Shown here in pieces: positions 1 through 64,000 of a DNA stretch of 64,000 nucleotides. Made by a program: the position numbers and the translations under genes. The stretch lies in NCBI GenBank assembly GCA_021824175.1, contig JAKALP010000016.1, forward strand, positions 1-64,000, written 5' to 3'. How positions within the stretch are numbered: position 1 is the stretch's first letter; each line of letters opens with the position of its first letter. Origin of the DNA: Deltaproteobacteria bacterium. GTDB taxonomy: Bacteria; Desulfobacterota; Desulfobacteria; Desulfobacterales; Desulfosarcinaceae. The notes beneath the pieces are model-generated. The model had not been told where the DNA came from, made no database searches, and saw only the letters and a list, made by a program, of their open reading frames with translations.

Positions 1-625
1 ACAGCCATTTACTTTCATTGTGGAGGGTTGGATCTGTTCCCGCACCCCCCAATCCAACCAACTCTAAAATTCAAAACGGCTTGACCACTATATGTTGGGG
101 GTACCCATTAAAAAGCCGGATGCGGCTAAAACTTTAAGGAAATCTGCTCAAAAAGGACTTTTTCTATAAACTTGTTGTAAGGCCAACGGCATTTCGTTCT
201 AAGCGTTGAGCGGTGGCAGCCGGGTGCGGCAGGTTTCCAGGGTACGGCTTGAGCGATTATGCCGTCCGCCAGAGGAGTTGGGGTTGTCATTTGCCTAAGT
301 AGCGAGACTTCTTGGCGTCTCACTTTCGGCGGTGGTATCGGCCGTATGGGGCAAAAAGGATGAATAAGTCATAAAACATCAAGGATGTCCCCTATTTCCC
401 TATTGATCCCTCAGGTCAGACCCATTATATTGAGTTCGTTTTTTGCCCCCCCCCATGCATTTTCCCCCCAAATAAGAATCAAGATTGCCCCATGGTTCTG
501 AAGGTCCAGGTTTCATGGACGAGGCTCAGTCTTATGCGAGAAACCGGTCTTCTCAGTTCAGCGGGTGGTCTTAATTCTGAAGAGGTCTAAGGCGTTCCAA
601 ATTCAATTTACGGGGAGCTGTTGAT
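1..625. other. gene-free stretch
   Basis: No convincing gene on either strand. The short open frame on the minus strand at 126-323 has no usable ribosome site and a composition unlike a protein. Poly-C tracts occur near 445-470. The last 20 bases carry the ribosome binding site of the next gene. Nothing else was recognised. Confidence 0.6.
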
Positions 626-1561
626 ATGGAAACCATCATGGCCGACGGTGATCGGTTGTCAATAAAGACGGACCGGACCACGTTGCAAATCTATCCTCAT
701 ACTGAGAGCCGGTTTCATTACCTGATGGGCTTTATTACCTTTTTTGTTTTTATTCCTTTGAGCTGCCTTCTCTTTCCGCTTTTGGTGGCAGTTAAATTGG
801 GGGTCTATGCACCTTTTGTTTTTCTTCTCGACGAACGATTCGTCAATCGTGTTTGGCGACTGCGATTCATAAGAATCAAGAATTTCTTTTTGATGTTTTT
901 CCACTACTTTGTTTTTAAGATCCATTATGCCTATACTTCAATTTGGCTGGCTTGTTTTCATAAGCAGGACGATCATTGGTACGGGGTCGATCTTTTGCCA
1001 TACCACAGTTATGAGGAGTATGTGACATCTTTTCGGGACTCAAGGGTCAGGTGGCGTTACAAAAAGAAATTAAAAACCTATCAGGAATATGATTTCCAAG
1101 AAAGGGTCATTCCGGATCACTTGGTTTTCTTTAAGGTTCTATTTTCGCGCAGCATCCTTCCCCTGATAAAAGCATCCAATCTCAGAAAAAACAGCGAAAT
1201 GTTGAATGTAAAAAATCGGATCGCCGCACTATTGGTACGGGATTATTTTCTTCTTTTATTTCTGCCGGTGCGCTTGCATATGTATGAAAAAGACGGGAAG
1301 CTCGTTGGCTTGTCCACTTATTTAAAGAAGGGCAATACGTTTATCATGCTTCAGCATATCATCGCCGATGAATTTAGCCGAAGTGGCTTGTTTTACAAGC
1401 AAATGGATACATGTTTTTCCTACGCCTTCGGTGATCCTCAAATCCGATTCGTTTCATGCGCCCTCACCACCGGTCAGTCCAAGCAGACCTGTGGCTGCCA
1501 TCCCATTAATTATCTTCTTACCGATGAATTTAAATTTTTATCTTTTTCAACTTTTTCATGA
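626..1561 (+). CDS. membrane-anchored FemAB/GNAT-like protein, function unknown
   Basis: A 311-residue protein of unknown function. A long hydrophobic stretch at about residues 30-65 suggests a membrane anchor. The middle (about 128-150) has a YEEY stretch followed by many Arg/Lys, as in the N-terminal half of FemAB-like acyltransferases. The region around 235-300 has the strand-helix pattern of a GNAT fold, including a VGLSTYLKKG strand. The ATG at 626 follows GGGGAG with a 9-base spacer. The gene is visibly more AT-rich than most neighbours, which hints at foreign origin. It stands alone and converges with the next gene. The acyltransferase assignment is inference from pattern only. Confidence 0.6.
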   Translation: METIMADGDRLSIKTDRTTLQIYPHTESRFHYLMGFITFFVFIPLSCLLFPLLVAVKLGVYAPFVFLLDERFVNRVWRLRFIRIKNFFLMFFHYFVFKIHYAYTSIWLACFHKQDDHWYGVDLLPYHSYEEYVTSFRDSRVRWRYKKKLKTYQEYDFQERVIPDHLVFFKVLFSRSILPLIKASNLRKNSEMLNVKNRIAALLVRDYFLLLFLPVRLHMYEKDGKLVGLSTYLKKGNTFIMLQHIIADEFSRSGLFYKQMDTCFSYAFGDPQIRFVSCALTTGQSKQTCGCHPINYLLTDEFKFLSFSTFS

Positions 1562-1612
1562 GCGCCGGCCCGTTTGAGTTCAGAAGTATTAATACTATTC
1601 TGATTGAAAGGC

Positions 1613-2608
1613 TTAAGGCATCTGTTCAAAAAAATCCCAAATGATGCGCGCCGCATCAAAACCATGGAGCGGGTCTTGGGGGTCTCTCTCGTTTGAATAA
1701 TAAGGACTCGGCCATTTGTGGGGCCACCCTTCCAGGGTATAGAGCACCACTTCGTCGTGGTCTGTGCAGTTTTTCCAATCCTGGACATGCACTTTGCCCT
1801 GGCGTTCATCGCGTTCGATGGGTGTTTCCGCACATCCGTCGCGCTCGATCCAGACGCCCAAGGAGCGCATCACCGACCAATATTCCCGTCCGGATTTTTT
1901 GGCCGGGTTGGTGCCGCCTTCAAATGGCACGTGCTCATCGACCAATCCATGGAAGGCTATGACCGGTAAGGGCTTCACCGGCCTGGGGATGCCCCACTCA
2001 GGGCTATTCTCATCGGTCCGGCCGCCCGCCGAAGCGGCCAGTGGGGCGAAGGCCGCCAGCATTTCTCCTCTTTCGGCCGCAAAGCGGTAGGCCAACATGC
2101 CGCCATTGGAAAAGCCCACCATGAAGATGTGCCGCTGATCCACGGCGAGGCGGCCGGAAGCATCTTTGATGACGGCGGCAAGGAAGCCCACGTCATCAAT
2201 ATTGTCTTCTTGGGCTGTACCGCAACAGTGTCCGGCGTTCCAGTGTTGGAAAAGGCCGAGATAGCCGATGCCATTGGGATAGATGGCGATAAACTGTTTT
2301 TCATCCGCCAGCTGGCTAAATCCGCTGAACCGCTCGACGAGTTTGGCATTGCCAAAAGCGCCGTGGAGTACGATCACCATGGGTAAGGGTTGTTTGCCGT
2401 CGTATCCCGGCGGCAGGTGAACCAGGTAGGTACGCTGAAAGCCGTGATAGCGGATGTCTACGTCGGCGATGTACGTGGCGGCTGCCTGGCCGGGGGCTCG
2501 GGGCAAGGCTGTCGTGCAGCCTGTGAGAGCTATGGCCAATAGAACCATTGCCAGCACGGCATGCTTCTTTAGCCGGCGTCCTGGATTTGACTTCAAAATT
2601 TGCATCAT
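1613..2608 (-). CDS. secreted PHB-depolymerase/feruloyl-esterase-like lipoprotein (LpqC type)
   Basis: A 331-residue alpha/beta hydrolase of the poly(3-hydroxybutyrate) depolymerase / feruloyl esterase group. A signal peptide ends in a lipobox LTGC (Cys31), so it should be a lipoprotein. The catalytic triad is visible: Ser167 in GFSNGG, Asp224 in GLVDEHVP, His297 in GWPHKWP. The oxyanion segment LHGAFGN lies at about 81-87. Family members cleave esters of polymers or feruloylated sugars; the real substrate cannot be told here. It is monocistronic and convergent with the upstream gene. Confidence 0.85.
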   Translation of the reverse strand: MMQILKSNPGRRLKKHAVLAMVLLAIALTGCTTALPRAPGQAAATYIADVDIRYHGFQRTYLVHLPPGYDGKQPLPMVIVLHGAFGNAKLVERFSGFSQLADEKQFIAIYPNGIGYLGLFQHWNAGHCCGTAQEDNIDDVGFLAAVIKDASGRLAVDQRHIFMVGFSNGGMLAYRFAAERGEMLAAFAPLAASAGGRTDENSPEWGIPRPVKPLPVIAFHGLVDEHVPFEGGTNPAKKSGREYWSVMRSLGVWIERDGCAETPIERDERQGKVHVQDWKNCTDHDEVVLYTLEGWPHKWPSPYYSNERDPQDPLHGFDAARIIWDFFEQMP

Positions 2609-3119
2609 ATTCTTGCTTCATTGTCGAGTTGCAGATCATTTTCTGAGCTGGTGTTTCAGGGGGCGACCATCCCATCAATACCGATCCGGCCAAATACCAC
2701 AAATCAGAGTGATCGTGCTATTCTTTCCATCCAACTGAAGTTTTTAAGGATGAAAAAGTTAAGCCTTATCCTTTCAATAGCGAGTCTGGAAAAAAGGTGA
2801 AATGGCATACATTTTATGCTATGTATGAATGAGAAAAGCACGGTGCTGAGCATTTAGAGAGCGATCCCCACCCCCATTCCCCCCCAAAAAAATGTGGTGC
2901 GTTCTTTCACTCTGTTGGGATGAATCTTTAATAAAGAGGCATCTTAATTAATGGTAAAAGGCGCGGCGATTGTTGGCCGCGAATCGCGCGCCATTTAAGC
3001 GGAATGACTTCACTGAAGACCATTGGCCGTCAATGATCGGGCCCGTTGACTGTTTTAAATGATTCGAAAGGCGGCACCGGGCAACTTGAAAATTATGGAT
3101 GTATGGGAGGACGAAGACT
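2609..3119. other. intergenic region between divergent genes
   Basis: About 500 bases with no gene, between the divergent esterase and acyltransferase genes. It must hold both promoters, but no clear -35/-10 pair stands out. A small inverted repeat (CATACA...TGTATG) lies near 2806-2826. The end holds the GGGAGG ribosome site (3105-3110) of the next gene. Confidence 0.5.
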
Positions 3120-4301
3120 ATGAAAACGACCTATCAGCGCAAAGTGTCACCCGTGGAAAGACTGTATACCGTCATTGCCGAAACAGATCCTCCATTTTGC
3201 AATACCATGATTGTTGAAGGCACCGGCGCGATTGATTTATCGCTTTGGGAAAAGGCCGTGGCAGCGGCTAGCGAAGCCAATCCGGGCAGCCGGCTGGTGT
3301 ATAAGGGGCGATGGTTATGGGCCAAATGGGTGGATTCGGGCGTGGCCCCACCGATTCGATTCGTCGATGGATCGAAGTGGTCCGGCTATGAACCAGATGG
3401 CGCGTCTTTTCTTTATGACCCCTTTCCCTTTATGACCAGCCACACTTGCGAGGTCTTGATGGTCAATGGCGGTCCGCCGCGAATTGTATTCCGCACCCTC
3501 CACGCGATCATGGACGGTACCGGTACCCTGATGTGGGTTCAAGATATCTTTCGCGCGCTGCGCAAAGAACCGCTGGTGGGAACGCCCTCCACCATCACCG
3601 ATGACAAATTTGTGGCCGGTTTGAATCTGCCGAAAGAAAAGCCCGTGAGGCGCAAAAAGTGCCTGACGCCCACTGGACTTCCCGATGGCGCAGCGCCGGG
3701 TTTTACTTGGAAGAGAAGGACCCTGGAAGGCAAATATTCGCGGCTTTTGCCCCAAATGGCGCTTGCGACGGCCAAGGAAGCCCGAAAACATGGGCAGGGA
3801 AACGTCATGATCGTTGTGCCCCATGATTTTCGCCGAAGGGTTCAGGACCCAGGTACAACCGCCAATTTGTCACGCCGATTCTTCGTGGATATCCCTCCGG
3901 ATGCCACCATCGACTCCATTTCTCAGGAGTTGAAAGAGAAGCTCGACCACTTAACCGGCGATCCTGGTTTTGCTACTCTATTTGTATCCATTCCCAGGTC
4001 CTGGTTGAAATCACTGGCCATCTCCACGAGGGAAAAAGATCGGCAGAGGGGATTTTATAAAGACTCTGGCACACTCTCCAATGGCGGCAAGCTGCCCATT
4101 GAATTGCTTCATGGCGGCGGATTCGTGACTAAAAAGTTTTTCTTTCTTCCTCCGCTCATGGAGACCAAACCGGTTTTTCTTAGCACCGTGGGCTATGGGA
4201 ATACGCTTGAGGTTGTCGCGGCCATGCCCCGAGTGCTGGCAAATAACGGCCGGTTGGAGCGATATCTGGATAATATCATCGCGGAATTGAAAGCGAGTTA
4301 G
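3120..4301 (+). CDS. condensation-fold CoA-dependent acyltransferase-like protein, copy 1
   Basis: A 393-residue protein with the HxxxDG motif of the condensation / PapA / wax-ester-synthase acyltransferase superfamily (HAIMDG, His128 to Gly133). A DFRRR stretch near residue 237 is where these families often carry a second conserved Arg region. The in-frame ATG at 3099 would overlap the GGGAGG site, so 3120 is chosen (9-base spacer). Length fits a single free-standing condensation-like domain, with no carrier or adenylation domain nearby. It is followed 57 bases later by a clear paralogue. It may join an acyl-CoA to an alcohol or amine; the substrate is unknown. Confidence 0.75.
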   Translation: MKTTYQRKVSPVERLYTVIAETDPPFCNTMIVEGTGAIDLSLWEKAVAAASEANPGSRLVYKGRWLWAKWVDSGVAPPIRFVDGSKWSGYEPDGASFLYDPFPFMTSHTCEVLMVNGGPPRIVFRTLHAIMDGTGTLMWVQDIFRALRKEPLVGTPSTITDDKFVAGLNLPKEKPVRRKKCLTPTGLPDGAAPGFTWKRRTLEGKYSRLLPQMALATAKEARKHGQGNVMIVVPHDFRRRVQDPGTTANLSRRFFVDIPPDATIDSISQELKEKLDHLTGDPGFATLFVSIPRSWLKSLAISTREKDRQRGFYKDSGTLSNGGKLPIELLHGGGFVTKKFFFLPPLMETKPVFLSTVGYGNTLEVVAAMPRVLANNGRLERYLDNIIAELKAS

Positions 4302-4358
4302 GTTGGATTGAGATGGCTTGCAATAAGATAGAGGCGCGTCGCATACGGGGAGATGTGG

Positions 4359-5561
4359 ATGTTTAGCGAAACAAAGTCGGTGGCTACGATCTTTCAGCGC
4401 AAAGTGTCGCCGGTCGAAAGACTTTTTATTATGCTGGCGGAAATTGAATCGCCGTTTTGCAATCAGGTCGTACTGGAAGGAACCGGCGTGTTGAATGAAT
4501 CGCTTTGGCAAAACGCGGTCGAAGAGGCGTGTGAAGCCAATCCAGGCAGCCGGTTGATTCTTAAGGGCCGATGGATTTGGGCCAAATGGGTGGATTCGGG
4601 TATTACAGCGCCGATCCGAGTGGTCGACGGCTCGAACTGGTCCGGTTATGAATCAGATGGTGCCCCTTTTCTTTTTGACCCGTTTCCTTACAAGACCAGC
4701 CACACCAGTGAGGTGCTGCTGGTTAACGGGAGTCCACCCCGCGTAATTTTTCGTACCCTTCATGCGACTATGGATGGAGGGGGTACAGCCATGTGGGTTC
4801 TCGATATCTTTCGCGCTCTGCGCAAAGAGCCATTGGTTGGGGCGCCCTCCACCATCACCGACAAGGAATTGATGGATAGCTTAAAATGTCAGACCAGAGA
4901 TGTGTTATCCGCCAAAAGATGTCTTACCCCGACCGGCCGACCCGATGGAAAGGAGCCAGGATTTATTTGGAAGAGAACTACACTGGAGGGCAAGTTTTCA
5001 AAGCTTCTGCCGCAACTGGCTTTGGCGGTGGCCAAAGAAGCTCGCCAGCAGGGGCCGGGAGACGTCCGCGTCACGGTGCCCCTTGATCTGCGCAAGCGCG
5101 TGCCGGATATAGCCTCTACCGCCAATTTTACACGCAGGATCTATTTGGAAATACCTCCGGAAGCCACCATCGACACTCTTTCCCGGCAGTTGAAAGAAAA
5201 GCTCGATCATCTCGTTGGTGACCCTTGGCTTGGGAATCTGGCGATCTACATCCCCATGGTGTGGCTGAAGGGTTTATTCATCGCTTCAAGGGAAAAAGAT
5301 CGGGAAAGAGGATTTTACAAGGATACCGGAACAATCTCCAACTTGGGGAAGCTGCCGGTGGAATTGTTTCGAGGCGGAGGATTTGAAGCTCAAACCTGTT
5401 TTTTCATACCCCCGGAGGTGCAAGCGAAACCCTTTTTTATAACTCTCTCGGGTTACGAAAACAGGGTCGAGATGATCACCGCCATGCCCAGAGTGCTTGC
5501 AAGCAAGGGCCGATTGGACAAATTCATCGCCAATATTCTTACTGAATTGAAATCCAGCTAA
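4359..5561 (+). CDS. condensation-fold CoA-dependent acyltransferase-like protein, copy 2
   Basis: A 400-residue paralogue of the preceding gene, matching it along its whole length (shared QRKVSPVERL start, RWxWAKWVDSG, SGYExDGAxF, FRALRKEPLVG). The catalytic motif is HATMDG at about residues 131-136. A GGGGAG site just before 4353 makes the second ATG at 4359 the better start. The pair arose by tandem duplication and is probably co-transcribed. Two retained copies suggest either a heteromeric enzyme or two acceptor specificities. That is inference. Confidence 0.75.
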   Translation: MFSETKSVATIFQRKVSPVERLFIMLAEIESPFCNQVVLEGTGVLNESLWQNAVEEACEANPGSRLILKGRWIWAKWVDSGITAPIRVVDGSNWSGYESDGAPFLFDPFPYKTSHTSEVLLVNGSPPRVIFRTLHATMDGGGTAMWVLDIFRALRKEPLVGAPSTITDKELMDSLKCQTRDVLSAKRCLTPTGRPDGKEPGFIWKRTTLEGKFSKLLPQLALAVAKEARQQGPGDVRVTVPLDLRKRVPDIASTANFTRRIYLEIPPEATIDTLSRQLKEKLDHLVGDPWLGNLAIYIPMVWLKGLFIASREKDRERGFYKDTGTISNLGKLPVELFRGGGFEAQTCFFIPPEVQAKPFFITLSGYENRVEMITAMPRVLASKGRLDKFIANILTELKSS

Positions 5562-5571
5562 CTGAAGGGTT

Positions 5572-5739
5572 TTATATTTCCCTCAATTCCGAAATGCGCT
5601 CCTTGGTGGTCTTGGGATCGTCTACCCAGCGTATCCAAACACAATTTGGATCATCGCTGTCCAGGCCTACCACTAGCCCGCATCCGTTGGTGATAAACCG
5701 GGAGCTATCTTTGAAAGCAACGATTTGGCCCTTTTTCAT
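5572..5739 (-). CDS. small hypothetical protein (55 aa)
   Basis: A 55-residue soluble protein beginning MKKGQIVAFKDSS, unknown function. The chosen ATG has a strong GAGGGG site about 6 bases upstream, while a longer frame reaching 5844 lacks one. The compact beta-rich sequence with GxVVGLDSDDPNCVWIRW resembles small SH3/KOW-like folds, but no family was recognised. It converges with the acyltransferase pair. Confidence 0.6.
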   Translation of the reverse strand: MKKGQIVAFKDSSRFITNGCGLVVGLDSDDPNCVWIRWVDDPKTTKERISELREI

Positions 5740-5931
5740 ATCCACCCCTCTTCGAAATTGCACTTCCATGGTTCTATTCGCATCATCCAACAAACTGGGG
5801 GAAGCCCTGATTATTAGCTTAGTTATAAGGTCTCCAATAGGCAATCGGGTAAACTCTGATTTTTAGCCGCCAAAAGACTGAAAATGATCTGCCAATTGGG
5901 GACAATTGAAGGCTGGAAACCCTATGGATAT

Positions 5932-6096
5932 GCCATCTCAAAAAAGCCTTTTGGACCAAACTTTCTGTCAGAAGAAGATTTAAGTAATTAAAATGATGTG
6001 GTTTAGCTTTAAGGCGCCACCTCCAGGGCTTTATCCCGCTGCACTTTGGCAGGGTTTTTGGTCCAAATCCCATGATTGGAATGGCATGTAGTGTTT
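5932..6096. repeat. degenerate long palindromic repeat element (copy 1)
   Basis: Left arm contains ATGCCATCTCAAAAAAG then CTTTTGGACCAAACT. The right arm contains TTTTTGGTCCAAA and ends in ATGGCAT. The left arm matches the arm of the well-preserved element at 16246-16383. It lies in the non-coding stretch upstream of the TetR gene. Confidence 0.5.
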
Positions 6097-6281
6097 TTTG
6101 AGGGGCTCGGTGGGCGACTGTGAGCTCCCGGCATATCCAACGGAAGGCCGTCTCTCTTTTCAAATCCATGGCCCTGAATTTGAACAAAAATGGCTTGAAG
6201 AACGGGTTTCACAAGATTTGCCGTCAATGGTTTTGGTGCGGTTGGACGGAATGGGGGCCAATCATGAGGTCGGTTTTTTTG

Positions 6282-6327
6282 TTGACAGCGGGAATCAGGT
6301 TTTGATAAATGAGTGAATATTCATTCA
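6282..6327 (+). promoter_or_regulatory. promoter with overlapping TetR-type operator
   Basis: A -35 TTGACA (6282-6287) and a -10 like ATAAAT (6305-6310) are spaced 17 bases apart. Overlapping the -10 is the palindrome TGAGTGA-ATAT-TCATTCA (6310-6327), one mismatch from perfect. Its position suggests repression, most simply by the TetR protein encoded just downstream. The same motif recurs at 11466-11483. Confidence 0.75.
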
Positions 6328-6354
6328 TTGATTTGAAGCGCCTTGGGAAGGGCC

Positions 6355-7002
6355 ATGAAACGCAATACGGACAAATACCAGCAGATTCTCACCGCCGCCA
6401 TTCGGGTTTTTGCCCATCGCGGTTTTTCCCAATCCACCATCTCCCAGATCGCTCAGGAAGCCGGTGTCGCCGACGGCACGATTTATCTTTATTTCAAAAA
6501 TAAAGATGACATTCTGGTGCAGTTTTACGAGCGCATGACAGAGATCGTTTCCAATCGGTTCTGGGAGGCCGTCAATGCCGGTAAAACAGCGGTGGATCAG
6601 CTTTATAACTTAATCCATGCGCACTTGGCCCTCTTTCAGAGCGAACCCTTTGGCGCCATTGTGTATCAGGGCGAAACCCATCTGCAGTGGCGGTTGGTTC
6701 AGGAGCCCATTCGCCAGATGTCCAAAATGTACCGAGATGTGATCACTCGCATCGTTGATCAGGGCCAAAAGGAGGGCACCATCCGCGGCGATCTGTATGT
6801 CGGTTTGGTCAAACGGCTGATCAATGGCGCGGTGGATGAAGTGATCAATACTTGGATTCACACAGGGCGGGATCATGATCTGGCGGCCATGGCCGAGCCG
6901 CTGGTCAACTTGTTTATTCAAGGTATTGGAACCCCTCAAGGTCAAAAAGGTGTCAGTCCCACCCCATTGAAGTCCATAAACGAAATTAATGCGGTGACAT
7001 GA
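6355..7002 (+). CDS. TetR-family regulator of fatty-acid oxidation genes
   Basis: A 215-residue TetR protein. The helix-turn-helix lies at about residues 8-50, with ILTAAIRVFAHRGF, TTIS-like SQSTISQIAQEAGV and GTIYLYFKNK, the usual TetR signature. The variable C-terminal half presumably binds an acyl-CoA. The ATG at 6355 follows GGGAAGG; a TTG at 6343 is less likely. It is 29 bases upstream of an acyl-CoA dehydrogenase and probably co-transcribed with it. A palindrome on its own promoter suggests autoregulation. Acyl-CoA as inducer is inferred from context (FadR-type TetR repressors of Gram-positives and deltaproteobacteria). Confidence 0.9.
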   Translation: MKRNTDKYQQILTAAIRVFAHRGFSQSTISQIAQEAGVADGTIYLYFKNKDDILVQFYERMTEIVSNRFWEAVNAGKTAVDQLYNLIHAHLALFQSEPFGAIVYQGETHLQWRLVQEPIRQMSKMYRDVITRIVDQGQKEGTIRGDLYVGLVKRLINGAVDEVINTWIHTGRDHDLAAMAEPLVNLFIQGIGTPQGQKGVSPTPLKSINEINAVT

Positions 7003-7031
7003 TATTGTGAAAAGGAAGGAGATTGCTTGAA

Positions 7032-8846
7032 ATGGCACAGGTATTATCAGATCGTAAAGACGTTGATTTTGTACTCTTTGACCAACTCAAAGTAGATGAG
7101 TTGAGCAAGGATGAAGAGTACGCGGAGTTCAACCGCAAAACCATCGAAATGATCGTGACCGAGGCGCGCAATCTGGCGATCAAAGAGATTTTGCCGACCC
7201 AGAAAGATGGCGATACGATCGGCGCCCGGTTTGACAACGGCGTGGTCACCACCCCCGAAAGCTTCAAGCGGGCCTGGGAGTTGTTCAAAGAGGGTGAATG
7301 GGTCGGCACCTCCATGCCGGCGGAGTGGGGCGGGCAGGGCATGCCACATTCGGTGGGCATTGCCGTGGGCGAATACTTTTCAGCCGCCAACTTCGCCTTC
7401 ATGATGTACACGGGCCTGACCAACGGCGCCGCTGGTTTGATTCATTCGTTCGGCACCGAAAAGCTCAAAAAACTGTTCTTGAAAAACATGAACACCGGTC
7501 ATTGGACCGGCACCATGTTGTTGACTGAACCCGAAGCCGGCTCGGATGTGGGTGCGCTCACCACCTCAGCGGTGAAAAACGAAGACGGTACTTACTCCAT
7601 CTCGGGCAATAAAATTTTCATCTCCGCCGGCGAGCATGATCTGGCTGAAAACATTATTCATGCCACCCTGGCCCGTATTGAAGGAGCACCGGCTGGCACG
7701 GCGGGCATCTCTTTGTTCCTGGTGCCCAAAATCTGGGTCAATGATGACGGCAGTCTGGCCGAACCCAATGACGTGGTCTGTACCGGTATTGAGGAGAAAA
7801 TGGGAATCCATGGCAATGCCACCGCCTCGTTGACCTTGGGCGGCAAAGGCAAGTGCCGCGGTTACCTGCTGGGCCAGGAGCACAAAGGCATGCGCGCCAT
7901 GTTCCAGATGATGAACGGCGCCCGCCTGCACACCGGTGCTTCGGCCTTTGCCGATGCTAGCGCTGCCTACCTCTATGCCCTGAATTATGCCCGCGAGCGC
8001 GTGCAGATGCGTCGTGCCGATGCTTTTGAAAAAGACGCCCAGGCCGTGACCATCATCAACCATCCAGACGTGCGGCGCATGCTCATCACCATGAAATCCT
8101 ATGTGGAAGGCATTCGCAGCTTGCTCTACTACGTGGCTAAACTGATCGATCAGTCCCACATAGCCAAGGATGAAAAGGAAAAAGCCAAATACGAAGCCCT
8201 GATCGGTTTTCTGACGCCGATTTGCAAAGGTTATGTCACCGACCGCGCTTTTGACGTGGCCAATCTGGGCATGCAGGTCTACGGCGGCTACGGTTACATC
8301 AAAGAGTATCCCGTGGAGCAATTGGTGCGTGATATTCGCATCACCATGATCTACGAAGGCACCAACGGCATCCAGGCCATGGACTACCTGGGCCGCAAAA
8401 CCGTGATGGACGGCGGCAAGGCCATGATGGCTATGATGAAAGAGATGCAAAAGACTTTCAATACCGCCAAGGAGATCGAGGTTCTCAAGCCGTTAGTGGA
8501 AAAAACCGAAGCGATCTGCAAGCGTCTGGGCGATTCCGCCATGCATTTGGGCAAGGCCATGATGGAAGGCAAGATCATGAATGCCCTGGCCTTCTCCTAT
8601 ACTTTCATGGAAGCTTCCGGTGATACCATCATGGCATGGATGCTTTTGTGGCGTGCCAGCATTGCATCTCAGCAAATAGCAACCGGCAATAAGAAGAAAG
8701 ATCAAAAGTTCCTCGAAGGCCAAATTAAATCAGCGGAATTCTTCGTCAACAACATACTGCCGCTGACCAACGGCAAAATCGAGACGATTCTGGGCGCCTG
8801 CTGCTCCGCCATGGATATCGACGACGAGAGCTTCGGCGGGAAATAG
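7032..8846 (+). CDS. acyl-CoA dehydrogenase, 600-residue class with C-terminal extension
   Basis: A 604-residue FAD-dependent acyl-CoA dehydrogenase that introduces the alpha-beta double bond in beta-oxidation and passes electrons to ETF. The FAD/substrate region reads TGTMLLTEPEAGSDVGAL (about 158-175). The catalytic Glu442 is in IYEGTNGIQA. It has the extra N-terminal and C-terminal domains of the long class (as in DmdC-type enzymes), so it is longer than the usual 380-residue enzymes. AAGGAAGGAG lies about 10 bases before the ATG at 7032; the upstream TTG is too close to that site. The chain length preferred cannot be told. Confidence 0.93.
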   Translation: MAQVLSDRKDVDFVLFDQLKVDELSKDEEYAEFNRKTIEMIVTEARNLAIKEILPTQKDGDTIGARFDNGVVTTPESFKRAWELFKEGEWVGTSMPAEWGGQGMPHSVGIAVGEYFSAANFAFMMYTGLTNGAAGLIHSFGTEKLKKLFLKNMNTGHWTGTMLLTEPEAGSDVGALTTSAVKNEDGTYSISGNKIFISAGEHDLAENIIHATLARIEGAPAGTAGISLFLVPKIWVNDDGSLAEPNDVVCTGIEEKMGIHGNATASLTLGGKGKCRGYLLGQEHKGMRAMFQMMNGARLHTGASAFADASAAYLYALNYARERVQMRRADAFEKDAQAVTIINHPDVRRMLITMKSYVEGIRSLLYYVAKLIDQSHIAKDEKEKAKYEALIGFLTPICKGYVTDRAFDVANLGMQVYGGYGYIKEYPVEQLVRDIRITMIYEGTNGIQAMDYLGRKTVMDGGKAMMAMMKEMQKTFNTAKEIEVLKPLVEKTEAICKRLGDSAMHLGKAMMEGKIMNALAFSYTFMEASGDTIMAWMLLWRASIASQQIATGNKKKDQKFLEGQIKSAEFFVNNILPLTNGKIETILGACCSAMDIDDESFGGK

Positions 8847-8878
8847 TTCTGCAACAAGCCTTTAATTTGAGTGAATAG

Positions 8879-8914
8879 AAAAGCCGGAGACCATAAAGGT
8901 TTCCGGCTTTTTAT
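8879..8914. terminator. rho-independent terminator, probably bidirectional
   Basis: Hairpin AAAGCCGGAGACC / GGTTTCCGGCTTT with a short loop, followed by T-rich sequence on the plus strand and preceded by A-rich sequence. It sits between the convergent dehydrogenase and ligase genes. Confidence 0.85.
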
Positions 8915-8916
8915 AT

Positions 8917-10614
8917 TTATTTTTGTCTCTTCTTCTCTTCTTCCGCGCGCAACTCCTTGCGCAAGATTTTGCCCACGTTGGTCTTTGGGAGCTCCTTGCG
9001 GAATTCGATCTCCGTAGGCCATTTGTACTTGGCCAGTTTGTCGGCGCAGTAGGCGATCATTTCTTCCTGGGTGGCGGTTTCGCCTTGACGAAGAACAATA
9101 AACACTTTGACGGTCTCGCCGCGGGTGGGGTGAGGGATGCCGATGGCCGTGGCTTCGGCCACTTTGGGATGCTCGTAGTAGATCTCTTCAATGTCGCGTG
9201 GGTAGATATTATAGCCGCCGGAGATCACCATGTCCTTCTTGCGGTCGATGATATAGAAGTATCCATCGTCGTCCATTTTGGCGATATCGCCGGTATGCAG
9301 CCAACCGTCTGCCAGGGTTTCGGCCGTGGCTTCGGGGCGGTTGAGGTAGCCTTTCATCACCTGGGGGCCGCGGATCAGCAGTTCACCGGATTCACCCACG
9401 GGCACATCCGTTTTGCCATCGTTGAGATCCACGATGCGGCATTCGGTATCGCAGATGGGCACGCCGATGCTGCCCACCTTGCGCAGGCTGCCTTCACCGC
9501 ACGGATTGACATGGGTGGTGGGTGAGCTCTCGGTCAAGCCAAAACCTTCCACGATAATGCCCTTGGTGCGTGTCTCGAACTCCTTGATTACTTCCACCGG
9601 CAACGGCGCACTGCCGGAAAACATATTGTCTATGGAGCTCATATCAATACTGCCGGCCTCGGGGTGCTGTAAAATGCCTATGTACATGGTGGGCACCAGG
9701 GCCGCGAAGGTAGGTTTGGTCTTCTTGATGGCCTCGATAAGCTGGTCGGGCTGAGGCTTGGGGATCAAGATGATGGTCCAACCATAGTAGATGGCCATGT
9801 TCATCACGCTGCTCAGGCCGAAGACATGGAAGAACGGCAAGGCGCCCAAGGCCACATTATTGTGATCCACATGGGGAAACCAGGCGGCCACCTGCTGGAC
9901 CTGTTTGCTCAAGTTGCCATGGGTTAAAATGGCCCCTTTGCTCACGCCCGTGGTGCCGCCGGTGTACTGGTACATGGCCACATCGTCGAAGGTCAGGGTT
10001 GCCTTGGGCGGGTTGGGCGCGGTTTTGGCAATCAGATCTTTCCATCGGTAGAGATCTTCGGCCGGCGCCACATCCGCGGCTAAACCCTTTTTTTTGCCCA
10101 CCAGCGGGAAGAGTAGATTTTTTGGAAATGGTAGATAATCGCCAATGCTGGTGTAGACAATTTGCTTTACCTTGGTTTTGGGGCGCAGGGCCACCATGCG
10201 TTTGACCAGCAGATCCACGGTGATCAGCACTTTAGAACCGGAGTCGTTGAGTTGATGGTTCAATTCACGATCGGAGTACAGAGGATTGTTCATCACCGCG
10301 ATGGCTCCCAGGCGCTCGATGGCATAATAGGCCGCCACGCAAGGAATCACATTGGGCAGCAAAATGGCCACGGCATCGCCCTTGCGCACCCCAAAATTGT
10401 GCAGGCAGGTGGCAAAACGATCCACCATGTTTTTGAGATGGGCAAAGCTGAGTTTGTACCCCTGGAAATCCAGGGCTGCTTTGTTGGGAAAACGGCTTGC
10501 GGTTCTGTCCAGGAAATCCGGTAGGCACATGTTTTCGTATTTGGGCTTTTCGGGGACACCAGGCTGGTAATGCTTAAGCCATGGTTTGTTCTGGTAGGTC
10601 ACTTGCGCGGTCAC
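8917..10614 (-). CDS. long-chain fatty acid-CoA ligase (FadD-like)
   Basis: A 565-residue AMP-forming acyl-CoA ligase activating fatty acids to acyl-CoA with ATP. The P-loop [12 protein letters not shown] lies at about 217-228. The A5 region reads [10 protein letters not shown], and the hinge [26 protein letters not shown]-type segment and GKILRKEL C-terminal lysine motif are both present. A GTG at 10620 overlaps the AGGAGG site, so the GTG at 10614 is preferred. It feeds substrate to the convergent acyl-CoA dehydrogenase and the downstream ETF system. Confidence 0.9.
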   Translation of the reverse strand: [565 protein letters not shown]

Positions 10615-10784
10615 GGGCACCTCCTGTTCCTCTTTGGATAGTGGGGGGCTAATAAACGGTTAAGTGTTCCTGTTCTTAATTCTTAGGAGAATGGCAATTT
10701 ACTCATTTTTTTAGCGGCGATACCTTGGTTCGTCAAGCAATATTCGCGGCTATTGAGCGTGGCTGCTCAATGAAAGAAGGGTGG

Positions 10785-10848
10785 ATAGCGGCAAATTGTA
10801 AATCTTGGAAATACTTCAGTCCGTCTCCAAAAATAAATTTGCCGCTAT
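10785..10848. repeat. palindromic repeat element, inner part only (copy 2)
   Basis: A perfect 13-base inverted repeat ATAGCGGCAAATT / AATTTGCCGCTAT encloses GGAAATACTTCAGTCCGTCTCC. That loop is closely similar to the loop GAAATACTTTAGTATGTCTGCGG of the element at 16246-16383. The outer arms of that element are not evident here. Confidence 0.65.
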
Positions 10849-11438
10849 AGCCTCATCCCGCTGATTTCTATCGGAAGGCTTTGCCCCAACATCCTTTCGC
10901 TAAAATGATTTGTAAAAGGAATGCTTATCAATTTGGTTTTTTGGAACAGAAGTCATTGGCGCCATGTCTATTTCCATCAGCGACCATCGCCCGCCATGCC
11001 ATTTGCTATTTTTTGCAAAGGAGGGTTCATATTTGTTATACCGGCAAGCGCTCCGTCAGTCATAGAAGCATAATTTGCTCACTTCAAATGTGATCTGGTT
11101 TGGGAGGGAGATGTAACTAAACGCAATCATTAGGTTCCTGACATAATGGTCACCCATTGCCCTCAAGCACCGGCCCTGGTACTTTCACGAGTTCCATGGC
11201 GTGATTTCTGCGTAAAATCTTCGGGTATTTTTTAAGTATAAATTTATATTCGAAACAAGTGGGCAAGATGCGCAAATTGATGCGCTAAACGCAGTTTTAG
11301 TCAAAGGGTTGCGGCAATGCATCGAAAAATTCCAGCCATCTAAATGGCAGCACTCAAGCCGGACGTTCCGACGTTTATCCCTACCTTTTTGAACGTATAT
11401 CCGTTAAAGGAAGATTGCCTAATACAAGCTTTTTTTGC
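10849..11438. other. gene-free stretch upstream of the etf operon
   Basis: Nearly 600 bases without a supportable gene; an open frame at 10881-11093 has no ribosome site and an odd composition. A 12-base palindrome TATAAATTTATA lies at about 11238-11249. Earlier, at about 10752-10771, ATTGAGC-N6-GCTCAAT forms a small hairpin. No function was recognised. Confidence 0.5.
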
Positions 11439-11483
11439 TTGACAGCAAAGGCCGGGTTCGGTAGTTGAATGAGTCTTCATTCA
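11439..11483 (+). promoter_or_regulatory. promoter and TetR-type operator of the etf operon
   Basis: A -35 TTGACA (11439-11444) is followed 17 bases later by a weak -10 position. The perfect-armed palindrome TGAATGA-GTCT-TCATTCA (11466-11483) covers it. Arms and 4-base spacer match the palindrome on the tetR promoter at 6310-6327, so both are likely bound by the same repressor. Confidence 0.75.
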
Positions 11484-11522
11484 GTAGGATCAACAGGCAA
11501 TTGTGAAGGAGAAGAAGCGAAC

Positions 11523-13574
11523 ATGGAATTTGCATTAAACCCACCTGCCAGCAACTGGTTTTTGTTCATTCCCGCCTGGCTCATTTACACTCTGATTCCC
11601 GTAGCCGGTATCACCTTTTTTATCTATGAAATCGTGATGCGCCTCAAGCCCATGGTTTTGGCCCAGCCGGATAAACCCATTGCCGAGCTGCCGGAACGTG
11701 TTATTAATGTGATCAAGATCTGGTTGCTACAGTGGCGCCATCCGCGTTACATGCTGGCCGGCGTGGTGCACATTCTGCTCTTCGCCGGCTTTTTGATTCT
11801 GGGTCTGCGCTCCACTGAGCTGATGTTCGTGGGCATTAAGTCCGGTTTTACCTTCCCGGGCATGGGTGGCACCCTTGGCGCCATCTATGGCGTGATCCGC
11901 TCCTACGCTGCCACCTGGGTTCTGGTAGTGGCGTTAATTGCCATTTACCGCCGCGTGGTCTCCAAACCGGCCCGCTACGCCGTGCCGGCCAAATATGGCA
12001 AGCCCCATACCACGGAGGCCGTATTCGTATTGTGCATGATCTGCACACTGGTGCTGGCCGAAGGTTTTTTTGAGGGCAGCCTGGTGGCGGCCCAGAAACA
12101 GCAAGGCCTGGAAGCCCACACCCTGGCACCCCTGACCTTGGCCTGGTTTGCCAGTCTGTTCCTGAGCATGGCCGGCAAAGGCACCTTGCAATTTGTCCAT
12201 TCCGCCTCTTACTTCATTCACGATGTGACCTTCTTCACCTTTTTGTGCTTCCTGCCCTTGGGCAAACACTTCCATGTGGTCACCTCGTTGTTCAACGTCT
12301 TCTTGATGCGCACCCGTCGCGGCAACATCAAGCCGGTGCGTTATGGTGTCACCAATGACCAGCTCGACAGCATCGACTCCTTCGGCGTTAAAAACCTGGA
12401 AGATTTCACCTGGCGCCATATTCTGCACTTTTACTCCTGCGTGGACTGCGGCCGCTGCTCGGACAACTGCCCGGCCAATGCCGTGGGGCGTCCGTTATCG
12501 CCGCGCTTTATCTCCATCAAAGGCCGCAACCTGGTCTACGCCAGACATCCCCTGTTGGGCGAGCCCAAAGTCGAAGCCCAGCCCCTGATCGGCACGACCT
12601 ATGAAGAAGATGAAATCTGGTCCTGCACCACCTGCGGCGCCTGCGAGCAGGAGTGTCCGGTGGGCATCGAATACATCGACAAGATCGTGGATATGCGCCG
12701 TGGCATGGTGGATGAAGGCATGGTGCCCCAATCCCTGCAAAAGCCGCTCAGCGCCATTGAGAAGCGCGGCAACCCCTGGGGCAAGATGGAGAAGAAGCGC
12801 TCCGAATGGGCCAAGGATCTGGAAGTGAAGGAACTGCCCGATGAAGAAGCTGAAATGCTTTACTTCGTGGACAGCATCTCTTCTTTTGACGATCGCATGC
12901 AGAACATCGCCAAAGCCACGGCCAAGCTGATCAAGAGCACGGGCGCGGATTTCGGCATCCTGGGTAAAGATGAGAAAGACAGCGGCCATGAAGTACGCCG
13001 CTTCGGCGAAGAGATGCTCTTCCAGTCCTTGCGCGAGCACAACACCGAGATGATCAAAGAGAGCAAGGTGACCAGGATCGTCACCGCCGACCCCCATGCC
13101 TTCAATGCCCTGAAAAACGACTACGAAGATCTGCCGCCGGTTGAGCACATCAGCCAGTACCTGGTGGCCCAGCACCGCAAGGGCAATCTGCAGCTCAAAG
13201 CCAACGGCGACGGACAGAAGGTTTTCACTTATCACGATCCCTGCTATCTCGGGCGTCACAACGCGGTGTACGAAGATCCGCGCCAATTGCTGGATGCCAT
13301 TCCGGGGCTCAAGCGCGTGGACATGCTGCGCAGCCGGGACCGCTCTTTCTGCTGCGGCGGCGGCGGCCTGATGCTCTTCTATGAACCGGAAGAAGAACAG
13401 CGCATGGGCGTCTTGCGCGTGAAGATGGCGGCGGAAGCGGGCGCCAATGTGATTGTGACCGCCTGCCCCTTCTGCCTGGTGAATATGGAAGACGCTATTA
13501 AAGTGGCGGGTTTGGAAGGCAAGATGGAAGCCATTGATCTGTGCGAGCTGGTGGCCAACCATCTGGCGGAGTAG
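11523..13574 (+). CDS. membrane Fe-S oxidoreductase, ETF:(mena)quinone oxidoreductase type (EMO/FadF-like)
   Basis: A 683-residue membrane protein. The N-terminal third has several transmembrane helices of the NarI/heme-b type (from residue 12; conserved His in the helix after WRHPRY). Two 4Fe-4S motifs follow: CVDCGRCSDNCP from Cys306 and CTTCGACEQECP from Cys368. The C-terminal half has an HdrD-type CCG domain: HDPCYLGRHN, CC610-611 and CPFC. Such proteins take electrons from reduced ETF to the quinone pool. It is directly upstream of etfB and etfA, which supports this role. ATG 11523 is chosen because it has GAAGGAG upstream; earlier codons overlap the operator. Confidence 0.9.
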   Translation: MEFALNPPASNWFLFIPAWLIYTLIPVAGITFFIYEIVMRLKPMVLAQPDKPIAELPERVINVIKIWLLQWRHPRYMLAGVVHILLFAGFLILGLRSTELMFVGIKSGFTFPGMGGTLGAIYGVIRSYAATWVLVVALIAIYRRVVSKPARYAVPAKYGKPHTTEAVFVLCMICTLVLAEGFFEGSLVAAQKQQGLEAHTLAPLTLAWFASLFLSMAGKGTLQFVHSASYFIHDVTFFTFLCFLPLGKHFHVVTSLFNVFLMRTRRGNIKPVRYGVTNDQLDSIDSFGVKNLEDFTWRHILHFYSCVDCGRCSDNCPANAVGRPLSPRFISIKGRNLVYARHPLLGEPKVEAQPLIGTTYEEDEIWSCTTCGACEQECPVGIEYIDKIVDMRRGMVDEGMVPQSLQKPLSAIEKRGNPWGKMEKKRSEWAKDLEVKELPDEEAEMLYFVDSISSFDDRMQNIAKATAKLIKSTGADFGILGKDEKDSGHEVRRFGEEMLFQSLREHNTEMIKESKVTRIVTADPHAFNALKNDYEDLPPVEHISQYLVAQHRKGNLQLKANGDGQKVFTYHDPCYLGRHNAVYEDPRQLLDAIPGLKRVDMLRSRDRSFCCGGGGLMLFYEPEEEQRMGVLRVKMAAEAGANVIVTACPFCLVNMEDAIKVAGLEGKMEAIDLCELVANHLAE

Positions 13575-13658
13575 TAAATGAGTGATCACGGATGGCTATG
13601 ACGGCATCAATTTTAATAATGGATTAAGGAACCATATAGCGATCAGGGAGGATTAAAC

Positions 13659-14441
13659 ATGGAGATTCTGGTATGCGTGAAAAGGGTTCCAGACACCGCC
13701 GAGAACGAGATTACGATCAAAGGCGATGGAACCGACATCCAAAGGGATGACCTGGTCTATTCGGTCAACGAATGGGACAACTATGCCACGGAAGAAGCGA
13801 TTCAGATCCGCGATAACGTAGGCGGCACGGTTACGGTGGTAACTGTGGGCGACTCTGAATCCGAAGAAATTCTGCGGCGGCAGATGGCCATGGGCGCGGA
13901 TAACGGTATTTTACTGGCCGACGGCGCCTTTGACGGCTCCGATGCCCGCGGCATCGCCAGCATTCTGGCGGCAGCAGTGAAAAAAGGCAAATACGATCTG
14001 ATCCTTACCGGAGCCCAGGCCGATGACGGCGCGGGCGCCGTGGGCGGCATGCTGGCCGCCATGTTGGATCTGCCTTATGCCTCGCTGGTCAACAAAGTTG
14101 AAGTGGCCGGCAACAAACTCAAGGTGGGCCGTGAGATCGAAGGCGGCAACCAGGAGATGAACGAAATCGATCTGCCCTGCGTGCTCTCCATCCAGACCGG
14201 TATCAATGAGCCCCGTTACGTGGGTATCCGCGGCATCCGCAAGGTGGCCTCGGTGGAGATTCCCACTCATAACGCCGGCGCCCTGGGCGTTTCGGGCGTG
14301 GGCAAGGCCGGAGCTCAGGTCAAACGCGTGGATTACTTCACGCCGCCGGCCGGCAAGGGCGCCGAGATCCTGGAAGGCAGCATGGAAGAAAAGATTGATA
14401 AACTGATCGAACTCTTGAAGGCCAAAGGAGGGTTAAAATAA
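13659..14441 (+). CDS. etfB: electron transfer flavoprotein, beta subunit
   Basis: A 260-residue EtfB. It begins MEILVCVKRVPDT, the usual EtfB start, and has the adenine-nucleotide-binding segment ILTGAQADDGAGAVGGMLA (about 113-131). With EtfA it forms the soluble carrier that accepts electrons from acyl-CoA dehydrogenases. CAGGGAGGA lies upstream of the ATG. Its stop overlaps the start of etfA (TAATG), so the two are translationally coupled. The long linkers of electron-bifurcating ETFs were not specifically checked. Confidence 0.95.
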   Translation: MEILVCVKRVPDTAENEITIKGDGTDIQRDDLVYSVNEWDNYATEEAIQIRDNVGGTVTVVTVGDSESEEILRRQMAMGADNGILLADGAFDGSDARGIASILAAAVKKGKYDLILTGAQADDGAGAVGGMLAAMLDLPYASLVNKVEVAGNKLKVGREIEGGNQEMNEIDLPCVLSIQTGINEPRYVGIRGIRKVASVEIPTHNAGALGVSGVGKAGAQVKRVDYFTPPAGKGAEILEGSMEEKIDKLIELLKAKGGLK

Positions 14442-15406
14442 TGGCTCAGATATTTGCCTATATCGCCCATAAGAACGGCGTGGTGGATGATACCGCCGCT
14501 GAACTGGCCGTGGCGGCAAAGAAGATTGACGCCTCCGCCCAGGTGACGGCCATTGTGACCGGCTCTGGTGCCACTCTGGATGCGGCCTGCCAAGGGGCAG
14601 CCAAGGCTTATGCCCAGGTGTGGAAAATCAACAAACCCGAGCTGGCCTATCCCAATGCTGAAGTGGTGCGCAAGCTTTTGAAAAACATCGTTCCAGCCAG
14701 CAGCATCGTGCTGGTGGCCCATGACACTTTTGGTATGGACCTGGGACCCGGCCTCTCCATTAAAATGGATGCGGCTTATGCTTCGGATGTGGTGGGCATC
14801 GACGGCGCCGACGGCAGCACCCTGAAGATCGTGCGCCAGGAGTTCGCCGGCATGGCCCATGCCCATATGACCGTCAATGCGGCCAAGGGCGCGGTCCTGA
14901 CCCTGCGTCCGGGCTCCTTTCAAGCCGGTGACGCCGCCGGCGGCGCTGGTGCCGTGACCGATAAATCGGGCGACGCCGGCGACTTGGGCGCCAAGCGCAA
15001 GTTCTTGCAGGTCGTGGAAGCCGAGACCGGCGATGTGGACATCACCAAGTCCGACGTGCTGGTCTCCATCGGCCGCGGCATCGAGGATCAGGAAAACATT
15101 GGTCTGGCCGAAGATCTAGCCAAGGCCATGGGCGCGGTGGTGAGCTGCTCTCGTCCCATCGTGGATGCCAAGTGGCTGGAAAAAGCCCGCCAGGTGGGTA
15201 CCTCCGGCAAGACCGTCAAACCCAAAGTATACATGGCGCTGGGCATCAGCGGCTCATTCCAGCACCTGGGCGGCATCAAGGGTTCGCCCTTTATTGTGGC
15301 CGTCAACAAAAACCCCAAGGCCCCCATTTTCCAGGTGGCTGACGTGGGTATCGTGGAAAACATCCTGGAGTTCATCCCGGCCATGACTGAGAAGGTTTCG
15401 GGATAA
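14441..15406 (+). CDS. etfA: electron transfer flavoprotein, alpha subunit
   Basis: A 321-residue EtfA. The C-terminal FAD domain is clear, with SIGRGIEDQEN (about 209), SRPIVDAKW (about 237), GTSGKTVKPKVYMALGISGS and QHLGGI, and NKNPKAPIFQVADVGI near the end. It binds the FAD that shuttles electrons from acyl-CoA dehydrogenase to the membrane oxidoreductase encoded upstream. It is the last gene of the operon, followed by a strong terminator. Confidence 0.95.
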   Translation: MAQIFAYIAHKNGVVDDTAAELAVAAKKIDASAQVTAIVTGSGATLDAACQGAAKAYAQVWKINKPELAYPNAEVVRKLLKNIVPASSIVLVAHDTFGMDLGPGLSIKMDAAYASDVVGIDGADGSTLKIVRQEFAGMAHAHMTVNAAKGAVLTLRPGSFQAGDAAGGAGAVTDKSGDAGDLGAKRKFLQVVEAETGDVDITKSDVLVSIGRGIEDQENIGLAEDLAKAMGAVVSCSRPIVDAKWLEKARQVGTSGKTVKPKVYMALGISGSFQHLGGIKGSPFIVAVNKNPKAPIFQVADVGIVENILEFIPAMTEKVSG

Positions 15407-15431
15407 TCTTCCATTTATTTAGGATAGCGAC

Positions 15432-15480
15432 AGAGCCGGCCGGCAGCCGCGAAAGCGGCAGCCGACCGGCTCTTATTTTG
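15432..15480 (+). terminator. rho-independent terminator of the etf operon
   Basis: A long GC-rich hairpin (AGAGCCGG...CCGGCTCT with a GAAA tetraloop between CCGC and GCGG) followed by TTATTTT. Confidence 0.9.
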
Positions 15481-15512
15481 GGGCAAAGGAGACGTTTTGA
15501 AATCATTTCTTT

Positions 15513-16169
15513 CTAATAGGTCCAACCCAATATGCCCAAGCCAATGACATTGCCGATCACGGCGATGACATAGAGGCTGGAGACGGCCCAAATCCTGGCG
15601 CGCAGGGTATTAAGTCCCAAAACCACGATGATGGCCACAAAGAAGTGAAAATAGCCAAACAGAAAAATCAACCAAACGCCTTTGAAGGAAAGATTCCACC
15701 AGGAGTACTCCCACACCAGCAGCCCGCCCATATTGAGCAGGCACTCCACAAAGACGCAGAAAGCGGAGTAGCTGATGGCCCAGAACCAGCGGTCGGACAG
15801 CCCCAGGATTTTGGTGTCGCGACCGTCCGCCAGAGAGTTGAAGAAAATGATACCGCAGATGGCAAACATGAACATGATTTCGATGTTCCAGCCCACCATG
15901 GTTCGCAGGGCCGTGGGGCCCGGCGCGGTCCACAGGGCCGAGCGCTGGGTTAAATGGAATGCCCAGCCGTTCCACGTTTCATTGATCCAGTCCATGCCGA
16001 AAAGCGTTAATCCGGCCAACACGGCATCCCAATTGCCACTGGCGCGGGCCTTCTTGATTTCAATGGTATAAATGTAAAAAACGATCGCCAGCAGGGGGAT
16101 CACATACCATTGCAAGGTGGACAGATCGCGTAGACCCTCCAAAGCGCGTTGCGAGGCGGCGGTGGGCAT
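15513..16169 (-). CDS. six-helix integral membrane protein, function unknown
   Basis: A 218-residue very hydrophobic protein with about six predicted membrane helices (around residues 18-36, 46-62, 88-112, 125-148, 155-185 and 190-217). Conserved-looking polar residues lie between helices 2 and 3 (GMDWINETWNGWAFHLT). No family was recognised. AAGGAG lies 7 bases before the ATG. It is monocistronic and convergent with the etf operon. A carotenoid-cyclase-like or lipid-modifying integral enzyme is possible, but this is a guess. Confidence 0.75.
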   Translation of the reverse strand: MPTAASQRALEGLRDLSTLQWYVIPLLAIVFYIYTIEIKKARASGNWDAVLAGLTLFGMDWINETWNGWAFHLTQRSALWTAPGPTALRTMVGWNIEIMFMFAICGIIFFNSLADGRDTKILGLSDRWFWAISYSAFCVFVECLLNMGGLLVWEYSWWNLSFKGVWLIFLFGYFHFFVAIIVVLGLNTLRARIWAVSSLYVIAVIGNVIGLGILGWTY

Positions 16170-16245
16170 AGTTCGTCTCCTTTACTAAGAAGGCTCGGGA
16201 TCTTGAAGGTGCTTTGCTGAGGATCTATTGCTGTAGGCTATTACA

Positions 16246-16383
16246 AGCTATCTCAAAATAACCTTTTGGCCCAAACTCTTTGTTGGAGGCAAATTTTAAA
16301 CCCTCGAAATACTTTAGTATGTCTGCGGATTAAAATTTGCCTCCGCCGCGATTTTGGCCCAAAATCTTTATTTTGAGATAGCT
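16246..16383. repeat. nested palindromic repeat element, best-preserved copy
   Basis: A 138-base element with perfect 16-base terminal inverted repeats (AGCTATCTCAAAATAA and its complement). Each arm carries TTTTGGCCCAAA inside. An inner 15-base inverted repeat (GGAGGCAAATTTTAA / TTAAAATTTGCCTCC) surrounds a loop with GAAATACTTTAGTATGTC. Related copies lie at 5932-6096, 10785-10848 and 37150-37177. There is no coding capacity, so it is MITE-like or REP-like. Confidence 0.85.
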
Positions 16384-16601
16384 CGTAGTCATCCAATCCC
16401 ATTTCAGCAGCGAAGGCAATAGTTTTAACAGCGAGTTGTTGCCGTGCCAGTGGGCTCATTGGGGAACAGCGCATTATTTGCTTGAATTGAACGTCGACTT
16501 CTTTTTATAAGGGTAGTTACTGGCGCCAACCGGCACCATCCCCCCGAATACCCCCCGAATTTATATCCGATGACACCAATAGGGCAAAGAGGAGGCATGC
16601 A

Positions 16602-17606
16602 ATGAAGAAGCATTTATCGGGTTTGGCGGCCGTAGCGATGGCTTCGGTGGCGATCGCGATCATGGCATTGGGGTGTGATGGTGGCTCCAGTTCAAGCTCC
16701 AGTTCCAGTTCGAGTACCAGCTCGGGCGGCGCCAGCCTGTCCGGGCTTGGCAACGGCGTCAATCTGCAACCTTCCTATTATAATAGCGGCAATGTGAACA
16801 TGGGCTGGAGCTTAATGAAACAATACAGCGGCATCAAATCAGTGCGCATCGAAATCGAACCCGACCGCGTCAGCCAAGCCGTCACCTGGATCCGCGAGGC
16901 CGACAATAACGGCTATCGCATCATCGCCACCTATCATAAGGCTAATGTCCTGGGGTCGGACAACACATCGGATCTGAACGCCGCGGCCAACTGGTGGCGC
17001 AGCAACTACTCCGTCCTGAGGGGCGGCGGTGAATTCCTGATCAACCTGATGAACGAATGGGGCAGCCACAACCTCAGCGCCGCCGCTTTTGCCTCGGCCT
17101 ACAACAATGCCATCAGCACTGTGCGCCAGGTCTACAGCGGAACCATCATCATCGATATCCCCGGCTGGGGCCAGGAGACCCACATTGCCGCTAACGCCGC
17201 GGCCAGCATCAACGACCGCAATATCGCCTTCTCCGTGCACATCTATCCAGGAGCATGGAATCAGGTCCAAAATCGATATTTAAACACTTCCGACCTGGAT
17301 GTCCTGGGCAATGCCGGCCGGCCGTGCTTGGTCGGCGAGTTTGGCAGCAAAACTTCGGGCAGCGCCGACTGGTCCGCCCTGGTGGATCGGGCCAAGGCCA
17401 AGGGCTGGCCAGTTATGGGCTGGTGTTGGAACGGCGACGGTGGCGAGATGAATATGGTGACCCCCTCCTGGGCCCAGAATGCCACGGCCACCACCTTTTC
17501 AGCCAGCGCCTATATGCCCTCCATCATCAATAAGCTCGGCAGCGGCAGCTCCAGCAGCAGTTCGAGCAGCACCAGCACATCGAGCAGCAGCGGGGGGTGC
17601 AATTAA
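16602..17606 (+). CDS. GH5 beta-mannanase-like lipoprotein with poly-Ser linkers
   Basis: A 334-residue glycoside hydrolase of family 5, most like bacterial mannanases (subfamily 8 pattern). Cys25 in MALGC is a lipobox. A Ser-rich linker (about 29-44) precedes the catalytic domain, and a second poly-Ser/Thr tail ends the protein. Acid/base Glu152 is in LMNEWGS and nucleophile Glu246 in LVGEFGS. FSVHIYPG (about 210-217) and GWCWNGDG match the mannanase active-site strands. It would cleave beta-1,4 mannan or glucan outside the cell. The C-terminal linker leads to no carbohydrate-binding module, as if one were lost. AAGAGGAGG lies before the ATG. Confidence 0.85.
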   Translation: MKKHLSGLAAVAMASVAIAIMALGCDGGSSSSSSSSSSTSSGGASLSGLGNGVNLQPSYYNSGNVNMGWSLMKQYSGIKSVRIEIEPDRVSQAVTWIREADNNGYRIIATYHKANVLGSDNTSDLNAAANWWRSNYSVLRGGGEFLINLMNEWGSHNLSAAAFASAYNNAISTVRQVYSGTIIIDIPGWGQETHIAANAAASINDRNIAFSVHIYPGAWNQVQNRYLNTSDLDVLGNAGRPCLVGEFGSKTSGSADWSALVDRAKAKGWPVMGWCWNGDGGEMNMVTPSWAQNATATTFSASAYMPSIINKLGSGSSSSSSSSTSTSSSSGGCN

Positions 17607-17719
17607 TCCTTTAATCCTTGCCGAATCGTTATTTCGATGGGCATTCCGTCATCACAGAAGTAATTGGGACACCACGCCAACGTTGACGCATTGGCGCGCT
17701 TACCGTAATATCGGCGCCG

Positions 17720-20700
17720 ATGCGAACCAAAGTCAAAAAGATCATCATGGCCGTGGGGGCATTGCTGCTGCTCGGCGTGATTGCGGCCCTATGGGCTGCT
17801 TCCTTTTATCTGAACAGTGCCTCATTTCGCGGGCAACTGCTCGCCTTAGTCAATGAACAGATCAAAGGCCGAATTCAGATCGAGAGTCATCACCTCTCCG
17901 TATTCTCCAGCCATTTGACCCTTGCCGGTATTGCCCTTGCCGATCCCAATGGCCAGTCCGTGGCCCTTATTCAAAATGTGAACATCGGTATCTTCTGGCC
18001 GGCCCTGTTGGGGCACAGCGTGCATATTACTTCTCTATCCATCGGCCCGGCCGAGATTGCGTTGCGCCAGGACTCGCAAGATCGCCTCAATCTTCTCCAG
18101 GCATTTGAACCCGTCACGCCGACCGTTTCTACTCCCACTGAAACCCAAGCCAGCGCATGGCAGGTGCGCCTCGATGATCTGCGCCTGCATCAAGTCAAAT
18201 TCTCCTATGATTGGCCGGCCCAAGGGTTGGCTGTCTCAGCACAGCAGATCGAGGCCGATGGTGGCGGCGATCTCTTGCGCCGCTTTGGCCATCTGCGTCT
18301 CACCATTGGCGGTCTGGCGGTCAAAGCCGGGGAGATCGATGAACATCTGGACCAGATCACCCTGGCCGCCGAATATGATGAGCACGCCAAGCAACCCATC
18401 TCCTTGGAAGTAAAAGCCCTCGATTCCAGCATCGCCCTAAAAGGCCGCGTTACCCAATTCGAACCGGAGCTTGAATTGGATGCGGCCTGCGGCCTGAATG
18501 TAGCCCTGGACCAGCTCAACCCCTGGCTGCCCCAAATCAAGGATTTGACCGGCCGTCTCAAGGGCCAAGTCCAGGTGCAAGGTCCTTGGGATGATCCCCA
18601 GGCCAGCTTGCGCCTGACTCTCCATGATGGCGGCGCGGCCGGTTTCTTATTTAAAACCATCAACTTGGATGCGGCCCTGGCCCAGCGTCAAATCCTGCTC
18701 AAAGATCTCCAAATTCAAAGCGCCTATGCGGATTTGAACCTGACCGGCCGCTCGGATTGGCGACCGGTGTTTCCAAAAAGCCTCAGCCAAATCCAAGGGG
18801 ATTGGAACCAGGCGACCTACGAGCTGGATATGACCATCCACGACTTGAAGCCCGCCCAGATCCCCCTTCTTGAATTGTCGTTGCAGGGGAGTTGGCAGGG
18901 CCAAATCCATGTGCAAGGAGTTGGCGTTGATCCGGACCGGGCCAAGGCCAAGCTGGCCGCCGCCCTTGCGGTTCAGGGATTCAAACTGACGGGGGCCCCC
19001 AAATCCGCGGATGGCCGGCTGGCTCTTGAAGCCCAGTGGCATCCTCAAAGGTTATCGGTTCAAAAACTCCAGACCACTCTGGGCGCAACGGATGTGCAGG
19101 CCCAGGGCTGGGCCGATTGGAAAAAAAAAGAGATTGCCGTTCAGGGGGGAGCGCTGTCCAAACAGCTGTCGGAATTGGGCGACTGTCTGGATCTGGCGTT
19201 GCCCGACGGCCGCGTGGACCTAAAGTTCGATGGCCAAGGCCCGTGGCAGCAGCCAGTGGGCAAGCTCAGCGTGGCCGGCGAGAATCTGGCCATGGCGGGC
19301 TGGCAATTCGGCCGATTGACGGCCGAGGCCTCTCTGGACCGCCAGGGGATTTTGAGTTTGCCGCGCCTTGCGGTCGAGAACAGTGGCGGCCGCCTGGCGG
19401 GGCAGGGGCGTTTGACGATATATGGCGCCGATGGCCAGGTGCAAAGCGATCCCCAGATGAGCGCCGCCCTGGAAGCCAGCCGATTGCGGTTGTCCGATTT
19501 CAACAAAAAGAGCCCCGTAGATCTGGAACTCAACGGCCGTCTGGCCCTGGCCGGTACTTTGCTCGCGCCCATCGCCACCCTGACTCTATCCGGCAGCCGG
19601 GCCCAATGGCACAAAGTGGCCTGCGAGGTTGCGGGTAAGGCCCGCTGGGATGACGGCCTTCTGGAGATATCTAAACTGCAATTGAGTCATGGCCGTTCGG
19701 CCGTGCAGCTGAAAGCCTCAGCCCAATGGCGTGAAGCCCAAAGCCGGCGTTGGAGTGACGATCCCATCCTGACGGCCGAGCTGAAGGCCGAAGCCGTTCT
19801 GCTGCAGGATTTCATTGCCGGGGCCAAAGGGACCCTGACCACCAAAGCCGAACTTCAAGGCAAGCCCTCGGCCCTGAAAGGCGCATTTGGTCTCAAAGGT
19901 ACGGATCTGGGAACCAGTACTCAATCCCTGGCCTCGCTGGCGTTGGACGGCCGGCTGCTCGATCAGACGATCCATGTGGACCAACTGGAGATCCTGCTTT
20001 CACCGGGTCAGCAAGTGGAAGGCAGCGGCTGGTATACATTTGATCAGCGCTTTCAAGCTGAATTGCGCGCCACCAAAGTTGAGTTGGCCCGGCTGGAGGT
20101 GTTGCAACAGCAAAATACGATCGCCGGATCGCTGGATTTAAACCTCCAGGCCAGCGGCTCGGTGGACAATCCCCTGGCGCAAGCCGGTCTGGTGATCCAT
20201 TCTCCGGCCGTCAACCAGCACCGGTTTGAGGATTTCCATGCCGCCTTTCGGCTTCAGGATCATTTGCTCACGGCCCAAGGGGATCTGAACTTTAAATTCT
20301 CCCTGAGCAGCCAGGTGGAGCGCGGTGATTTTGATCTGGCCGTGGCGTTCGATCACAGCGATCTCTCTTCCTTTCTGGCCTTGGCGTTAAAAGGGCCATG
20401 GGCGGGTCAATTGTCCGGTCAAATCAAGGCCTCTGGCAATTGGCACCAGCCCGATGCGATCCAGGCCGAAGCCGCCCTCAAGGATGGTCGCATATCTTAT
20501 GAAGAAGTAAATCTGATTTCTCTGGAAGCATTGAACGCCCGTTTGGACAAAGGCTTTCTGGATTTGCCTGCGACGAAGCTGCAATTGATGCAGGCGGGAT
20601 ACCTGGAAGTGACGGCCAAGGGGCATTTGGACCAGGATTTGGCGCTGCGCGTGGACGGCCGCTTGCCCATGGCGGTACTGGCTCCTTTTACCGATGCCAT

Positions 20701-21928
20701 CGAGCGGCCCAAAGGCGAAATTCAAATCCAGGCCAAGGCCAATGGGCCTTGGCACGACCTTAATTGGTATGCCACCGTGGCGGCGACCGACGTGGGGTGC
20801 CTGCTGACCGATCTGGATCAGAGCGTGCATGACCTCAATGGCAGGATTCAGATTACAGCCGACGAGGTCCGCATCGAGAAGCTGGCGGGCCAGCTCGATG
20901 ATGGCCAGTTCAGCCTGGATGGACAAATCCAGTTGGCCCAAGGCCGGCCTCAGCAAGGGGAGATCGCTTTCAAGGCCACCTCCCTGCCGATCCAGTGGCC
21001 CGACACCATGGATCTGAAACTCTCCACCACACTGACCCTCAAGGGCAACCTTGAGAGCGCCACCCTGGATGGCCGCGTTGTGCTGCTGGAGGGAGCCTAC
21101 TATAAGCGCTTTAAATACAATCTCATGTCGGCCTTAGCCCAACCCCAGCGCGGCCAGCCGGTGGTCTCAGCCAAACCTCGCCCCGATTGGATGAAGGCCG
21201 TGGCTCTCAACGTGGTCGTCACCAACCGGTATCCTTTTCTAGTGGATAACAATGTGGCCCGCCTGGAGATCGCCCCGGATCTGAAGTTGACCGGTACGAT
21301 CGCCAGTCCCATCGTGGCGGGCCGGGCTCAGATCAATGAGGGTGAAGTTTACTTCCGGGGCAAGACCTTCACGGTCCAGCAGGGAGCGGTGGATTTTGTC
21401 AATCCCTATAAAATTGAGCCGGATCTGGATATCTCGGCCCAAACCAAGGTCCGCCAGTATACCATTCAGCTGGAGGTCAGTGGCACACCGGATAACCTGA
21501 AGATCAAGCTCACCTCCACCCCCAGCGAATCAGACGCCGATATTCTCTCCTTGATTCTTTTCGGCCGTACCAGCAGTGAAATTTCGGAGCAGAAGAATGG
21601 CAGCGACACCACCACCGGTGAAATGCTGGCTTCCCTGATGACTTCGGTGTGGGGCGAAGAACTCAAGAAGAGCGCGGGAGTGGATATTTTGGAAATGGAG
21701 ACCAAGACGCCGACCGAAGAGGGCGCCGACGCCACCACCCAGTTGACGGTGGGCAAACAGCTCACCCGGCGTTTGACCGTAAAATATGCCATAGAGTCGG
21801 GCAGTGATCAAACGGTGCAACGGGCCATTTCGGAGTATCGTTTGCTGGAACACATCCTGGCCAGTGGGTTCCAGGATTCGTCCGGCAAATATGGCGGAGA
21901 ATTGATGTTTCGAGTGGAGTTCCGTTAG
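17720..21928 (+). CDS. tamB: TamB-like inner-membrane/periplasmic protein
   Basis: A 1402-residue AsmA/TamB-family protein. One N-terminal membrane helix (about 8-28) anchors a very long beta-rich periplasmic region typical of lipid-conducting bridge proteins. The C-terminal TamB domain (DUF490) is clear from about 1150 on: LKLTGTIASPIVAGRAQINEGEVYFRGKTF-type segment, then ADILSLILFGR and a final barrel-like RVEFR. It is followed by an Omp85 gene, as is usual for tamA/tamB partners. It likely moves phospholipid or helps outer-membrane protein assembly between the membranes. The start lacks a good ribosome site. Confidence 0.88.
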   Translation: MRTKVKKIIMAVGALLLLGVIAALWAASFYLNSASFRGQLLALVNEQIKGRIQIESHHLSVFSSHLTLAGIALADPNGQSVALIQNVNIGIFWPALLGHSVHITSLSIGPAEIALRQDSQDRLNLLQAFEPVTPTVSTPTETQASAWQVRLDDLRLHQVKFSYDWPAQGLAVSAQQIEADGGGDLLRRFGHLRLTIGGLAVKAGEIDEHLDQITLAAEYDEHAKQPISLEVKALDSSIALKGRVTQFEPELELDAACGLNVALDQLNPWLPQIKDLTGRLKGQVQVQGPWDDPQASLRLTLHDGGAAGFLFKTINLDAALAQRQILLKDLQIQSAYADLNLTGRSDWRPVFPKSLSQIQGDWNQATYELDMTIHDLKPAQIPLLELSLQGSWQGQIHVQGVGVDPDRAKAKLAAALAVQGFKLTGAPKSADGRLALEAQWHPQRLSVQKLQTTLGATDVQAQGWADWKKKEIAVQGGALSKQLSELGDCLDLALPDGRVDLKFDGQGPWQQPVGKLSVAGENLAMAGWQFGRLTAEASLDRQGILSLPRLAVENSGGRLAGQGRLTIYGADGQVQSDPQMSAALEASRLRLSDFNKKSPVDLELNGRLALAGTLLAPIATLTLSGSRAQWHKVACEVAGKARWDDGLLEISKLQLSHGRSAVQLKASAQWREAQSRRWSDDPILTAELKAEAVLLQDFIAGAKGTLTTKAELQGKPSALKGAFGLKGTDLGTSTQSLASLALDGRLLDQTIHVDQLEILLSPGQQVEGSGWYTFDQRFQAELRATKVELARLEVLQQQNTIAGSLDLNLQASGSVDNPLAQAGLVIHSPAVNQHRFEDFHAAFRLQDHLLTAQGDLNFKFSLSSQVERGDFDLAVAFDHSDLSSFLALALKGPWAGQLSGQIKASGNWHQPDAIQAEAALKDGRISYEEVNLISLEALNARLDKGFLDLPATKLQLMQAGYLEVTAKGHLDQDLALRVDGRLPMAVLAPFTDAIERPKGEIQIQAKANGPWHDLNWYATVAATDVGCLLTDLDQSVHDLNGRIQITADEVRIEKLAGQLDDGQFSLDGQIQLAQGRPQQGEIAFKATSLPIQWPDTMDLKLSTTLTLKGNLESATLDGRVVLLEGAYYKRFKYNLMSALAQPQRGQPVVSAKPRPDWMKAVALNVVVTNRYPFLVDNNVARLEIAPDLKLTGTIASPIVAGRAQINEGEVYFRGKTFTVQQGAVDFVNPYKIEPDLDISAQTKVRQYTIQLEVSGTPDNLKIKLTSTPSESDADILSLILFGRTSSEISEQKNGSDTTTGEMLASLMTSVWGEELKKSAGVDILEMETKTPTEEGADATTQLTVGKQLTRRLTVKYAIESGSDQTVQRAISEYRLLEHILASGFQDSSGKYGGELMFRVEFR

Positions 21929-21932
21929 CTCG

Positions 21933-21964
21933 TTTGCCCGTGAGCCCGTTTGCCCGTTTGCCCG
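21933..21964. repeat. octanucleotide repeat, TTTGCCCG type (4 units)
   Basis: Units TTTGCCCG, TGAGCCCG, TTTGCCCG, TTTGCCCG directly after the tamB stop, then degenerate units. It is the reverse complement of the array inside the next gene at 22310-22365. Confidence 0.8.
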
Positions 21965-22045
21965 TTGGTTCGTGGGCTTATTGGCTCAGCGATTATTGGG
22001 GTAGTATTTGATGGCTTTCTGGGAAGTAGCATGGTGCCCCGCTAT

Positions 22046-22114
22046 GTCATTCCCGCGAAGGCGGATAACCAGAAGAGCATTAAATGCCTGGACCCCCGCT
22101 TGCACGGGGATGAC
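22046..22114. repeat. REP-like palindrome
   Basis: GTCATTCCCGCGAAGGCGG and, inverted after a 28-base gap, CCCCCGCTTGCACGGGGATGAC. This is the widespread proteobacterial GTCATTCCCGCG intergenic palindrome in a degenerate form. Confidence 0.75.
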
Positions 22115-22175
22115 GTTAACCAACACGAGGACGCTTTACGAATTCATTCTCATTTGGTGCGAAGCTTAAACAAGT

Positions 22176-25127
22176 ATGAAAAGGTCGAGTTTTACTACTC
22201 TTCGCAACAATAAAATCCAGATCCAGTGCAAAAAGTTTGCACATATGGATACCTGCGACCTGATGAACGCGCGGCCACAAGATTCAACGGGCCAACGAAC
22301 TCGCGGACACACGGGCACACGGGCAAACGGGCACACGGGCATACGGGCAAACGGGCATACGGGCAAACGACTCGCAACAATACTTTTATTATTACTGCTC
22401 ATGTGTACTTCCGTTTCCAGTCTGCGTGCCGAAACACTCCCCGCCCCCATCACCGCCATCCAGGTACAAATAGAAGAAGAGCAGTCCTTGGGATTTGACT
22501 GGGAAGGGCTGGCCCGGGCCGTCATCCGAATGCAGCCGGGTGAAACGATTACTTCCGAGCAACTGAAAAAAAACGAGAGCAACCTGGGCCTGTTCTCCGA
22601 AGTAAAAACCACCGTGACCCCCCAGGGCCAGGGGGTGGAATTGACCTTTCGGCTGCGGCCTTTCAAACGGATATATTCCATCGATATCGACGGGGCCTAT
22701 CCCTTGTTTGAAAAAGATGTGCTCAATGCCATGACCGTGGCGGCTGGAGAAATCTTTCGGCCCGATCAAATGCCTGAACAAGAGTCGCATATTGCGCAGC
22801 TCTACCGGACTGAAGGGTATGTCGACCCTAAGGTGAAAATCACTTGGACCGCCGACGGTCCGGGCGGGCACTACCGTTTACGGGTAGTTATCGATAAAGG
22901 CGCTTATTATGTGCTGGGAAAGATGGAGCTGCAAGGCAATCACGCCATGACGCAAGATGACCTGCTCACCCGCATGGCGGTTTATCGAAAATCCATTCTA
23001 TCTCCGGGCGGCGGCCGTTTTCAGCCCCAGGATCTTAAAGAAGATATTCGCAATCTGGTGGCCTATTACCGCAGCTATGGTTTTGCCGAGGTGGCTATCA
23101 CGCCCGTCGAGACCTTCGATGCCCGTCGCGCGCGGGTGGATTGCCGGCTGGAGATCGAGGAGGGGCCGCGCTACAGCGTTTCCTTTGAAGGCAATCATTA
23201 TTTCTTCGATATCTGGTTGCAACAAGACCTGGTAATCTTCAAAAGCGGCAATGTCGGCAATATCGGGCTGCGCCGCAGCGCCCAGAACATTCGGCGCCGG
23301 TATTTGCAAAGCGGGTTTGCCGATGTCAAGGTGCATTGGGAAGAGAAACGTAAAACTGAAAACGGCGTGGAGCTGCTTCATGTGACCATGATGATTGAGG
23401 AGGGCGCCCGGCATATTGTGGAAAGTGTGGTATTTCAAGGCAACGCCCACATGGATACCAAGACCATCACGGCCCAAATGCTCACCCGCCCGCCCACGTG
23501 GCTCTCCAGCGGGGCCTATGTAGCCGATACGTTGCAGGAGGATTTGCTGGCCATTCAAAGCCTGTACCGCGATGCCGGTTATTTAAATGCCCAAGTCAAG
23601 GAGACGGTCCATATTGATCCCAACACGGCCAAGACCCAAATTGTCATTGCCGTCGACGAAGGGGTGCAAACCAGGGTCGGCGATATCTCCATTGAAGGCC
23701 AAACGCCCATCAGCAGCGTCGACCTCATGGAAGGCCTGCAGATCAAGGCCGGTGCTCCATACAATCCGGCCGACTTGCAGGCCGCGGAAAACCGGCTATC
23801 GGCCCGCATCAGCAACCTGGGCTATCCCCACGTGCGCGTCCAGGGGCGCGCCGATTTCAATCCGGATCAAACCCGCGCCGATGTCGTATTTACGGTAACC
23901 AGCGGTCCACATGTGACGGTGGGCCAGATCTTCTTTCTCGGAAACTTCCGCACCCGGCAGCGACTTATGAACCGGGAGCTGAATTTTAAGACAGGTGATC
24001 CCTTTGTGCTGCAAAAGGTGCTGGAGGCCCAGCGCAATTTGCGCAGTTTAAATATCTTCGATTCTGTGCAGGTGCGCACTGTGGGGCTCAAAGAGCAGGA
24101 TAGCCAGGTCCATTTGGCCTTTCTAGTCTTGGAGAAAAAGCCATACTACTTCGAGACCGCCGGCGGCTACCAGACCGACAAAGGATTTTACGGGCGCGCC
24201 AAGATCGGCGACCATAACTTTCTCGGCTTGGGCAAGGATCTCTCCCTGAGCGGCGAAGAGAGTCAGGTGGGCCATCGCTGGGAGGGCAGTATCGCCGATC
24301 CGCGTTTTCTGGGCACCACCGTCAAAGCCAAAGCCGGCCTCTACACGGAGCTCAGCGAACCATTCAACCAGGATGTCGGTACGACCACGGCGGGCGCCAA
24401 TGCCAATTTCTCCTATGATTGGGGCAAGGATTTCACCAATGCCCTGGCCCTGCGCTATGAGCGCCGGCAGCAGTACCTGCGTAATCCCGGCAGCAGCGCG
24501 GCCGAACAGGACCCGGAAGCATTTGAGCCGCGCACCGTTACCGTACTCACGCCCTCCATCCAGTACGACAGCCGCGACTCCTTTATTCAGCCCCGCAAAG
24601 GCCAGTTAGATTCCCTGGCCGTGGATATCTCCAAGGGTGTGGAAAATACGCTGGATGATTTCTTGAAATACCGGCTCGATTTGCGCACTTTCTACTCCTT
24701 GCACCCGCGCGTGGTGCTGGCTGGCCGCGCATGGCTCGGTGTGATTCAATCCTATAGCGGCGATCAACCTCCCCAGGATCAGCTCTTGTTTCTCGGCGGC
24801 GCCAATACCGTGCGGGGCTTTGAAGAAAACCTGCTGCGCTACGATGAGGCCGGCAAGGCCGTGGGCGGCCGTCTGACCATGGCTGCCAGTCTGGAGACCC
24901 GCTTCAGTATCGGAAGTAATTTCGAACTGATTCCCTTTGTGGATACTGGCAGCGTGCAGGAAGCCTTGGTTGATGCCGGCGATGCCAGCTTTCGTTGGGC
25001 CACTGGTCTCGGTTTGCAATATGTCACGCCCATCGGGCCCGTGGGTATGTTCTACGGTTACAAGCTTAACCGCCGGGACGGCGAAAGCAGCGGCATGTGG
25101 CATCTATCCATCGGGTTTACCTTCTAG
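22176..25127 (+). CDS. Omp85-family outer-membrane protein with seven POTRA domains (TamA/BamA-like)
   Basis: A 983-residue outer-membrane assembly protein. A signal sequence (LLLLLLMCTSVSSLRA, about residues 68-86) is preceded by an odd hydrophilic extension with an eight-residue repeat GHTGxRAN, encoded by an octanucleotide array. Seven POTRA domains can be parsed between about 90 and 640; TamA usually has three and BamA five. The barrel follows, with the loop-6 motif VRGFEE and a terminal Phe (SIGFTF). Pairing with tamB suggests a TamA-like role. Start codon uncertain: ATGs at 22176, 22245 and 22266 all lack ribosome sites. Confidence 0.9.
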   Translation: MKRSSFTTLRNNKIQIQCKKFAHMDTCDLMNARPQDSTGQRTRGHTGTRANGHTGIRANGHTGKRLATILLLLLLMCTSVSSLRAETLPAPITAIQVQIEEEQSLGFDWEGLARAVIRMQPGETITSEQLKKNESNLGLFSEVKTTVTPQGQGVELTFRLRPFKRIYSIDIDGAYPLFEKDVLNAMTVAAGEIFRPDQMPEQESHIAQLYRTEGYVDPKVKITWTADGPGGHYRLRVVIDKGAYYVLGKMELQGNHAMTQDDLLTRMAVYRKSILSPGGGRFQPQDLKEDIRNLVAYYRSYGFAEVAITPVETFDARRARVDCRLEIEEGPRYSVSFEGNHYFFDIWLQQDLVIFKSGNVGNIGLRRSAQNIRRRYLQSGFADVKVHWEEKRKTENGVELLHVTMMIEEGARHIVESVVFQGNAHMDTKTITAQMLTRPPTWLSSGAYVADTLQEDLLAIQSLYRDAGYLNAQVKETVHIDPNTAKTQIVIAVDEGVQTRVGDISIEGQTPISSVDLMEGLQIKAGAPYNPADLQAAENRLSARISNLGYPHVRVQGRADFNPDQTRADVVFTVTSGPHVTVGQIFFLGNFRTRQRLMNRELNFKTGDPFVLQKVLEAQRNLRSLNIFDSVQVRTVGLKEQDSQVHLAFLVLEKKPYYFETAGGYQTDKGFYGRAKIGDHNFLGLGKDLSLSGEESQVGHRWEGSIADPRFLGTTVKAKAGLYTELSEPFNQDVGTTTAGANANFSYDWGKDFTNALALRYERRQQYLRNPGSSAAEQDPEAFEPRTVTVLTPSIQYDSRDSFIQPRKGQLDSLAVDISKGVENTLDDFLKYRLDLRTFYSLHPRVVLAGRAWLGVIQSYSGDQPPQDQLLFLGGANTVRGFEENLLRYDEAGKAVGGRLTMAASLETRFSIGSNFELIPFVDTGSVQEALVDAGDASFRWATGLGLQYVTPIGPVGMFYGYKLNRRDGESSGMWHLSIGFTF
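22310..22365 (+). repeat. in-frame octanucleotide repeat NACGGGCA x7
   Basis: Seven consecutive eight-base units differing only at the first base, inside the 5' end of the Omp85 gene and just upstream of its signal-sequence codons. Eight is not a multiple of three, so gain or loss of one unit shifts the frame. Confidence 0.9.
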
Positions 25128-25173
25128 CCGATGCCTTTTGCGCCTTGGACGGTTTGTCCGTAAGTCAGCTTTA

Positions 25174-25464
25174 TCATCCGCTAACTTTCACGATGCTGTT
25201 CAAAGTGCCAAAGATGTTGGTGCAACGGCGTTCGTTTTGGGGGTCCTCCGTCCAGCGGCCATCCACGAAGAATTTATATTCATAACTGCCCGGGGCCAGC
25301 GTGAGGGTCTTTTCCCAACGTTGTTCATGGCTTTTCTTCATGGGATGCTTTTCCACGGACCAATCGTTGAAGGTGCCCGCCAGAAAGATTGCTTTGGCTT
25401 CGGGGGCGTCCAAAACAAATTCAACCTTTTTAAGCTTGATTGGTTTAGCGGTTTTGCCGGCCAT
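25174..25464 (-). CDS. small CBM48/AMPK-type glycogen-binding protein
   Basis: A 96-residue protein consisting only of a CBM48-like early-set domain, as in isoamylase N-termini and AMPK beta. Seen: VEFVLDAPEAKAIFLAGTFNDWS, a loop, then SYEYKFFVDGRWTEDP, the classical FNDW and YEYKFxVDG signatures. It should bind alpha-glucan or act as a glycogen-related adaptor. No glycogen enzyme is adjacent. AAAGGAGAAGG precedes the ATG. It is convergent with the Omp85 gene. Confidence 0.85.
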   Translation of the reverse strand: MAGKTAKPIKLKKVEFVLDAPEAKAIFLAGTFNDWSVEKHPMKKSHEQRWEKTLTLAPGSYEYKFFVDGRWTEDPQNERRCTNIFGTLNSIVKVSG

Positions 25465-25732
25465 GACCTTCTCCTTTCTTTTTTGAAGTTTTGCGGTTTA
25501 AGCTCCGCAAACCAAGCCATTGGAAAAGCAAAGGGCATGCCGCTGGTGGCGATGATTTAATATTCCAGAATCACAAGTAGTTTCTGCAAGACAGCAATTG
25601 CCGTTGTCAGGCTGGCGGGCGTGGACCTGTTAAAAAAATTGACGCGGTGTTAAGTCGGGTATTGAAGGCCTTCATCGCGCGATGATGACGGAAGACAAAA
25701 GATCTCAGGTTGAAAGTACTTCATCGGCGGCA

Positions 25733-25778
25733 AAATAAAAAAATGGAATCGGTATCTGTGGTGCTGGATACCGATTCC
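25733..25778 (-). terminator. rho-independent terminator of the ETF-QO gene
   Basis: Perfect 12-base inverted repeat GGAATCGGTATC / GATACCGATTCC with a 10-base loop (25745-25778). On the minus strand it is followed by a run of T (complement of AAAATAAAAAAA at 25733-25744). Confidence 0.9.
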
Positions 25779-25793
25779 AGAAAATTCTCCGAT

Positions 25794-27461
25794 TTAGACA
25801 ATCGTATACCCAGGCCCTTCGCCCCCTTCCGGACAGGTCCAACGAATGTTGCCAAAGGGGTCTTTGATGTCACAGGTCTTGCAGTGAAAGCAGTTGGATG
25901 GGTTGAGTTTGATGTGCGCTTTGCCGCTGGCCGGGTCTAGTTCCAGCTCGTAGACGTTGCCCGGGCAAAAGCGGACGCAAGGGCTGCCGAATTTAGGGTA
26001 GCACTGCTCACTGCAGATCTTTGGATCAGGGATGATCAGATGGGAGGGCTGATCTTCGCGGTGCATGGTTTTGGACAGATATACCCCGGTAAGCTTATCC
26101 ACATAAAGCTCGCCGTCATACTGAATTTTGGTTTCAGCAGCGGGCGCCTGGGCGGATAGCGGCTTAAGGGTGTCGGCATCGGCTTCCAGAGCCATGCGCT
26201 CACATATGCCCCGGCCTTTGGTCACGTATTGGGCGCCCAGATGAATGAGTTTGCTCACGCCAGGCTTGGCCAACGCCGCAGCAGTGTTGCGGCCTTCCCA
26301 AAGTTCGTTCTTCACCCAGCTTTGCTCTAAGGCCACCGTGTAAGCCGCCAACCCGGCCGCGGACACATCGCCTTTGGCCAGGGCCGCGGCAATGGCCTCG
26401 GCCGCCAGCATGCCCGATTTCATGCCCACATGGATTCCCTTGATGGCCGGAGTATTGTGAATCTGGGCATCGCCGCCTACTATTACAGCCCCATCAAGCG
26501 CCAATTTGGGCATGGTGTAGTACCCACCGGTGCTGACCGTGCGCGCGCCTTGTTCGATCACTTTGCCGCCCTTGATGATATCGGCCACAAAGGGATGGCG
26601 TTTGAAGCGCATGAACATCTCATAGGGATCAATCCGGGGGTCTTCATAACACAAGGCGGTCAGATAGCCGATGGCAATGCGCTGATCCGCCATCTCGTAG
26701 ATAAAACCGCCGCCGGGAGTGCCCAGCCCCAGCGGATATCCCATGAAGTGCATATCGTTGAAGGTTTTGCTGAGGAAGTAATTGCCGCCCGCGGGCAGCT
26801 GAATTACTTCCTTAATGCCGGTTTCATAAACCGCCGGCAAGCGGTCGTTATACAGGTCCAGCCGTTCGGCCATGGTTTTAACCAGGCTGCCTCGAGCCCC
26901 CTCGGCAAAGACGGTTACCTTGGCCATGAGATCTATGCCCGGCTCGAAATTGGATTTTTGTTCACCGGCCTTACCCAGTCCCTTGTCGCCGGTGCGAATG
27001 CCGATAATGGTCTGACCGTCGGCGTCGAAAAGTACTTCTTGACCCGCGAAGCCTGGAAAGAGATTGACGCCCATGCCTTCGGCCAACTGGCCCATCCAGC
27101 GCGCCAGCTTGGATTGGCTGACCACATAGCAGCCGGCGTTGTGCAAGAAGCGCGGGGTCATGGGCATGGAATGCGCTTTGTCGGCGGTCAGGTAGTAAAA
27201 AGCGTCGCCGCGAACCTCAACCTCGATGGGACAACCCTTGGCTTTATGATCGGGGAGCAGCTCACTGAGAGCATTGGGTTTAAGGATGGCACCGCTTATG
27301 GAGTGGGCCCCGATATCCGCGCCTTTTTCAATGAGAGCCACCTCCATGCTTTGGCCGGTCTGTTGGGCCAGTTGCATCAAACGGATGGCGCAGGCCAATC
27401 CCGCGGGTCCGCCACCCACAATCAGAACATCAAACTCAATGGATTCGCGCTCGGTGGTCAT
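25794..27461 (-). CDS. electron transfer flavoprotein-quinone oxidoreductase (ETF-QO)
   Basis: A 555-residue homologue of mitochondrial-type ETF dehydrogenase. The N-terminal FAD-binding motif is VLIVGGGPAGLACAIRL. A 4Fe-4S ferredoxin-like C-terminus carries CSEQCYP, PCVRFCPGNVYE and CFHCKTCDIKDP, the standard cluster ligands. It oxidises reduced ETF and reduces membrane quinone. GTG codons at 27470 and 27464 lie within the GGGAAGG site, so ATG 27461 is preferred. It is monocistronic with its own terminator. It duplicates in function the unrelated EMO-type protein at 11523-13574. Confidence 0.93.
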   Translation of the reverse strand: MTTERESIEFDVLIVGGGPAGLACAIRLMQLAQQTGQSMEVALIEKGADIGAHSISGAILKPNALSELLPDHKAKGCPIEVEVRGDAFYYLTADKAHSMPMTPRFLHNAGCYVVSQSKLARWMGQLAEGMGVNLFPGFAGQEVLFDADGQTIIGIRTGDKGLGKAGEQKSNFEPGIDLMAKVTVFAEGARGSLVKTMAERLDLYNDRLPAVYETGIKEVIQLPAGGNYFLSKTFNDMHFMGYPLGLGTPGGGFIYEMADQRIAIGYLTALCYEDPRIDPYEMFMRFKRHPFVADIIKGGKVIEQGARTVSTGGYYTMPKLALDGAVIVGGDAQIHNTPAIKGIHVGMKSGMLAAEAIAAALAKGDVSAAGLAAYTVALEQSWVKNELWEGRNTAAALAKPGVSKLIHLGAQYVTKGRGICERMALEADADTLKPLSAQAPAAETKIQYDGELYVDKLTGVYLSKTMHREDQPSHLIIPDPKICSEQCYPKFGSPCVRFCPGNVYELELDPASGKAHIKLNPSNCFHCKTCDIKDPFGNIRWTCPEGGEGPGYTIV

Positions 27462-27590
27462 CACAATCACCCTTCCCTCGATTGATTTAATGCCGGTATG
27501 GTTTTACAAAAGCGGCCCAGCGATAACACGATTTCGGGGGTAAGTAAACATGGCGGGAGTTGGGAAGCGCAGGCCAGGAGTGTTGCTTTG

Positions 27591-27654
27591 ATCAGCATCG
27601 GTATCGGCATCGCTATCGTCGTGGTTCGATACCGATGCGGATTCCGATATCGAG
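27591..27654. repeat. hexanucleotide ATCGGN repeat with inverted partner
   Basis: ATCAGC, ATCGGT, ATCGGC, ATCGCT, ATCGTC in tandem, then GTGGTT and an inverted version beginning CGATACCGATGCGG. It can fold into a long imperfect hairpin between divergent genes. Confidence 0.7.
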
Positions 27655-27787
27655 GAAAAAACAGGCCTGTGCAACCATGGTGACTCAACACGGAGTTAAG
27701 GAGCAGGGTGCCGTATTTGGCATTTGACATTTTTTCACCCCCTCCCATAAATATGGGCTCCCAATTCAAAGAGGAGTTTTAATTATC

Positions 27788-28789
27788 ATGAGTCGTGCTG
27801 AAACAAAAACCATCCGGGCCCTTGGACTTTGTTCCGGCGGTCTGGATAGCATGCTGGCCGCATTGGTGCTGCGCCGCCAAGGAATTCAGGTCGAGTGGAT
27901 CACCTTTGAAACCCCATTTTTTACGGCCGATAAAGCGCGCCGGGCCGCCGCCCAGACCGGCATTGCGCTCCGCATTCAGGATATCACCGCGGATTACCTG
28001 GTGATGCTCAAGAATCCGCCGGCTGGTTATGGCAAAAACATGAATCCCTGCATGGATTGCCACACCTTGATGTTTCGCAAAGCCGGTGAGCTAATGCTGG
28101 CCAATGGATATGATTTTCTTTTCAGCGGCGAGGTGTTGGGGCAGCGGCCCATGTCGCAGACCGCTTCCTCGCTGCGTTACGTGGAGAAGCATTCCGGCTT
28201 TGATGGCAATATCCTGCGACCCTTGAGCGCCCAGCGCCTGCCGGCAACGGTCATGGAACAGGAGGGGCGGGTGGATCGCGCTCAATTGTTGGCTTTGAGC
28301 GGCCGTTCACGCAAACCCCAAATGGATTTGGCCGCACAGTTCGGGATTGTTGATTTTCCAACACCCGCGGGCGGGTGTTTGCTGACCGACCCCGGCTATT
28401 CCCGGCGTTTGAGGGATTTGATGGACCATGAAGTGGAATTGACGCCCGCTGGGCTGCATCTGCTTCAACATGGCCGCCACCTGCGCTTGAACGCCACCAC
28501 CAAAATCGTGGTCGGCCGAACTCAGCAGGACAATGAGCAGATTCAGAAATTGGTCGATCCCCAATGTGATGTAACCATAAAGGTTAAAGGCTATCCCGGT
28601 CCAACGGTTCTTATGCCCGGTGGCGGTTTGCCGCCCTTGATCAATCTGGCGGCCTGTATTTGTGCCGGATACAGCAAAGCGCCCAAGGAGCAGCCGTGCG
28701 CGGTTCAGATCAGCTCGAGCAGTGGTGTTCAAACCATTACGATATTGCCCATTACGCCCCAGGAGGCCAAGCGGTTTCTGATCCTCTGA
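27788..28789 (+). CDS. PP-loop tRNA-thiolation-type enzyme with NFACT-R-like C-terminus
   Basis: A 333-residue protein. The N-terminal half is a PP-loop ATP pyrophosphatase: CSGGLDSMLAAL at about 15-26 and a CxxC in NPCMDCH (about 87-92), as in MnmA/ThiI/TtuA sulfurtransferases. A further Cys lies in PAGGCLLTD (about 196). The C-terminal part (about 215-310) resembles the NFACT-R/DUF814 fold (GRHLRLNATTKIVVGR, GPTVLMPG). The likely role is tRNA thiolation or a related adenylating step; the target base is unknown. Ribosome site GAGGAG has a long 11-base spacer. Confidence 0.8.
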   Translation: MSRAETKTIRALGLCSGGLDSMLAALVLRRQGIQVEWITFETPFFTADKARRAAAQTGIALRIQDITADYLVMLKNPPAGYGKNMNPCMDCHTLMFRKAGELMLANGYDFLFSGEVLGQRPMSQTASSLRYVEKHSGFDGNILRPLSAQRLPATVMEQEGRVDRAQLLALSGRSRKPQMDLAAQFGIVDFPTPAGGCLLTDPGYSRRLRDLMDHEVELTPAGLHLLQHGRHLRLNATTKIVVGRTQQDNEQIQKLVDPQCDVTIKVKGYPGPTVLMPGGGLPPLINLAACICAGYSKAPKEQPCAVQISSSSGVQTITILPITPQEAKRFLIL

Positions 28790-28871
28790 GAGTCGTTCAC
28801 GGGCGCGAACCGATAAAATAAAAAATAATTATAGTTGGTTATACTAAGTTGGGGTTAGGGTGTGGTGCGCA

Positions 28872-28966
28872 GTTCATAATTCTGAACTTAATCGATTTTG
28901 ATAAAATTACAATGATTACAGTTTGATATATTGATGTTGGGAAATGGCGGGTTCAAGATTGTGAAC
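28872..28966. promoter_or_regulatory. two GTTCA-N6-TGAAC palindromes, 79 bases apart
   Basis: Identical half-sites GTTCA...TGAAC at 28872-28887 and 28951-28966. The second runs into another palindrome ACTTGG-ATAC-CCAAGT (28965-28980). They lie in an AT-rich gap between convergent genes and 41 bases upstream of a good sigma-70-like promoter. They look like operator sites of an unidentified dimeric regulator. Confidence 0.5.
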
Positions 28967-29006
28967 TTGGATACCCAAGTGTGTCCATAACAACTGCAGC
29001 GGATTT

Positions 29007-29035
29007 TTGGGATAACCATGCAATGTGTTTATAAT
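29007..29035 (+). promoter_or_regulatory. sigma-70-like promoter of a putative small RNA
   Basis: TTGGGA (29007-29012), 17-base spacer, perfect TATAAT (29030-29035). No protein gene follows on this strand before a strong terminator at 29157-29203. Confidence 0.5.
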
Positions 29036-29041
29036 ATATTG

Positions 29042-29203
29042 AAATTAATAATTTAATTTTTATGGGGAAGATATCGCAATTATAGTTGGAAACTGGCAAG
29101 CTGTTTGCATTTATATAAAACGCCAAACCAATAGTTTTTTCATCTGTTCTCCTCCTAAACGGCCAAGCGAATGTGATTCGCTTGGCCGTTTTCCTTTTTA
29201 AAA
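29042..29203 (+). ncRNA. putative intergenic small RNA, about 160 nt
   Basis: Defined by the promoter above and a strong terminator. No ribosome-bound open frame exists inside. Just before the terminator stem it carries a CU-rich segment TTCTCCTCCT, complementary to Shine-Dalgarno sequences, a frequent arrangement in trans-acting sRNAs. This is a prediction from layout only. The same stretch is antisense-free because both flanking genes converge on it. Confidence 0.4.
29157..29203 (+). terminator. rho-independent terminator
   Basis: Hairpin with 14-base stem, ACGGCCAAGCGAAT / ATTCGCTTGGCCGT, 3-base loop, followed by TTTTCCTTTTT on the plus strand. The T-tract orientation fits a plus-strand transcript rather than the minus-strand gene ending at 29209. 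Confidence 0.85.
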
Positions 29204-29208
29204 TTTGG

Positions 29209-30339
29209 TTAGAAATCGATGGGCCAGCCTTCATAGGCGCAGCGGAAAAGTCGAGTTAATTTTTCTTGGTCAGGCACCCGCGCGGCAGACTGGATCGACC
29301 CTTGGGAAAGGATCTTGGTGACCATTTCCGGCAGCGTGGCCTCGAATTGTTCGCTGTCGGCAATGCACGTCCTCAAGCAGGTGGGGTGGCCGAGTTGGGC
29401 GGCACAGGTTTGGATCTTGGTCACCAGCGAGAGTGCACCCTCTGAAGAGGCATCGTGGGTCAAACCGCAAAAGCGGGCGATCTCGGCATATTTTCCCGTG
29501 GTTTGGATGGAGCCGTTGATTAAAAACATCATGGCGTATGGCAGCATCAGGCCGGCGGCGATTCCAAAAGGCAGCATGTGGGTGATGGATAGAGCCCCCG
29601 CGGCGCATTGAGCCAAACCTGCTAATGGGGCTTGGCTGGAGGCCAGTTCGGCCAGAAAGGCTGCGCGTTGAAGCTGGTTGCGAGCCTCGCCCTCCTCCCC
29701 TTGCTGGGACACAAGGGGCAGATTTTCTATCACCAAGCGGCTCGCCATCAAAGTCGGTCCGTCGGTCAGGCAGCTACCCCAAGGAGAGGTGTAGCCCTCA
29801 ATGGCTTTGCATAAAGCCCCCATGCTGATTTCAGCGATGACCGACAGAGATAAATGGGCATACATTTCCGGAGCTAAAATGGCCACATCTGGAATATCGC
29901 TCAAATGCTCGGCCATGGAGAGGATTTGGGTCTCATCGTGTGCAGGCAATATATCGGAGTCGGAGTCCATGGTTACGGGAATGGCCATGAATCGGACCTG
30001 CTTTTCGGCCGCCCGCCCACCGTTGGCCAATTGTCGCGTGATGGATTTCGCGGTGTCCATGCAGACTCTGCTGCCAAGCGCGATAATCCAATCTGGCTGG
30101 TATTCTCCAATCATTCGTCCACCGCGTTCAACGACATCCTGATTGAGCTCATTTTCGACCTGATCAAAAATCAGGCACTGAGTTCCCGCGGCCATGACTT
30201 GATCCGTAACCCGCTGAATCAAGCCGGAAGGGGTAAGTTCCTTTTCCGTGACCACAAAGGCCTTTTTATCCTGGATGAGATGGAGATAGTCCAGCGCATG
30301 ATCTCCGCAGACGATGGTGGGGCATGAAAAGGTCCACAT
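29209..30339 (-). CDS. iron-alcohol-dehydrogenase fold protein lacking the metal ligands
   Basis: A 376-residue member of the Fe-ADH / dehydroquinate-synthase-like superfamily. Aligned by eye to FucO, the four metal ligands (Asp196, His200, His263, His277 in FucO) are replaced by Gly174, Lys178, Gly248 and Phe258. The NAD-binding GGGS is ALGS (87-90), though DTAKS follows normally. The rest of the fold, including AIEGYTS and the LMLPYAM helix, is kept. It is probably not a normal metal-dependent dehydrogenase: a binding protein, or an enzyme with new chemistry. AGGAGG lies 5 bases before the ATG. It is monocistronic. Confidence 0.85.
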   Translation of the reverse strand: MWTFSCPTIVCGDHALDYLHLIQDKKAFVVTEKELTPSGLIQRVTDQVMAAGTQCLIFDQVENELNQDVVERGGRMIGEYQPDWIIALGSRVCMDTAKSITRQLANGGRAAEKQVRFMAIPVTMDSDSDILPAHDETQILSMAEHLSDIPDVAILAPEMYAHLSLSVIAEISMGALCKAIEGYTSPWGSCLTDGPTLMASRLVIENLPLVSQQGEEGEARNQLQRAAFLAELASSQAPLAGLAQCAAGALSITHMLPFGIAAGLMLPYAMMFLINGSIQTTGKYAEIARFCGLTHDASSEGALSLVTKIQTCAAQLGHPTCLRTCIADSEQFEATLPEMVTKILSQGSIQSAARVPDQEKLTRLFRCAYEGWPIDF

Positions 30340-30735
30340 GGTGTCCTCCTGTTCGGGCCGGTTGCCCTAACATTTTCAGATGTCGCCTCACCTAAAAGGC
30401 AATTCGACTTCACTCAATGGCATTGAGCCGCCAAACTGGGGGTATCGCTCTCAGGGGGGGAGGCCGTTGGCGGTGGTGGAACGATTGATTTTTGGTTTGG
30501 CAGAAGAAGCGGCCACTTCTCCTGCCTTGAGGCGCAATAAAAGCAACCTAATGTTAAGTTGAAACAAAAGTCAAAGAAATGGTTTGTTTTATGAAAACTT
30601 CCGTTTTATTTTAAAACACAATGATGTTTTCAAAAATAAAATGCTTAAAAGTCCTATGGTTTGTCATTATTGAATATTGTTACGCAATAAAACAGTTATA
30701 CCACTAAATTCTATTTATAAACGAGGCGGCCAATT
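30340..30735. other. AT-rich intergenic region between divergent genes
   Basis: No gene. The right half is very AT-rich. A palindrome TATTG-TTACG-CAATA lies at 30675-30689, about 45 bases before the next start, and could be an operator. Confidence 0.5.
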
Positions 30736-32967
30736 ATGAATAAGAAAGAGCGCGCGTTGTCGGCCATTTTGGCAGTCTTTCCGACCGCTGAAAACTTTTC
30801 GCAATTCGCGGATAACCAGCAGAATCTGAAAACACTGCAATCCTTCATCGATTTTGCCTTGTCCAACGGACTGATTGAGGCTTCTGACGAAGATCTCTTG
30901 GAAGAGCTCATCTACAGCCATGCCCGACCCAAGGAGATGTGCATGCCGCCCAATCATATCAATTTTGAAAGCTTTTTCAGTCAGAAGGAGGTTTTGCTCG
31001 ATCTGAATCTCTCAGCCCGCGCCCTAACCAACCGCATCAATGCCTTGCTCGATGAGCATGAGATCGATTTGCCCAAGGTGAGCAACTCCATGTTGACGCG
31101 TTTCAAAAAGGAACCCGCCGACACCCTTCATAAGCAAAATGTACTCCGAAGTCTGGCCTTCTGGCTGGGCCACGATCGCGCCCAACTTGGGCCCCACTGG
31201 AATTTTGAAACGCTCATGGCCATGTGCAGTGAGAGCAAGGGGGCCGCTGACTACCGGGAGGGCGTCCGCATAGGATTTGCATTGTACAGCCGCGGCGATG
31301 TCATTGACCATGACACGCTGGGCTGGCTCAAACGCGAGCTGAAAAGCTATATTGACCAGGCCATTGGCCGGTTTTCCTATGGCCGTTGGGGCAAGGTCAG
31401 GTCCCATGACATCACCACATTGTTCGTGGATTTTCCCAAGGAGAACAAGGTCAGTAATCCAGCGTCCTATCGCCAGTGTCTGCAAAGCGCTGTTTCATTG
31501 GCCCATCAACTGGCCATCCGCTGGTCGTTGTCCAACTATTATTCCCAGAACCGTTTGCTGTCCATCGGCATTGCCGCCGGCAATTTCGGCAATCTGGACA
31601 ACTATCTCTTATCCATTCTGAATGCCAAACTGCCCGGCGACCCCGTCATCCGGCTTACCGATTACGCCCGGCAGTGCATCCAGATTAATGATATCCGGGT
31701 CACGCTCAGCAGTCAGCCGGCCGCAACCGTGCTGTTTAACGAGGTCACACTGACCATTTGGTGGGTCGTGGGGCTGTGGAGCTATCTATACTTCGATTTC
31801 GTGCCCAATCTCCTGGAGGACCCGCTGTTACAAAGCGATGTGGCCTCTACCCTGCAGCTGGCCAGCAAGCTCTGGTTGTCGGGGTTCCATGATTCCATTG
31901 CCGAGGAGGGGGGCTCCAATGCCATCAATACTTTTTTTCGGTTCCCGCACAACTCCTTGCTGGGTCTGGAGATTTCAAAGACCCTGTACTACCGACGGCG
32001 GTATTGGGAAGCGCTGGAAGTTTTACGCATCATTTTAAATCTCGACCCGCTTCACGTTAATGCAAGGACTTTTCGTATGGTGCTGCTGCGCAATCTGGCT
32101 ACGGATGCGCCCTCTTACTCCATTGCCGATGGGCTGTTCAAACAAGTGTATCAAGAGGCCGCGTTGATCCAAACCCACTGCGGCGTGATGACCGAAGATT
32201 TCTACTGTGAGTATGGTATCGCGCTTCTGGCCCAAGCCATGATTACGCTGCGCCACATGCGCAACCGAAGCCCCAGCGACACAATTGACGGCGTGGATAT
32301 GCCAACATTAAAGCAAGAAGTATTTAAAGCCCTTGCCCAAGCCGATTCGCTGTTTTCCCAGGGTCAGATGCTTTCGCCGTCGGGCTCAAGATCCAACTAT
32401 ATGCGCAACACCATCAAAGTGATTCAAAACATATTGCGCAACGATGAACAACTTTTCCATGACGCCAGTCGGAAGATCGACGCCACGCTGGCCATCGTCA
32501 AGGACCCTACCCGGGATTACCAATGGCAGCTTGGCTTTCTCAGGGAAGATTTCCCCCAGGTTCGGCCGTTCGAGCTCATCGAGTATGCATTTACTTTCAT
32601 GAACAACAAACATGTCGACGCTATTGCTTTGCAGGCCTATCGTCCCACTGTCTATTTTTGCACGGCCGTTGCGTGGTGGGATTTATTCCCCGCGCGCACA
32701 GTGGCCATCGCTAAGCGCAGCATTCAACTGTTGCAGGATGCCGTGACAATCGCCAAGGAGATGGAAAAGCTCAACATCTGCATCTATTCCTTCACCCGCA
32801 CATACGGTGAAATGATGCCGATCCAGACCTTTATTGACCACATCAATAAAGGGCTTGCCATGATTCTGGAAGATGTTGGGCCGGATTTGCAGCGGCGCCA
32901 AGATCAGGAAGTCATCCAGCCCAAAAGCAAAAATCAGACGCGCCTTTTGATGACGCTCAATTTTTAG
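30736..32967 (+). CDS. large HTH / class III cyclase-like / TPR protein
   Basis: A 743-residue soluble protein, family not recognised. Residues about 85-125 look helix-turn-helix-like (NLSARALTNRINALL). Residues about 225-328 resemble a class III nucleotidyl cyclase domain: DITTLFVDF with Asp232 at the first metal position, LLSIGIAAGNFGN, then LPGDPVIRLTDYARQC like the IGDxVNLAARL segment. The second metal region is not evident, so it may be inactive. Residues about 400-620 look TPR-like. The architecture recalls transcriptional or signalling proteins with a sensory cyclase fold. All of this is inference from pattern. It converges with the mla genes. Confidence 0.7.
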   Translation: MNKKERALSAILAVFPTAENFSQFADNQQNLKTLQSFIDFALSNGLIEASDEDLLEELIYSHARPKEMCMPPNHINFESFFSQKEVLLDLNLSARALTNRINALLDEHEIDLPKVSNSMLTRFKKEPADTLHKQNVLRSLAFWLGHDRAQLGPHWNFETLMAMCSESKGAADYREGVRIGFALYSRGDVIDHDTLGWLKRELKSYIDQAIGRFSYGRWGKVRSHDITTLFVDFPKENKVSNPASYRQCLQSAVSLAHQLAIRWSLSNYYSQNRLLSIGIAAGNFGNLDNYLLSILNAKLPGDPVIRLTDYARQCIQINDIRVTLSSQPAATVLFNEVTLTIWWVVGLWSYLYFDFVPNLLEDPLLQSDVASTLQLASKLWLSGFHDSIAEEGGSNAINTFFRFPHNSLLGLEISKTLYYRRRYWEALEVLRIILNLDPLHVNARTFRMVLLRNLATDAPSYSIADGLFKQVYQEAALIQTHCGVMTEDFYCEYGIALLAQAMITLRHMRNRSPSDTIDGVDMPTLKQEVFKALAQADSLFSQGQMLSPSGSRSNYMRNTIKVIQNILRNDEQLFHDASRKIDATLAIVKDPTRDYQWQLGFLREDFPQVRPFELIEYAFTFMNNKHVDAIALQAYRPTVYFCTAVAWWDLFPARTVAIAKRSIQLLQDAVTIAKEMEKLNICIYSFTRTYGEMMPIQTFIDHINKGLAMILEDVGPDLQRRQDQEVIQPKSKNQTRLLMTLNF

Positions 32968-32981
32968 AAGCTTCTATGGTT

Positions 32982-34022
32982 CTACGGGCGGGCGCCGGCA
33001 TCGGTGGCGGCGGGCGGCGCTTCAGCCGGCAGGTTGCCGCGGATGATTACATTTTGCTGCAGCGAATCAACGACACGATTGACCTGCTCTACGCCTTGAC
33101 GGATCTCTTCAATGCCCTCGGCAAAACTCGTAGAAATCTGGGGCACCTTTTGGCTGCCGTCTTTGACATTGCCCATGATGGCTTGAAGATCATCGGCGGA
33201 TCTTTGAATATTCGATAAAATTTGCTGAGCCTGTTTGACGCTGGCTTGGATCGATGCGCCCGTATCCCGGTAGATGATCAGATTCTCCTGCACCAGATCC
33301 ATGGTGTGCGGGGCTTTGGCCACGACTGTTTGGATGTCCTCAAGAATTTGTTCCAAACGCGCGATACTATCTACCATCTGCTGCAATACATTTTCGGATT
33401 TGAGCATCAGCCCCATGGGGCCTTTTCCGGATTCCAGATCGGTGGTGATCTGTTTGAGATTGGTGCTAATGACTTCTACGTTTTTCAATGAAATCATCAA
33501 GGGGCCATCGGTCCTGCTCAGCGTTTCGGTGACCTGGGATATCTCCTGGATCGCTTTGACTACCGTTTTAGCGGCTTTTTCCACTTCAAACTCCGTCAGC
33601 ACATCGGTAATGGAACGTTTTTCCCGCGAAGGGATCTCTCCGCCGTGGGCAATTAATGGCGCATCGGTGGAACCGGGGATGATGGCAATATACTCCGAAC
33701 CGATCAGGGTGGGGCTTTCTACCGTTGCAACCGCATCTTGCCGAATGCGGGAAGCATACTTCTCAAAAATAGCCAATTTGACCAAGACGCGATTTTTTTC
33801 CAAGGTGATATCCGCCACCTTGCCGATATCGGCGCGAAACAGTTTAACTGCCGCATTTTCCTGCAAATTGTACGTTTCATTAAAGGAAGTATAGTAGGTG
33901 ACGTAGGTTTTGAACCAGTCTTTGCCCCTACCGATAATCACCACGGTGGCCATGAGCAGTAAAATCACGGCAACGATGAAGGCGCCGACCAAACGCTCCA
34001 TTTTTGAGAATTCCATTTCCAT
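32982..34022 (-). CDS. mlaD: MlaD/Mce-family lipid-binding protein
   Basis: A 346-residue Mce protein. One N-terminal membrane helix (about 9-31) precedes a single Mce domain (about 38-120, with LFRADIGKVADITLEKNRVLVKLAI and LIGSEYIAIIPG). A long helical C-terminal region (about 145-320) follows, as in Mce proteins that form periplasmic tunnels, and a Pro/Ala-rich tail. It is the substrate-binding part of an Mla-type phospholipid transporter. It lies 14 bases after the ATPase gene in the same operon. AAGGA precedes the ATG. Confidence 0.9.
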   Translation of the reverse strand: MEMEFSKMERLVGAFIVAVILLLMATVVIIGRGKDWFKTYVTYYTSFNETYNLQENAAVKLFRADIGKVADITLEKNRVLVKLAIFEKYASRIRQDAVATVESPTLIGSEYIAIIPGSTDAPLIAHGGEIPSREKRSITDVLTEFEVEKAAKTVVKAIQEISQVTETLSRTDGPLMISLKNVEVISTNLKQITTDLESGKGPMGLMLKSENVLQQMVDSIARLEQILEDIQTVVAKAPHTMDLVQENLIIYRDTGASIQASVKQAQQILSNIQRSADDLQAIMGNVKDGSQKVPQISTSFAEGIEEIRQGVEQVNRVVDSLQQNVIIRGNLPAEAPPAATDAGARP

Positions 34023-34036
34023 AGCTGATTCCTTAA

Positions 34037-34762
34037 TTATCGCTTCCCAGCGTCATCTTCCGCTGTTGTCCCTGTCGGCTTCGCCGGCACGGTCTCGGCA
34101 GTCAACCGTCCATCGGCAATTCGTACCTTGCGGTTCACAAACGGGCTCAACAAGCGCTCATCATAGGAGAAAAAGACGATGGGCAGGCGCTCATCAATCA
34201 AGCGATTAAAAATGCCTGCCAGGGCATCGAATTTCGAATGGCCGACAACCATCTCCGGCTGGTCAAGCAGCAGGATCTCCGGCATTTTGATTAATTCACG
34301 AACAATGATGGCGCTCTGCACTTCCATGGGTGTGAGCCCGGCCGGGCGCTGATCTATCTTTTCTTCGATCCCCATCGCGCGGCATAGCGCCATGGCCGGT
34401 TCATCCAGGTCAATATCAAGCTTGTTCTCGTGATAGTAGCGCGGGAGCAACAAATTTTGCTTCACTGACAGATTGCTGATGAGCGCGACTCCAGGGGAGA
34501 CATAGCCGATTTTGCGCTTGCAGCCTAACATATCATTATAGCGACGCAAATCATGATGCTGCCCCTTGAATACGTAAGAGCCGCGAAGCGGTCGCACCAA
34601 AGTGGCCAATGCCCTGAGAAAAAGGCGCCCATCATCTGCTTGCGGGCTCTCGACGGCACACACATCTCCCGGCGCCAGGATAAACGAAAATCCTTGAATG
34701 CCATGTCCCGAACCCATGGCAGCCAGGCTGTAATCATAGAGTTCCAGGCTGTAAAAACTCAT
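34037..34762 (-). CDS. MlaF-like ABC subunit with degenerate ATPase motifs
   Basis: A 241-residue ABC-ATPase-fold protein in the MlaF position. The start at 34762 overlaps the mlaE stop by four bases (ATGA), so the longer frame is rejected. The Walker A region (about 37-48) lacks GxxGxGK[S/T] completely. The signature LSGG is LTPM (143-146). Walker B ILLLDQPE has Gln168 in place of catalytic Glu. The H-loop His is Tyr200, and the Q-loop Gln is replaced by Pro90. The fold and operon place are intact, so this is a pseudo-ATPase unless another subunit supplies ATP hydrolysis. Confidence 0.88.
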   Translation of the reverse strand: MSFYSLELYDYSLAAMGSGHGIQGFSFILAPGDVCAVESPQADDGRLFLRALATLVRPLRGSYVFKGQHHDLRRYNDMLGCKRKIGYVSPGVALISNLSVKQNLLLPRYYHENKLDIDLDEPAMALCRAMGIEEKIDQRPAGLTPMEVQSAIIVRELIKMPEILLLDQPEMVVGHSKFDALAGIFNRLIDERLPIVFFSYDERLLSPFVNRKVRIADGRLTAETVPAKPTGTTAEDDAGKR

Positions 34763-35535
34763 AGATAAAAAACAATCGAAATAAATACGTTCATCACCAG
34801 ACAATAAAGAAAACACTCCACCGCCGAGCGGGACGTCGCAATGGGCACTTCGGTAATCTGATGTTTGGCTTCAAAACCGCGATAGAGGCAGGTGACTGTG
34901 ATGGTGATACCGAACAGTACGGCTTTGATCAGTCCCACCCCGATGTCGGATAGGGTGACGGCCTTGGCGATACGATACAAAAAGTGGCTCATGGGGATGG
35001 ACGCAATGGCCCAGACAATGGCATAGCCGCCAAGGATGGATACCAGATCAAAAACAATAAAGAGGCCCACCATGGCGGAGGTAATCCCCACCAGCCGGGG
35101 CAGGCACACAAAACGGATGGGGTCTAAGCCAGCCATTTCGATGGCTTCCAGCTCTTTGAGTACACGCATGTAACTGATTTCAATGGTCACGGCCGTGGCA
35201 GATCGCAAGATGACCAGTTGCGCGGTAATGATGGGGCCGATCTCGCGCACGATGAGCAACACTGATAATCGGCTGAAGTCATACTGGCCGGAGAGTTTGC
35301 TGAATTCAATGATGACCAGGCACCCGATCAGCAACGCAATGGGGATCAGGATGGGCAGGGCCTGAACGGCCGTGAAATAGAGCTGTTGCACAATAATGCG
35401 GCGCACCAACACCCTGCCGGCTTTAGGCGGGTTGTACACCTGGGAGAAGATACGAAAGACCAAGGCAAACAGGTCCATCAGGTGCGTGATGGAGGCGATG
35501 GCTTTACGGCCAATGTAGCCAATGACCCTTTCCAT
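34759..35535 (-). CDS. mlaE: MlaE-family ABC permease
   Basis: A 258-residue permease of the MlaE/TTG2B family. It has about five membrane helices and the conserved cytoplasmic coupling segment EISYMRVLKELEAIEMAGLDP (about 119-139), then a LPRLVG helix. It forms the inner-membrane channel of the Mla transporter. It is first gene of a three-gene operon (mlaE-mlaF-like-mlaD). No mlaA, mlaB or mlaC homologue is nearby. Confidence 0.92.
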   Translation of the reverse strand: MERVIGYIGRKAIASITHLMDLFALVFRIFSQVYNPPKAGRVLVRRIIVQQLYFTAVQALPILIPIALLIGCLVIIEFSKLSGQYDFSRLSVLLIVREIGPIITAQLVILRSATAVTIEISYMRVLKELEAIEMAGLDPIRFVCLPRLVGITSAMVGLFIVFDLVSILGGYAIVWAIASIPMSHFLYRIAKAVTLSDIGVGLIKAVLFGITITVTCLYRGFEAKHQITEVPIATSRSAVECFLYCLVMNVFISIVFYL

Positions 35536-35818
35536 AGATGGTGATTGATTCTTTCCCAGAGGCCAAAGGCCGGAGTTGCGCCCTAACCTTTATCGCGTGA
35601 CGGACTTGACGGCCTTCCCGATGTGCAGGGAGCGGGCACGTTTCCCGCCCCAGTGTGAAGGATGCAGGGGGAATATTAGGGCTTATCATTTCTTTTGCCC
35701 ATAACCGCCGTGGCTTACACGCTGTTCATGGTGTTCGGTTGACTTCCTATAACTCTTACAATATATTACGAAACACGGTCAATCGATTTAGATAACTCAT
35801 TAATAATAAAAGATTAAA

Positions 35819-36694
35819 ATGCGTTTTCCCGCCATTTTGTGCATCCTGCTGCTGATCTGGCCAACGATTGGCCGTGCCGACCCCGCCAAGGAGTTTATTG
35901 AAGAGCTGCCCACCGGCCAGATCAATTGGAGCAAGGGGTTGTTGATCGCCAAGGGATTGGGGGCACCTATCGGCAATACGAGCCAGGCTGCCTCGAATTC
36001 AAACCAGCTTACCCAATTGGCCCATCACAAGGCCGTTAGCAATCTAATGGAAACCTTAAAAGGCCTGCGGCTTGACGCTTCCCACAATGTGGCTCAAGTG
36101 TTGGCGAGCAATGAGCCTTTCCAGGCCAAGCTGACACAAATGACGGCTGGCGCCCAAATTATTCATGAAACCCGACTCGCGGACGGATCGGTGGAGGTTA
36201 CCGTGCAGATGCCGCTGCTCGGTGGATTTTTACAGATGATGCTCCCCGATGAGATCCGTCAGGTCGAGCCCATCAAGCCGGTCAATGCCAAGGGGTCAGT
36301 CACTCAGCCATCATGGGACTCGCCCCTGTCGGAAGCCACTCCCAAAAGGGAAGGAATTTACTCGGGTTTAGTGGTGGATGCCAGAGGGATTGGCGCCAAA
36401 CCAGCCATGGTGTCGTTGATTGTGGACGAGGGGGGAAAAGAAGTATATGGATCGGCTTTTATCAGCCGTGAATATGCCGTCCAATATGGGGTTTGCGAGT
36501 ATGTGCGCGCCATGCCGGACCCAGGACTCAACCCGCGGGTGGCGCCCAAACCTTTGGCTGCCAGAGGGCTGCGTATTCTTCCCGAGCGCAGCTGCGACAT
36601 CGTGATCAGCAATACCGACGCGGCCAAGCTGCGCGATGCATCGGCCAATTTGGGCTTCCTGAAGCAATGCCGGGTGGTCATCATCATAGATTGA
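35819..36694 (+). CDS. secreted LPP20-like protein, function unknown
   Basis: A 291-residue exported protein. The signal peptide is about residues 1-19 (ends GRA-DPAK). The middle (about 60-135) resembles the LPP20/FlgT-N type domain (HHKAVSNLMETLKGLRLD, ... DGSVEVTVQMPL). A second domain from about 175 begins YSGLVVDARG, common in deltaproteobacterial periplasmic proteins. No catalytic residues were recognised. It lies 22 bases upstream of a TPR lipoprotein and is probably co-transcribed. Confidence 0.75.
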   Translation: MRFPAILCILLLIWPTIGRADPAKEFIEELPTGQINWSKGLLIAKGLGAPIGNTSQAASNSNQLTQLAHHKAVSNLMETLKGLRLDASHNVAQVLASNEPFQAKLTQMTAGAQIIHETRLADGSVEVTVQMPLLGGFLQMMLPDEIRQVEPIKPVNAKGSVTQPSWDSPLSEATPKREGIYSGLVVDARGIGAKPAMVSLIVDEGGKEVYGSAFISREYAVQYGVCEYVRAMPDPGLNPRVAPKPLAARGLRILPERSCDIVISNTDAAKLRDASANLGFLKQCRVVIIID

Positions 36695-36716
36695 GATCAA
36701 ATCGAGGGGGCACACC

Positions 36717-37094
36717 ATGCTCAAGACAAAATATTTTTGGTGGCTTTTGGTTTGGGTCCTGGTCGGTTGCGGCCCTGACACCATTTTCTTGCGCCCTGGG
36801 TTAGATACTTCGGCTCAGCATCTGTCCAATGGGAATATATTTCTACACCAGAAGAAATATGAAGCCGCCCAGCGCGAATTTCAACGCGCCATCGAACTTG
36901 ACCCACGTTACACCGATGCTCACGTGGCTCTTGGCCTGGCCTATGTTCGCCAGGGTGATTTTGAAAAGGGGCGGCAATCACTAGATCATGCCAAGGCTCT
37001 GGCAAAAACAGAGATGGAATGGGATAACGTTCAAAACGCCTTTGATGAGCTTCGCCGCTTGGAAGCTAAATCCAAAATAGACCCACCTCGATAA
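36717..37094 (+). CDS. small TPR lipoprotein
   Basis: A 125-residue lipoprotein. Lipobox LVGC (Cys18) follows a short signal peptide. Two to two-and-a-half TPR motifs lie at about 40-105, including YEAAQREFQRAIELDPRYTDAHVALGLAYVRQGDFEKG. It is likely an adaptor at the periplasmic face of a membrane and probably an operon partner of the LPP20-like gene. GAGGGGG precedes the ATG. Confidence 0.85.
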   Translation: MLKTKYFWWLLVWVLVGCGPDTIFLRPGLDTSAQHLSNGNIFLHQKKYEAAQREFQRAIELDPRYTDAHVALGLAYVRQGDFEKGRQSLDHAKALAKTEMEWDNVQNAFDELRRLEAKSKIDPPR

Positions 37095-37149
37095 AATAGC
37101 GCATCACCATCTTTTGCGATTTCCAAAACAATACAAGCTTTCTCTAAAT

Positions 37150-37177
37150 AAAGAGTTTGGACCAAAAGAATTTTTTA
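37150..37177. repeat. half-copy of the palindromic repeat family (copy 4)
   Basis: AAAGAGTTTGGACCAAAAG and then TTTTTTAAGATAGC match the complement of the left arm of the element at 16246-16383. The other arm is missing or unrecognisable. Confidence 0.6.
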
Positions 37178-37230
37178 AGATAGCCTGTCGTGACCACATC
37201 ACATTTGAGGGGCGGCGGTTAATCTGCGGG

Positions 37231-37824
37231 TCAGCTTTTTTTGTAGTGCTGGTAGAATTTCAATACTCTGTCTACATAATCCATGGTCTCTTTATAAGGC
37301 GGGATATTGTTGTAACGCTCCACCGCGGTGGGGCCGGCATTGTAAGCAGCCAAGGCCAAAGAGAGTTGGCCGTCGAAACGCTCCATCATGGCCTTGAGAT
37401 AGCGCGCGCCGCCCATGATATTCTCCCAGGGATCAAAGGGGTCGTTAATATTCAGCAACCCCAGATTCTCCGGCATGATCTGCATCAACCCCATCGCCCC
37501 CTTTTTGGAAACCGCCTGGGGGTTAAAGCAAGACTCCGCATGGATCACGGCTTTGATCAGGGGAAAAGCGACGCCGTATTGGCGAGACGCTTCAGCGATG
37601 ACATCATCATAACTTTGAATGTTCACCCACACCGCCGGCTTTGGGCGCGGCTCATACATGTACAGTTTGAATTTGTCGGAGGTGGGTGTGTTGGTGAAGT
37701 GCATGACCCCATCTTTGTCAATGAACACATAAATCTCGGCTTGGGCACATGGGCTGACAAAAAGTGTCAGCGCGGCGAAAATCGCGATGCCCAGAAAATA
37801 TTTGACCGATCCCGACAGTGTCAT
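37231..37824 (-). CDS. lytic transglycosylase (SLT family) with DUF4124-like N-terminus
   Basis: A 197-residue exported murein hydrolase. A signal peptide (about 1-29) is followed by a short beta segment of the DUF4124 type (EIYVFIDKDGVMHFTNTP). The SLT domain has catalytic Glu97 in AVIHAESCFNP, then GAMGLMQIMP and AYNAGP. It cleaves glycan strands of peptidoglycan to anhydro-muropeptides. It is monocistronic; the ribosome site is weak. Confidence 0.93.
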   Translation of the reverse strand: MTLSGSVKYFLGIAIFAALTLFVSPCAQAEIYVFIDKDGVMHFTNTPTSDKFKLYMYEPRPKPAVWVNIQSYDDVIAEASRQYGVAFPLIKAVIHAESCFNPQAVSKKGAMGLMQIMPENLGLLNINDPFDPWENIMGGARYLKAMMERFDGQLSLALAAYNAGPTAVERYNNIPPYKETMDYVDRVLKFYQHYKKS

Positions 37825-38026
37825 GAGTGATGGTTTCTTATTCCGGCAAACGTTCGAAATTAGGTTAAATTTTAACCAGCCACAGTCTGCTTGTTTTCAT
37901 TATCGGCATTTCAAAATTAGAATTAAATCACAAACCCGTCAATTCGTTTCATAGATCCAGCAAGAAACATGCCCATGAAAAACAACGGGTTGTAATGGAC
38001 GGACACCACTGATCGTGGTGCCCCTC

Positions 38027-38443
38027 TCACTGCGCCACAATCGGCACAATCACTACTTCCGTTGAAATCCGCGCCACGCCCCGTACTGTGGCGGCCACGG
38101 AACAATATTTTTCCTGGGAGAGCTGAACTGCTTGTTCGACGGCTTTTTGCGTCAAGTTATTGCCGCTGACCCGGTAGGTTAGATGAATGTGCTGGTAAGC
38201 CCATGGCGGATTGGCATCCTGTTCGCCATTGGCGATGACTTCCAGCATGGTAATGGGTTTGCGTTTCTTGGCCATGATATCCAAGACATCATAGGCCGTG
38301 CAGGCCGACAGCCCAATCAGCAGCATTTGGGATGGGCTGACCCCCCGCGCGGGATCATCGCCCGAGAGTACCACCGACTGGTTGCGACTGTCGGTGCCCA
38401 CAAACTGTTTAGCATTTACCCAGCGCACGGTGGTGACTGGCAT
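38027..38443 (-). CDS. OsmC/Ohr-family protein
   Basis: A 138-residue OsmC-fold protein, a thiol-dependent peroxidase family reducing organic hydroperoxides. The two conserved cysteines are present: Cys48 in SACTAYDVLDIM and Cys114 in KYCSVAATV. It follows the shorter YhfA-like branch of the family, so a peroxide role is likely but not certain. AGGAGAG lies 7 bases before the ATG. It is monocistronic. Confidence 0.88.
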   Translation of the reverse strand: MPVTTVRWVNAKQFVGTDSRNQSVVLSGDDPARGVSPSQMLLIGLSACTAYDVLDIMAKKRKPITMLEVIANGEQDANPPWAYQHIHLTYRVSGNNLTQKAVEQAVQLSQEKYCSVAATVRGVARISTEVVIVPIVAQ

Positions 38444-38926
38444 GGAAACTCTCCTAATGTTATGGTTCTAAAAGCAATCATATGTAGAAGCATGTCTTCA
38501 CTGGTATCGAACCAAGTAAGCCATAAGAATGTCAAATGTCAAAATCTAAATACCAAATGAAGGTAAAGGACCTTTCCCAAAAGCGAGACTGCCTCCACCT
38601 CACATTTGACATTCTTGCCGTTGCCTTTTGTCTATGGTTACTGCATATGGGGCGACCCCTGCCATTTGTAATTTCCCGGCCGCAACCTTTTCTTGCCTTG
38701 ACAAAGCGCGAGTTGCGGATATCCTGTTAACAATGCTGCGGTGACTTGGATGGAAGCGCATCCACCATGACATCGCGGCAATCGAAAGAAGTCGGTCCTC
38801 ACAAACAGTTCAACCCAAGGCGCAAGAAGCAAAACAGACATCGCGGGGAGCGGCTGTTTGAAGGTCGGCTGGAATGAATGGGCGCTTGTTGGAATGTCGC
38901 GCACCCCCCCACGAAGAGAAACCGCG
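38444..38926. other. intergenic stretch with inverted AATGTCAAATG repeat
   Basis: No gene. A perfect 14-base inverted repeat (AAGAATGTCAAATG at 38525-38538 and its complement at 38603-38616) encloses a partly repeated AAATGTC/AAATACC tract. It resembles the other short-unit repeat arrays of this window. Confidence 0.55.
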
Positions 38927-39784
38927 ATGACATTACTTGCCTGGTCCATTGTTCTTTTATCCGCTGGCGCAGCCGGGTGGGCACTGTACTGGTATCATGC
39001 CTGCAATCGGCAAATGATCCAGGGCCAGCATGCGTTGCGCGAGGCCAAACGTAAAATCAGCGCCCTGGAAGATGAATATCTGCAAAAGGAAACGCAATGG
39101 CAAAGCACGGAAGAAAAATTGCGAGGTTATTTGCAGCTGCTCGATGTGTTGATCAACACCATCCCCAATCCCATTTACTATAAAGATCAGGAGGGAGTCT
39201 TTCAGGGCTGCAATGCTGTCTTTGCCGAATCCATACTGGGGTTGACCCGGGATCGGATCATTGGCCGGCGCGCCCAGGAAATGACCGAGCAGATCCCACC
39301 GGATCTGGCGGCCGCCTACCTGCGCCAAGAGATGAACGCATTGCATAAAGGAAGTTCTCTCACCCATGAAGCTGCGGTTCAATGCGCGGACGGTCAGCGG
39401 CGGGATTATCTCTTCACTCTGGCGCCGATAAAGAGCCGGCAAGGCGCGGCCATTGGCAGCGTCAGTGTTCTGGCGGATTTAACCGAGAAGAACAAGGCCG
39501 CCCGAGTCCGTCTGCAGAAGGAGAAGTTGGAGGGGGTCCTGGAAACCGCGGGGGGCGTATGTCATGAGTTCAATCAGCCGCTGCAAGCCCTTTCGGGCTA
39601 TTTAGAGATCCTGGCCGTTAAAATTCAGTCGGAAAGCAGCGGCATGGCCCTGATTCAGAAAGCATTGGATCAGGTTCAGCGGATGGGGGATACCACCGCC
39701 AAACTGCAGCGGATCACCCATTACGAGACCATGGAGTATTTCGATAAATCCAAAATTATCGACATTCACAAATCATCACTTTAG
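38927..39784 (+). CDS. PAS-HisKA histidine kinase lacking the ATPase domain
   Basis: A 285-residue membrane sensor. An N-terminal helix (about 2-24), a coiled coil (about 32-70) and a PAS domain (about 72-190, NPIYYKDQEGVFQGCN) lead to a dimerisation/phosphoacceptor helix with His213 in CHEFNQPLQAL. The protein then ends at a stop, and no HATPase domain is coded in any frame up to 40146. It may be a truncated kinase or one phosphorylated in trans. No response regulator is adjacent. ATG 38927 is chosen because the hydrophobic segment follows at once. Confidence 0.8.
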   Translation: MTLLAWSIVLLSAGAAGWALYWYHACNRQMIQGQHALREAKRKISALEDEYLQKETQWQSTEEKLRGYLQLLDVLINTIPNPIYYKDQEGVFQGCNAVFAESILGLTRDRIIGRRAQEMTEQIPPDLAAAYLRQEMNALHKGSSLTHEAAVQCADGQRRDYLFTLAPIKSRQGAAIGSVSVLADLTEKNKAARVRLQKEKLEGVLETAGGVCHEFNQPLQALSGYLEILAVKIQSESSGMALIQKALDQVQRMGDTTAKLQRITHYETMEYFDKSKIIDIHKSSL

Positions 39785-40028
39785 AGAATATGATAAACAG
39801 ATCAGCAGATACCGCAGTGGTTGTAAAAAAGGAACTGGGATTTCTTCTCCAGTTGAGGTACTGACCGAGTGTTCATATTTGAATTTGAATCGATAACAGT
39901 CGGTTATTTGGTGAAAGCGCTGCTCAGAGCGTGGGGTCATGTTAAAGAGCGATAATAATAGGAACGTATAATTCCGATTGCATTTCCATCAAAATACTAT
40001 ATAACTGAAATTGAAGGATTTATTTTAG

Positions 40029-40045
40029 TGGCACAAGTTTTGTTT
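40029..40045 (+). promoter_or_regulatory. candidate sigma-54 promoter of the aminomutase cluster
   Basis: TGGCAC-AAGTT-TTGT, matching the sigma-54 -24/-12 consensus with one mismatch at the -12 C. Transcription would begin near 40055, about 90 bases before kamA. An inverted repeat AACTGG-N10-CCAGTT at 39833-39854 lies where an activator could bind. Confidence 0.45.
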
Positions 40046-40145
40046 AGCAGGCAGTCGATTATGGATGGTTTCGCCGGGTGCTTGGACAACACCAAGGCGG
40101 ACCGCCAATACAATTAACCTTCTAAATTGGAGGAGAACCACAGCG

Positions 40146-41465
40146 ATGCATTCAAACCGATGCCGCCCCATCCAGCTCAAAACAGAAGTCAAGTCCTCCT
40201 GTCCCACCGAAATCGGCGCGGAGGTAGAAGAAGAACCTCCAAGTCCGCAGGCGTGCTCCCCTGTAGCACTTCAAACGCCTGCCGAAACCCCGATTAAGGT
40301 CAAATCCCCCCGCAAGCTGATCATTCAGAGCTTGCCCCTTGAAACCCCCACCCCTCGTCGCCGCTTCAAGCAGTTTTACTATCCCGAAATCACGGACCGG
40401 CAATGGAACGACTGGCGTTGGCAAATCGCCAACCGCGTACGCTCATTGGAGCAACTGGAGCGCTTTATCCATTTGACGCCCCAGGAGCGCATGGCCGCCG
40501 AGTGTCTGCAAGGCAAGCTGCCATTGGCTATCACTCCCTACTACCTCAGCCTGCTGGTCGGCCACGGCGCGGACTATGCCTTGCGCCGCACCGTCGTACC
40601 GCTCATCGATGAGTTCATGAAGATGCCTGGGGAGGCGGACGACCCCTTGGGAGAAGAAGATCAAAGCCCGGTGCCCGGCTTGGTCCATCGCTACCCGGAC
40701 CGGGTACTGTTCTTGACCTTGGATTTTTGCTCCACCTATTGCCGTTACTGCACCCGCTCGCGGGTAGTGGGCCATGGCCGGCTGTTCTTCAACCGGCGGC
40801 GTTTGGAAAACGCCTTGGAGTATATCCGTCGAACTCCGACCATCCGCGACGTGTTGTTGTCCGGCGGCGATCCGCTCACTTTGGGAGATGCCCGTCTCGA
40901 TTGGCTATTGACCCGATTGCGGCAGATCAAACATGTGGAGATCGTGCGCATCGGCACCAAGATCCCAGCGGTATTGCCCCAGCGCATTACACCCCAACTG
41001 GTGCGCATGCTGCGCCGCCATCACCCGCTGTGGATGAGTCTGCATTTCACTCACCCCGACGAATGCACGCCGGAAGCTTACCGCGCTTGCCAACGGTTGG
41101 CCGATGCGGGTATTCCATTGGGCTCGCAAACCGTTCTTCTGAAAAGTATCAATGACTCGGTACCGGTCATGAAAGATCTGGTTCATCATCTGCTCCAGAT
41201 GCGCGTGCGGCCTTACTATCTCTACCAGTGTGATCCCATTTCCGGGTCCGCCCATTTCCGCACCTCCGTAGAAAAGGGTTTGGAGATTATCCGCGGCCTG
41301 CGCGGGCACACCACCGGTTACGCCGTGCCGACCTATGTCATCGACGCTCCTGGCGGCGGTGGCAAAATTCCGCTCATGCCCGATTACTGCCAGGGACATT
41401 GCGGAGAGAATCTGGTGCTGAAGAACTACGAAGACAAGCTATATCAATACCCCGATATCATGTAA
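40146..41465 (+). CDS. kamA: lysine 2,3-aminomutase-like radical SAM enzyme
   Basis: A 439-residue KamA-family radical SAM/PLP enzyme. The cluster motif is CSTYCRYC (Cys195, 199, 202), followed by Arg204, which in lysine aminomutase binds the substrate carboxylate. Asp363, Asp400 and the PLP lysine Lys407 (GGGGKIP) keep exactly the spacing (37 and 7) of Asp293, Asp330 and Lys337 of the clostridial enzyme, whose two Asp hold the lysine side-chain amine. So L-lysine to beta-lysine is the likely reaction. An unusual Pro-rich 75-residue N-terminal extension is present. GGAGGAG precedes ATG 40146. It heads an unusual gene cluster. Confidence 0.88.
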   Translation: MHSNRCRPIQLKTEVKSSCPTEIGAEVEEEPPSPQACSPVALQTPAETPIKVKSPRKLIIQSLPLETPTPRRRFKQFYYPEITDRQWNDWRWQIANRVRSLEQLERFIHLTPQERMAAECLQGKLPLAITPYYLSLLVGHGADYALRRTVVPLIDEFMKMPGEADDPLGEEDQSPVPGLVHRYPDRVLFLTLDFCSTYCRYCTRSRVVGHGRLFFNRRRLENALEYIRRTPTIRDVLLSGGDPLTLGDARLDWLLTRLRQIKHVEIVRIGTKIPAVLPQRITPQLVRMLRRHHPLWMSLHFTHPDECTPEAYRACQRLADAGIPLGSQTVLLKSINDSVPVMKDLVHHLLQMRVRPYYLYQCDPISGSAHFRTSVEKGLEIIRGLRGHTTGYAVPTYVIDAPGGGGKIPLMPDYCQGHCGENLVLKNYEDKLYQYPDIM

Positions 41466-41477
41466 TCGTTTCCACCG

Positions 41478-41516
41478 CGTTCCGGCCCAAAGACAATTTG
41501 GGCCGGAACGTTTTCA
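41478..41516 (+). terminator. terminator-like hairpin after kamA
   Basis: CGTTCCGGCCCAAA / TTTGGGCCGGAACG (41478-41510) with a short loop, then TTTTCATTT. It should end or attenuate transcription between kamA and the rest of the cluster. Confidence 0.75.
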
Positions 41517-41533
41517 TTTGATCACTTAAAGTG

Positions 41534-41564
41534 GCCCTCCGGCCAAGGCCGCCGGAAGGAGGGC
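41534..41564 (+). promoter_or_regulatory. hairpin sequestering the ribosome site of the YkgJ gene
   Basis: GCCCTCC (41534-41540) pairs perfectly with GGAGGGC (41558-41564), which contains the ribosome binding site of the gene starting at 41572. Inside, TCCGGC and GCCGGA offer an alternative pairing. The ribosome site is therefore closed in the default fold. Confidence 0.55.
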
Positions 41565-41571
41565 GGCTTTT

Positions 41572-42156
41572 ATGAGCGTGTCACGTACCGTTGCGGAGCA
41601 ACCTTGTGGGGCTGTGGCGTGTGCGGATGCCTCGGCTTCAATCATTAACCATAGCCGATTGTGCCAACAGTGTGCTTCCATTGGCAACACCTGCTGCCAG
41701 AAGCATGAGATCTACGTCACCTGGGGTGATTGCCGCCGCATACTGGCGTTCTACCGGAAAAAGGACTTTTATGAATATCGCGGCTGCGACAACGCCGATT
41801 ACGCCGATCAAAACGATGACCCCTTGTGGCAGCAGAATGTCTTCCGCGCCGATGGCAGCCGCCGCGTGCTCAAATGGCAAGCCAACGGCGATTGCTTCTT
41901 TTTGACGGCCGCGGGTTGCATTCTGCCGTTAGAGGCCCGGCCCTTGATTTGCCGTCTCTATCCCCATATCTTTACCGCGGCGGGAATCGCCGCGCAGTGG
42001 GATACAGAGTGCCGAGCCGCCCAAACCACGGGCACCACCGCCATCGAAGCCGACATCGCCGGTGTAGCAAATAGCGACGCTCAACGCTGGCATCAATTGC
42101 TTTACAATGAAATCCTTTGGGAAAGGTCCTCAGATGAAAATTGGCTTAACCTATGA
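41572..42156 (+). CDS. YkgJ-family cysteine-cluster protein
   Basis: A 194-residue protein of the YkgJ family, which binds zinc or an Fe-S cluster. The cysteine pattern is visible: CQQCASIGNTCCQKH (about 31-45), a Cys in TWGDCRR, CFFLTAAGC (about 103-111) and LICRLYP. Its 3' end overlaps the start of the ATP-grasp gene by 23 bases. The function is unknown. Members often accompany metal-dependent modification enzymes, so a role in maturing or assisting the KamA-like or ligase step is possible. Confidence 0.85.
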   Translation: MSVSRTVAEQPCGAVACADASASIINHSRLCQQCASIGNTCCQKHEIYVTWGDCRRILAFYRKKDFYEYRGCDNADYADQNDDPLWQQNVFRADGSRRVLKWQANGDCFFLTAAGCILPLEARPLICRLYPHIFTAAGIAAQWDTECRAAQTTGTTAIEADIAGVANSDAQRWHQLLYNEILWERSSDENWLNL

Positions 42157-43144
42157 CCTGCGCTCCGATTATCTGGCCGAAGGCTATGGCGAGATCGAAA
42201 CCGCCGAGTTTGATCGCGACGACACCATCACAGCCATCGAGGCCGCCCTGGCGGATTTGGGCTATGCCACCGACCGCATCGGGCATGGCCGGCACTTGAT
42301 CCAGCGTCTGGCCGCCGGCGATCGCTGGGATCTGGTCTTTAATATTGCCGAAGGCATGTATGGCATCGGCCGCGAAGCCCAGGTGCCAGCCATTCTGGAT
42401 CTCTACAACATTCCTTATACTTTCTCAGATCCGTTGGTGATGACGCTGACCTTGCACAAAGGCATGACCAAGCGGGTGTTGCGCGATGCGGGCGTACCCA
42501 CCTGCGAGTTCATGGTGGTGGAACGGCCTGAAGATGCCTGCCAGGTGGCGTTCAACCCACCCTATTTTATCAAGCCCGTGGCTGAAGGCACCGGCAAGGG
42601 GGTGACCCCTGACTCCATTATCCGCCGGCGCGAAGATCTGGAATCGGCCTGCCGCAAGATGATTGCGGCGTTCCGCCAGCCCGTGCTGCTGGAAGCATTT
42701 CTGCCCGGAAGAGAATTTACCGTGGCCGTGGTGGGCACCGGATTGGCCGCCGAAGTATTGGGCACCATCGAAGTGCACCTGCTGAACAACGCCGAACCCG
42801 AAGTCTACTCCTATATAAATAAGGAACAATGCGAGGAACGGGTGCGCTATCAGCTGGTGCGGCCCCAGGATGATCCGGTGGTGCGCGAGGCCGAAGCCTT
42901 GGTGCTCAAGGCCTGGCAGGTGCTGGGCTGCCGCGACGGCGGCCGGGCCGATGTGCGCTGCAACGCCCAGGGCCGGCCCCAGTTCATGGAAGTCAATCCT
43001 CTGGCTGGCCTGCATCCGGAGCATTCGGATCTGCCCATTATCTGCAACCACCTGGAAATTCCCTATCTGCGCTTGATCGAGCGCATCGTCACCTCAGCCC
43101 TGGAACGGGTCCAGTCAAAAGAAAAAACCGGAAAGAGAGTCTAA
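42134..43144 (+). CDS. D-Ala-D-Ala-ligase-like ATP-grasp protein, 1
   Basis: A 336-residue ATP-grasp ligase related to Ddl. The N-terminal domain begins MKIGLTYDLRSDYLAEGYGE, with VFNIAEGMYGIGRE (about 75-88) like the Ddl NxxxG segment. The ATP-grasp region holds YFIKPVAEGTGKGV (about 139-152) and EAFLPGREFTVAVVG. The Mg-binding end ADVRCNAQGRPQFMEVNPLAGLHPEHSDLP is intact. It should form an amide between an amino-acid carboxyl and an amine. The start is inside the YkgJ gene, with AAGG upstream, and it is one base from the next ligase. Confidence 0.88.
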   Translation: MKIGLTYDLRSDYLAEGYGEIETAEFDRDDTITAIEAALADLGYATDRIGHGRHLIQRLAAGDRWDLVFNIAEGMYGIGREAQVPAILDLYNIPYTFSDPLVMTLTLHKGMTKRVLRDAGVPTCEFMVVERPEDACQVAFNPPYFIKPVAEGTGKGVTPDSIIRRREDLESACRKMIAAFRQPVLLEAFLPGREFTVAVVGTGLAAEVLGTIEVHLLNNAEPEVYSYINKEQCEERVRYQLVRPQDDPVVREAEALVLKAWQVLGCRDGGRADVRCNAQGRPQFMEVNPLAGLHPEHSDLPIICNHLEIPYLRLIERIVTSALERVQSKEKTGKRV

Positions 43145-43145
43145 A

Positions 43146-44156
43146 ATGCGCGTTGCCGTGGTCCATAACGCCATCATCAATGCCAATTCGCCGGATGAAG
43201 AGGATGTACTGGCCCAGGCCGATGCCGTGAGCGAAGCGCTCCAGCGCCTGGGGCACACCCCTTTGCGCATGACCTGCGATCTCAACCTGGATGCGGTGCG
43301 ACAGCAGTTGAGCGCCGAGCGCCCCGACCTGGTCTTCAACCTGGTGGAATCCCTGATGGGCACCGGCCGTTTGCTGCACCTGTTTCCTTCTCTGCTCGAT
43401 GCCATGGCCCAGCCCTACGCCGGGGCCAGCGCCGAGGCCATTTTCATGACCTCCAATAAAACCGTGGCCAAGACCCGTCTCAATGCCGCCGGGCTGCCCA
43501 CGCCGGCCTGGGTGGGGCCCTGCACCGGCAGCCGTCCGGTGACTTTGCCCGACAGCCATCGCTGGCCCTCGCGCTGGATCATCAAATCGGTCTGGGAACA
43601 CGCCTCCATCGGCATCAATGAAGATTCCTTTTTAGCTGGCGTTGACACCCCCCATCTCAATGGATTGCTCTCCAAGCGCGCGCCCCAACTGGGCGGAGCC
43701 TGTTTTGCCGAAGCATTCATCGAGGGCCGTGAATTCAATCTTTCGGTGCTGGATGGTCCAGAGGGTCCCATGGTGCTGCCGCCGGCGGAGATCGTTTTCG
43801 AAGGTTTTAAAGAGGATCAGATACGCATCGTGGATTATCGCGCCAAGTGGGACCCGGCCAGCTATGAATATCATCATACCCCGCGCCGCTTTGACTTCGG
43901 CGCCGAAGATACCTATCTGCTCAGCCAGCTTGAAGCCCTGGCCTTGCAGTGCTGGGATCTCTTTGACCTGGGCGGCTACGCCCGGGTGGATTTCCGCGTG
44001 GACCCGGACAACCAGCCCTGGGTCCTGGAGATCAACGCCAACCCCTGCCTCTCCCCTGATGCTGGATTTGCCGCGGCCGTGGCCCAAGCCGGCTTGAGCT
44101 TCGACCAGGCGGTGGAGCGGATTATCGCCGCAGCGGCCGGCAGCGGCTCCCTCTGA
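43146..44156 (+). CDS. D-Ala-D-Ala-ligase-like ATP-grasp protein, 2
   Basis: A 336-residue second ATP-grasp protein, only distantly similar to the preceding one. Seen: PDLVFNLVESLMGTGRL (about 62-78), RWIIKSVWEHASIGI (about 143-157), FIEGREFNLSVLDGPEG and the terminal metal-site strand ARVDFRVDPDNQPWVLEINANPCLSPDAG. The active site appears complete. Two adjacent ligases imply two amide bonds, or one bond made by a heterodimer. It is tightly packed in the operon. Confidence 0.88.
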   Translation: MRVAVVHNAIINANSPDEEDVLAQADAVSEALQRLGHTPLRMTCDLNLDAVRQQLSAERPDLVFNLVESLMGTGRLLHLFPSLLDAMAQPYAGASAEAIFMTSNKTVAKTRLNAAGLPTPAWVGPCTGSRPVTLPDSHRWPSRWIIKSVWEHASIGINEDSFLAGVDTPHLNGLLSKRAPQLGGACFAEAFIEGREFNLSVLDGPEGPMVLPPAEIVFEGFKEDQIRIVDYRAKWDPASYEYHHTPRRFDFGAEDTYLLSQLEALALQCWDLFDLGGYARVDFRVDPDNQPWVLEINANPCLSPDAGFAAAVAQAGLSFDQAVERIIAAAAGSGSL

Positions 44157-44230
44157 AATTTGCGATCTGGTAGAAAATTAATATATTGAAAAGTTGCGAT
44201 CGGGAAATCGTAAGAAGGCGATCACCAGCC

Positions 44231-46486
44231 ATGCTCATGATCAGAAGAATTTATGATGATGTGCTGCCCGTCAATCGGGAGATCATCAAACAAGTGCAGC
44301 AGATCCTGCGCACGCGTTTCAACCACGCGCCAGAGGAAGAGATCACCCAGATCGGAGAAAAGCTGCGCAATCCTTTTAAACAGCGGTTTCGATGCACCCT
44401 GTTGGTTGCACAAAATCTGAGACGCAGGGTATTGGGCTTCGCTATGCTGTTGCATGAGCCGGAGATTGGCTTCAGCTATCTGGACTGGATCGCCCTGGCC
44501 AGTGGCCGGTCCGGTGGCGGGTTGGGTAGTGCCTTATATGATCGCGTGCGCAGCGAAGCTTCACTGCTGGGGGCTAAAGGGCTCTTTTTCGAATGTCTGC
44601 CCGATGATCCCAAAACCTGTGAGGGCGACGAGGCCATGATCAAGCAAAACCGGGATCGGCTGAGGTTTTATGAGCGCTATGGTGCAAGACCGATCAGCGG
44701 CACCGGCTATGAAACGCCCATCCAGCCTACAGACAGCTGCATGCCCCATCTGGTTTATGACGGCCTGGACCAGCTCCACCCCTTGCGACGGGAGTTCACC
44801 CGCAAAGTGGTGCGGGCCATTCTGGAGCGAAAATATGCCGACTACTGCCCGCCCCAATATGTAGACCAAGTGGTAGCCTCTATTAAGGATGACCCTGTCC
44901 AACTCAGACTCTACCGCTATGTTAAACCCGAAGCCGTGCGTTCCGCCGTGGACAGCCGTTCCATGGAGCAAATCGCATTGGTGGTCAACGAGCATCATGA
45001 TATTCACCACGTGCACGAGCGCGGTTATGTGGAAGCACCGGTTCGGATAAAGTCCATCTTGGCCGCCATCGACCCCGGCGGCCTGTTTGCCCGCAGCAAA
45101 CCGCGACCCTTTGCTGATAAATACATCACCGCAGTGCACGATACCGATCTGGTCAACTACCTGCGCCGGGCTTGCGAAGAGATGCCCGAAGGCAAATCGC
45201 TCTATCCCTATATCTTCCCCATCCGCAACAAAACCAGACCGCCCAAGGAGCCATCGGTGCTCTCGGGTTATTACTGCATCGATACCTTCACCCCCATCAA
45301 CCGCAACGCTTACCGCGCCGCTCGCAGCGGCGTGGACCGTGCTCTGACCGCGGCTTCCGAAATCCTGGCCGGCCGCCGCATTGCTTACGCCCTGGTGCGC
45401 CCCCCTGGCCACCACGCCGAGCGGCGGGCTTTTGGCGGGTTCTGCTATTTCAACAACAATGCCATCGCCGCCCAATATCTCAGCAGCCATGGTCGGGTGG
45501 CCATTCTGGACATTGACTACCACCACGGCAACGGGCAACAGGATATCTTCTACCGACGCGCCGATGTACTCACCATCTCGATCCACGGCCATCCGAAATT
45601 CGCTTACCCCTACTTTACCGGGTTTGAAGATGAACGGGGCGAAGGCGAAGGCGAGGGGTTTAACTGGAACCTGCCGCTGCCCGAGTCATTGGAGCCCAAT
45701 CAATATGCCAAGACCCTGGAGAAGGCCATTGCCCGTATCCAGGTCTTCAGACCCCAGTTCTTGGTGGTTGCGCTGGGATTGGACACCGCCAAGGGGGATC
45801 CCACCGGAACGTGGAATCTGCTTGCTAAAGATTTTGAGACCCATGGCCGCATGATCGGGGAGATGAATCTGCCCACCCTCATCGTCCAGGAGGGTGGCTA
45901 TCGCATTCGCACCCTGGGCGCCAATGCATTTGGGTTTTTCAAAGGATTGGCCGCGGCCAGCGCACGAGCCACTGAGGGTCAAAATCATGAAAAAGAGCAG
46001 ATGCACGGCCTGCACTGGCGCTATGAATTGCAGGCCGAAGATCCCGAACGCGTGCGGCGGTTGGTGGCCATCACCGGTTTTTTTAATCCCGAAGAGATCG
46101 ACATCGCCGAAGAGCTGGTAAGGGAACGCATCAGCGAGGGTGAAATCAGCGGGTACTTCTTCGTGATGGCCGAACACTATGGTCGCCTGGTGGGCTATAG
46201 CTGTTATGGCCCCATTGCCGGCAGCGCCAACAGCTTCGACCTATATTGGATCGCCGTGCATCCTGATTATCAGCGTCGCGGAATGGGCCGTCGCCTGATC
46301 AAAGAAACCGAGCGCCTGATTCATAAAGCCGGCGGCCGGCGCATCTACGTCGACACCTCCCAGCGCGCCCAATACACCAGCACCCGGCTGTTCTATGAGC
46401 GCTGCGGCTATCGGCTGGAAGCCATGCTGACCGATTTCTACGCTCCCGGCGACGGTAAGGCTATTTATTGCAAGGCAATGAAATAG
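44231..46486 (+). CDS. GNAT - acetylpolyamine-amidohydrolase/HDAC - GNAT fusion
   Basis: A 751-residue three-domain protein. The N-terminal GNAT is about 1-165 (CoA loop RSGGGLGS, 93-100). The central class II HDAC-type deacetylase is about 250-580: His394-His395 in PPGHHAE, zinc ligands Asp429 and His431 in DIDYHHGNG, Asp518 in GLDTAKGDP, catalytic Tyr557 in QEGGYR. It is closest in pattern to acetylpolyamine amidohydrolases (GYYCIDTFTP). The C-terminal GNAT is about 600-751 (QRRGMGRRL, 681-689). It joins acyl addition and acyl removal in one chain. ATG 44231 is preferred over an upstream TTG. The family role in this operon is unknown. Confidence 0.92.
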   Translation: MLMIRRIYDDVLPVNREIIKQVQQILRTRFNHAPEEEITQIGEKLRNPFKQRFRCTLLVAQNLRRRVLGFAMLLHEPEIGFSYLDWIALASGRSGGGLGSALYDRVRSEASLLGAKGLFFECLPDDPKTCEGDEAMIKQNRDRLRFYERYGARPISGTGYETPIQPTDSCMPHLVYDGLDQLHPLRREFTRKVVRAILERKYADYCPPQYVDQVVASIKDDPVQLRLYRYVKPEAVRSAVDSRSMEQIALVVNEHHDIHHVHERGYVEAPVRIKSILAAIDPGGLFARSKPRPFADKYITAVHDTDLVNYLRRACEEMPEGKSLYPYIFPIRNKTRPPKEPSVLSGYYCIDTFTPINRNAYRAARSGVDRALTAASEILAGRRIAYALVRPPGHHAERRAFGGFCYFNNNAIAAQYLSSHGRVAILDIDYHHGNGQQDIFYRRADVLTISIHGHPKFAYPYFTGFEDERGEGEGEGFNWNLPLPESLEPNQYAKTLEKAIARIQVFRPQFLVVALGLDTAKGDPTGTWNLLAKDFETHGRMIGEMNLPTLIVQEGGYRIRTLGANAFGFFKGLAAASARATEGQNHEKEQMHGLHWRYELQAEDPERVRRLVAITGFFNPEEIDIAEELVRERISEGEISGYFFVMAEHYGRLVGYSCYGPIAGSANSFDLYWIAVHPDYQRRGMGRRLIKETERLIHKAGGRRIYVDTSQRAQYTSTRLFYERCGYRLEAMLTDFYAPGDGKAIYCKAMK

Positions 46487-46782
46487 CCGTGGCCCGACAG
46501 CGTGTGTTCCGCATGTGCTCTAAATTCGGCGCTTGTTGACATCCACACCAACGATAGCCATATATTGAGACATATGAATGTCTTGAACCCATGGCGCTTT
46601 ATCCCTCTGGTTGGATCGCAAATCGAATTGACTCAGTGATTAGTTCCTGCACCGCTTTTTCCTTTTTGAGTTCCTTACCATTTTGACGAATCCCGTAGCG
46701 GCCACTGGCAGACGCCAAGATCATGTGCAGGGATGAACTACTTTCCACGTGGTGATGGAACTCATAACAAAGGGAGGCCGTA

Positions 46783-48645
46783 ATGTATCTGGCGTACTAC
46801 AACTTATCGGCCAAACCGTTTCAAATCGACTCAGATCCCCGCTTCCTTTGGCTGGGCAGCGATCACAAGGAAGCCTTGGCCAACCTTCGTTACGGGCTCT
46901 TGGAAAGCAGTGGCTATGTGGTCTTGGTCGGTCCCGTGGGCACGGGCAAAACCACGCTGGTCAATGCCTTGCTGCAAATGCTGGATGAACGGGTCCTCGT
47001 GGCCAATGTCAATTATCCCAGTCTAGACAGCACGGATTTTCTCTCCTTTGTGGCCAGGCTTTATGATTCCTCTGCGCCGGCCGCCGGCAAGGCCGATTGT
47101 TTGCTGTTTTTAAAAGCCTTTATGGAACGCATCCGCGCCCAAGGAAAGGTGGCCTTGCTGGTGATTGATGAAGCCCATCGTCTGTCCGAAGAACTACTGG
47201 AAGAGATCCGGTTATTGTCCAACATGGAAAAAGACGGGGAAAAGCTGATCCGCATCTTCTTTGTCGGTCAAACCGAACTGAAAAGCCATCTGCTATCGTC
47301 CCATTGTCGCGCCCTGCGTCAGCGTGTGACTCTCTTCTATCATCTCCAGCCGCTTTCGGAAGAAGACACGAGCAATTACATCGACCACCGTCTGCGCGTG
47401 GCCGGCGGCCAGGCCCAGATCTTCAGCCCGCGGGCCATCCGCGCCATTTATAAATATTCGCGGGGCAATCCGCGCCTCATCAACAAAATTTGTGATCGGG
47501 CTCTGTTGACCGGTTACGTGAAAGAGCAACCGACGATCCAATCCGCAACGATTCTCGAAAGCGTCCGAGAATTAAGCCAGATCGATCCGATTCCCACCAG
47601 AAGACCATTGAATCCGTGGCTGCGGATGTCCGCGCCCCCATGGTGGCGCCGCATCGGCTGGCGCGAGGCCCTGTTAAAACCGCGAAGTCAAATTGCGGGC
47701 CGTATCAAGCGGGTGGTCACTGTCACATCAGCTAAGGCCGTGGCCATCCGATCGGCAGCTCAGGAAAAGGTATCCGAGTTCTTCGGGATCATCCGACGGT
47801 CGATGCGCCCCCATGGATGGTCGTTCATCGCCATCAGCGCATTGGCTGCCTTGGTGTGGATCGGGGGCCTGTGGTTGCAAAACCTCCATCATTGGCAGGA
47901 TGATCCTGCAGGGAGACGGTTACCCGCCGAGAATCCCGAATCACTCGCGCAGGAAGAATATATGCCGGCCAGCTTGATCTCCGAAACCCCCAAACCATCC
48001 GCCCAAGGATCTGATCAAGTTACAGCCAAACCCGCCGCGGCACCCAAACCCGCACCGCCCTCGACGCGCGACTTGGCGGCTGCGATGCTGGTAAAGAACG
48101 ATTTCCAATCAGCCATTCAATTGATCGAATCCAATCATGGGCGCAGCGCTGGAAGCAATCCCGAGCTCGACCACCTGTATGCCAAAGCCTTGACCGGTCG
48201 GGCCGCCCAGCTGATGACCCAATCCCCGACCGACGCCGAGACGATGCTGCGCAAAGCTGTTTCAGCCGATCCCAGCTATGTTGAAGCGCCAGTGGCTTTG
48301 GGAAATTACTACACCAAGATCAAGGAGTATGCCCGGGCCATTGGGTATTACCAAACAGCCCTGCAACTTGATCCCCACAGAACTGAAGTACTTTTCAATC
48401 TCGGATTTATCTTTGCTACCACCGGCATGTATGTGGCCGCGGAAGAGACGCTGGAGAAGTTGGTACAGCTGAAGCCGGATTTTGTGGATAAAGCCCTTTT
48501 CAACCTGGCCGTGGTGCAGCAAAAACTGGGCAAGCCCCAGGAAAGCGTGGCATCCCTGGAAGAAGCAGTGACCCTCCGGCCGGAAAACGATCAGGCTCAG
48601 GCATTTCTCAAGGAGCTTAGAGCCAGCCAACAGGAGCACCGATGA
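46783..48645 (+). CDS. ExeA-like AAA ATPase with membrane helix and TPR tail
   Basis: A 620-residue protein. The N-terminal AAA domain starts YYNLSAKPFQIDSDPRFLWLG, typical of ExeA/MshM. Walker A is GPVGTGKTT (50-58) and Walker B VALLVIDEAH (about 123-132). A membrane helix (about 343-365) divides it from a periplasmic Pro/Ala linker and about four TPR motifs (about 430-615). Such proteins help assemble secretins or type IV pili through the peptidoglycan. The LysM lipoprotein gene overlaps its stop (ATGA), which supports a cell-wall-related role. GGGAGG precedes the ATG. Confidence 0.9.
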   Translation: MYLAYYNLSAKPFQIDSDPRFLWLGSDHKEALANLRYGLLESSGYVVLVGPVGTGKTTLVNALLQMLDERVLVANVNYPSLDSTDFLSFVARLYDSSAPAAGKADCLLFLKAFMERIRAQGKVALLVIDEAHRLSEELLEEIRLLSNMEKDGEKLIRIFFVGQTELKSHLLSSHCRALRQRVTLFYHLQPLSEEDTSNYIDHRLRVAGGQAQIFSPRAIRAIYKYSRGNPRLINKICDRALLTGYVKEQPTIQSATILESVRELSQIDPIPTRRPLNPWLRMSAPPWWRRIGWREALLKPRSQIAGRIKRVVTVTSAKAVAIRSAAQEKVSEFFGIIRRSMRPHGWSFIAISALAALVWIGGLWLQNLHHWQDDPAGRRLPAENPESLAQEEYMPASLISETPKPSAQGSDQVTAKPAAAPKPAPPSTRDLAAAMLVKNDFQSAIQLIESNHGRSAGSNPELDHLYAKALTGRAAQLMTQSPTDAETMLRKAVSADPSYVEAPVALGNYYTKIKEYARAIGYYQTALQLDPHRTEVLFNLGFIFATTGMYVAAEETLEKLVQLKPDFVDKALFNLAVVQQKLGKPQESVASLEEAVTLRPENDQAQAFLKELRASQQEHR

Positions 48646-49235
48646 TCCTCCGGAAGCGGACATCGCCATTGCGTCCGGCTGCAGGTAGTCTCAGTGGCAT
48701 CGCCCCTGGGGTGTGGCTCATGATTTTACTACTGATGGCGGGGTGCGCTTCGGTTGGGTCGCGGGGGGAAGAAAGCCAACAGCCGTCTGAATGGGAAATG
48801 CCCACCGAGGCCGAGTTAAGGCAGCTGCATGTACCCCAGGACTTGCCAGCCCTGCTTCCGCCAGCACCGCCGCAAACCGAACCCAAATATTTTGTGCACA
48901 CCGTCCGCAGCGAGGGCGAGACATTGATGGCCATTTCCAGATGGTTTACGGGCGACGGCAATAACTGGCCAAATATAGCCCAGGCCAATCAAGACTTGGA
49001 CCCGCTGCGAATAGGCATCGGCACAACTATATTGATCCCCGAAAATATGTTGGTCACGCGCGAGGCCATGCCCAAAAGCGCCTTGCCTGTCCAGTCCAAA
49101 AAAAAGAAATCCGCACCCCCCAGCCGCCCGCCCTCTTCTTCCATCAAGGAGCCCCAGCTATTCGGTCCCATTGAAAGCACGCCGAAAATCAACGACGATT
49201 CCAAGCTGGCGCATCCGCTGCAGACATTGGATTGA
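48642..49235 (+). CDS. LysM-domain lipoprotein
   Basis: A 197-residue lipoprotein with a lipobox MAGC (Cys35), a Pro-rich spacer, and a LysM-like peptidoglycan-binding domain (about 86-140: HTVRSEGETLMAISRWFTGDGNNWPNIAQANQDLD). A basic KKKK / Pro-Ser tail follows. It starts within the stop of the ExeA-like gene, so translation is coupled. It probably tethers or guides the same envelope-spanning complex to peptidoglycan. Confidence 0.88.
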   Translation: MILRKRTSPLRPAAGSLSGIAPGVWLMILLLMAGCASVGSRGEESQQPSEWEMPTEAELRQLHVPQDLPALLPPAPPQTEPKYFVHTVRSEGETLMAISRWFTGDGNNWPNIAQANQDLDPLRIGIGTTILIPENMLVTREAMPKSALPVQSKKKKSAPPSRPPSSSIKEPQLFGPIESTPKINDDSKLAHPLQTLD

Positions 49236-49345
49236 ATCCCTGGACCATTCAGCTTGGGCGATATGGAAAACTGCAATTCGGCTTTTAAGCTGGTTGGGAA
49301 ACCTTTGGCTTCAACCGCTTCAGCCTTATGCTTATCAGGCGCGAT

Positions 49346-52300
49346 CTAAGGCGACGACTTCTTTTCATCTTCGGCACCCGTCACTGGTTCGATCAATTGC
49401 AAGGGGGCCTTCAGGGTGCGTTCCAGGATGCCGATCAGACGATCGCCCACTGCTTTGGGGGAGAGGGGAATCACCGTGGGGTGGTTGATGGGACCGCGCA
49501 CGCCGATGGGAATGGCGATCAAGGTGCCTTGCAGAATTTTGCCCAGGATGGGTAGATGTCGGACCACGGTGTCCACGCTGGTCAGGGGCGAGGCCAACAC
49601 CGTGAGGTTGGCGTCGTTTCTCATATAGTCAAAGGTGCCGTCGGCCACGAGGTTCAAGGTGGGGGAGAGGACATCGGCGCGCTCCAAGGAGATGCGGCCC
49701 TCGCCAATGGTCAGGTCGATATGAATGCTATTAAATTTAAAATCCCGTTCCTTCAAGTCCGGTAGTTCGCCTTGGACCAGTTTGTTGATGCGCAGATAGG
49801 ATAAGATATTGGTGATCAAGCCAACATCTCCGGCATTGAAGATGCGGCCATTGACGGCACTGAATTGAATGCGCCCTTGCATCTGCTCCAGAATTTGCTG
49901 GCCATTGGTGCCGCTGGAGGTGATTTTGCCGTTGATGCTGTAGGTGCCTTCGATGCGCTCCGTGGATTGTTCATTGCTCAGGCAGCCTCCCGTGAGTTGA
50001 AGGGGTTGGTTCACCGCTTTTGGGATCAGGTCCAGCCAAATTTGCTGGGGTGTCCAACGCAGGCTTCCCAAGGTGGCGATACCACAAGTATTGGCATCGG
50101 TGACCTTCACTGTAATTTGATCGGGGGATAGTAGTATGGTGGCCTGCATCGGCTCCCAGCGGTGGGTCCCATAAATCAGACTCCCCAGCATTACTTTTAT
50201 CTGACCCGTGAGTGACGGTTTTTGGGATTGAGTCGAAGCATTCCCCGACGAGGAGCCTTTCTTTTTTTGGGCCGCTTTGATTTCATTGATTTTCTTCTCC
50301 ACCGACCCGATATCCAGCTCGTCCGCGGACAGTGTCAGGTTCATTTGAAGAGCCTTTCGGAGGAAGAGAAGATCACCTTTCAGCGCCAATCGCTGCTGCT
50401 GCCAGGTCAGGTCCAGGGCGTTGATCGCCAGACTGCCTTGGCCCGAATGGATGTCCAAGTGGTCAATCTGTAAAGGTCCAAGGGTTTTTAGCGGGATGTT
50501 GAGATCCCTGACCTCCAGGCGGCCTTGCACTTTTGTTCGTCCCGGTTGGGCCATGGCCAGCGAGACGGAAATCTGACCCCGCATCCAGCCGGCTTGCGGG
50601 GTTTGGCTGCGCCAGATTTTGGCCAGAGTGGATCGCGCCAGCTCGCCATTGAACTCCACCTGCCACGCATCATCCGGGGTCTGGTCGTGACGTACCCGGA
50701 TGCGGGCATTGGATGTGTCATCGGATAGAATCAAGCGGCTGATTTCCAGATAGGTGGGGCCAGCAGACAAACGGATGGCCGCCTGCAGCTGGTTTGCGAA
50801 ACTAAAAGTCCCATTCACGGCCAAAGGGCCATCGGCTTGCCAGGTGGCGTCTATTGAGCTGACGGAAATGGGCGCCTGGGGCTGAAATTCATCTGGCCAT
50901 GGAAAGCGCTGATGGGCCCATTGGAGAATGTTGGCGCCGATGGTGCCTTGACCGATCAATTGCACGCTGAGCGGTGCTTTCAACCCGATGCGGCCGCTGA
51001 ATTTTGCCAAAGAGAGATCGCCCATGCGGGCGTAGATCTCCTTTAAGTGCAATTGGTCCCCCTCGTACCGAAGCTGGCCGCCACTGACCTCCACGGCGGC
51101 CGGCAGACGGTCGTATTCGGCCCGCAGCCGGATCTCACGGGCGCTGACCGCAACCTGTAAGGCCTGGACCGAGCCGGAAAGCACCAGCTGCCCTTTGGCG
51201 GTGCCCCGCATCTGTTTGATGTGGTCGAGCTCCGCTTGGATTTCAGGGGAAGGAAGCATCTTTTTGAGCAGGGGCGGCAATTGGGCCAGATCCGCATCCA
51301 GATCCACTTTCAGGTCTATGGGAAGGGAAGGCGACAGCAAACCAAGAGCCAGGTTCCCATTGTTTGCCTTGCTGCCGGCCACCTCGGCCGCGGCCTGCTG
51401 AACCTTTAGGATGCCATCGGTCAGTTGCCAGGCGCCGCTGGCCTGGGTCAAATCCAGCTTAATACCCGGCACCACGATATGGGCGCCGGCGGCCGAGCCC
51501 GCAATCTTCAAGTTAGCCAAGCGCCCCACCTCTTGCCAGGACGCCCCCGAGCTTTCCACTGTAACGGCGCTGGCGCTGCCGCCCCGGATAATATCCCACA
51601 AACCGCCCAAATTAAGATCCGGCCATAGGGTGAGCATGGCCGAACGCCAGGCTGTAACATCGGCCTCTTGGGCCTGAATGGAGAGCCGCAGGGCATCCGG
51701 GGGCGCCGGGTCGTTGAACCGCCAGCTTAAAGTGCCGCCCAAGGCCAGGCGGGGAGCGGCGACCTGCAGGCGCGTCAAATTGACCTCAAGCCGTTGGTTT
51801 TGCCAATCCAGCCCACCTTCCAGAGCAATCGCCTTGAACTCAACCGCACTGCCCTCATGGCGCAACGCCACGGTAGGGGCATTGGCCTCGAACCGGCCTT
51901 GCAGGGCGCTCAGCCCCTGGCTTTTAAAGGTCAGATGGAGGTCCGCGACCGTGGCGGGTAGTCCTGGCGCAGTGCCGTGAAAGAATAGCGCCTTCCATTG
52001 TTTGGAGTTGATTCCCGTCAGGTCCAGGCGGCCCTCCAGGTTCAGAGAATCCTTGTCGATCGTCAGGTGGGTTCCCAATTGGTCGAATAGGTTGGCGTGG
52101 CCCCGCAGATCAAAAATCACGGTTTGAGCTCCGTTGACGGCTTCAGCCTCAATGGCCTCCACGTGGACCATGGATTTATTTTTGCGCATGATCCTGAGTT
52201 GCCCGTGATGAATCGTCAGGCGGATGTCCGGGGGCAGTTGAGCCAGGACAGCGCGTAAAACTTCGGCGGGATTGGGGGCGGGTGAGGCTACAGGCACCGC

Positions 52301-52714
52301 TGACGCGGTCGGAGGTGTCCCCAGATGGATTTCTACCTCCGGCGTTTGAATTTCGGCCGCGTGAATCCGGATTTGGCCTCGCAACAACCGTAGAATGTCT
52401 GGGTAGATCGTAATCGCCTGGGCCTGAAAGTTCAGTCGTCGCGGTAATTCCAACTTGCCGTCGACTACCTCCACGCTGGGCATGGGCAGCAAATTAAAAT
52501 GAAGGGAAGTAAAATCCACCTGGGCGGAGATGGCTTGCCGGGCAGCCGCGATGATTTTGTTCTTGATGGCCTGGCTGTTGAGGATATGGGGCAGCAGAAG
52601 ATGCAGGCCGATGAAGAGCGCCATCAAGCCGATCGCGCTCCAGAGGCTCCAACGCGCGATCTTTTTAATGTGGGGAAGCAGGCAGGCTCCAGGGGCGGGC
52701 AATTGCTTTTTCAA
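49346..52714 (-). CDS. AsmA-family protein
   Basis: A 1122-residue AsmA/TamB-superfamily protein. An N-terminal membrane helix (about 22-44) is followed by the AsmA N-terminal signature (VDFTSLHFNLLPMPSVEVVDGKLELP). A long beta-rich bridge region and the AsmA C-terminal domain (about 950-1090, DVGLITNILSYLRINKLVQGELPDL, PLTSVDTVVRHLPILGKIL) complete it. Likely a lipid-transport bridge protein between the membranes. It starts with TTG after GAGGAG and lies 28 bases after the regulator gene, probably in one operon. Confidence 0.87.
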   Translation of the reverse strand: MKKQLPAPGACLLPHIKKIARWSLWSAIGLMALFIGLHLLLPHILNSQAIKNKIIAAARQAISAQVDFTSLHFNLLPMPSVEVVDGKLELPRRLNFQAQAITIYPDILRLLRGQIRIHAAEIQTPEVEIHLGTPPTASAVPVASPAPNPAEVLRAVLAQLPPDIRLTIHHGQLRIMRKNKSMVHVEAIEAEAVNGAQTVIFDLRGHANLFDQLGTHLTIDKDSLNLEGRLDLTGINSKQWKALFFHGTAPGLPATVADLHLTFKSQGLSALQGRFEANAPTVALRHEGSAVEFKAIALEGGLDWQNQRLEVNLTRLQVAAPRLALGGTLSWRFNDPAPPDALRLSIQAQEADVTAWRSAMLTLWPDLNLGGLWDIIRGGSASAVTVESSGASWQEVGRLANLKIAGSAAGAHIVVPGIKLDLTQASGAWQLTDGILKVQQAAAEVAGSKANNGNLALGLLSPSLPIDLKVDLDADLAQLPPLLKKMLPSPEIQAELDHIKQMRGTAKGQLVLSGSVQALQVAVSAREIRLRAEYDRLPAAVEVSGGQLRYEGDQLHLKEIYARMGDLSLAKFSGRIGLKAPLSVQLIGQGTIGANILQWAHQRFPWPDEFQPQAPISVSSIDATWQADGPLAVNGTFSFANQLQAAIRLSAGPTYLEISRLILSDDTSNARIRVRHDQTPDDAWQVEFNGELARSTLAKIWRSQTPQAGWMRGQISVSLAMAQPGRTKVQGRLEVRDLNIPLKTLGPLQIDHLDIHSGQGSLAINALDLTWQQQRLALKGDLLFLRKALQMNLTLSADELDIGSVEKKINEIKAAQKKKGSSSGNASTQSQKPSLTGQIKVMLGSLIYGTHRWEPMQATILLSPDQITVKVTDANTCGIATLGSLRWTPQQIWLDLIPKAVNQPLQLTGGCLSNEQSTERIEGTYSINGKITSSGTNGQQILEQMQGRIQFSAVNGRIFNAGDVGLITNILSYLRINKLVQGELPDLKERDFKFNSIHIDLTIGEGRISLERADVLSPTLNLVADGTFDYMRNDANLTVLASPLTSVDTVVRHLPILGKILQGTLIAIPIGVRGPINHPTVIPLSPKAVGDRLIGILERTLKAPLQLIEPVTGAEDEKKSSP

Positions 52715-52742
52715 TTGGGCCTAACTCCTCTGGTTGCCCCGC

Positions 52743-54041
52743 TTATACAATTTTAAGCCACAGCAAGCGGGCCGTGCTTTTGCCGATATTCTTCCATTGG
52801 GAGGGAACATCCCGGGTTAAGAAGATAACATCGCCGGTGGCGATGGTTTGGGCCGAGTTTTTAATAGTGACTTCCAATTCACCTTCCAGCAGATACCCGA
52901 ATTCTTCACCCTTATGGAGGAAAAAATGGCCGGGTAACTTCTTGCCGGCCGGGATTTCCAGCACATAGGGCTCAACACAAGCCTGCAAATCCACGGGCAA
53001 CAATTGTCGCCCCTCGATGCTGCCTTTGGGCAGTTGAGGGAAATGGGCTGCTTTGCCTTCGCCCGAAAAGATCACGGGCTTTTGGCTGTCGCCGTTTTTA
53101 TGGAAGAAATAGGCCATGTCCACGGCCATGACCTGCGCGATTTTGATCAAAGCCGGCAATGACGGGTAGATCAAATTGCTTTCGATCTGGGAGATGGTGC
53201 TGGGGGTCACGCCCACCAGGGCGGCCAGCTCTTTCTGGGACACGCTTTGTTTGGCGCGCAGGGCCTTGAGCCGGCTGCCCAGATCGATCTTGTCACTCAT
53301 GGGGTGGTCGGCGTCAAAGCCCACGGTCAAGCCCTCGGCCCAGAAGTATTCGGGTTTGTCCAGGCTGTCGGGTTTGCGGTTGTGGGCCTTGAGAATGGAG
53401 AGCGTGCTTTTGCCGCGCCGGATGCTCAATTCGATGGCCACCTGGGCGATCTGGTTGATGTTGGCTTTGAGGCGCTGGCTGTGGGCGCCTTTTTCAATGA
53501 TCCAGTATGCGATGGTGTCCAACTCATAGAGCCGGGGGCAGGAACGGGAGTAGAATTTCAAAATGCTTTCTTCTCCGCCCCACAAATCCTGCATGCCGGT
53601 GAGGCTTTCGAAGACAAAGCGCACATCGCCCTTGAGTTTCTGGTGGATGCCGTAGATGGCTTCGGCCACCTTGTCAGGCTTCCACGGTTCGGTGGCCTTG
53701 ATGATCTGGTAAGGCCACTGGGCGCCATCTTTTTCGTAGAAGCGGGCGAAGATCTCCGACCCGTCGCCCTTGCCCAGAGTGAAGCAATCCAGAATGGTCA
53801 GATCAGGATTCTGGGCCAGAGGGCCCAGTTCTTCCAGCAGGCTTTTGGGCGAGCGGTCAAACGTCACATAAATGATGGGTTTGTTGCGCGCCTGGGATTG
53901 GCGGATAAAATTCAATGTAAACGGAAAGGCCAGACTGCCGGCTTCATCGTACCAGATCACATTGTCGCCGATAAACAGCCCATCCAGCCGCTGGTCCAGG
54001 GCCTCAAGCCCCGTGGAGACCCTTTCTTTTTCGCTGAACAT
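52743..54041 (-). CDS. degenerate KaiC/RecA-like - XRE - cupin fusion regulator
   Basis: A 432-residue three-part protein. Residues about 8-240 follow the KaiC/RAD55 pattern (TGLEALDQRLDG, IIYVTFDRSPKSLLEEL, VRFVFESLTGM), but the Walker A loop (about 26-40, with WYDEAGSLAFPF) has no GKT. Residues about 254-310 are an XRE helix-turn-helix (SQKELAALVGVTPSTISQIES). Residues about 360-430 are a cupin (GHFFLHKGEEFGYLLEGELEV). XRE-cupin proteins regulate metabolite-responsive genes; adding a dead KaiC-like domain is unusual. It begins directly after the stop of the 72-residue gene, which holds its ribosome site. Confidence 0.85.
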   Translation of the reverse strand: MFSEKERVSTGLEALDQRLDGLFIGDNVIWYDEAGSLAFPFTLNFIRQSQARNKPIIYVTFDRSPKSLLEELGPLAQNPDLTILDCFTLGKGDGSEIFARFYEKDGAQWPYQIIKATEPWKPDKVAEAIYGIHQKLKGDVRFVFESLTGMQDLWGGEESILKFYSRSCPRLYELDTIAYWIIEKGAHSQRLKANINQIAQVAIELSIRRGKSTLSILKAHNRKPDSLDKPEYFWAEGLTVGFDADHPMSDKIDLGSRLKALRAKQSVSQKELAALVGVTPSTISQIESNLIYPSLPALIKIAQVMAVDMAYFFHKNGDSQKPVIFSGEGKAAHFPQLPKGSIEGRQLLPVDLQACVEPYVLEIPAGKKLPGHFFLHKGEEFGYLLEGELEVTIKNSAQTIATGDVIFLTRDVPSQWKNIGKSTARLLWLKIV

Positions 54042-54260
54042 TTACTCCTCCGGCCAAATCTCGTTTTCTTTCTCCTGCACGATATAGCAGAAGCGTTCCC
54101 ATTCGAATTGCCGGTTGGTGATGGGGCAGCGCAGGCTGACCTTGAATTCGTTGGCATCCACCACCTCCCAATCTCCCTGGCGCTTGCCGCCCTTGATGCG
54201 GATCTTTTGTCCGACTTTAAAAGGATAGGGCTTGAAGATCGATACTTTGAATGTCTGCAT
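54042..54260 (-). CDS. small conserved-looking protein (72 aa), regulator partner
   Basis: A 72-residue protein of unknown function. It has the look of an SH3-like/KOW barrel: PYPFKVGQKIRIKGGKRQGDWEVVDAN, then FKVSLRCPITNRQFEWERFCYIV. AAAGGAG lies 7 bases before the ATG. Its stop abuts the start of the KaiC-XRE-cupin gene with no gap, so the two are translationally coupled. Confidence 0.8.
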   Translation of the reverse strand: MQTFKVSIFKPYPFKVGQKIRIKGGKRQGDWEVVDANEFKVSLRCPITNRQFEWERFCYIVQEKENEIWPEE

Positions 54261-54278
54261 GGGGAGCTCCTTTCGGCG

Positions 54279-54318
54279 TTAGCCCGTTTGCCCGTTAGCC
54301 CGTTTGTCCGTTTGCCCG
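54279..54318. repeat. octanucleotide repeat, TTTGCCCG type (5 units)
   Basis: Units TTAGCCCG, TTTGCCCG, TTAGCCCG, TTTGTCCG, TTTGCCCG just upstream of the 72-residue gene. Same unit as at 21933 and (complement) 22310. Confidence 0.85.
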
Positions 54319-54396
54319 TCAAACACCTTAATTTAATCAATCAGACGTTTGATCCCGCTGTTCTTTTGCGGGGTTTGCCTGTTGGTCCAATCTATG

Positions 54397-55698
54397 TCAG
54401 CCCCACAAATATCGCAACACGTAGAAATAGATTAACGCACTGGTCAACAGAGCGATGAGAGGCGTGCGCATGAGGCGGTAGATTGGAATCAGGGTGGTCT
54501 TGAAATATTCGTTGGAGACCAGTAGGCACAGATGCAGGGGGGACACCAGCACTCCCACAAAGCCCGCGGCCAGGGCCAGCATCAGATAGGGCAGCAATAA
54601 CGGCTCCTGCCCAAAGCCCTGGATCAACGAGATCAGGATGGGGAAGGTAGTGCCCACAAAGGCAATGGTGATGCCGGACACTGTTCCCACCAGCAACGGC
54701 AGCAAGATGGCGATGGGCACCAGGGGGATATGCCAGCGCAGCATCTCCTGGCTCACCTGATCCACGGCCCGGCTCTGCTCCAGGATGGCCTTGAAGAGCA
54801 GAATGGCGGTGATCATGTACACCATTTTGACGAGCGCCGGGCTTTTGATAATGGCCCAACGCTCCCTCCAAGCCATGGCATTGACTTGCCACACCCAGAC
54901 AATGGCCAGCACCAGCGCCAGGATTAATCCCAATTCTTTGGCGATGGCTTCGAAGTGCGCGGGCAGCATCCTGGAGAAAAGCAGGCCAAAGATAAAACTA
55001 AGGACGATCACGGCCCCAATGGGGGCCAGCTCTTTGAGAAACGGCCCCATGGATCTTCGCTGGCCGGCGCCCTCCGCCGCGGCTATGGCGCCTTTCAGGG
55101 GCCGGTAACCGATGAAGATCGCCACCAGGGTCAACGGCACGGTCACCGATACCAGACGCCAGAGGTCCACATTGGCCAGAGTCGTGGTCAACAAAATGCC
55201 GGGATAGAGCGGCCACCAGTACTCCCAAATGTGGCGGAACCAGTAGTTGATATAGCTCAATTGGGAAGGGGAGAGGCGATGACTTACCCCCAGATTTTTC
55301 ACCATGGGCGCGGAAAAGATGGCGCCGCCGGGCATGGGCAGCAGCCCGATGAGGGCCGGAAAGATCACCAGGTTGATTTTGGGGCGGCGGATCAGCCCCT
55401 TGAAACTGTCGAGCAGACGGGCCATTTGGCCCGATTCCTCCAGGGTGTGGCTGAGCACCAGAATGAGTGCAATGACCACGGACAAGCTAATGGTCTTGGG
55501 TTGCACCAGGGCCGCGCCGGCCGAGCGCACAATGGCCCAGGGCCCCATGCCGAAGACCAGCCCGAGCGCGACAGTCCCGCCGGCAAACGCATTGCCGAGG
55601 GACCACTTGTGCCTCATGGCCAGCAATACCAGCCCGAAAATGATTAAAATGCGCGCGATGGCCGGTATGGCCTCAATCCAGGCCGGCGACAGATTCAA
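54397..55698 (-). CDS. DUF401-family membrane transporter-like protein
   Basis: A 433-residue integral membrane protein of the DUF401 (COG1906) family with about ten to twelve helices. Characteristic segments are LVLSHTLEESGQMARLLDSFKGL, LPMPGGAIFSAPMV and FVGTTFPILISLI with GxVGVLVSPLHLCLLVSNEYF, resembling the C4-dicarboxylate/gluconate permease fold. The substrate is unknown. The start is TTG at 55698 with AGGAGG 8 bases upstream. It is monocistronic. Confidence 0.88.
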   Translation of the reverse strand: MNLSPAWIEAIPAIARILIIFGLVLLAMRHKWSLGNAFAGGTVALGLVFGMGPWAIVRSAGAALVQPKTISLSVVIALILVLSHTLEESGQMARLLDSFKGLIRRPKINLVIFPALIGLLPMPGGAIFSAPMVKNLGVSHRLSPSQLSYINYWFRHIWEYWWPLYPGILLTTTLANVDLWRLVSVTVPLTLVAIFIGYRPLKGAIAAAEGAGQRRSMGPFLKELAPIGAVIVLSFIFGLLFSRMLPAHFEAIAKELGLILALVLAIVWVWQVNAMAWRERWAIIKSPALVKMVYMITAILLFKAILEQSRAVDQVSQEMLRWHIPLVPIAILLPLLVGTVSGITIAFVGTTFPILISLIQGFGQEPLLLPYLMLALAAGFVGVLVSPLHLCLLVSNEYFKTTLIPIYRLMRTPLIALLTSALIYFYVLRYLWG

Positions 55699-56112
55699 AA
55701 CGGGTTCCTCCTGATTGGTCTTGGTTTCTCATGCAGGGGCAATGAGGTGGACTCATAATATGAAACCTGGATAGATTCAATCATATAGGGGGTGGCATCA
55801 AGTATTGACACCAGTAGCAGAGACGCTTTGTTTCGTAATGGGGGGTTGGCCGATTTTTATTAATGAGAGCATGCTATCCCGACCCATAAGGCAGTGACAT
55901 GGATCTGGCATCTAAAAATTCCGCCATAAACATTGGTCTATTTAGATATACCAAGAGATGGGTTTTCCCTGCACTGAGCGGCGGACCGCCTTGACAAATC
56001 ACGGGGCCGCCATGGTAAAACGTTCAAAAGCAAACAGGCCCGGTGATGACCAGCACCCTCGCCTTGATCTTCGCCCGCGCGGCCTAATTCACGCCAGCAG
56101 ATTGGACAAAGT
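55699..56112. other. intergenic region between divergent genes
   Basis: About 410 bases without a gene. A TTGACA occurs at 55992-55997, but no good -10 follows at the right distance. No repeat was recognised. Confidence 0.45.
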
Positions 56113-58701
56113 ATGCGTTTAACCATTTTTTGTCGCTTGATTATTGGACTTTGCGGCCTTCTCTTATTGTGGGGGTGCACTTCCGGCAAAGGTGATCCGG
56201 TTGCGCCGCCGCCTACGCCCACACCAGGCTATGCCATCACCGGCACCATCTACAGCGCGGCCAACAACCGGGTGGACGGCGATATTAACGATGACACTTC
56301 CAGTGTGGTCACCCAGGCCAACAACAGCTATAGTGCAGCCCAACAGTTGCCCAATCCAGTGGTGGTGGGCGGGTATGTCAATGTGGCCCGCCAAGGGAAA
56401 ACAGGACAATCCTACCTCAATGGCGATCCGGAAGATTACTATGCAGTTTCGCTGCATACTGGTGACACGGTACGCTTGGTGTTGCCCGATAGCACGGACA
56501 CGGACCCAGCCACAGTTCAGCTTCGGCTATATAATAATGCCCAAGCTGAGCAAGGGGCCCAGACCCTGAACAACGGCGACAATGAGTACCTTAGCGTCTC
56601 AACCGATGGCAATTACTACATTCGCATTACCGCCTCTTCCGGCGGCACCAACTATCGGCTGATCGTCGGCGCGGCCTTTCAAAGCAGCAACTTCACCTCC
56701 AATGCGGAGTTTGTGCCCGGTGATGTGCTGGTCAAATTTAAGACCACCGATCGCCAGGTCAGCGCCGTCAAAAGAACAGCCTTGGCCCAGAATTTCAGCA
56801 TGCGCGCGGTCAGTATCGGTTCCGGTCACTGGGCCCGGCTGCACACCGCCGACATGGCCGCCACCTTTGCGGGTCTTAACATCGGCGCTGCTCCCAAATC
56901 CAACAGCGCCTTGAGTGGTGCGGCGCTCACCAAGGCCCAACGCCAGGACACGTTGCGGCTGGTTCAGGCCCTCCAGGCCCACCCCGATGTGGCCTACGCC
57001 CAGCCCAACTATATCCGCAGGGCTTTTTTAATTCCCAATGACCCGCTCTTTGACCTTCAGTGGCACTATCGCTTAATTCATTTGCCCGCTGCATGGGAGG
57101 TCACCACGGGCAGCGCCAGCGTCATTGTGGCGGTCATTGATACCGGAATTCTCGCTAGCCACCCGGATCTTGTTGGCAAACAGGTACAGGGCTATGACTT
57201 TATCAGCGCCAGCGATGGTGCCGGCGACGGCAATGGGATCGACAACGACCCCACCGATCCCAACGGCGACAGCAGCTATCACGGCACCCACGTGGCCGGC
57301 ATCATCGGGGCGGCCTTTAACAACAACCGCGGCGTGGCCGGGGTAGGGGGCCAAACCATGATCATGCCCGTGCGGGTTCTGGGCGCCAATGGCGGCACGG
57401 ATGCCGACATTGCCAACGGCATCCGCTGGGCCGCAGGGCTGGATATTCTTGATAACAACGGCGCTGTTCTGGTTGCGGGAGCCAGTCCGCACGCCGACAT
57501 CATTAATATGAGCCTGGGAGGCACGGAGACCTCTAAAGTCTTGGAGGATGCAATTACTGCCGCAAGTGATGCCCATGTGATCTTGATCGCGGCCGCCGGC
57601 AATGACGGGTCGGACACGCCCGAATATCCGGCGGCCTATCCGCAAGTCATCTCGGTCAGCGCGGTGGACGCCGCGGCCCAGCCGGCCTTTTACACCAGCT
57701 TCGGGGACACCATCAGCGTGGCCGCGCCGGGGGGCGATATGTATGCGGATCTGCAGCCCGATGGCTACGCTGACGGCATTCTCAGCACCCTGGGAGACGA
57801 AACCACCGGTGCTGCCATTTACGGCTATCTTCAAGGCACCTCCATGGCCGCGCCCCATGTGGCTGGCGTGGCGGCGTTGATGAAAGCGGCTTGGCCGGCC
57901 ATGGCCGCTAACGATTTTCAGGCGTCTGTCGTAAATGGCCAGATCACGGCCCACCTTGGCACCACACCTAGGGACCGCTATTACGGCTACGGCCTCATCG
58001 ACGCCTATCAGGCCGTGGCGGCCGCAGTAGCGGCGGCCGGCGGCTCGCCGCCCGCGGCCATAATTTCCGTTACGCCCGGCGCCGTGTGGATAGATGGATT
58101 TACCAACAGCGCCCAACTGGCGGTGCGCCAGATCGGCAGCGGCAGCGTGACCTTAAATTCCGTGCAGAGCAGTCAGAATTGGTTGAGCGTAGCCCCTCCT
58201 GTTTCAGGTCCACTTGATTTGGGCCAATATACCTTAACCGTAGACCGGTCAGCTCTTTCCGGCGGCACCCATGAGGCCGTGGTCACTTTTAACTATGCTA
58301 CGAGCAATACTATCCTTGTGCCGGTGAGGGTGGAGGTGCTGCCTGATATCGCGGCTTCGGCCTCGGTTCAATATCTGCTGCTCGTCAGGGCTTCCAATGG
58401 CTCGGTCGCGGCGCGGCAGACCATTACGCCGGTCAACGGCGTCTATGCGTTTTCCTTCAGCAATATCCGGTCGGGAGAATACTACCTCATAAGCGGCTCG
58501 AATCTGGATAACGATTCCTACGTCACTGATCAGGGCGAGGCCGCGGGTGTCTACCCCCCAGGCGCAGTCAACCCTTTCAATCTGCAGTCGGACCTGAGCG
58601 GGATTACCTTTGTCACCGGTTTTTCCCAAAATCCATTCCCTTATAGCGCCGCCGCGCTGTTGAGCTCCGAGGAAGTCAAGCAGGGGAGCAACGATGAATA
58701 G
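56113..58701 (+). CDS. subtilisin-like (S8) protease lipoprotein, dentilisin-like
   Basis: An 862-residue exported serine protease. Lipobox LLLWGC (Cys17). Residues about 65-195 form a PPC-like beta domain (DYYAVSLHTGDTVRLVL). A propeptide-like segment follows (PGDVLVKFKTTDRQ). The S8 triad is complete: Asp343 (VIDTG), His390 (HGTHVAG) and Ser577 (GTSMAAPHVAG). After about 645 a BACON-like domain (VWIDGFTNSAQL... NWLSVAPP) and another beta domain end the protein. The last eight bases overlap a PrcB-like gene. It should be a surface protease. Confidence 0.9.
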   Translation: MRLTIFCRLIIGLCGLLLLWGCTSGKGDPVAPPPTPTPGYAITGTIYSAANNRVDGDINDDTSSVVTQANNSYSAAQQLPNPVVVGGYVNVARQGKTGQSYLNGDPEDYYAVSLHTGDTVRLVLPDSTDTDPATVQLRLYNNAQAEQGAQTLNNGDNEYLSVSTDGNYYIRITASSGGTNYRLIVGAAFQSSNFTSNAEFVPGDVLVKFKTTDRQVSAVKRTALAQNFSMRAVSIGSGHWARLHTADMAATFAGLNIGAAPKSNSALSGAALTKAQRQDTLRLVQALQAHPDVAYAQPNYIRRAFLIPNDPLFDLQWHYRLIHLPAAWEVTTGSASVIVAVIDTGILASHPDLVGKQVQGYDFISASDGAGDGNGIDNDPTDPNGDSSYHGTHVAGIIGAAFNNNRGVAGVGGQTMIMPVRVLGANGGTDADIANGIRWAAGLDILDNNGAVLVAGASPHADIINMSLGGTETSKVLEDAITAASDAHVILIAAAGNDGSDTPEYPAAYPQVISVSAVDAAAQPAFYTSFGDTISVAAPGGDMYADLQPDGYADGILSTLGDETTGAAIYGYLQGTSMAAPHVAGVAALMKAAWPAMAANDFQASVVNGQITAHLGTTPRDRYYGYGLIDAYQAVAAAVAAAGGSPPAAIISVTPGAVWIDGFTNSAQLAVRQIGSGSVTLNSVQSSQNWLSVAPPVSGPLDLGQYTLTVDRSALSGGTHEAVVTFNYATSNTILVPVRVEVLPDIAASASVQYLLLVRASNGSVAARQTITPVNGVYAFSFSNIRSGEYYLISGSNLDNDSYVTDQGEAAGVYPPGAVNPFNLQSDLSGITFVTGFSQNPFPYSAAALLSSEEVKQGSNDE

Positions 58702-59209
58702 AACTACTGGATGGACTCTATTTTCCGCTGTGGGAGTTTTTTTATTGACCGGTTGCCTGCTGACCAATACCGACCCGCCGGCCCGGCAGATCCCCTTGAC
58801 GGTGCTTTTCAAAAGCACTCAATGCGGCACGCGCGCTCCGGGACTCAGTGCCGAGTGGATTCACCGGCCGGAGCAAGTCACTGCCCTGACGGGCGGCGCG
58901 GCCGTGGCCAAATCCAATGAGACCCCCTTGTGGGACCCGGCCAAAGAGGGTGCCCTCTGGATCCAGATGGGGCAGCAACGCACGGGCGGCTTTCATCTGG
59001 AACTGGACCAGCCCACGGCCGCGCTCAAAAATGGCGTGGCCACCATTATTCTGCGGCGAGTGACCCCCGGCGCCAACATGTTCACCACCCAGGCGCTGAC
59101 CGCGCCCTGTCTGTTGCTTAAGATGAGCAAGGTCGGGGTTGAGACGGTAGATCTGCGCGATCAGGAGGGGGCCCAGTTGGCTATCGTCACCATCCCGGCC
59201 GATCATTGA
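58694..59209 (+). CDS. PrcB-like lipoprotein, protease partner
   Basis: A 171-residue lipoprotein (lipobox LTGC, Cys21). The C-terminal part (about 95-168) matches the PrcB C-terminal domain pattern: QRTGGFHLELDQPTAAL, RVTPGANMFTTQALTAPCLLLKM. In Treponema denticola PrcB is a subunit needed for the dentilisin (PrtP) protease complex. Here it overlaps an S8 lipoprotein protease gene by eight bases, which supports a similar pairing. Assignment from memory of the domain, not a search. Confidence 0.75.
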   Translation: MNRTTGWTLFSAVGVFLLTGCLLTNTDPPARQIPLTVLFKSTQCGTRAPGLSAEWIHRPEQVTALTGGAAVAKSNETPLWDPAKEGALWIQMGQQRTGGFHLELDQPTAALKNGVATIILRRVTPGANMFTTQALTAPCLLLKMSKVGVETVDLRDQEGAQLAIVTIPADH

Positions 59210-59242
59210 GTTTTACTTCTTTTTTATTCTCGTACTAAATCA

Positions 59243-59314
59243 AAAGGCACAAAGGCACAGAAGCACAAAGGCGCAAAGGGACTAAGGGACTGAGGGACAA
59301 AGGGACTGAGAAGT
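59243..59314. repeat. octanucleotide repeat AAAGGSAC (nine units)
   Basis: Nine consecutive eight-base units (AAAGGCAC x2, AGAAGCAC, AAAGGCGC, AAAGGGAC, TAAGGGAC, TGAGGGAC, AAAGGGAC, TGAGAAGT) between the PrcB-like and the DUF2520 genes. Confidence 0.9.
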
Positions 59315-59489
59315 ACTCTTTGTGCGAGATTTTTTGTTCTATTGCGTATGATGCACCGCTGATTTTCGGTATCAGTTTGTAGGGGGGGCGTTCCGCGTAC
59401 CAACGGCATGGCTCGTGGGAGGGCCTATCTTTTCCCTTGAAATATGGCCTTGGCCTGCACCATGATGGATGGGTAAGGAGAAACGGGCT

Positions 59490-60386
59490 ATGAAAATCGG
59501 ATTCATCGGCGCCGGCAAGGTCTCTACGGCCTTTGGCCGGTATTTGCACGGCCATGGCGTAGCGCTGAGCGGCTATTTCGACCTCGATGTCGCCAAGGCG
59601 GGCTATGCTGGCCGAGCTACCCAAAGCCAAGCGTTTCAAAACACCGCGGAGCTGGCCGCCGCCAGCGACATTATCATGATCACCACCCAGGACGATCAGA
59701 TCCAGGGAGCTTGCCGGGAACTTTGCCGCCAGAAAGCCATCCAGTCGCGCCACCTGGTGGGGCACATGAGCGGCGCCCATGCTTCTTTGATTCTTGAAGC
59801 CGCGGCCCAGCAGGGCGCGGCCATCTTCAGCCTGCATCCCATGCAGGCCTTTGCCCAGGAAGACAAAGCCCTGGCCGATCTGCTCCACACTTATTTCAGT
59901 CTGGAAGGCAATGACCCGCGCCTGAACGCCGTGGAAGCCGTGTTGGCCCAGACCGGCAACCGGCTCTTGCACATTAAACCCGAAAACAAACAACTTTACC
60001 ATTTGGCAGCCTGCATCTTTTCCAATTATCTGGTCACCTTGATGGCGGCCGGTTTGGAAGCTCTAACGCTGAGTGGCATCCAATCCCAGGAGGGGCTTCA
60101 GGCCATGCGGCCCCTGATCCAGGGGACCCTGGCCAACATCGAGCGTCTGGGCCCGGCCAAGGCCTTGACCGGCCCCATCGCCAGGGGGGATCTGTTGACC
60201 ATCCAGCATCACATCCAAGCCATGGAGACACGGCAGGCCGCCGCGCTTCAGGAGTTCTACACCTTTATGGGGTTGAAAACTCTGGATCTGGCGGTTCAAG
60301 GCGTGTTAAACGATGAAGAAAAAGCGGATGCGCTGCGACGGTTTTTAACCCTCCTCCCGCCTTCTCCCGTGCAGGGAGGAGAATAG
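59490..60386 (+). CDS. DUF2520 Rossmann protein, probable ketopantoate reductase (PanG-like)
   Basis: A 298-residue NAD(P)-binding protein. The dinucleotide motif is GFIGAGKVSTAFG at the N-terminus; the C-terminal helical part is DUF2520 (ENKQLYHLAACIFSNYLVTLMAAG, ... GPIARGD). It lies directly upstream of panB and panC, so reduction of ketopantoate to pantoate is the likely role. The Francisella PanG reductase, as I recall, belongs to this family. AAGGAG precedes ATG 59490. The last residues are coded by a Pro-rich, slightly repetitive end. Confidence 0.8.
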   Translation: MKIGFIGAGKVSTAFGRYLHGHGVALSGYFDLDVAKAGYAGRATQSQAFQNTAELAAASDIIMITTQDDQIQGACRELCRQKAIQSRHLVGHMSGAHASLILEAAAQQGAAIFSLHPMQAFAQEDKALADLLHTYFSLEGNDPRLNAVEAVLAQTGNRLLHIKPENKQLYHLAACIFSNYLVTLMAAGLEALTLSGIQSQEGLQAMRPLIQGTLANIERLGPAKALTGPIARGDLLTIQHHIQAMETRQAAALQEFYTFMGLKTLDLAVQGVLNDEEKADALRRFLTLLPPSPVQGGE

Positions 60387-60439
60387 CCGGTTAGATAGTA
60401 TCTGAACGGGAACCCGGATGCCATGAACATTTTGATAAC

Positions 60440-60516
60440 CATGAAGAGCTTGAAGAACATGAAGAGGATGTAAGCTGCTATATTGTTATATCTTCATGTT
60501 CTTCATGCCCTTCATG
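60440..60516. repeat. nonamer CATGAAGAN array forming a 26-base hairpin
   Basis: CATGAAGAG, CTTGAAGAA, CATGAAGAG and an inverted near-copy TCTTCATGTTCTTCATGCCC... across a loop of about 25 bases. Only two mismatches in the 26-base stem. Upstream of panB. Confidence 0.85.
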
Positions 60517-60585
60517 GTAGATAATAACATTAGTTATTCGGCAACTCTTCAGTCATGCACTAGACAACAAAATAGGGAGCGAGCC

Positions 60586-61419
<834 letters not shown>

Positions 61420-61474
61420 TGCTGAATTCAATTCTCCGTTGAGGCCCGACGGGGAGAAGAAGATTTATCAGTTT

Positions 61475-61538
61475 CATCCGTGTGATCCGTGTCATCCGTG
61501 GTAAAATTGGACCACGGATAGCCCGGATGGCACGGATG
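61475..61538. repeat. nonamer CATCCGTGT array forming an imperfect hairpin
   Basis: CATCCGTGT, GATCCGTGT, CATCCGTGG and, after a 10-base loop, the inverted series CCACGGATAGCCCGGATGG... ending 17 bases before panC. Confidence 0.85.
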
Positions 61539-61554
61539 GCCCATGGGATAAAAT

Positions 61555-62406
61555 ATGCAGCTCATTCACACCAAAAACAAATTGCGGACCTTTGTGCGCG
61601 AAGCGCGCGCCCAAGGCAAGACCATCGGATTTGTGCCCACCATGGGGTATTTGCATGCGGGGCACGGCTCCCTGATTCAAACGGCCCGGAAGCAAAATGA
61701 TGTGGTGGTGGTCAGCGTCTTTGTCAACCCCACCCAGTTCGGCCCCAACGAAGATTTGTCGGCTTATCCCAGGGATGCGGAAAGAGATCTTGCCCTGATG
61801 CGCACCCACGGGGCGGACGTGGCGTTCTTCCCCAACGTGGAAGAGATCTACCCCGCCGGTTTTACTACCTATGTCGAAGTCCAAGGCCCCATGACCGCCA
61901 CCCTGTGCGGCCGATCGCGGCCCGGCCATTTCCGCGGCGTGGCCACCGTGGTCACCAAGCTGTTTCACATGGCGGCGCCGGACCGGGCCTACTTCGGGCA
62001 AAAAGACGCCCAGCAAGTGGCCGTGATTCAGCAGATGACGCGTGATCTGGATTTTGACCTCCAGATTGTGGTCTGCCCGACCCTGCGCGAGCCTGACGGC
62101 CTGGCCATGAGTTCGCGCAATGTTTATCTCTCCACCGCCGAGCGAGCCCAGGCTCCCACCATATCCAAAGCGCTGTTTGAAGCCGAGGCCATGATCCAAA
62201 AAGGTGAGCGCACGGTGGCGGCCGTCAGCCAGCATATCCAGAAGAAATTGCAAACCATGCCCGGCGCCGCCATCGATTATATCAGCATCGTGGATGCCCG
62301 CACCCTGGCGGATCTTGAAACCCTGCACTCCACCGTGCTCATCGCCGTGGCCGTCAAACTGGGCCGCACGCGCCTGATCGACAACATTCGCGTGGACGTG
62401 TCCTGA
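61555..62406 (+). CDS. panC: pantothenate synthetase
   Basis: A 283-residue PanC, joining pantoate and beta-alanine with ATP. The nucleotide-binding signature FVPTMGYLHAGHGSLI (about 23-38), FGQKDAQQVAVIQQMTRDL and LREPDGLAMSSRNVYLS are all present. The N-terminal LIHTKNKLRTFVREAR helix fits the family. No panD is in the window, so beta-alanine must come from elsewhere. The start has a modest GGGAT site. Confidence 0.96.
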   Translation: MQLIHTKNKLRTFVREARAQGKTIGFVPTMGYLHAGHGSLIQTARKQNDVVVVSVFVNPTQFGPNEDLSAYPRDAERDLALMRTHGADVAFFPNVEEIYPAGFTTYVEVQGPMTATLCGRSRPGHFRGVATVVTKLFHMAAPDRAYFGQKDAQQVAVIQQMTRDLDFDLQIVVCPTLREPDGLAMSSRNVYLSTAERAQAPTISKALFEAEAMIQKGERTVAAVSQHIQKKLQTMPGAAIDYISIVDARTLADLETLHSTVLIAVAVKLGRTRLIDNIRVDVS

Positions 62407-62585
62407 GCCACCGCCGACGCTTGAAGTAAATCGCGCGCCGATGAAGAAATGCTTCGAAGAATAGACTGAAGACTGAAATTCCCCTCACCCCGACCCTCTC
62501 ACCCTTTGCACCTCTGCGCCTTTATGCCTGCAGCGAATCTACCTATTTCTTCCATCTGAATAGCATTGCGACTTCTCGGCCGGAA

Positions 62586-63665
62586 CTACCGCACCGCCTG
62601 CGATTTGGCCGCCGCGGCCACCATGAACTCATTGACGACCATGGAGGCGGGGACAATGGTCACACTGGATTGCAAGGAGGGAACAAATTCTTTGAGCACC
62701 TGGTAGGTGACTTGGTGAGGATGGCCGATGGCGATGGCATACCCTTGTTGCTGGGCGCGATGAATCAGTCGCTGTAATTGGGAGCGCACAAATGCTTCAC
62801 TCTCCACATGGTCCAGGAAGATATCGCGCTCGGCAAACGGCAGATGCAGCAACTGAGCCGAAGATTCGGCTACGGTTTCAGCCGTGGTGCGGCTGTCGAT
62901 GTAGTAAAGTCCCCGCTTTTTGAGGATGGAAAAGATCTGGCGCATCTGCTCGGAGGAAGTGGAGATGCGCGAGCCCATGTGGTTGTTCACTCCTTTCAAC
63001 CCTGGGAACTGATCGATATCTTGATTGAGCTGGGTGATCAATTCGTCCGGCCCCATGGCGCTTAGCAGAGCCCCTGGACCGGGTTTGACATTCGGGTATT
63101 CATTGGGTTCCATGGGCAGGTGCAGCATGATCTCAAAGCCCTGGGCGCGGGCCTGATCCAAAATGGCGCGACTGAAGGTGCCAAAGGGCAGCATGGAAAA
63201 GGTCAAGGGTATATCCAGGGCCATGAGTTCTTCGGCCATCTGGCGGTCATACCCAATATCATCGATGACGATGGCGACCAAAGGCTTTCGCTGTCCCGGC
63301 AGTTGCGGCAAAGGGACCAACGGCTTGGTGGGCAGATCCTCCTTGGCCGGGACTTCATACACTGGCTTGTGCTGAGGTTCGGCCAAGGGGGCGGGTGCCG
63401 TCGGTTTTTTGCTCTCAGGCTTGCGGACCGGCGCTTGCATTTCACGCCGAGGTTCGGTCAAATGGCTGTCCGGCCGGATGGCCGCGCTGCTGTGGCGTTT
63501 GGGCCGGCTTAAAAGAAGATCAGCCAGCAGCCCCACCCCCAATACCAATACAAGCAGGATGGCGATGCTGCTGATGACCTTGATGATCTGCAGCGAAAGG
63601 TCCTGATTTTTTTTGGCGGTGCGCTTCTTGGTGACCCGTTTAGTTTTGGTGCGCGCTTTAGCCAT
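62586..63665 (-). CDS. divergent polysaccharide deacetylase (YibQ-like)
   Basis: A 359-residue protein. A Lys/Arg-rich N-terminus and one membrane helix (about 27-50) are followed by a Pro-rich linker. A divergent polysaccharide deacetylase domain begins at about 126 (LVAIVIDDIGYDRQMAEELMALDIPLTFSMLPF). Other family marks are MLHLPMEP, GVNNHMGSRIS, YYIDSRTTAET and AIGHPHQVT. It probably acts on peptidoglycan or an exopolysaccharide near the membrane. Its start overlaps the end of the ctp gene by eight bases, matching the common Ctp-YibQ gene pairing. Confidence 0.88.
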   Translation of the reverse strand: MAKARTKTKRVTKKRTAKKNQDLSLQIIKVISSIAILLVLVLGVGLLADLLLSRPKRHSSAAIRPDSHLTEPRREMQAPVRKPESKKPTAPAPLAEPQHKPVYEVPAKEDLPTKPLVPLPQLPGQRKPLVAIVIDDIGYDRQMAEELMALDIPLTFSMLPFGTFSRAILDQARAQGFEIMLHLPMEPNEYPNVKPGPGALLSAMGPDELITQLNQDIDQFPGLKGVNNHMGSRISTSSEQMRQIFSILKKRGLYYIDSRTTAETVAESSAQLLHLPFAERDIFLDHVESEAFVRSQLQRLIHRAQQQGYAIAIGHPHQVTYQVLKEFVPSLQSSVTIVPASMVVNEFMVAAAAKSQAVR

Positions 63666-64000
63666 TGGCCAGCTTTTTAAAGATATCGTGGCTGATCAGG
63701 ATATCCAGGGCCCGCCGAACCTGATTGTCTTTAAGAAGCTGTTCCGCATTCAATGGACTGACGCGTGAGCGGACCGGCTTGGCGCCCTCTTTGTCTTTGC
63801 TCTTAGAGTCTTTGGGCTCCGGAGCTTTTTCCTTTGGTTTGTCCTTGGGTTCCGGGGCGTTTTCTCCGCCTTCGGATTCCAAATGATTGGCCAGATCCCG
63901 CTCCTTGAAGGTGCGATCCTTATCAGCCACTTCTTCCGTGATGATCTGGTGGGGCACCACAATGTCCGGCTCCACGCCCTTGGCTTGGATGGACCGGCCG
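63658..64000 (-). CDS. C-terminal processing protease (S41), 3' part only
   Basis: Only the C-terminal end is in the window; the gene continues beyond 64000. The first residues visible, GRSIQAKGVEPDIVVP, are the highly conserved end of the S41 CtpA/Prc catalytic domain. After it comes a charged Glu/Lys/Pro tail (EPKDKPKEK...) and a final helical segment. The periplasmic protease trims C-termini of envelope proteins. It is followed without a gap by the polysaccharide deacetylase gene. Confidence 0.88.
   Translation of the reverse strand, partial: GRSIQAKGVEPDIVVPHQIITEEVADKDRTFKERDLANHLESEGGENAPEPKDKPKEKAPEPKDSKSKDKEGAKPVRSRVSPLNAEQLLKDNQVRRALDILISHDIFKKLANG

Follow-up and report, generated by a model that had tools for sequence, protein, structure and literature searches.

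Our analysis identifies a gene cassette whose core, comprising the aminomutase KamA, the two ATP-grasp ligases G1 and G2 and a C-terminal GNAT domain, is well supported as one functional unit across several phyla. We propose, as a reading to which we give an even chance, that this core forms a cytosolic four-enzyme beta-lysine amide pathway with an N-acetylated beta-lysine amide as product and perhaps a putrescine-type acceptor. We infer the reaction types of the four enzymes from their sequence families; what is said below of acceptor, product and physiological role is conjecture.

Organisation of the locus

The window, a stretch of 64,000 nucleotides from a member of the Desulfosarcinaceae (Desulfobacterota), contains five + strand genes at positions 40146-46486 that encode KamA, a YkgJ-like protein, G1, G2 and a GNAT/HDAC/GNAT protein. 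Their coordinates and domains agree with the initial annotation, which had described five same-strand genes for a KamA-like enzyme, a YkgJ-like protein, two ATP-grasp ligases and an acyltransferase/deacetylase fusion. Gene calling was mechanical (longest ORFs, with profile matches favoured), domains were assigned with Pfam and NCBIfam, and the locus comprises the following features:

40146..41465, + strand: KamA-family radical SAM aminomutase, predicted lysine 2,3-aminomutase (TIGR00238, TIGR03820 and 2a5h match)
41477..41511, + strand: terminator-like hairpin between KamA and the other four genes (15 pairs, 9 G-C)
41572..42156, + strand: YkgJ-like CxxCxxCC protein, optional member (PF03692, 22.4 bits)
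42134..43144, + strand: G1, ATP-grasp ligase with D-Ala-D-Ala-ligase fold (PF07478, TIGR01205, structure model)
43146..44156, + strand: G2, second, diverged ATP-grasp ligase, fold as in G1 (PF07478, TIGR01205, structure model)
44231..46486, + strand: three-part protein with an N-terminal weakly GNAT-like part, an HDAC domain and a C-terminal GNAT (Pfam and PDB matches)
45029..45928, + strand: HDAC domain of the acetylpolyamine-amidohydrolase type (PF00850, 256.8 bits, residues 282-581)
46004..46483, + strand: C-terminal GNAT domain, fourth family of the core (2r7h match, E 1.3e-39)

A purine-rich stretch lies 5' of every start among the five genes, and the reading frames of G1 and the YkgJ-like protein share 23 bases. 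For the three-part protein, a TTG at 44186 is a possible upstream start; aligned homologues begin at about 44231. The hairpin at 41477-41511 has the longest stem among 9 terminator-like sites found in the region by a consensus scan (shuffle mean 7.9) and sets KamA apart from the other four genes, so that the five may not be one transcript. Neither a riboswitch nor any other RNA was detected across 38000-48000 at Rfam gathering scores.

Composition and spread of the cassette

We examined 134 loci and counted the 91 that carry an adjacent G1-G2 pair at thresholds set by us; the 43 without such a pair at those thresholds were left out, many of them having been collected for GNAT-HDAC alone, while the others are cut contigs, lone paralogues or genes that are broken or spaced apart. 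Loci that were duplicates, too short or off-target had been removed before the count (L001-L008, L065-L094, L024-L026, L028, L040, L042, L149-L151, L172-L180 and L190-L195). Among the 91 loci, GNAT is present in 79, KamA in 69 and both in 64, and three kinds of fusion occur, namely HDAC-GNAT (22 loci), G2-GNAT (7) and ureohydrolase-GNAT (1). KamA is the first gene in the window and in the Bacteroidota loci L135, L139, L145 and L146, and the last in L181, L182, L186 and L187. No KamA lies nearby in 22 of the 91 loci and no GNAT in 12, some of these loci being cut by contig ends; L115 lacks both though it is not cut by a contig end, and L140 and L014 carry KamA, G2 and GNAT, with G1 not detected. 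Four families that stay together in reshuffled order and with several fusions are good evidence of one undescribed pathway.

The initial annotation had taken all five genes as the unit and suggested a co-occurrence check. This check comes out in favour across several phyla, but the unit is KamA, G1, G2 and the C-terminal GNAT rather than the five genes: YkgJ is found in only 14 of the 91 loci, and GNAT-HDAC can be absent or distant. A role of the cassette genes as bystanders was rejected on their co-occurrence across loci and genomes.

The sample is weighted towards Desulfobacterota and towards draft or metagenome-assembled genomes. A close G2 (E ≤1e-100) was counted from the listing in 65 of the 395 sampled genomes of the phylum, and among 296 genomes in the phylum of G432, that genome alone has a close window-type G2, while 52 further matches are more distant. 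KamA, G1 and G2 are found together in the cultured Desulfosarcina widdelii, Desulfosarcina cetonica and Desulfatitalea alkaliphila. An apparent frame of 24,479 residues at G047 adjoins an N stretch (7001 of 17001 bases fetched).

The aminomutase KamA

KamA residues are numbered from the ATG at 40146, and the translation that was scored (P0001) begins at residue 28. P0001 exceeds the NCBIfam cut-off of TIGR00238 (342.1 vs 199.2 bits), matches the lysine 2,3-aminomutase (LAM) structure 2a5h with E 7e-136 (phmmer) and lies under the curated LAM cut-off of TIGR03820 (481 vs 525.4 bits); the Pfam match to LAM_C is limited to positions 1-55 of 127. Hallmarks of LAM, all of them found in KamA, are the radical SAM motif CxxxCxxC, the PLP lysine in PGGGGK and two aspartates for the epsilon-amine. 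Asp363, Asp400 and Lys407 of KamA, spaced by 37 and 7 residues, coincide in the alignment with YQCD, VVD and PGGGGK of 2a5h, at what we take to be D293, D330 and K337, which bears out the LAM spacing that had been read from the window earlier. The three residues are present in 99 of 99 KamA rows of one alignment, a count that takes in the reference as well as partial ORFs and loci entered more than once, and in 69 of 71 KamA rows of another (16 of 18 non-cassette rows). Being near-universal inside and outside cassettes, they support a basic substrate and do not single out the window's KamA. The predicted reaction is probably the conversion of L-lysine to L-beta-lysine. An assignment as glutamate 2,3-aminomutase was rejected on the Asp/Asp pair, which points to a basic substrate, and on TIGR04368, where KamA reaches 419.1 bits and the cut-off is 650.

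All 42 chosen cassette genomes, but none of the 9 chosen controls, have a KamA scoring over 355 bits, a line chosen once the scores were known. Such a KamA is also present in all 13 genomes without KamA near the ligases, and the KamAs that partner AblB pass the same line (G198, 402 bits; G344, 393.8 bits; G299, 359.7 bits). In the KamA tree, which comprises 71 of 103 rows after thinning had removed roughly one in two main-type cassette rows, with the window's KamA entered twice, the eight unlinked KamAs that were fetched (of 13) and 32 of 33 main-type cassette KamAs form one clade (98/97), and these eight group with L162, whose KamA is linked (100/99). The remaining 13 cassette KamAs are placed in different clades, showing that the same ligases are accompanied by more than one lineage of KamA.

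The ligases G1 and G2

Both ligases share with D-alanine--D-alanine ligase (Ddl) the fold and the ATP/Mg residues. They match PF07478 with 79.2 bits (G1) and 64.9 bits (G2), and their structure models (pLDDT 90.3 and 86.0) superpose on DdlB 8evz_A (G1; Z 32.4, rmsd 2.6 over 294) and DdlA 8evv_A (G2; Z 31.9, rmsd 2.7 over 299), with the catalytic-motif Arg, Asp, Glu and Asn kept in both. They differ from Ddl in lying under its cut-off (TIGR01205, 113.9 bits for G1 and 87.6 bits for G2 vs 245.65), in being additional to a separate Ddl of the window's genome that exceeds it (308.2 bits), and in the second-substrate loop, presumably the one holding the second D-Ala in Ddl. In this loop, all 40 G1 rows compared have S-D in place of S-L and all 40 G2 rows have C in place of G, the rows being drawn from 101 G1 ORFs and 91 G2 ORFs with duplicates counted. 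Neither PylC nor other small-molecule ligases appear among the best 50 structural matches of G1 or of G2, which does not speak against a kinship with them; PylB is absent from the seven NCBIfam families listed for P0001 and PylC from the 16 for G2, and the listing for G1 holds the best 25 of 36 families.

The GNAT/HDAC/GNAT protein

The N-terminal part of this protein is weakly GNAT-like, with PDB matches at E 0.29-0.36 and no Pfam match there. The HDAC domain is most similar to bacterial acetylpolyamine amidohydrolases (9gkz, E 2.1e-73; 6phr, E 9.2e-73), and its presumed catalytic positions (HH, D-x-H, D and Y) show no variation among the 13 aligned homologues; it differs from these enzymes in the conserved 200-residue part that precedes it and the GNAT that often follows. 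The C-terminal GNAT matches 2r7h, a 'putative D-alanine N-acetyltransferase' (E 1.3e-39), and elsewhere stands alone or is fused to G2, HDAC or ureohydrolase. At least 8 of the 22 G1-G2 loci with HDAC and GNAT in a single chain come from the window's own genus.

GNAT-HDAC was found in 37 of the 395 genomes of the phylum, and G2 occurs in all 37 of these and in 146 of the 395 overall (hypergeometric 3.9e-18, kinship ignored). It lies beside G2 in 15 genomes and not beside it in 22, where it is either on a different contig or at a distance above 12 kb; both the 37/37 match and the 15/22 split were compared by eye. GNAT-HDAC also accompanies G2 in 21 of 21 named-locus genomes (20 at E 7e-85 or better, G429 at 3.9e-55). 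As an accessory, GNAT-HDAC is nested within the pathway and can be missing or far off.

Association with polyamine genes

An association with polyamine genes, absent from the initial annotation, was observed at part of the loci. A pyruvoyl arginine decarboxylase lies beside the ligases in 12 of the 91 loci, from six families, joined in 10 of the 12 by an agmatinase-family gene; all three neighbours tested were deoxyhypusine-synthase homologues, and GNAT is fused to a ureohydrolase in L133, a single case in one draft genome. Arginine decarboxylase is present in 13 of 13 polyamine-type genomes, which were chosen partly for it, and in 16 of 29 other cassette genomes compared with 5 of 9 controls, showing no enrichment with KamA-type cassettes. 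Its adjacency may reflect shared ancestry or chance synteny. A full replacement of KamA by polyamine genes was rejected, as the 13 polyamine-type genomes carry KamA elsewhere.

These neighbours in part of the phylum, the fusion in L133 and the resemblance of the HDAC domain to acetylpolyamine amidohydrolases would suit polyamine metabolism proper, in which G1, G2, GNAT and GNAT-HDAC would acylate, acetylate and deacetylate polyamines and KamA would be a loosely linked neighbour. We consider this unlikely, however, given that each of the 42 chosen cassette genomes has a KamA, that 69 of the 91 loci have it adjacent, that several KamA lineages are involved and that the frequency of arginine decarboxylase is control-like.

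Comparison with known systems

No description of this gene set was found in the open-licence literature. Work by Iyer, Aravind and colleagues from 2009 reportedly covers ATP-grasp amidoligase neighbourhoods and might mention parts of the cassette. The main text of PMC11532494 contains neither 'bifunctional' nor 'acetyltransferase domain'.

AblA/AblB likewise pairs a KamA-type lysine 2,3-aminomutase with a GNAT in a pathway that has a literature of its own, and the cassette could accordingly be read as N-epsilon-acetyl-beta-lysine osmolyte synthesis, with the C-terminal GNAT replacing AblB and the ligases as bystanders. This is improbable, since the cassette has another GNAT family, two extra ATP-grasp ligases and another KamA copy, and the G2-GNAT fusion in 7 of the 91 loci shows the GNAT tied to a ligase. 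Neither the GNAT/HDAC/GNAT protein (P0005, at E 0.001) nor the window's genome has a match to the AblB model TIGR03827; the model is exceeded in 3 of 51 genomes (G299, G198 and G344), in which AblA/AblB and the cassette coexist and AblB adjoins a second KamA that falls into a separate, weakly supported tree group (90/39). The earlier proposal of two amide-forming ligases in a probable pathway of beta-lysine, distinct from AblA/AblB and EF-P beta-lysylation, is thus supported.

EpmB and EpmA use beta-lysine as the building block for EF-P modification, deoxyhypusine synthase, homologues of which adjoin some cassettes, is tied to another modification of the EF-P/eIF5A family, and the Ddl fold serves in cell-wall synthesis. 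The ligases might thus beta-lysylate a protein (EF-P or other) or the cell wall, with reversible acetylation as a switch. We give this little credence: KamA lies under the EpmB cut-off (TIGR03821, 238.6 vs 369.3 bits), EpmA is an aminoacyl-tRNA-synthetase paralogue whereas the cassette ligases are ATP-grasp enzymes of a fold that normally joins small molecules, the genome has its own Ddl, and neither cell-wall nor EF-P families were recognised by eye in the 45 largest neighbour clusters.

That clustering of neighbour ORFs, made before later loci were added and on 91 loci other than those of the G1-G2 count, yielded YkgJ in 11 loci; families judged by eye to be ABC-ATPase-like (9 loci) and kinase- or regulator-like (10 and 8 loci) lay at scattered distances. 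PF03692 (YkgJ) carries the annotation of a putative zinc- or iron-chelating domain, and the window's protein scores slightly under its cut-off (22.4 vs 23 bits). A secreted beta-lysine specialised metabolite (antibiotic or metallophore) would fit this annotation, the occurrence of beta-lysine in such peptides and the ABC-ATPase-like gene within 1 kb on the same strand in L021, L022 and L027, but is hardly to be expected when the remaining 6 of 9 loci have the ABC-type gene at a distance of 1.8 to 7 kb, YkgJ is optional and no NRPS/PKS was recognised by eye in the 45 largest clusters.

Two further systems offer partial parallels. In pyrrolysine synthesis (PylB/PylC/PylD), a radical SAM lysine mutase likewise feeds an ATP-grasp ligase; the cassette differs in its two ligases and GNAT. 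In N-acetylglutaminylglutamine amide synthesis (Ngg/AsnO), a fused acetyltransferase and ATP-grasp ligase give an N-acetylated dipeptide amide, a likeness found in the fused G2-GNAT, whereas the amino acids and gene set differ and no amidotransferase was found by Pfam or NCBIfam among the five window proteins.

Proposed pathway

For the four-enzyme beta-lysine amide pathway, we propose the following hypothetical sequence, in which (i) KamA would convert L-lysine to L-beta-lysine; (ii) G1 and G2, acting one after the other, would make acyl phosphates from carboxylates and build two amides, at least one of them containing beta-lysine as a building block; (iii) the C-terminal GNAT would N-acetylate an amine of the product or of an intermediate made with G2; and (iv) the GNAT-HDAC module, where present, would act on the pathway product. 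Its acetylpolyamine-amidohydrolase-type domain would strip acetyl groups, so we propose that the compound could be made and taken back. The initial annotation had suggested that acetylation might serve to protect and later free the amine. The product would stay intracellular, as a solute or polyamine-like effector.

The 1,4-diamine of putrescine recurs within beta-lysine, which carries a carboxymethyl arm in addition. A bolder and rather doubtful extension is that the product is a beta-lysine-polyamine conjugate, representing an unnamed widespread metabolite class made by paired Ddl-type ligases, with an acetylation/deacetylation switch, that might act as a polyamine analogue or stress solute across several bacterial phyla; we weighted it down because KamA-type cassette genomes have arginine decarboxylase no more often than controls do.

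Since cultured species carry KamA, G1 and G2, the product can be sought directly. If the proposal is true, it would add a further use of beta-lysine to the AblB osmolyte, EF-P and antibiotics, and would give a family of bacterial HDAC proteins a role in metabolite chemistry.

Results

KamA, a homologue of lysine 2,3-aminomutase (LAM), the two ATP-grasp ligases G1 and G2, a YkgJ-like protein and a three-part protein are encoded by five genes on one strand:

40146–41465, +, KamA, homologous to lysine 2,3-aminomutase
41477–41511, long terminator-like hairpin of 15 pairs, directly 3' of KamA and before the remaining genes
41572–42156, +, YkgJ-like protein
42134–43144, +, G1, ATP-grasp ligase
43146–44156, +, G2, ATP-grasp ligase
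44231–46486, +, three-part protein

Because the hairpin directly follows KamA, this gene and those downstream may differ in expression level. Upstream, at 38858–39784, a sensor-kinase-like frame with an apparently early stop was recognised by eye.

A profile search with G2 across 395 genomes of the phylum gave matches in 146 at E ≤ 1e-30. The loci read (40 from G2 matches, then 20 more, plus the named loci and their genomes) were sampled mostly from draft or metagenome-assembled genomes and, judged by record titles, span Desulfobacterales, Bacteroidota, Planctomycetota, Spirochaetales and Myxococcota, among others. An adjacent G1–G2 pair occurs in 91 of 134 loci, accompanied by a GNAT gene in 79, KamA in 69 and both in 64, by an HDAC in 31 and by YkgJ in 14. 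On these counts the core is KamA, G1, G2 and GNAT, with YkgJ and GNAT-HDAC (a weakly GNAT-like part plus an HDAC domain) as extras, so that the five-gene set by which the initial annotation defined its pathway does not hold. Fusion of the GNAT with HDAC is seen in 22 of the 91 loci (several from genomes closely related to that of the window), with G2 in seven and with a ureohydrolase in one. The four families occur together in Desulfobacterales, in Bacteroidota (L049, L062, L135, L139, L145, L146) and in one Phycisphaerae record (L045); in the Spirochaetales locus L138 two genes intervene within the group, and the Myxococcota locus L141 is without an adjoining KamA. In the phylum of G432, a Cyclobacteriaceae genome by its record title, 53 of 296 genomes contain a G2 relative at E ≤ 1e-50, the type close to that of the window being found in G432 alone; among nine loci from seven of the other genomes with such a relative, four have an operon of four genes that ends with KamA, and five have single ligase paralogues. 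Two loci, L014 (G009) and L140 (G415), combine KamA, G2 and GNAT with no G1 detected beside them. Genome G301 carries two KamA–G1–G2–GNAT cassettes (L114 and L130) separated by roughly a million bases, with a GNAT-HDAC gene located apart from both.

The KamA of the window matches lysine 2,3-aminomutase 2a5h at E 7e-136 and has the two Asp and the PLP Lys at LAM spacing. It scores below the curated LAM cut-off (481 versus 525.4 bits) and, with lower scores still, below those of glutamate and arginine aminomutases and of EpmB, the EF-P beta-lysylation aminomutase. Since the Asp/Asp/Lys set is common to 69 of 71 aligned KamA rows, including 16 of 18 non-cassette rows, it argues for a basic amino acid substrate without identifying the enzyme; we regard lysine as the likely one.

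Of 51 genomes selected, all 42 with the cassette have a KamA scoring over 355 bits and none of the nine without it does (best control score, 338 bits); this line was set once the scores were seen, and AblB-partner KamAs exceed it as well. The ligases lie away from KamA in 13 of the 42. In a tree of 71 KamAs, eight of these 13 unlinked KamAs and 32 of 33 main-type cassette KamAs form one group (98/97), within which the eight pair with that of L162, where KamA is next to the ligases (100/99); the remaining 13 KamAs from cassettes are placed elsewhere. The same ligases are thus accompanied by KamAs of more than one lineage, an indication that what the loci have in common is a need for the KamA product. 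AblB, the acetyltransferase of the N-epsilon-acetyl-beta-lysine osmolyte pathway, is above cut-off in three of the 51 genomes, there beside a second KamA. Some 64 kb downstream of the KamA in the cassette, the contig of the window encodes a second KamA homologue (G000:C20:105727-106647, L204), placed in a different part of the tree.

AlphaFold models of the ligases, built from alignments of 17 (G1) and 15 (G2) sequences with pLDDT of 90.3 and 86.0, have the D-Ala-D-Ala-ligase (Ddl) fold (G1, Z 32.4 with an rmsd of 2.6 over 294 residues; G2, Z 31.9 with an rmsd of 2.7 over 299 residues). Neither ligase reaches the Ddl cut-off, and the genome encodes a separate Ddl (308.2 bits). Residues were compared in 40 of 101 G1 and 40 of 91 G2 open reading frames: the Arg, Asp, Glu and Asn aligning with those of Ddl are retained in 40 of 40 rows for each, and in the loop that holds the second D-Ala in Ddl, Ser-Leu is replaced by Ser-Asp in G1, and Cys replaces the Gly that follows Pro in G2. 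This changed loop suggests a different, perhaps amine-bearing, second substrate. In L161 an extra gene (4634–5557) that weakly matches RimK-like ATP-grasp proteins (22.7 bits against a cut-off of 21) lies between an arginine decarboxylase and G1.

In the three-part protein, the N-terminal 200 residues are weakly GNAT-like (E 0.29–0.36), the HDAC domain in the middle has acetylpolyamine amidohydrolases as its nearest relatives of solved structure, and the last 160 residues form a C-terminal GNAT that matches best 2r7h, whose database title is putative D-alanine N-acetyltransferase (E 1.3e-39). The catalytic residues of the HDAC domain are conserved without exception among 13 of 13 homologues. 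The N-terminal part together with the HDAC domain is present in 37 of the 395 genomes, all 37 falling, when compared by eye, among the 146 with G2 (hypergeometric 3.9e-18 by genome and 2.2e-14 by genus, kinship ignored). Coordinates read by eye place it adjoining the ligases in 15 of these genomes and elsewhere in 22. Searches of the genomes of named loci, 18 of the 21 picked since their locus had GNAT-HDAC without ligases, recovered G2 in all 21 (20 at E 7e-85 or better, G429 at 3.9e-55). Because GNAT-HDAC genomes are nested within G2 genomes, often with the gene away from the ligases, we think that GNAT-HDAC acts on the product of the pathway. Three relatives, L010 (5354–6361), L012 (3583–4632) and L015, have a second, distinct HDAC-family gene, about 28% identical over part, which adjoins the gene for GNAT-HDAC-GNAT and runs in the opposite direction. 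In Desulfosarcina cetonica (L048, 4415–6878), the three-part protein is split between two frames that overlap, through either a frame break or a sequencing error.

Discussion

A diamine would be a reasonable acceptor, given the HDAC type, the neighbours of the ligases and one fusion. Twelve of the 91 loci, which represent six families of the phylum, carry a pyruvoyl arginine decarboxylase next to the ligases, and 10 of these 12 an agmatinase-family gene as well; all three neighbours tested as deoxyhypusine-synthase homologues had this identity; and in the KamA-type cassette L133 (10600–12090) a GNAT and an agmatinase/arginase-family ureohydrolase domain share one open frame. Against this lead count that the fusion is a single case, the sole one seen, that arginine decarboxylase is not enriched (16 of 29 KamA-type cassette genomes versus five of nine controls) and that its adjacency to the ligases is confined to one phylum within the sample. 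We judge a polyamine in the product to be less likely than not.

The initial annotation had read the genes as a beta-lysine pathway distinct from those already described, which still looks to be so; a literature search, with most subscription papers outside its reach, found no description of it. We consider it highly probable that one pathway built on these families exists. In its full form, which we judge evenly balanced between right and wrong, KamA would convert lysine to beta-lysine, G1 and G2 would form two amide bonds, GNAT would acetylate and GNAT-HDAC would deacetylate.
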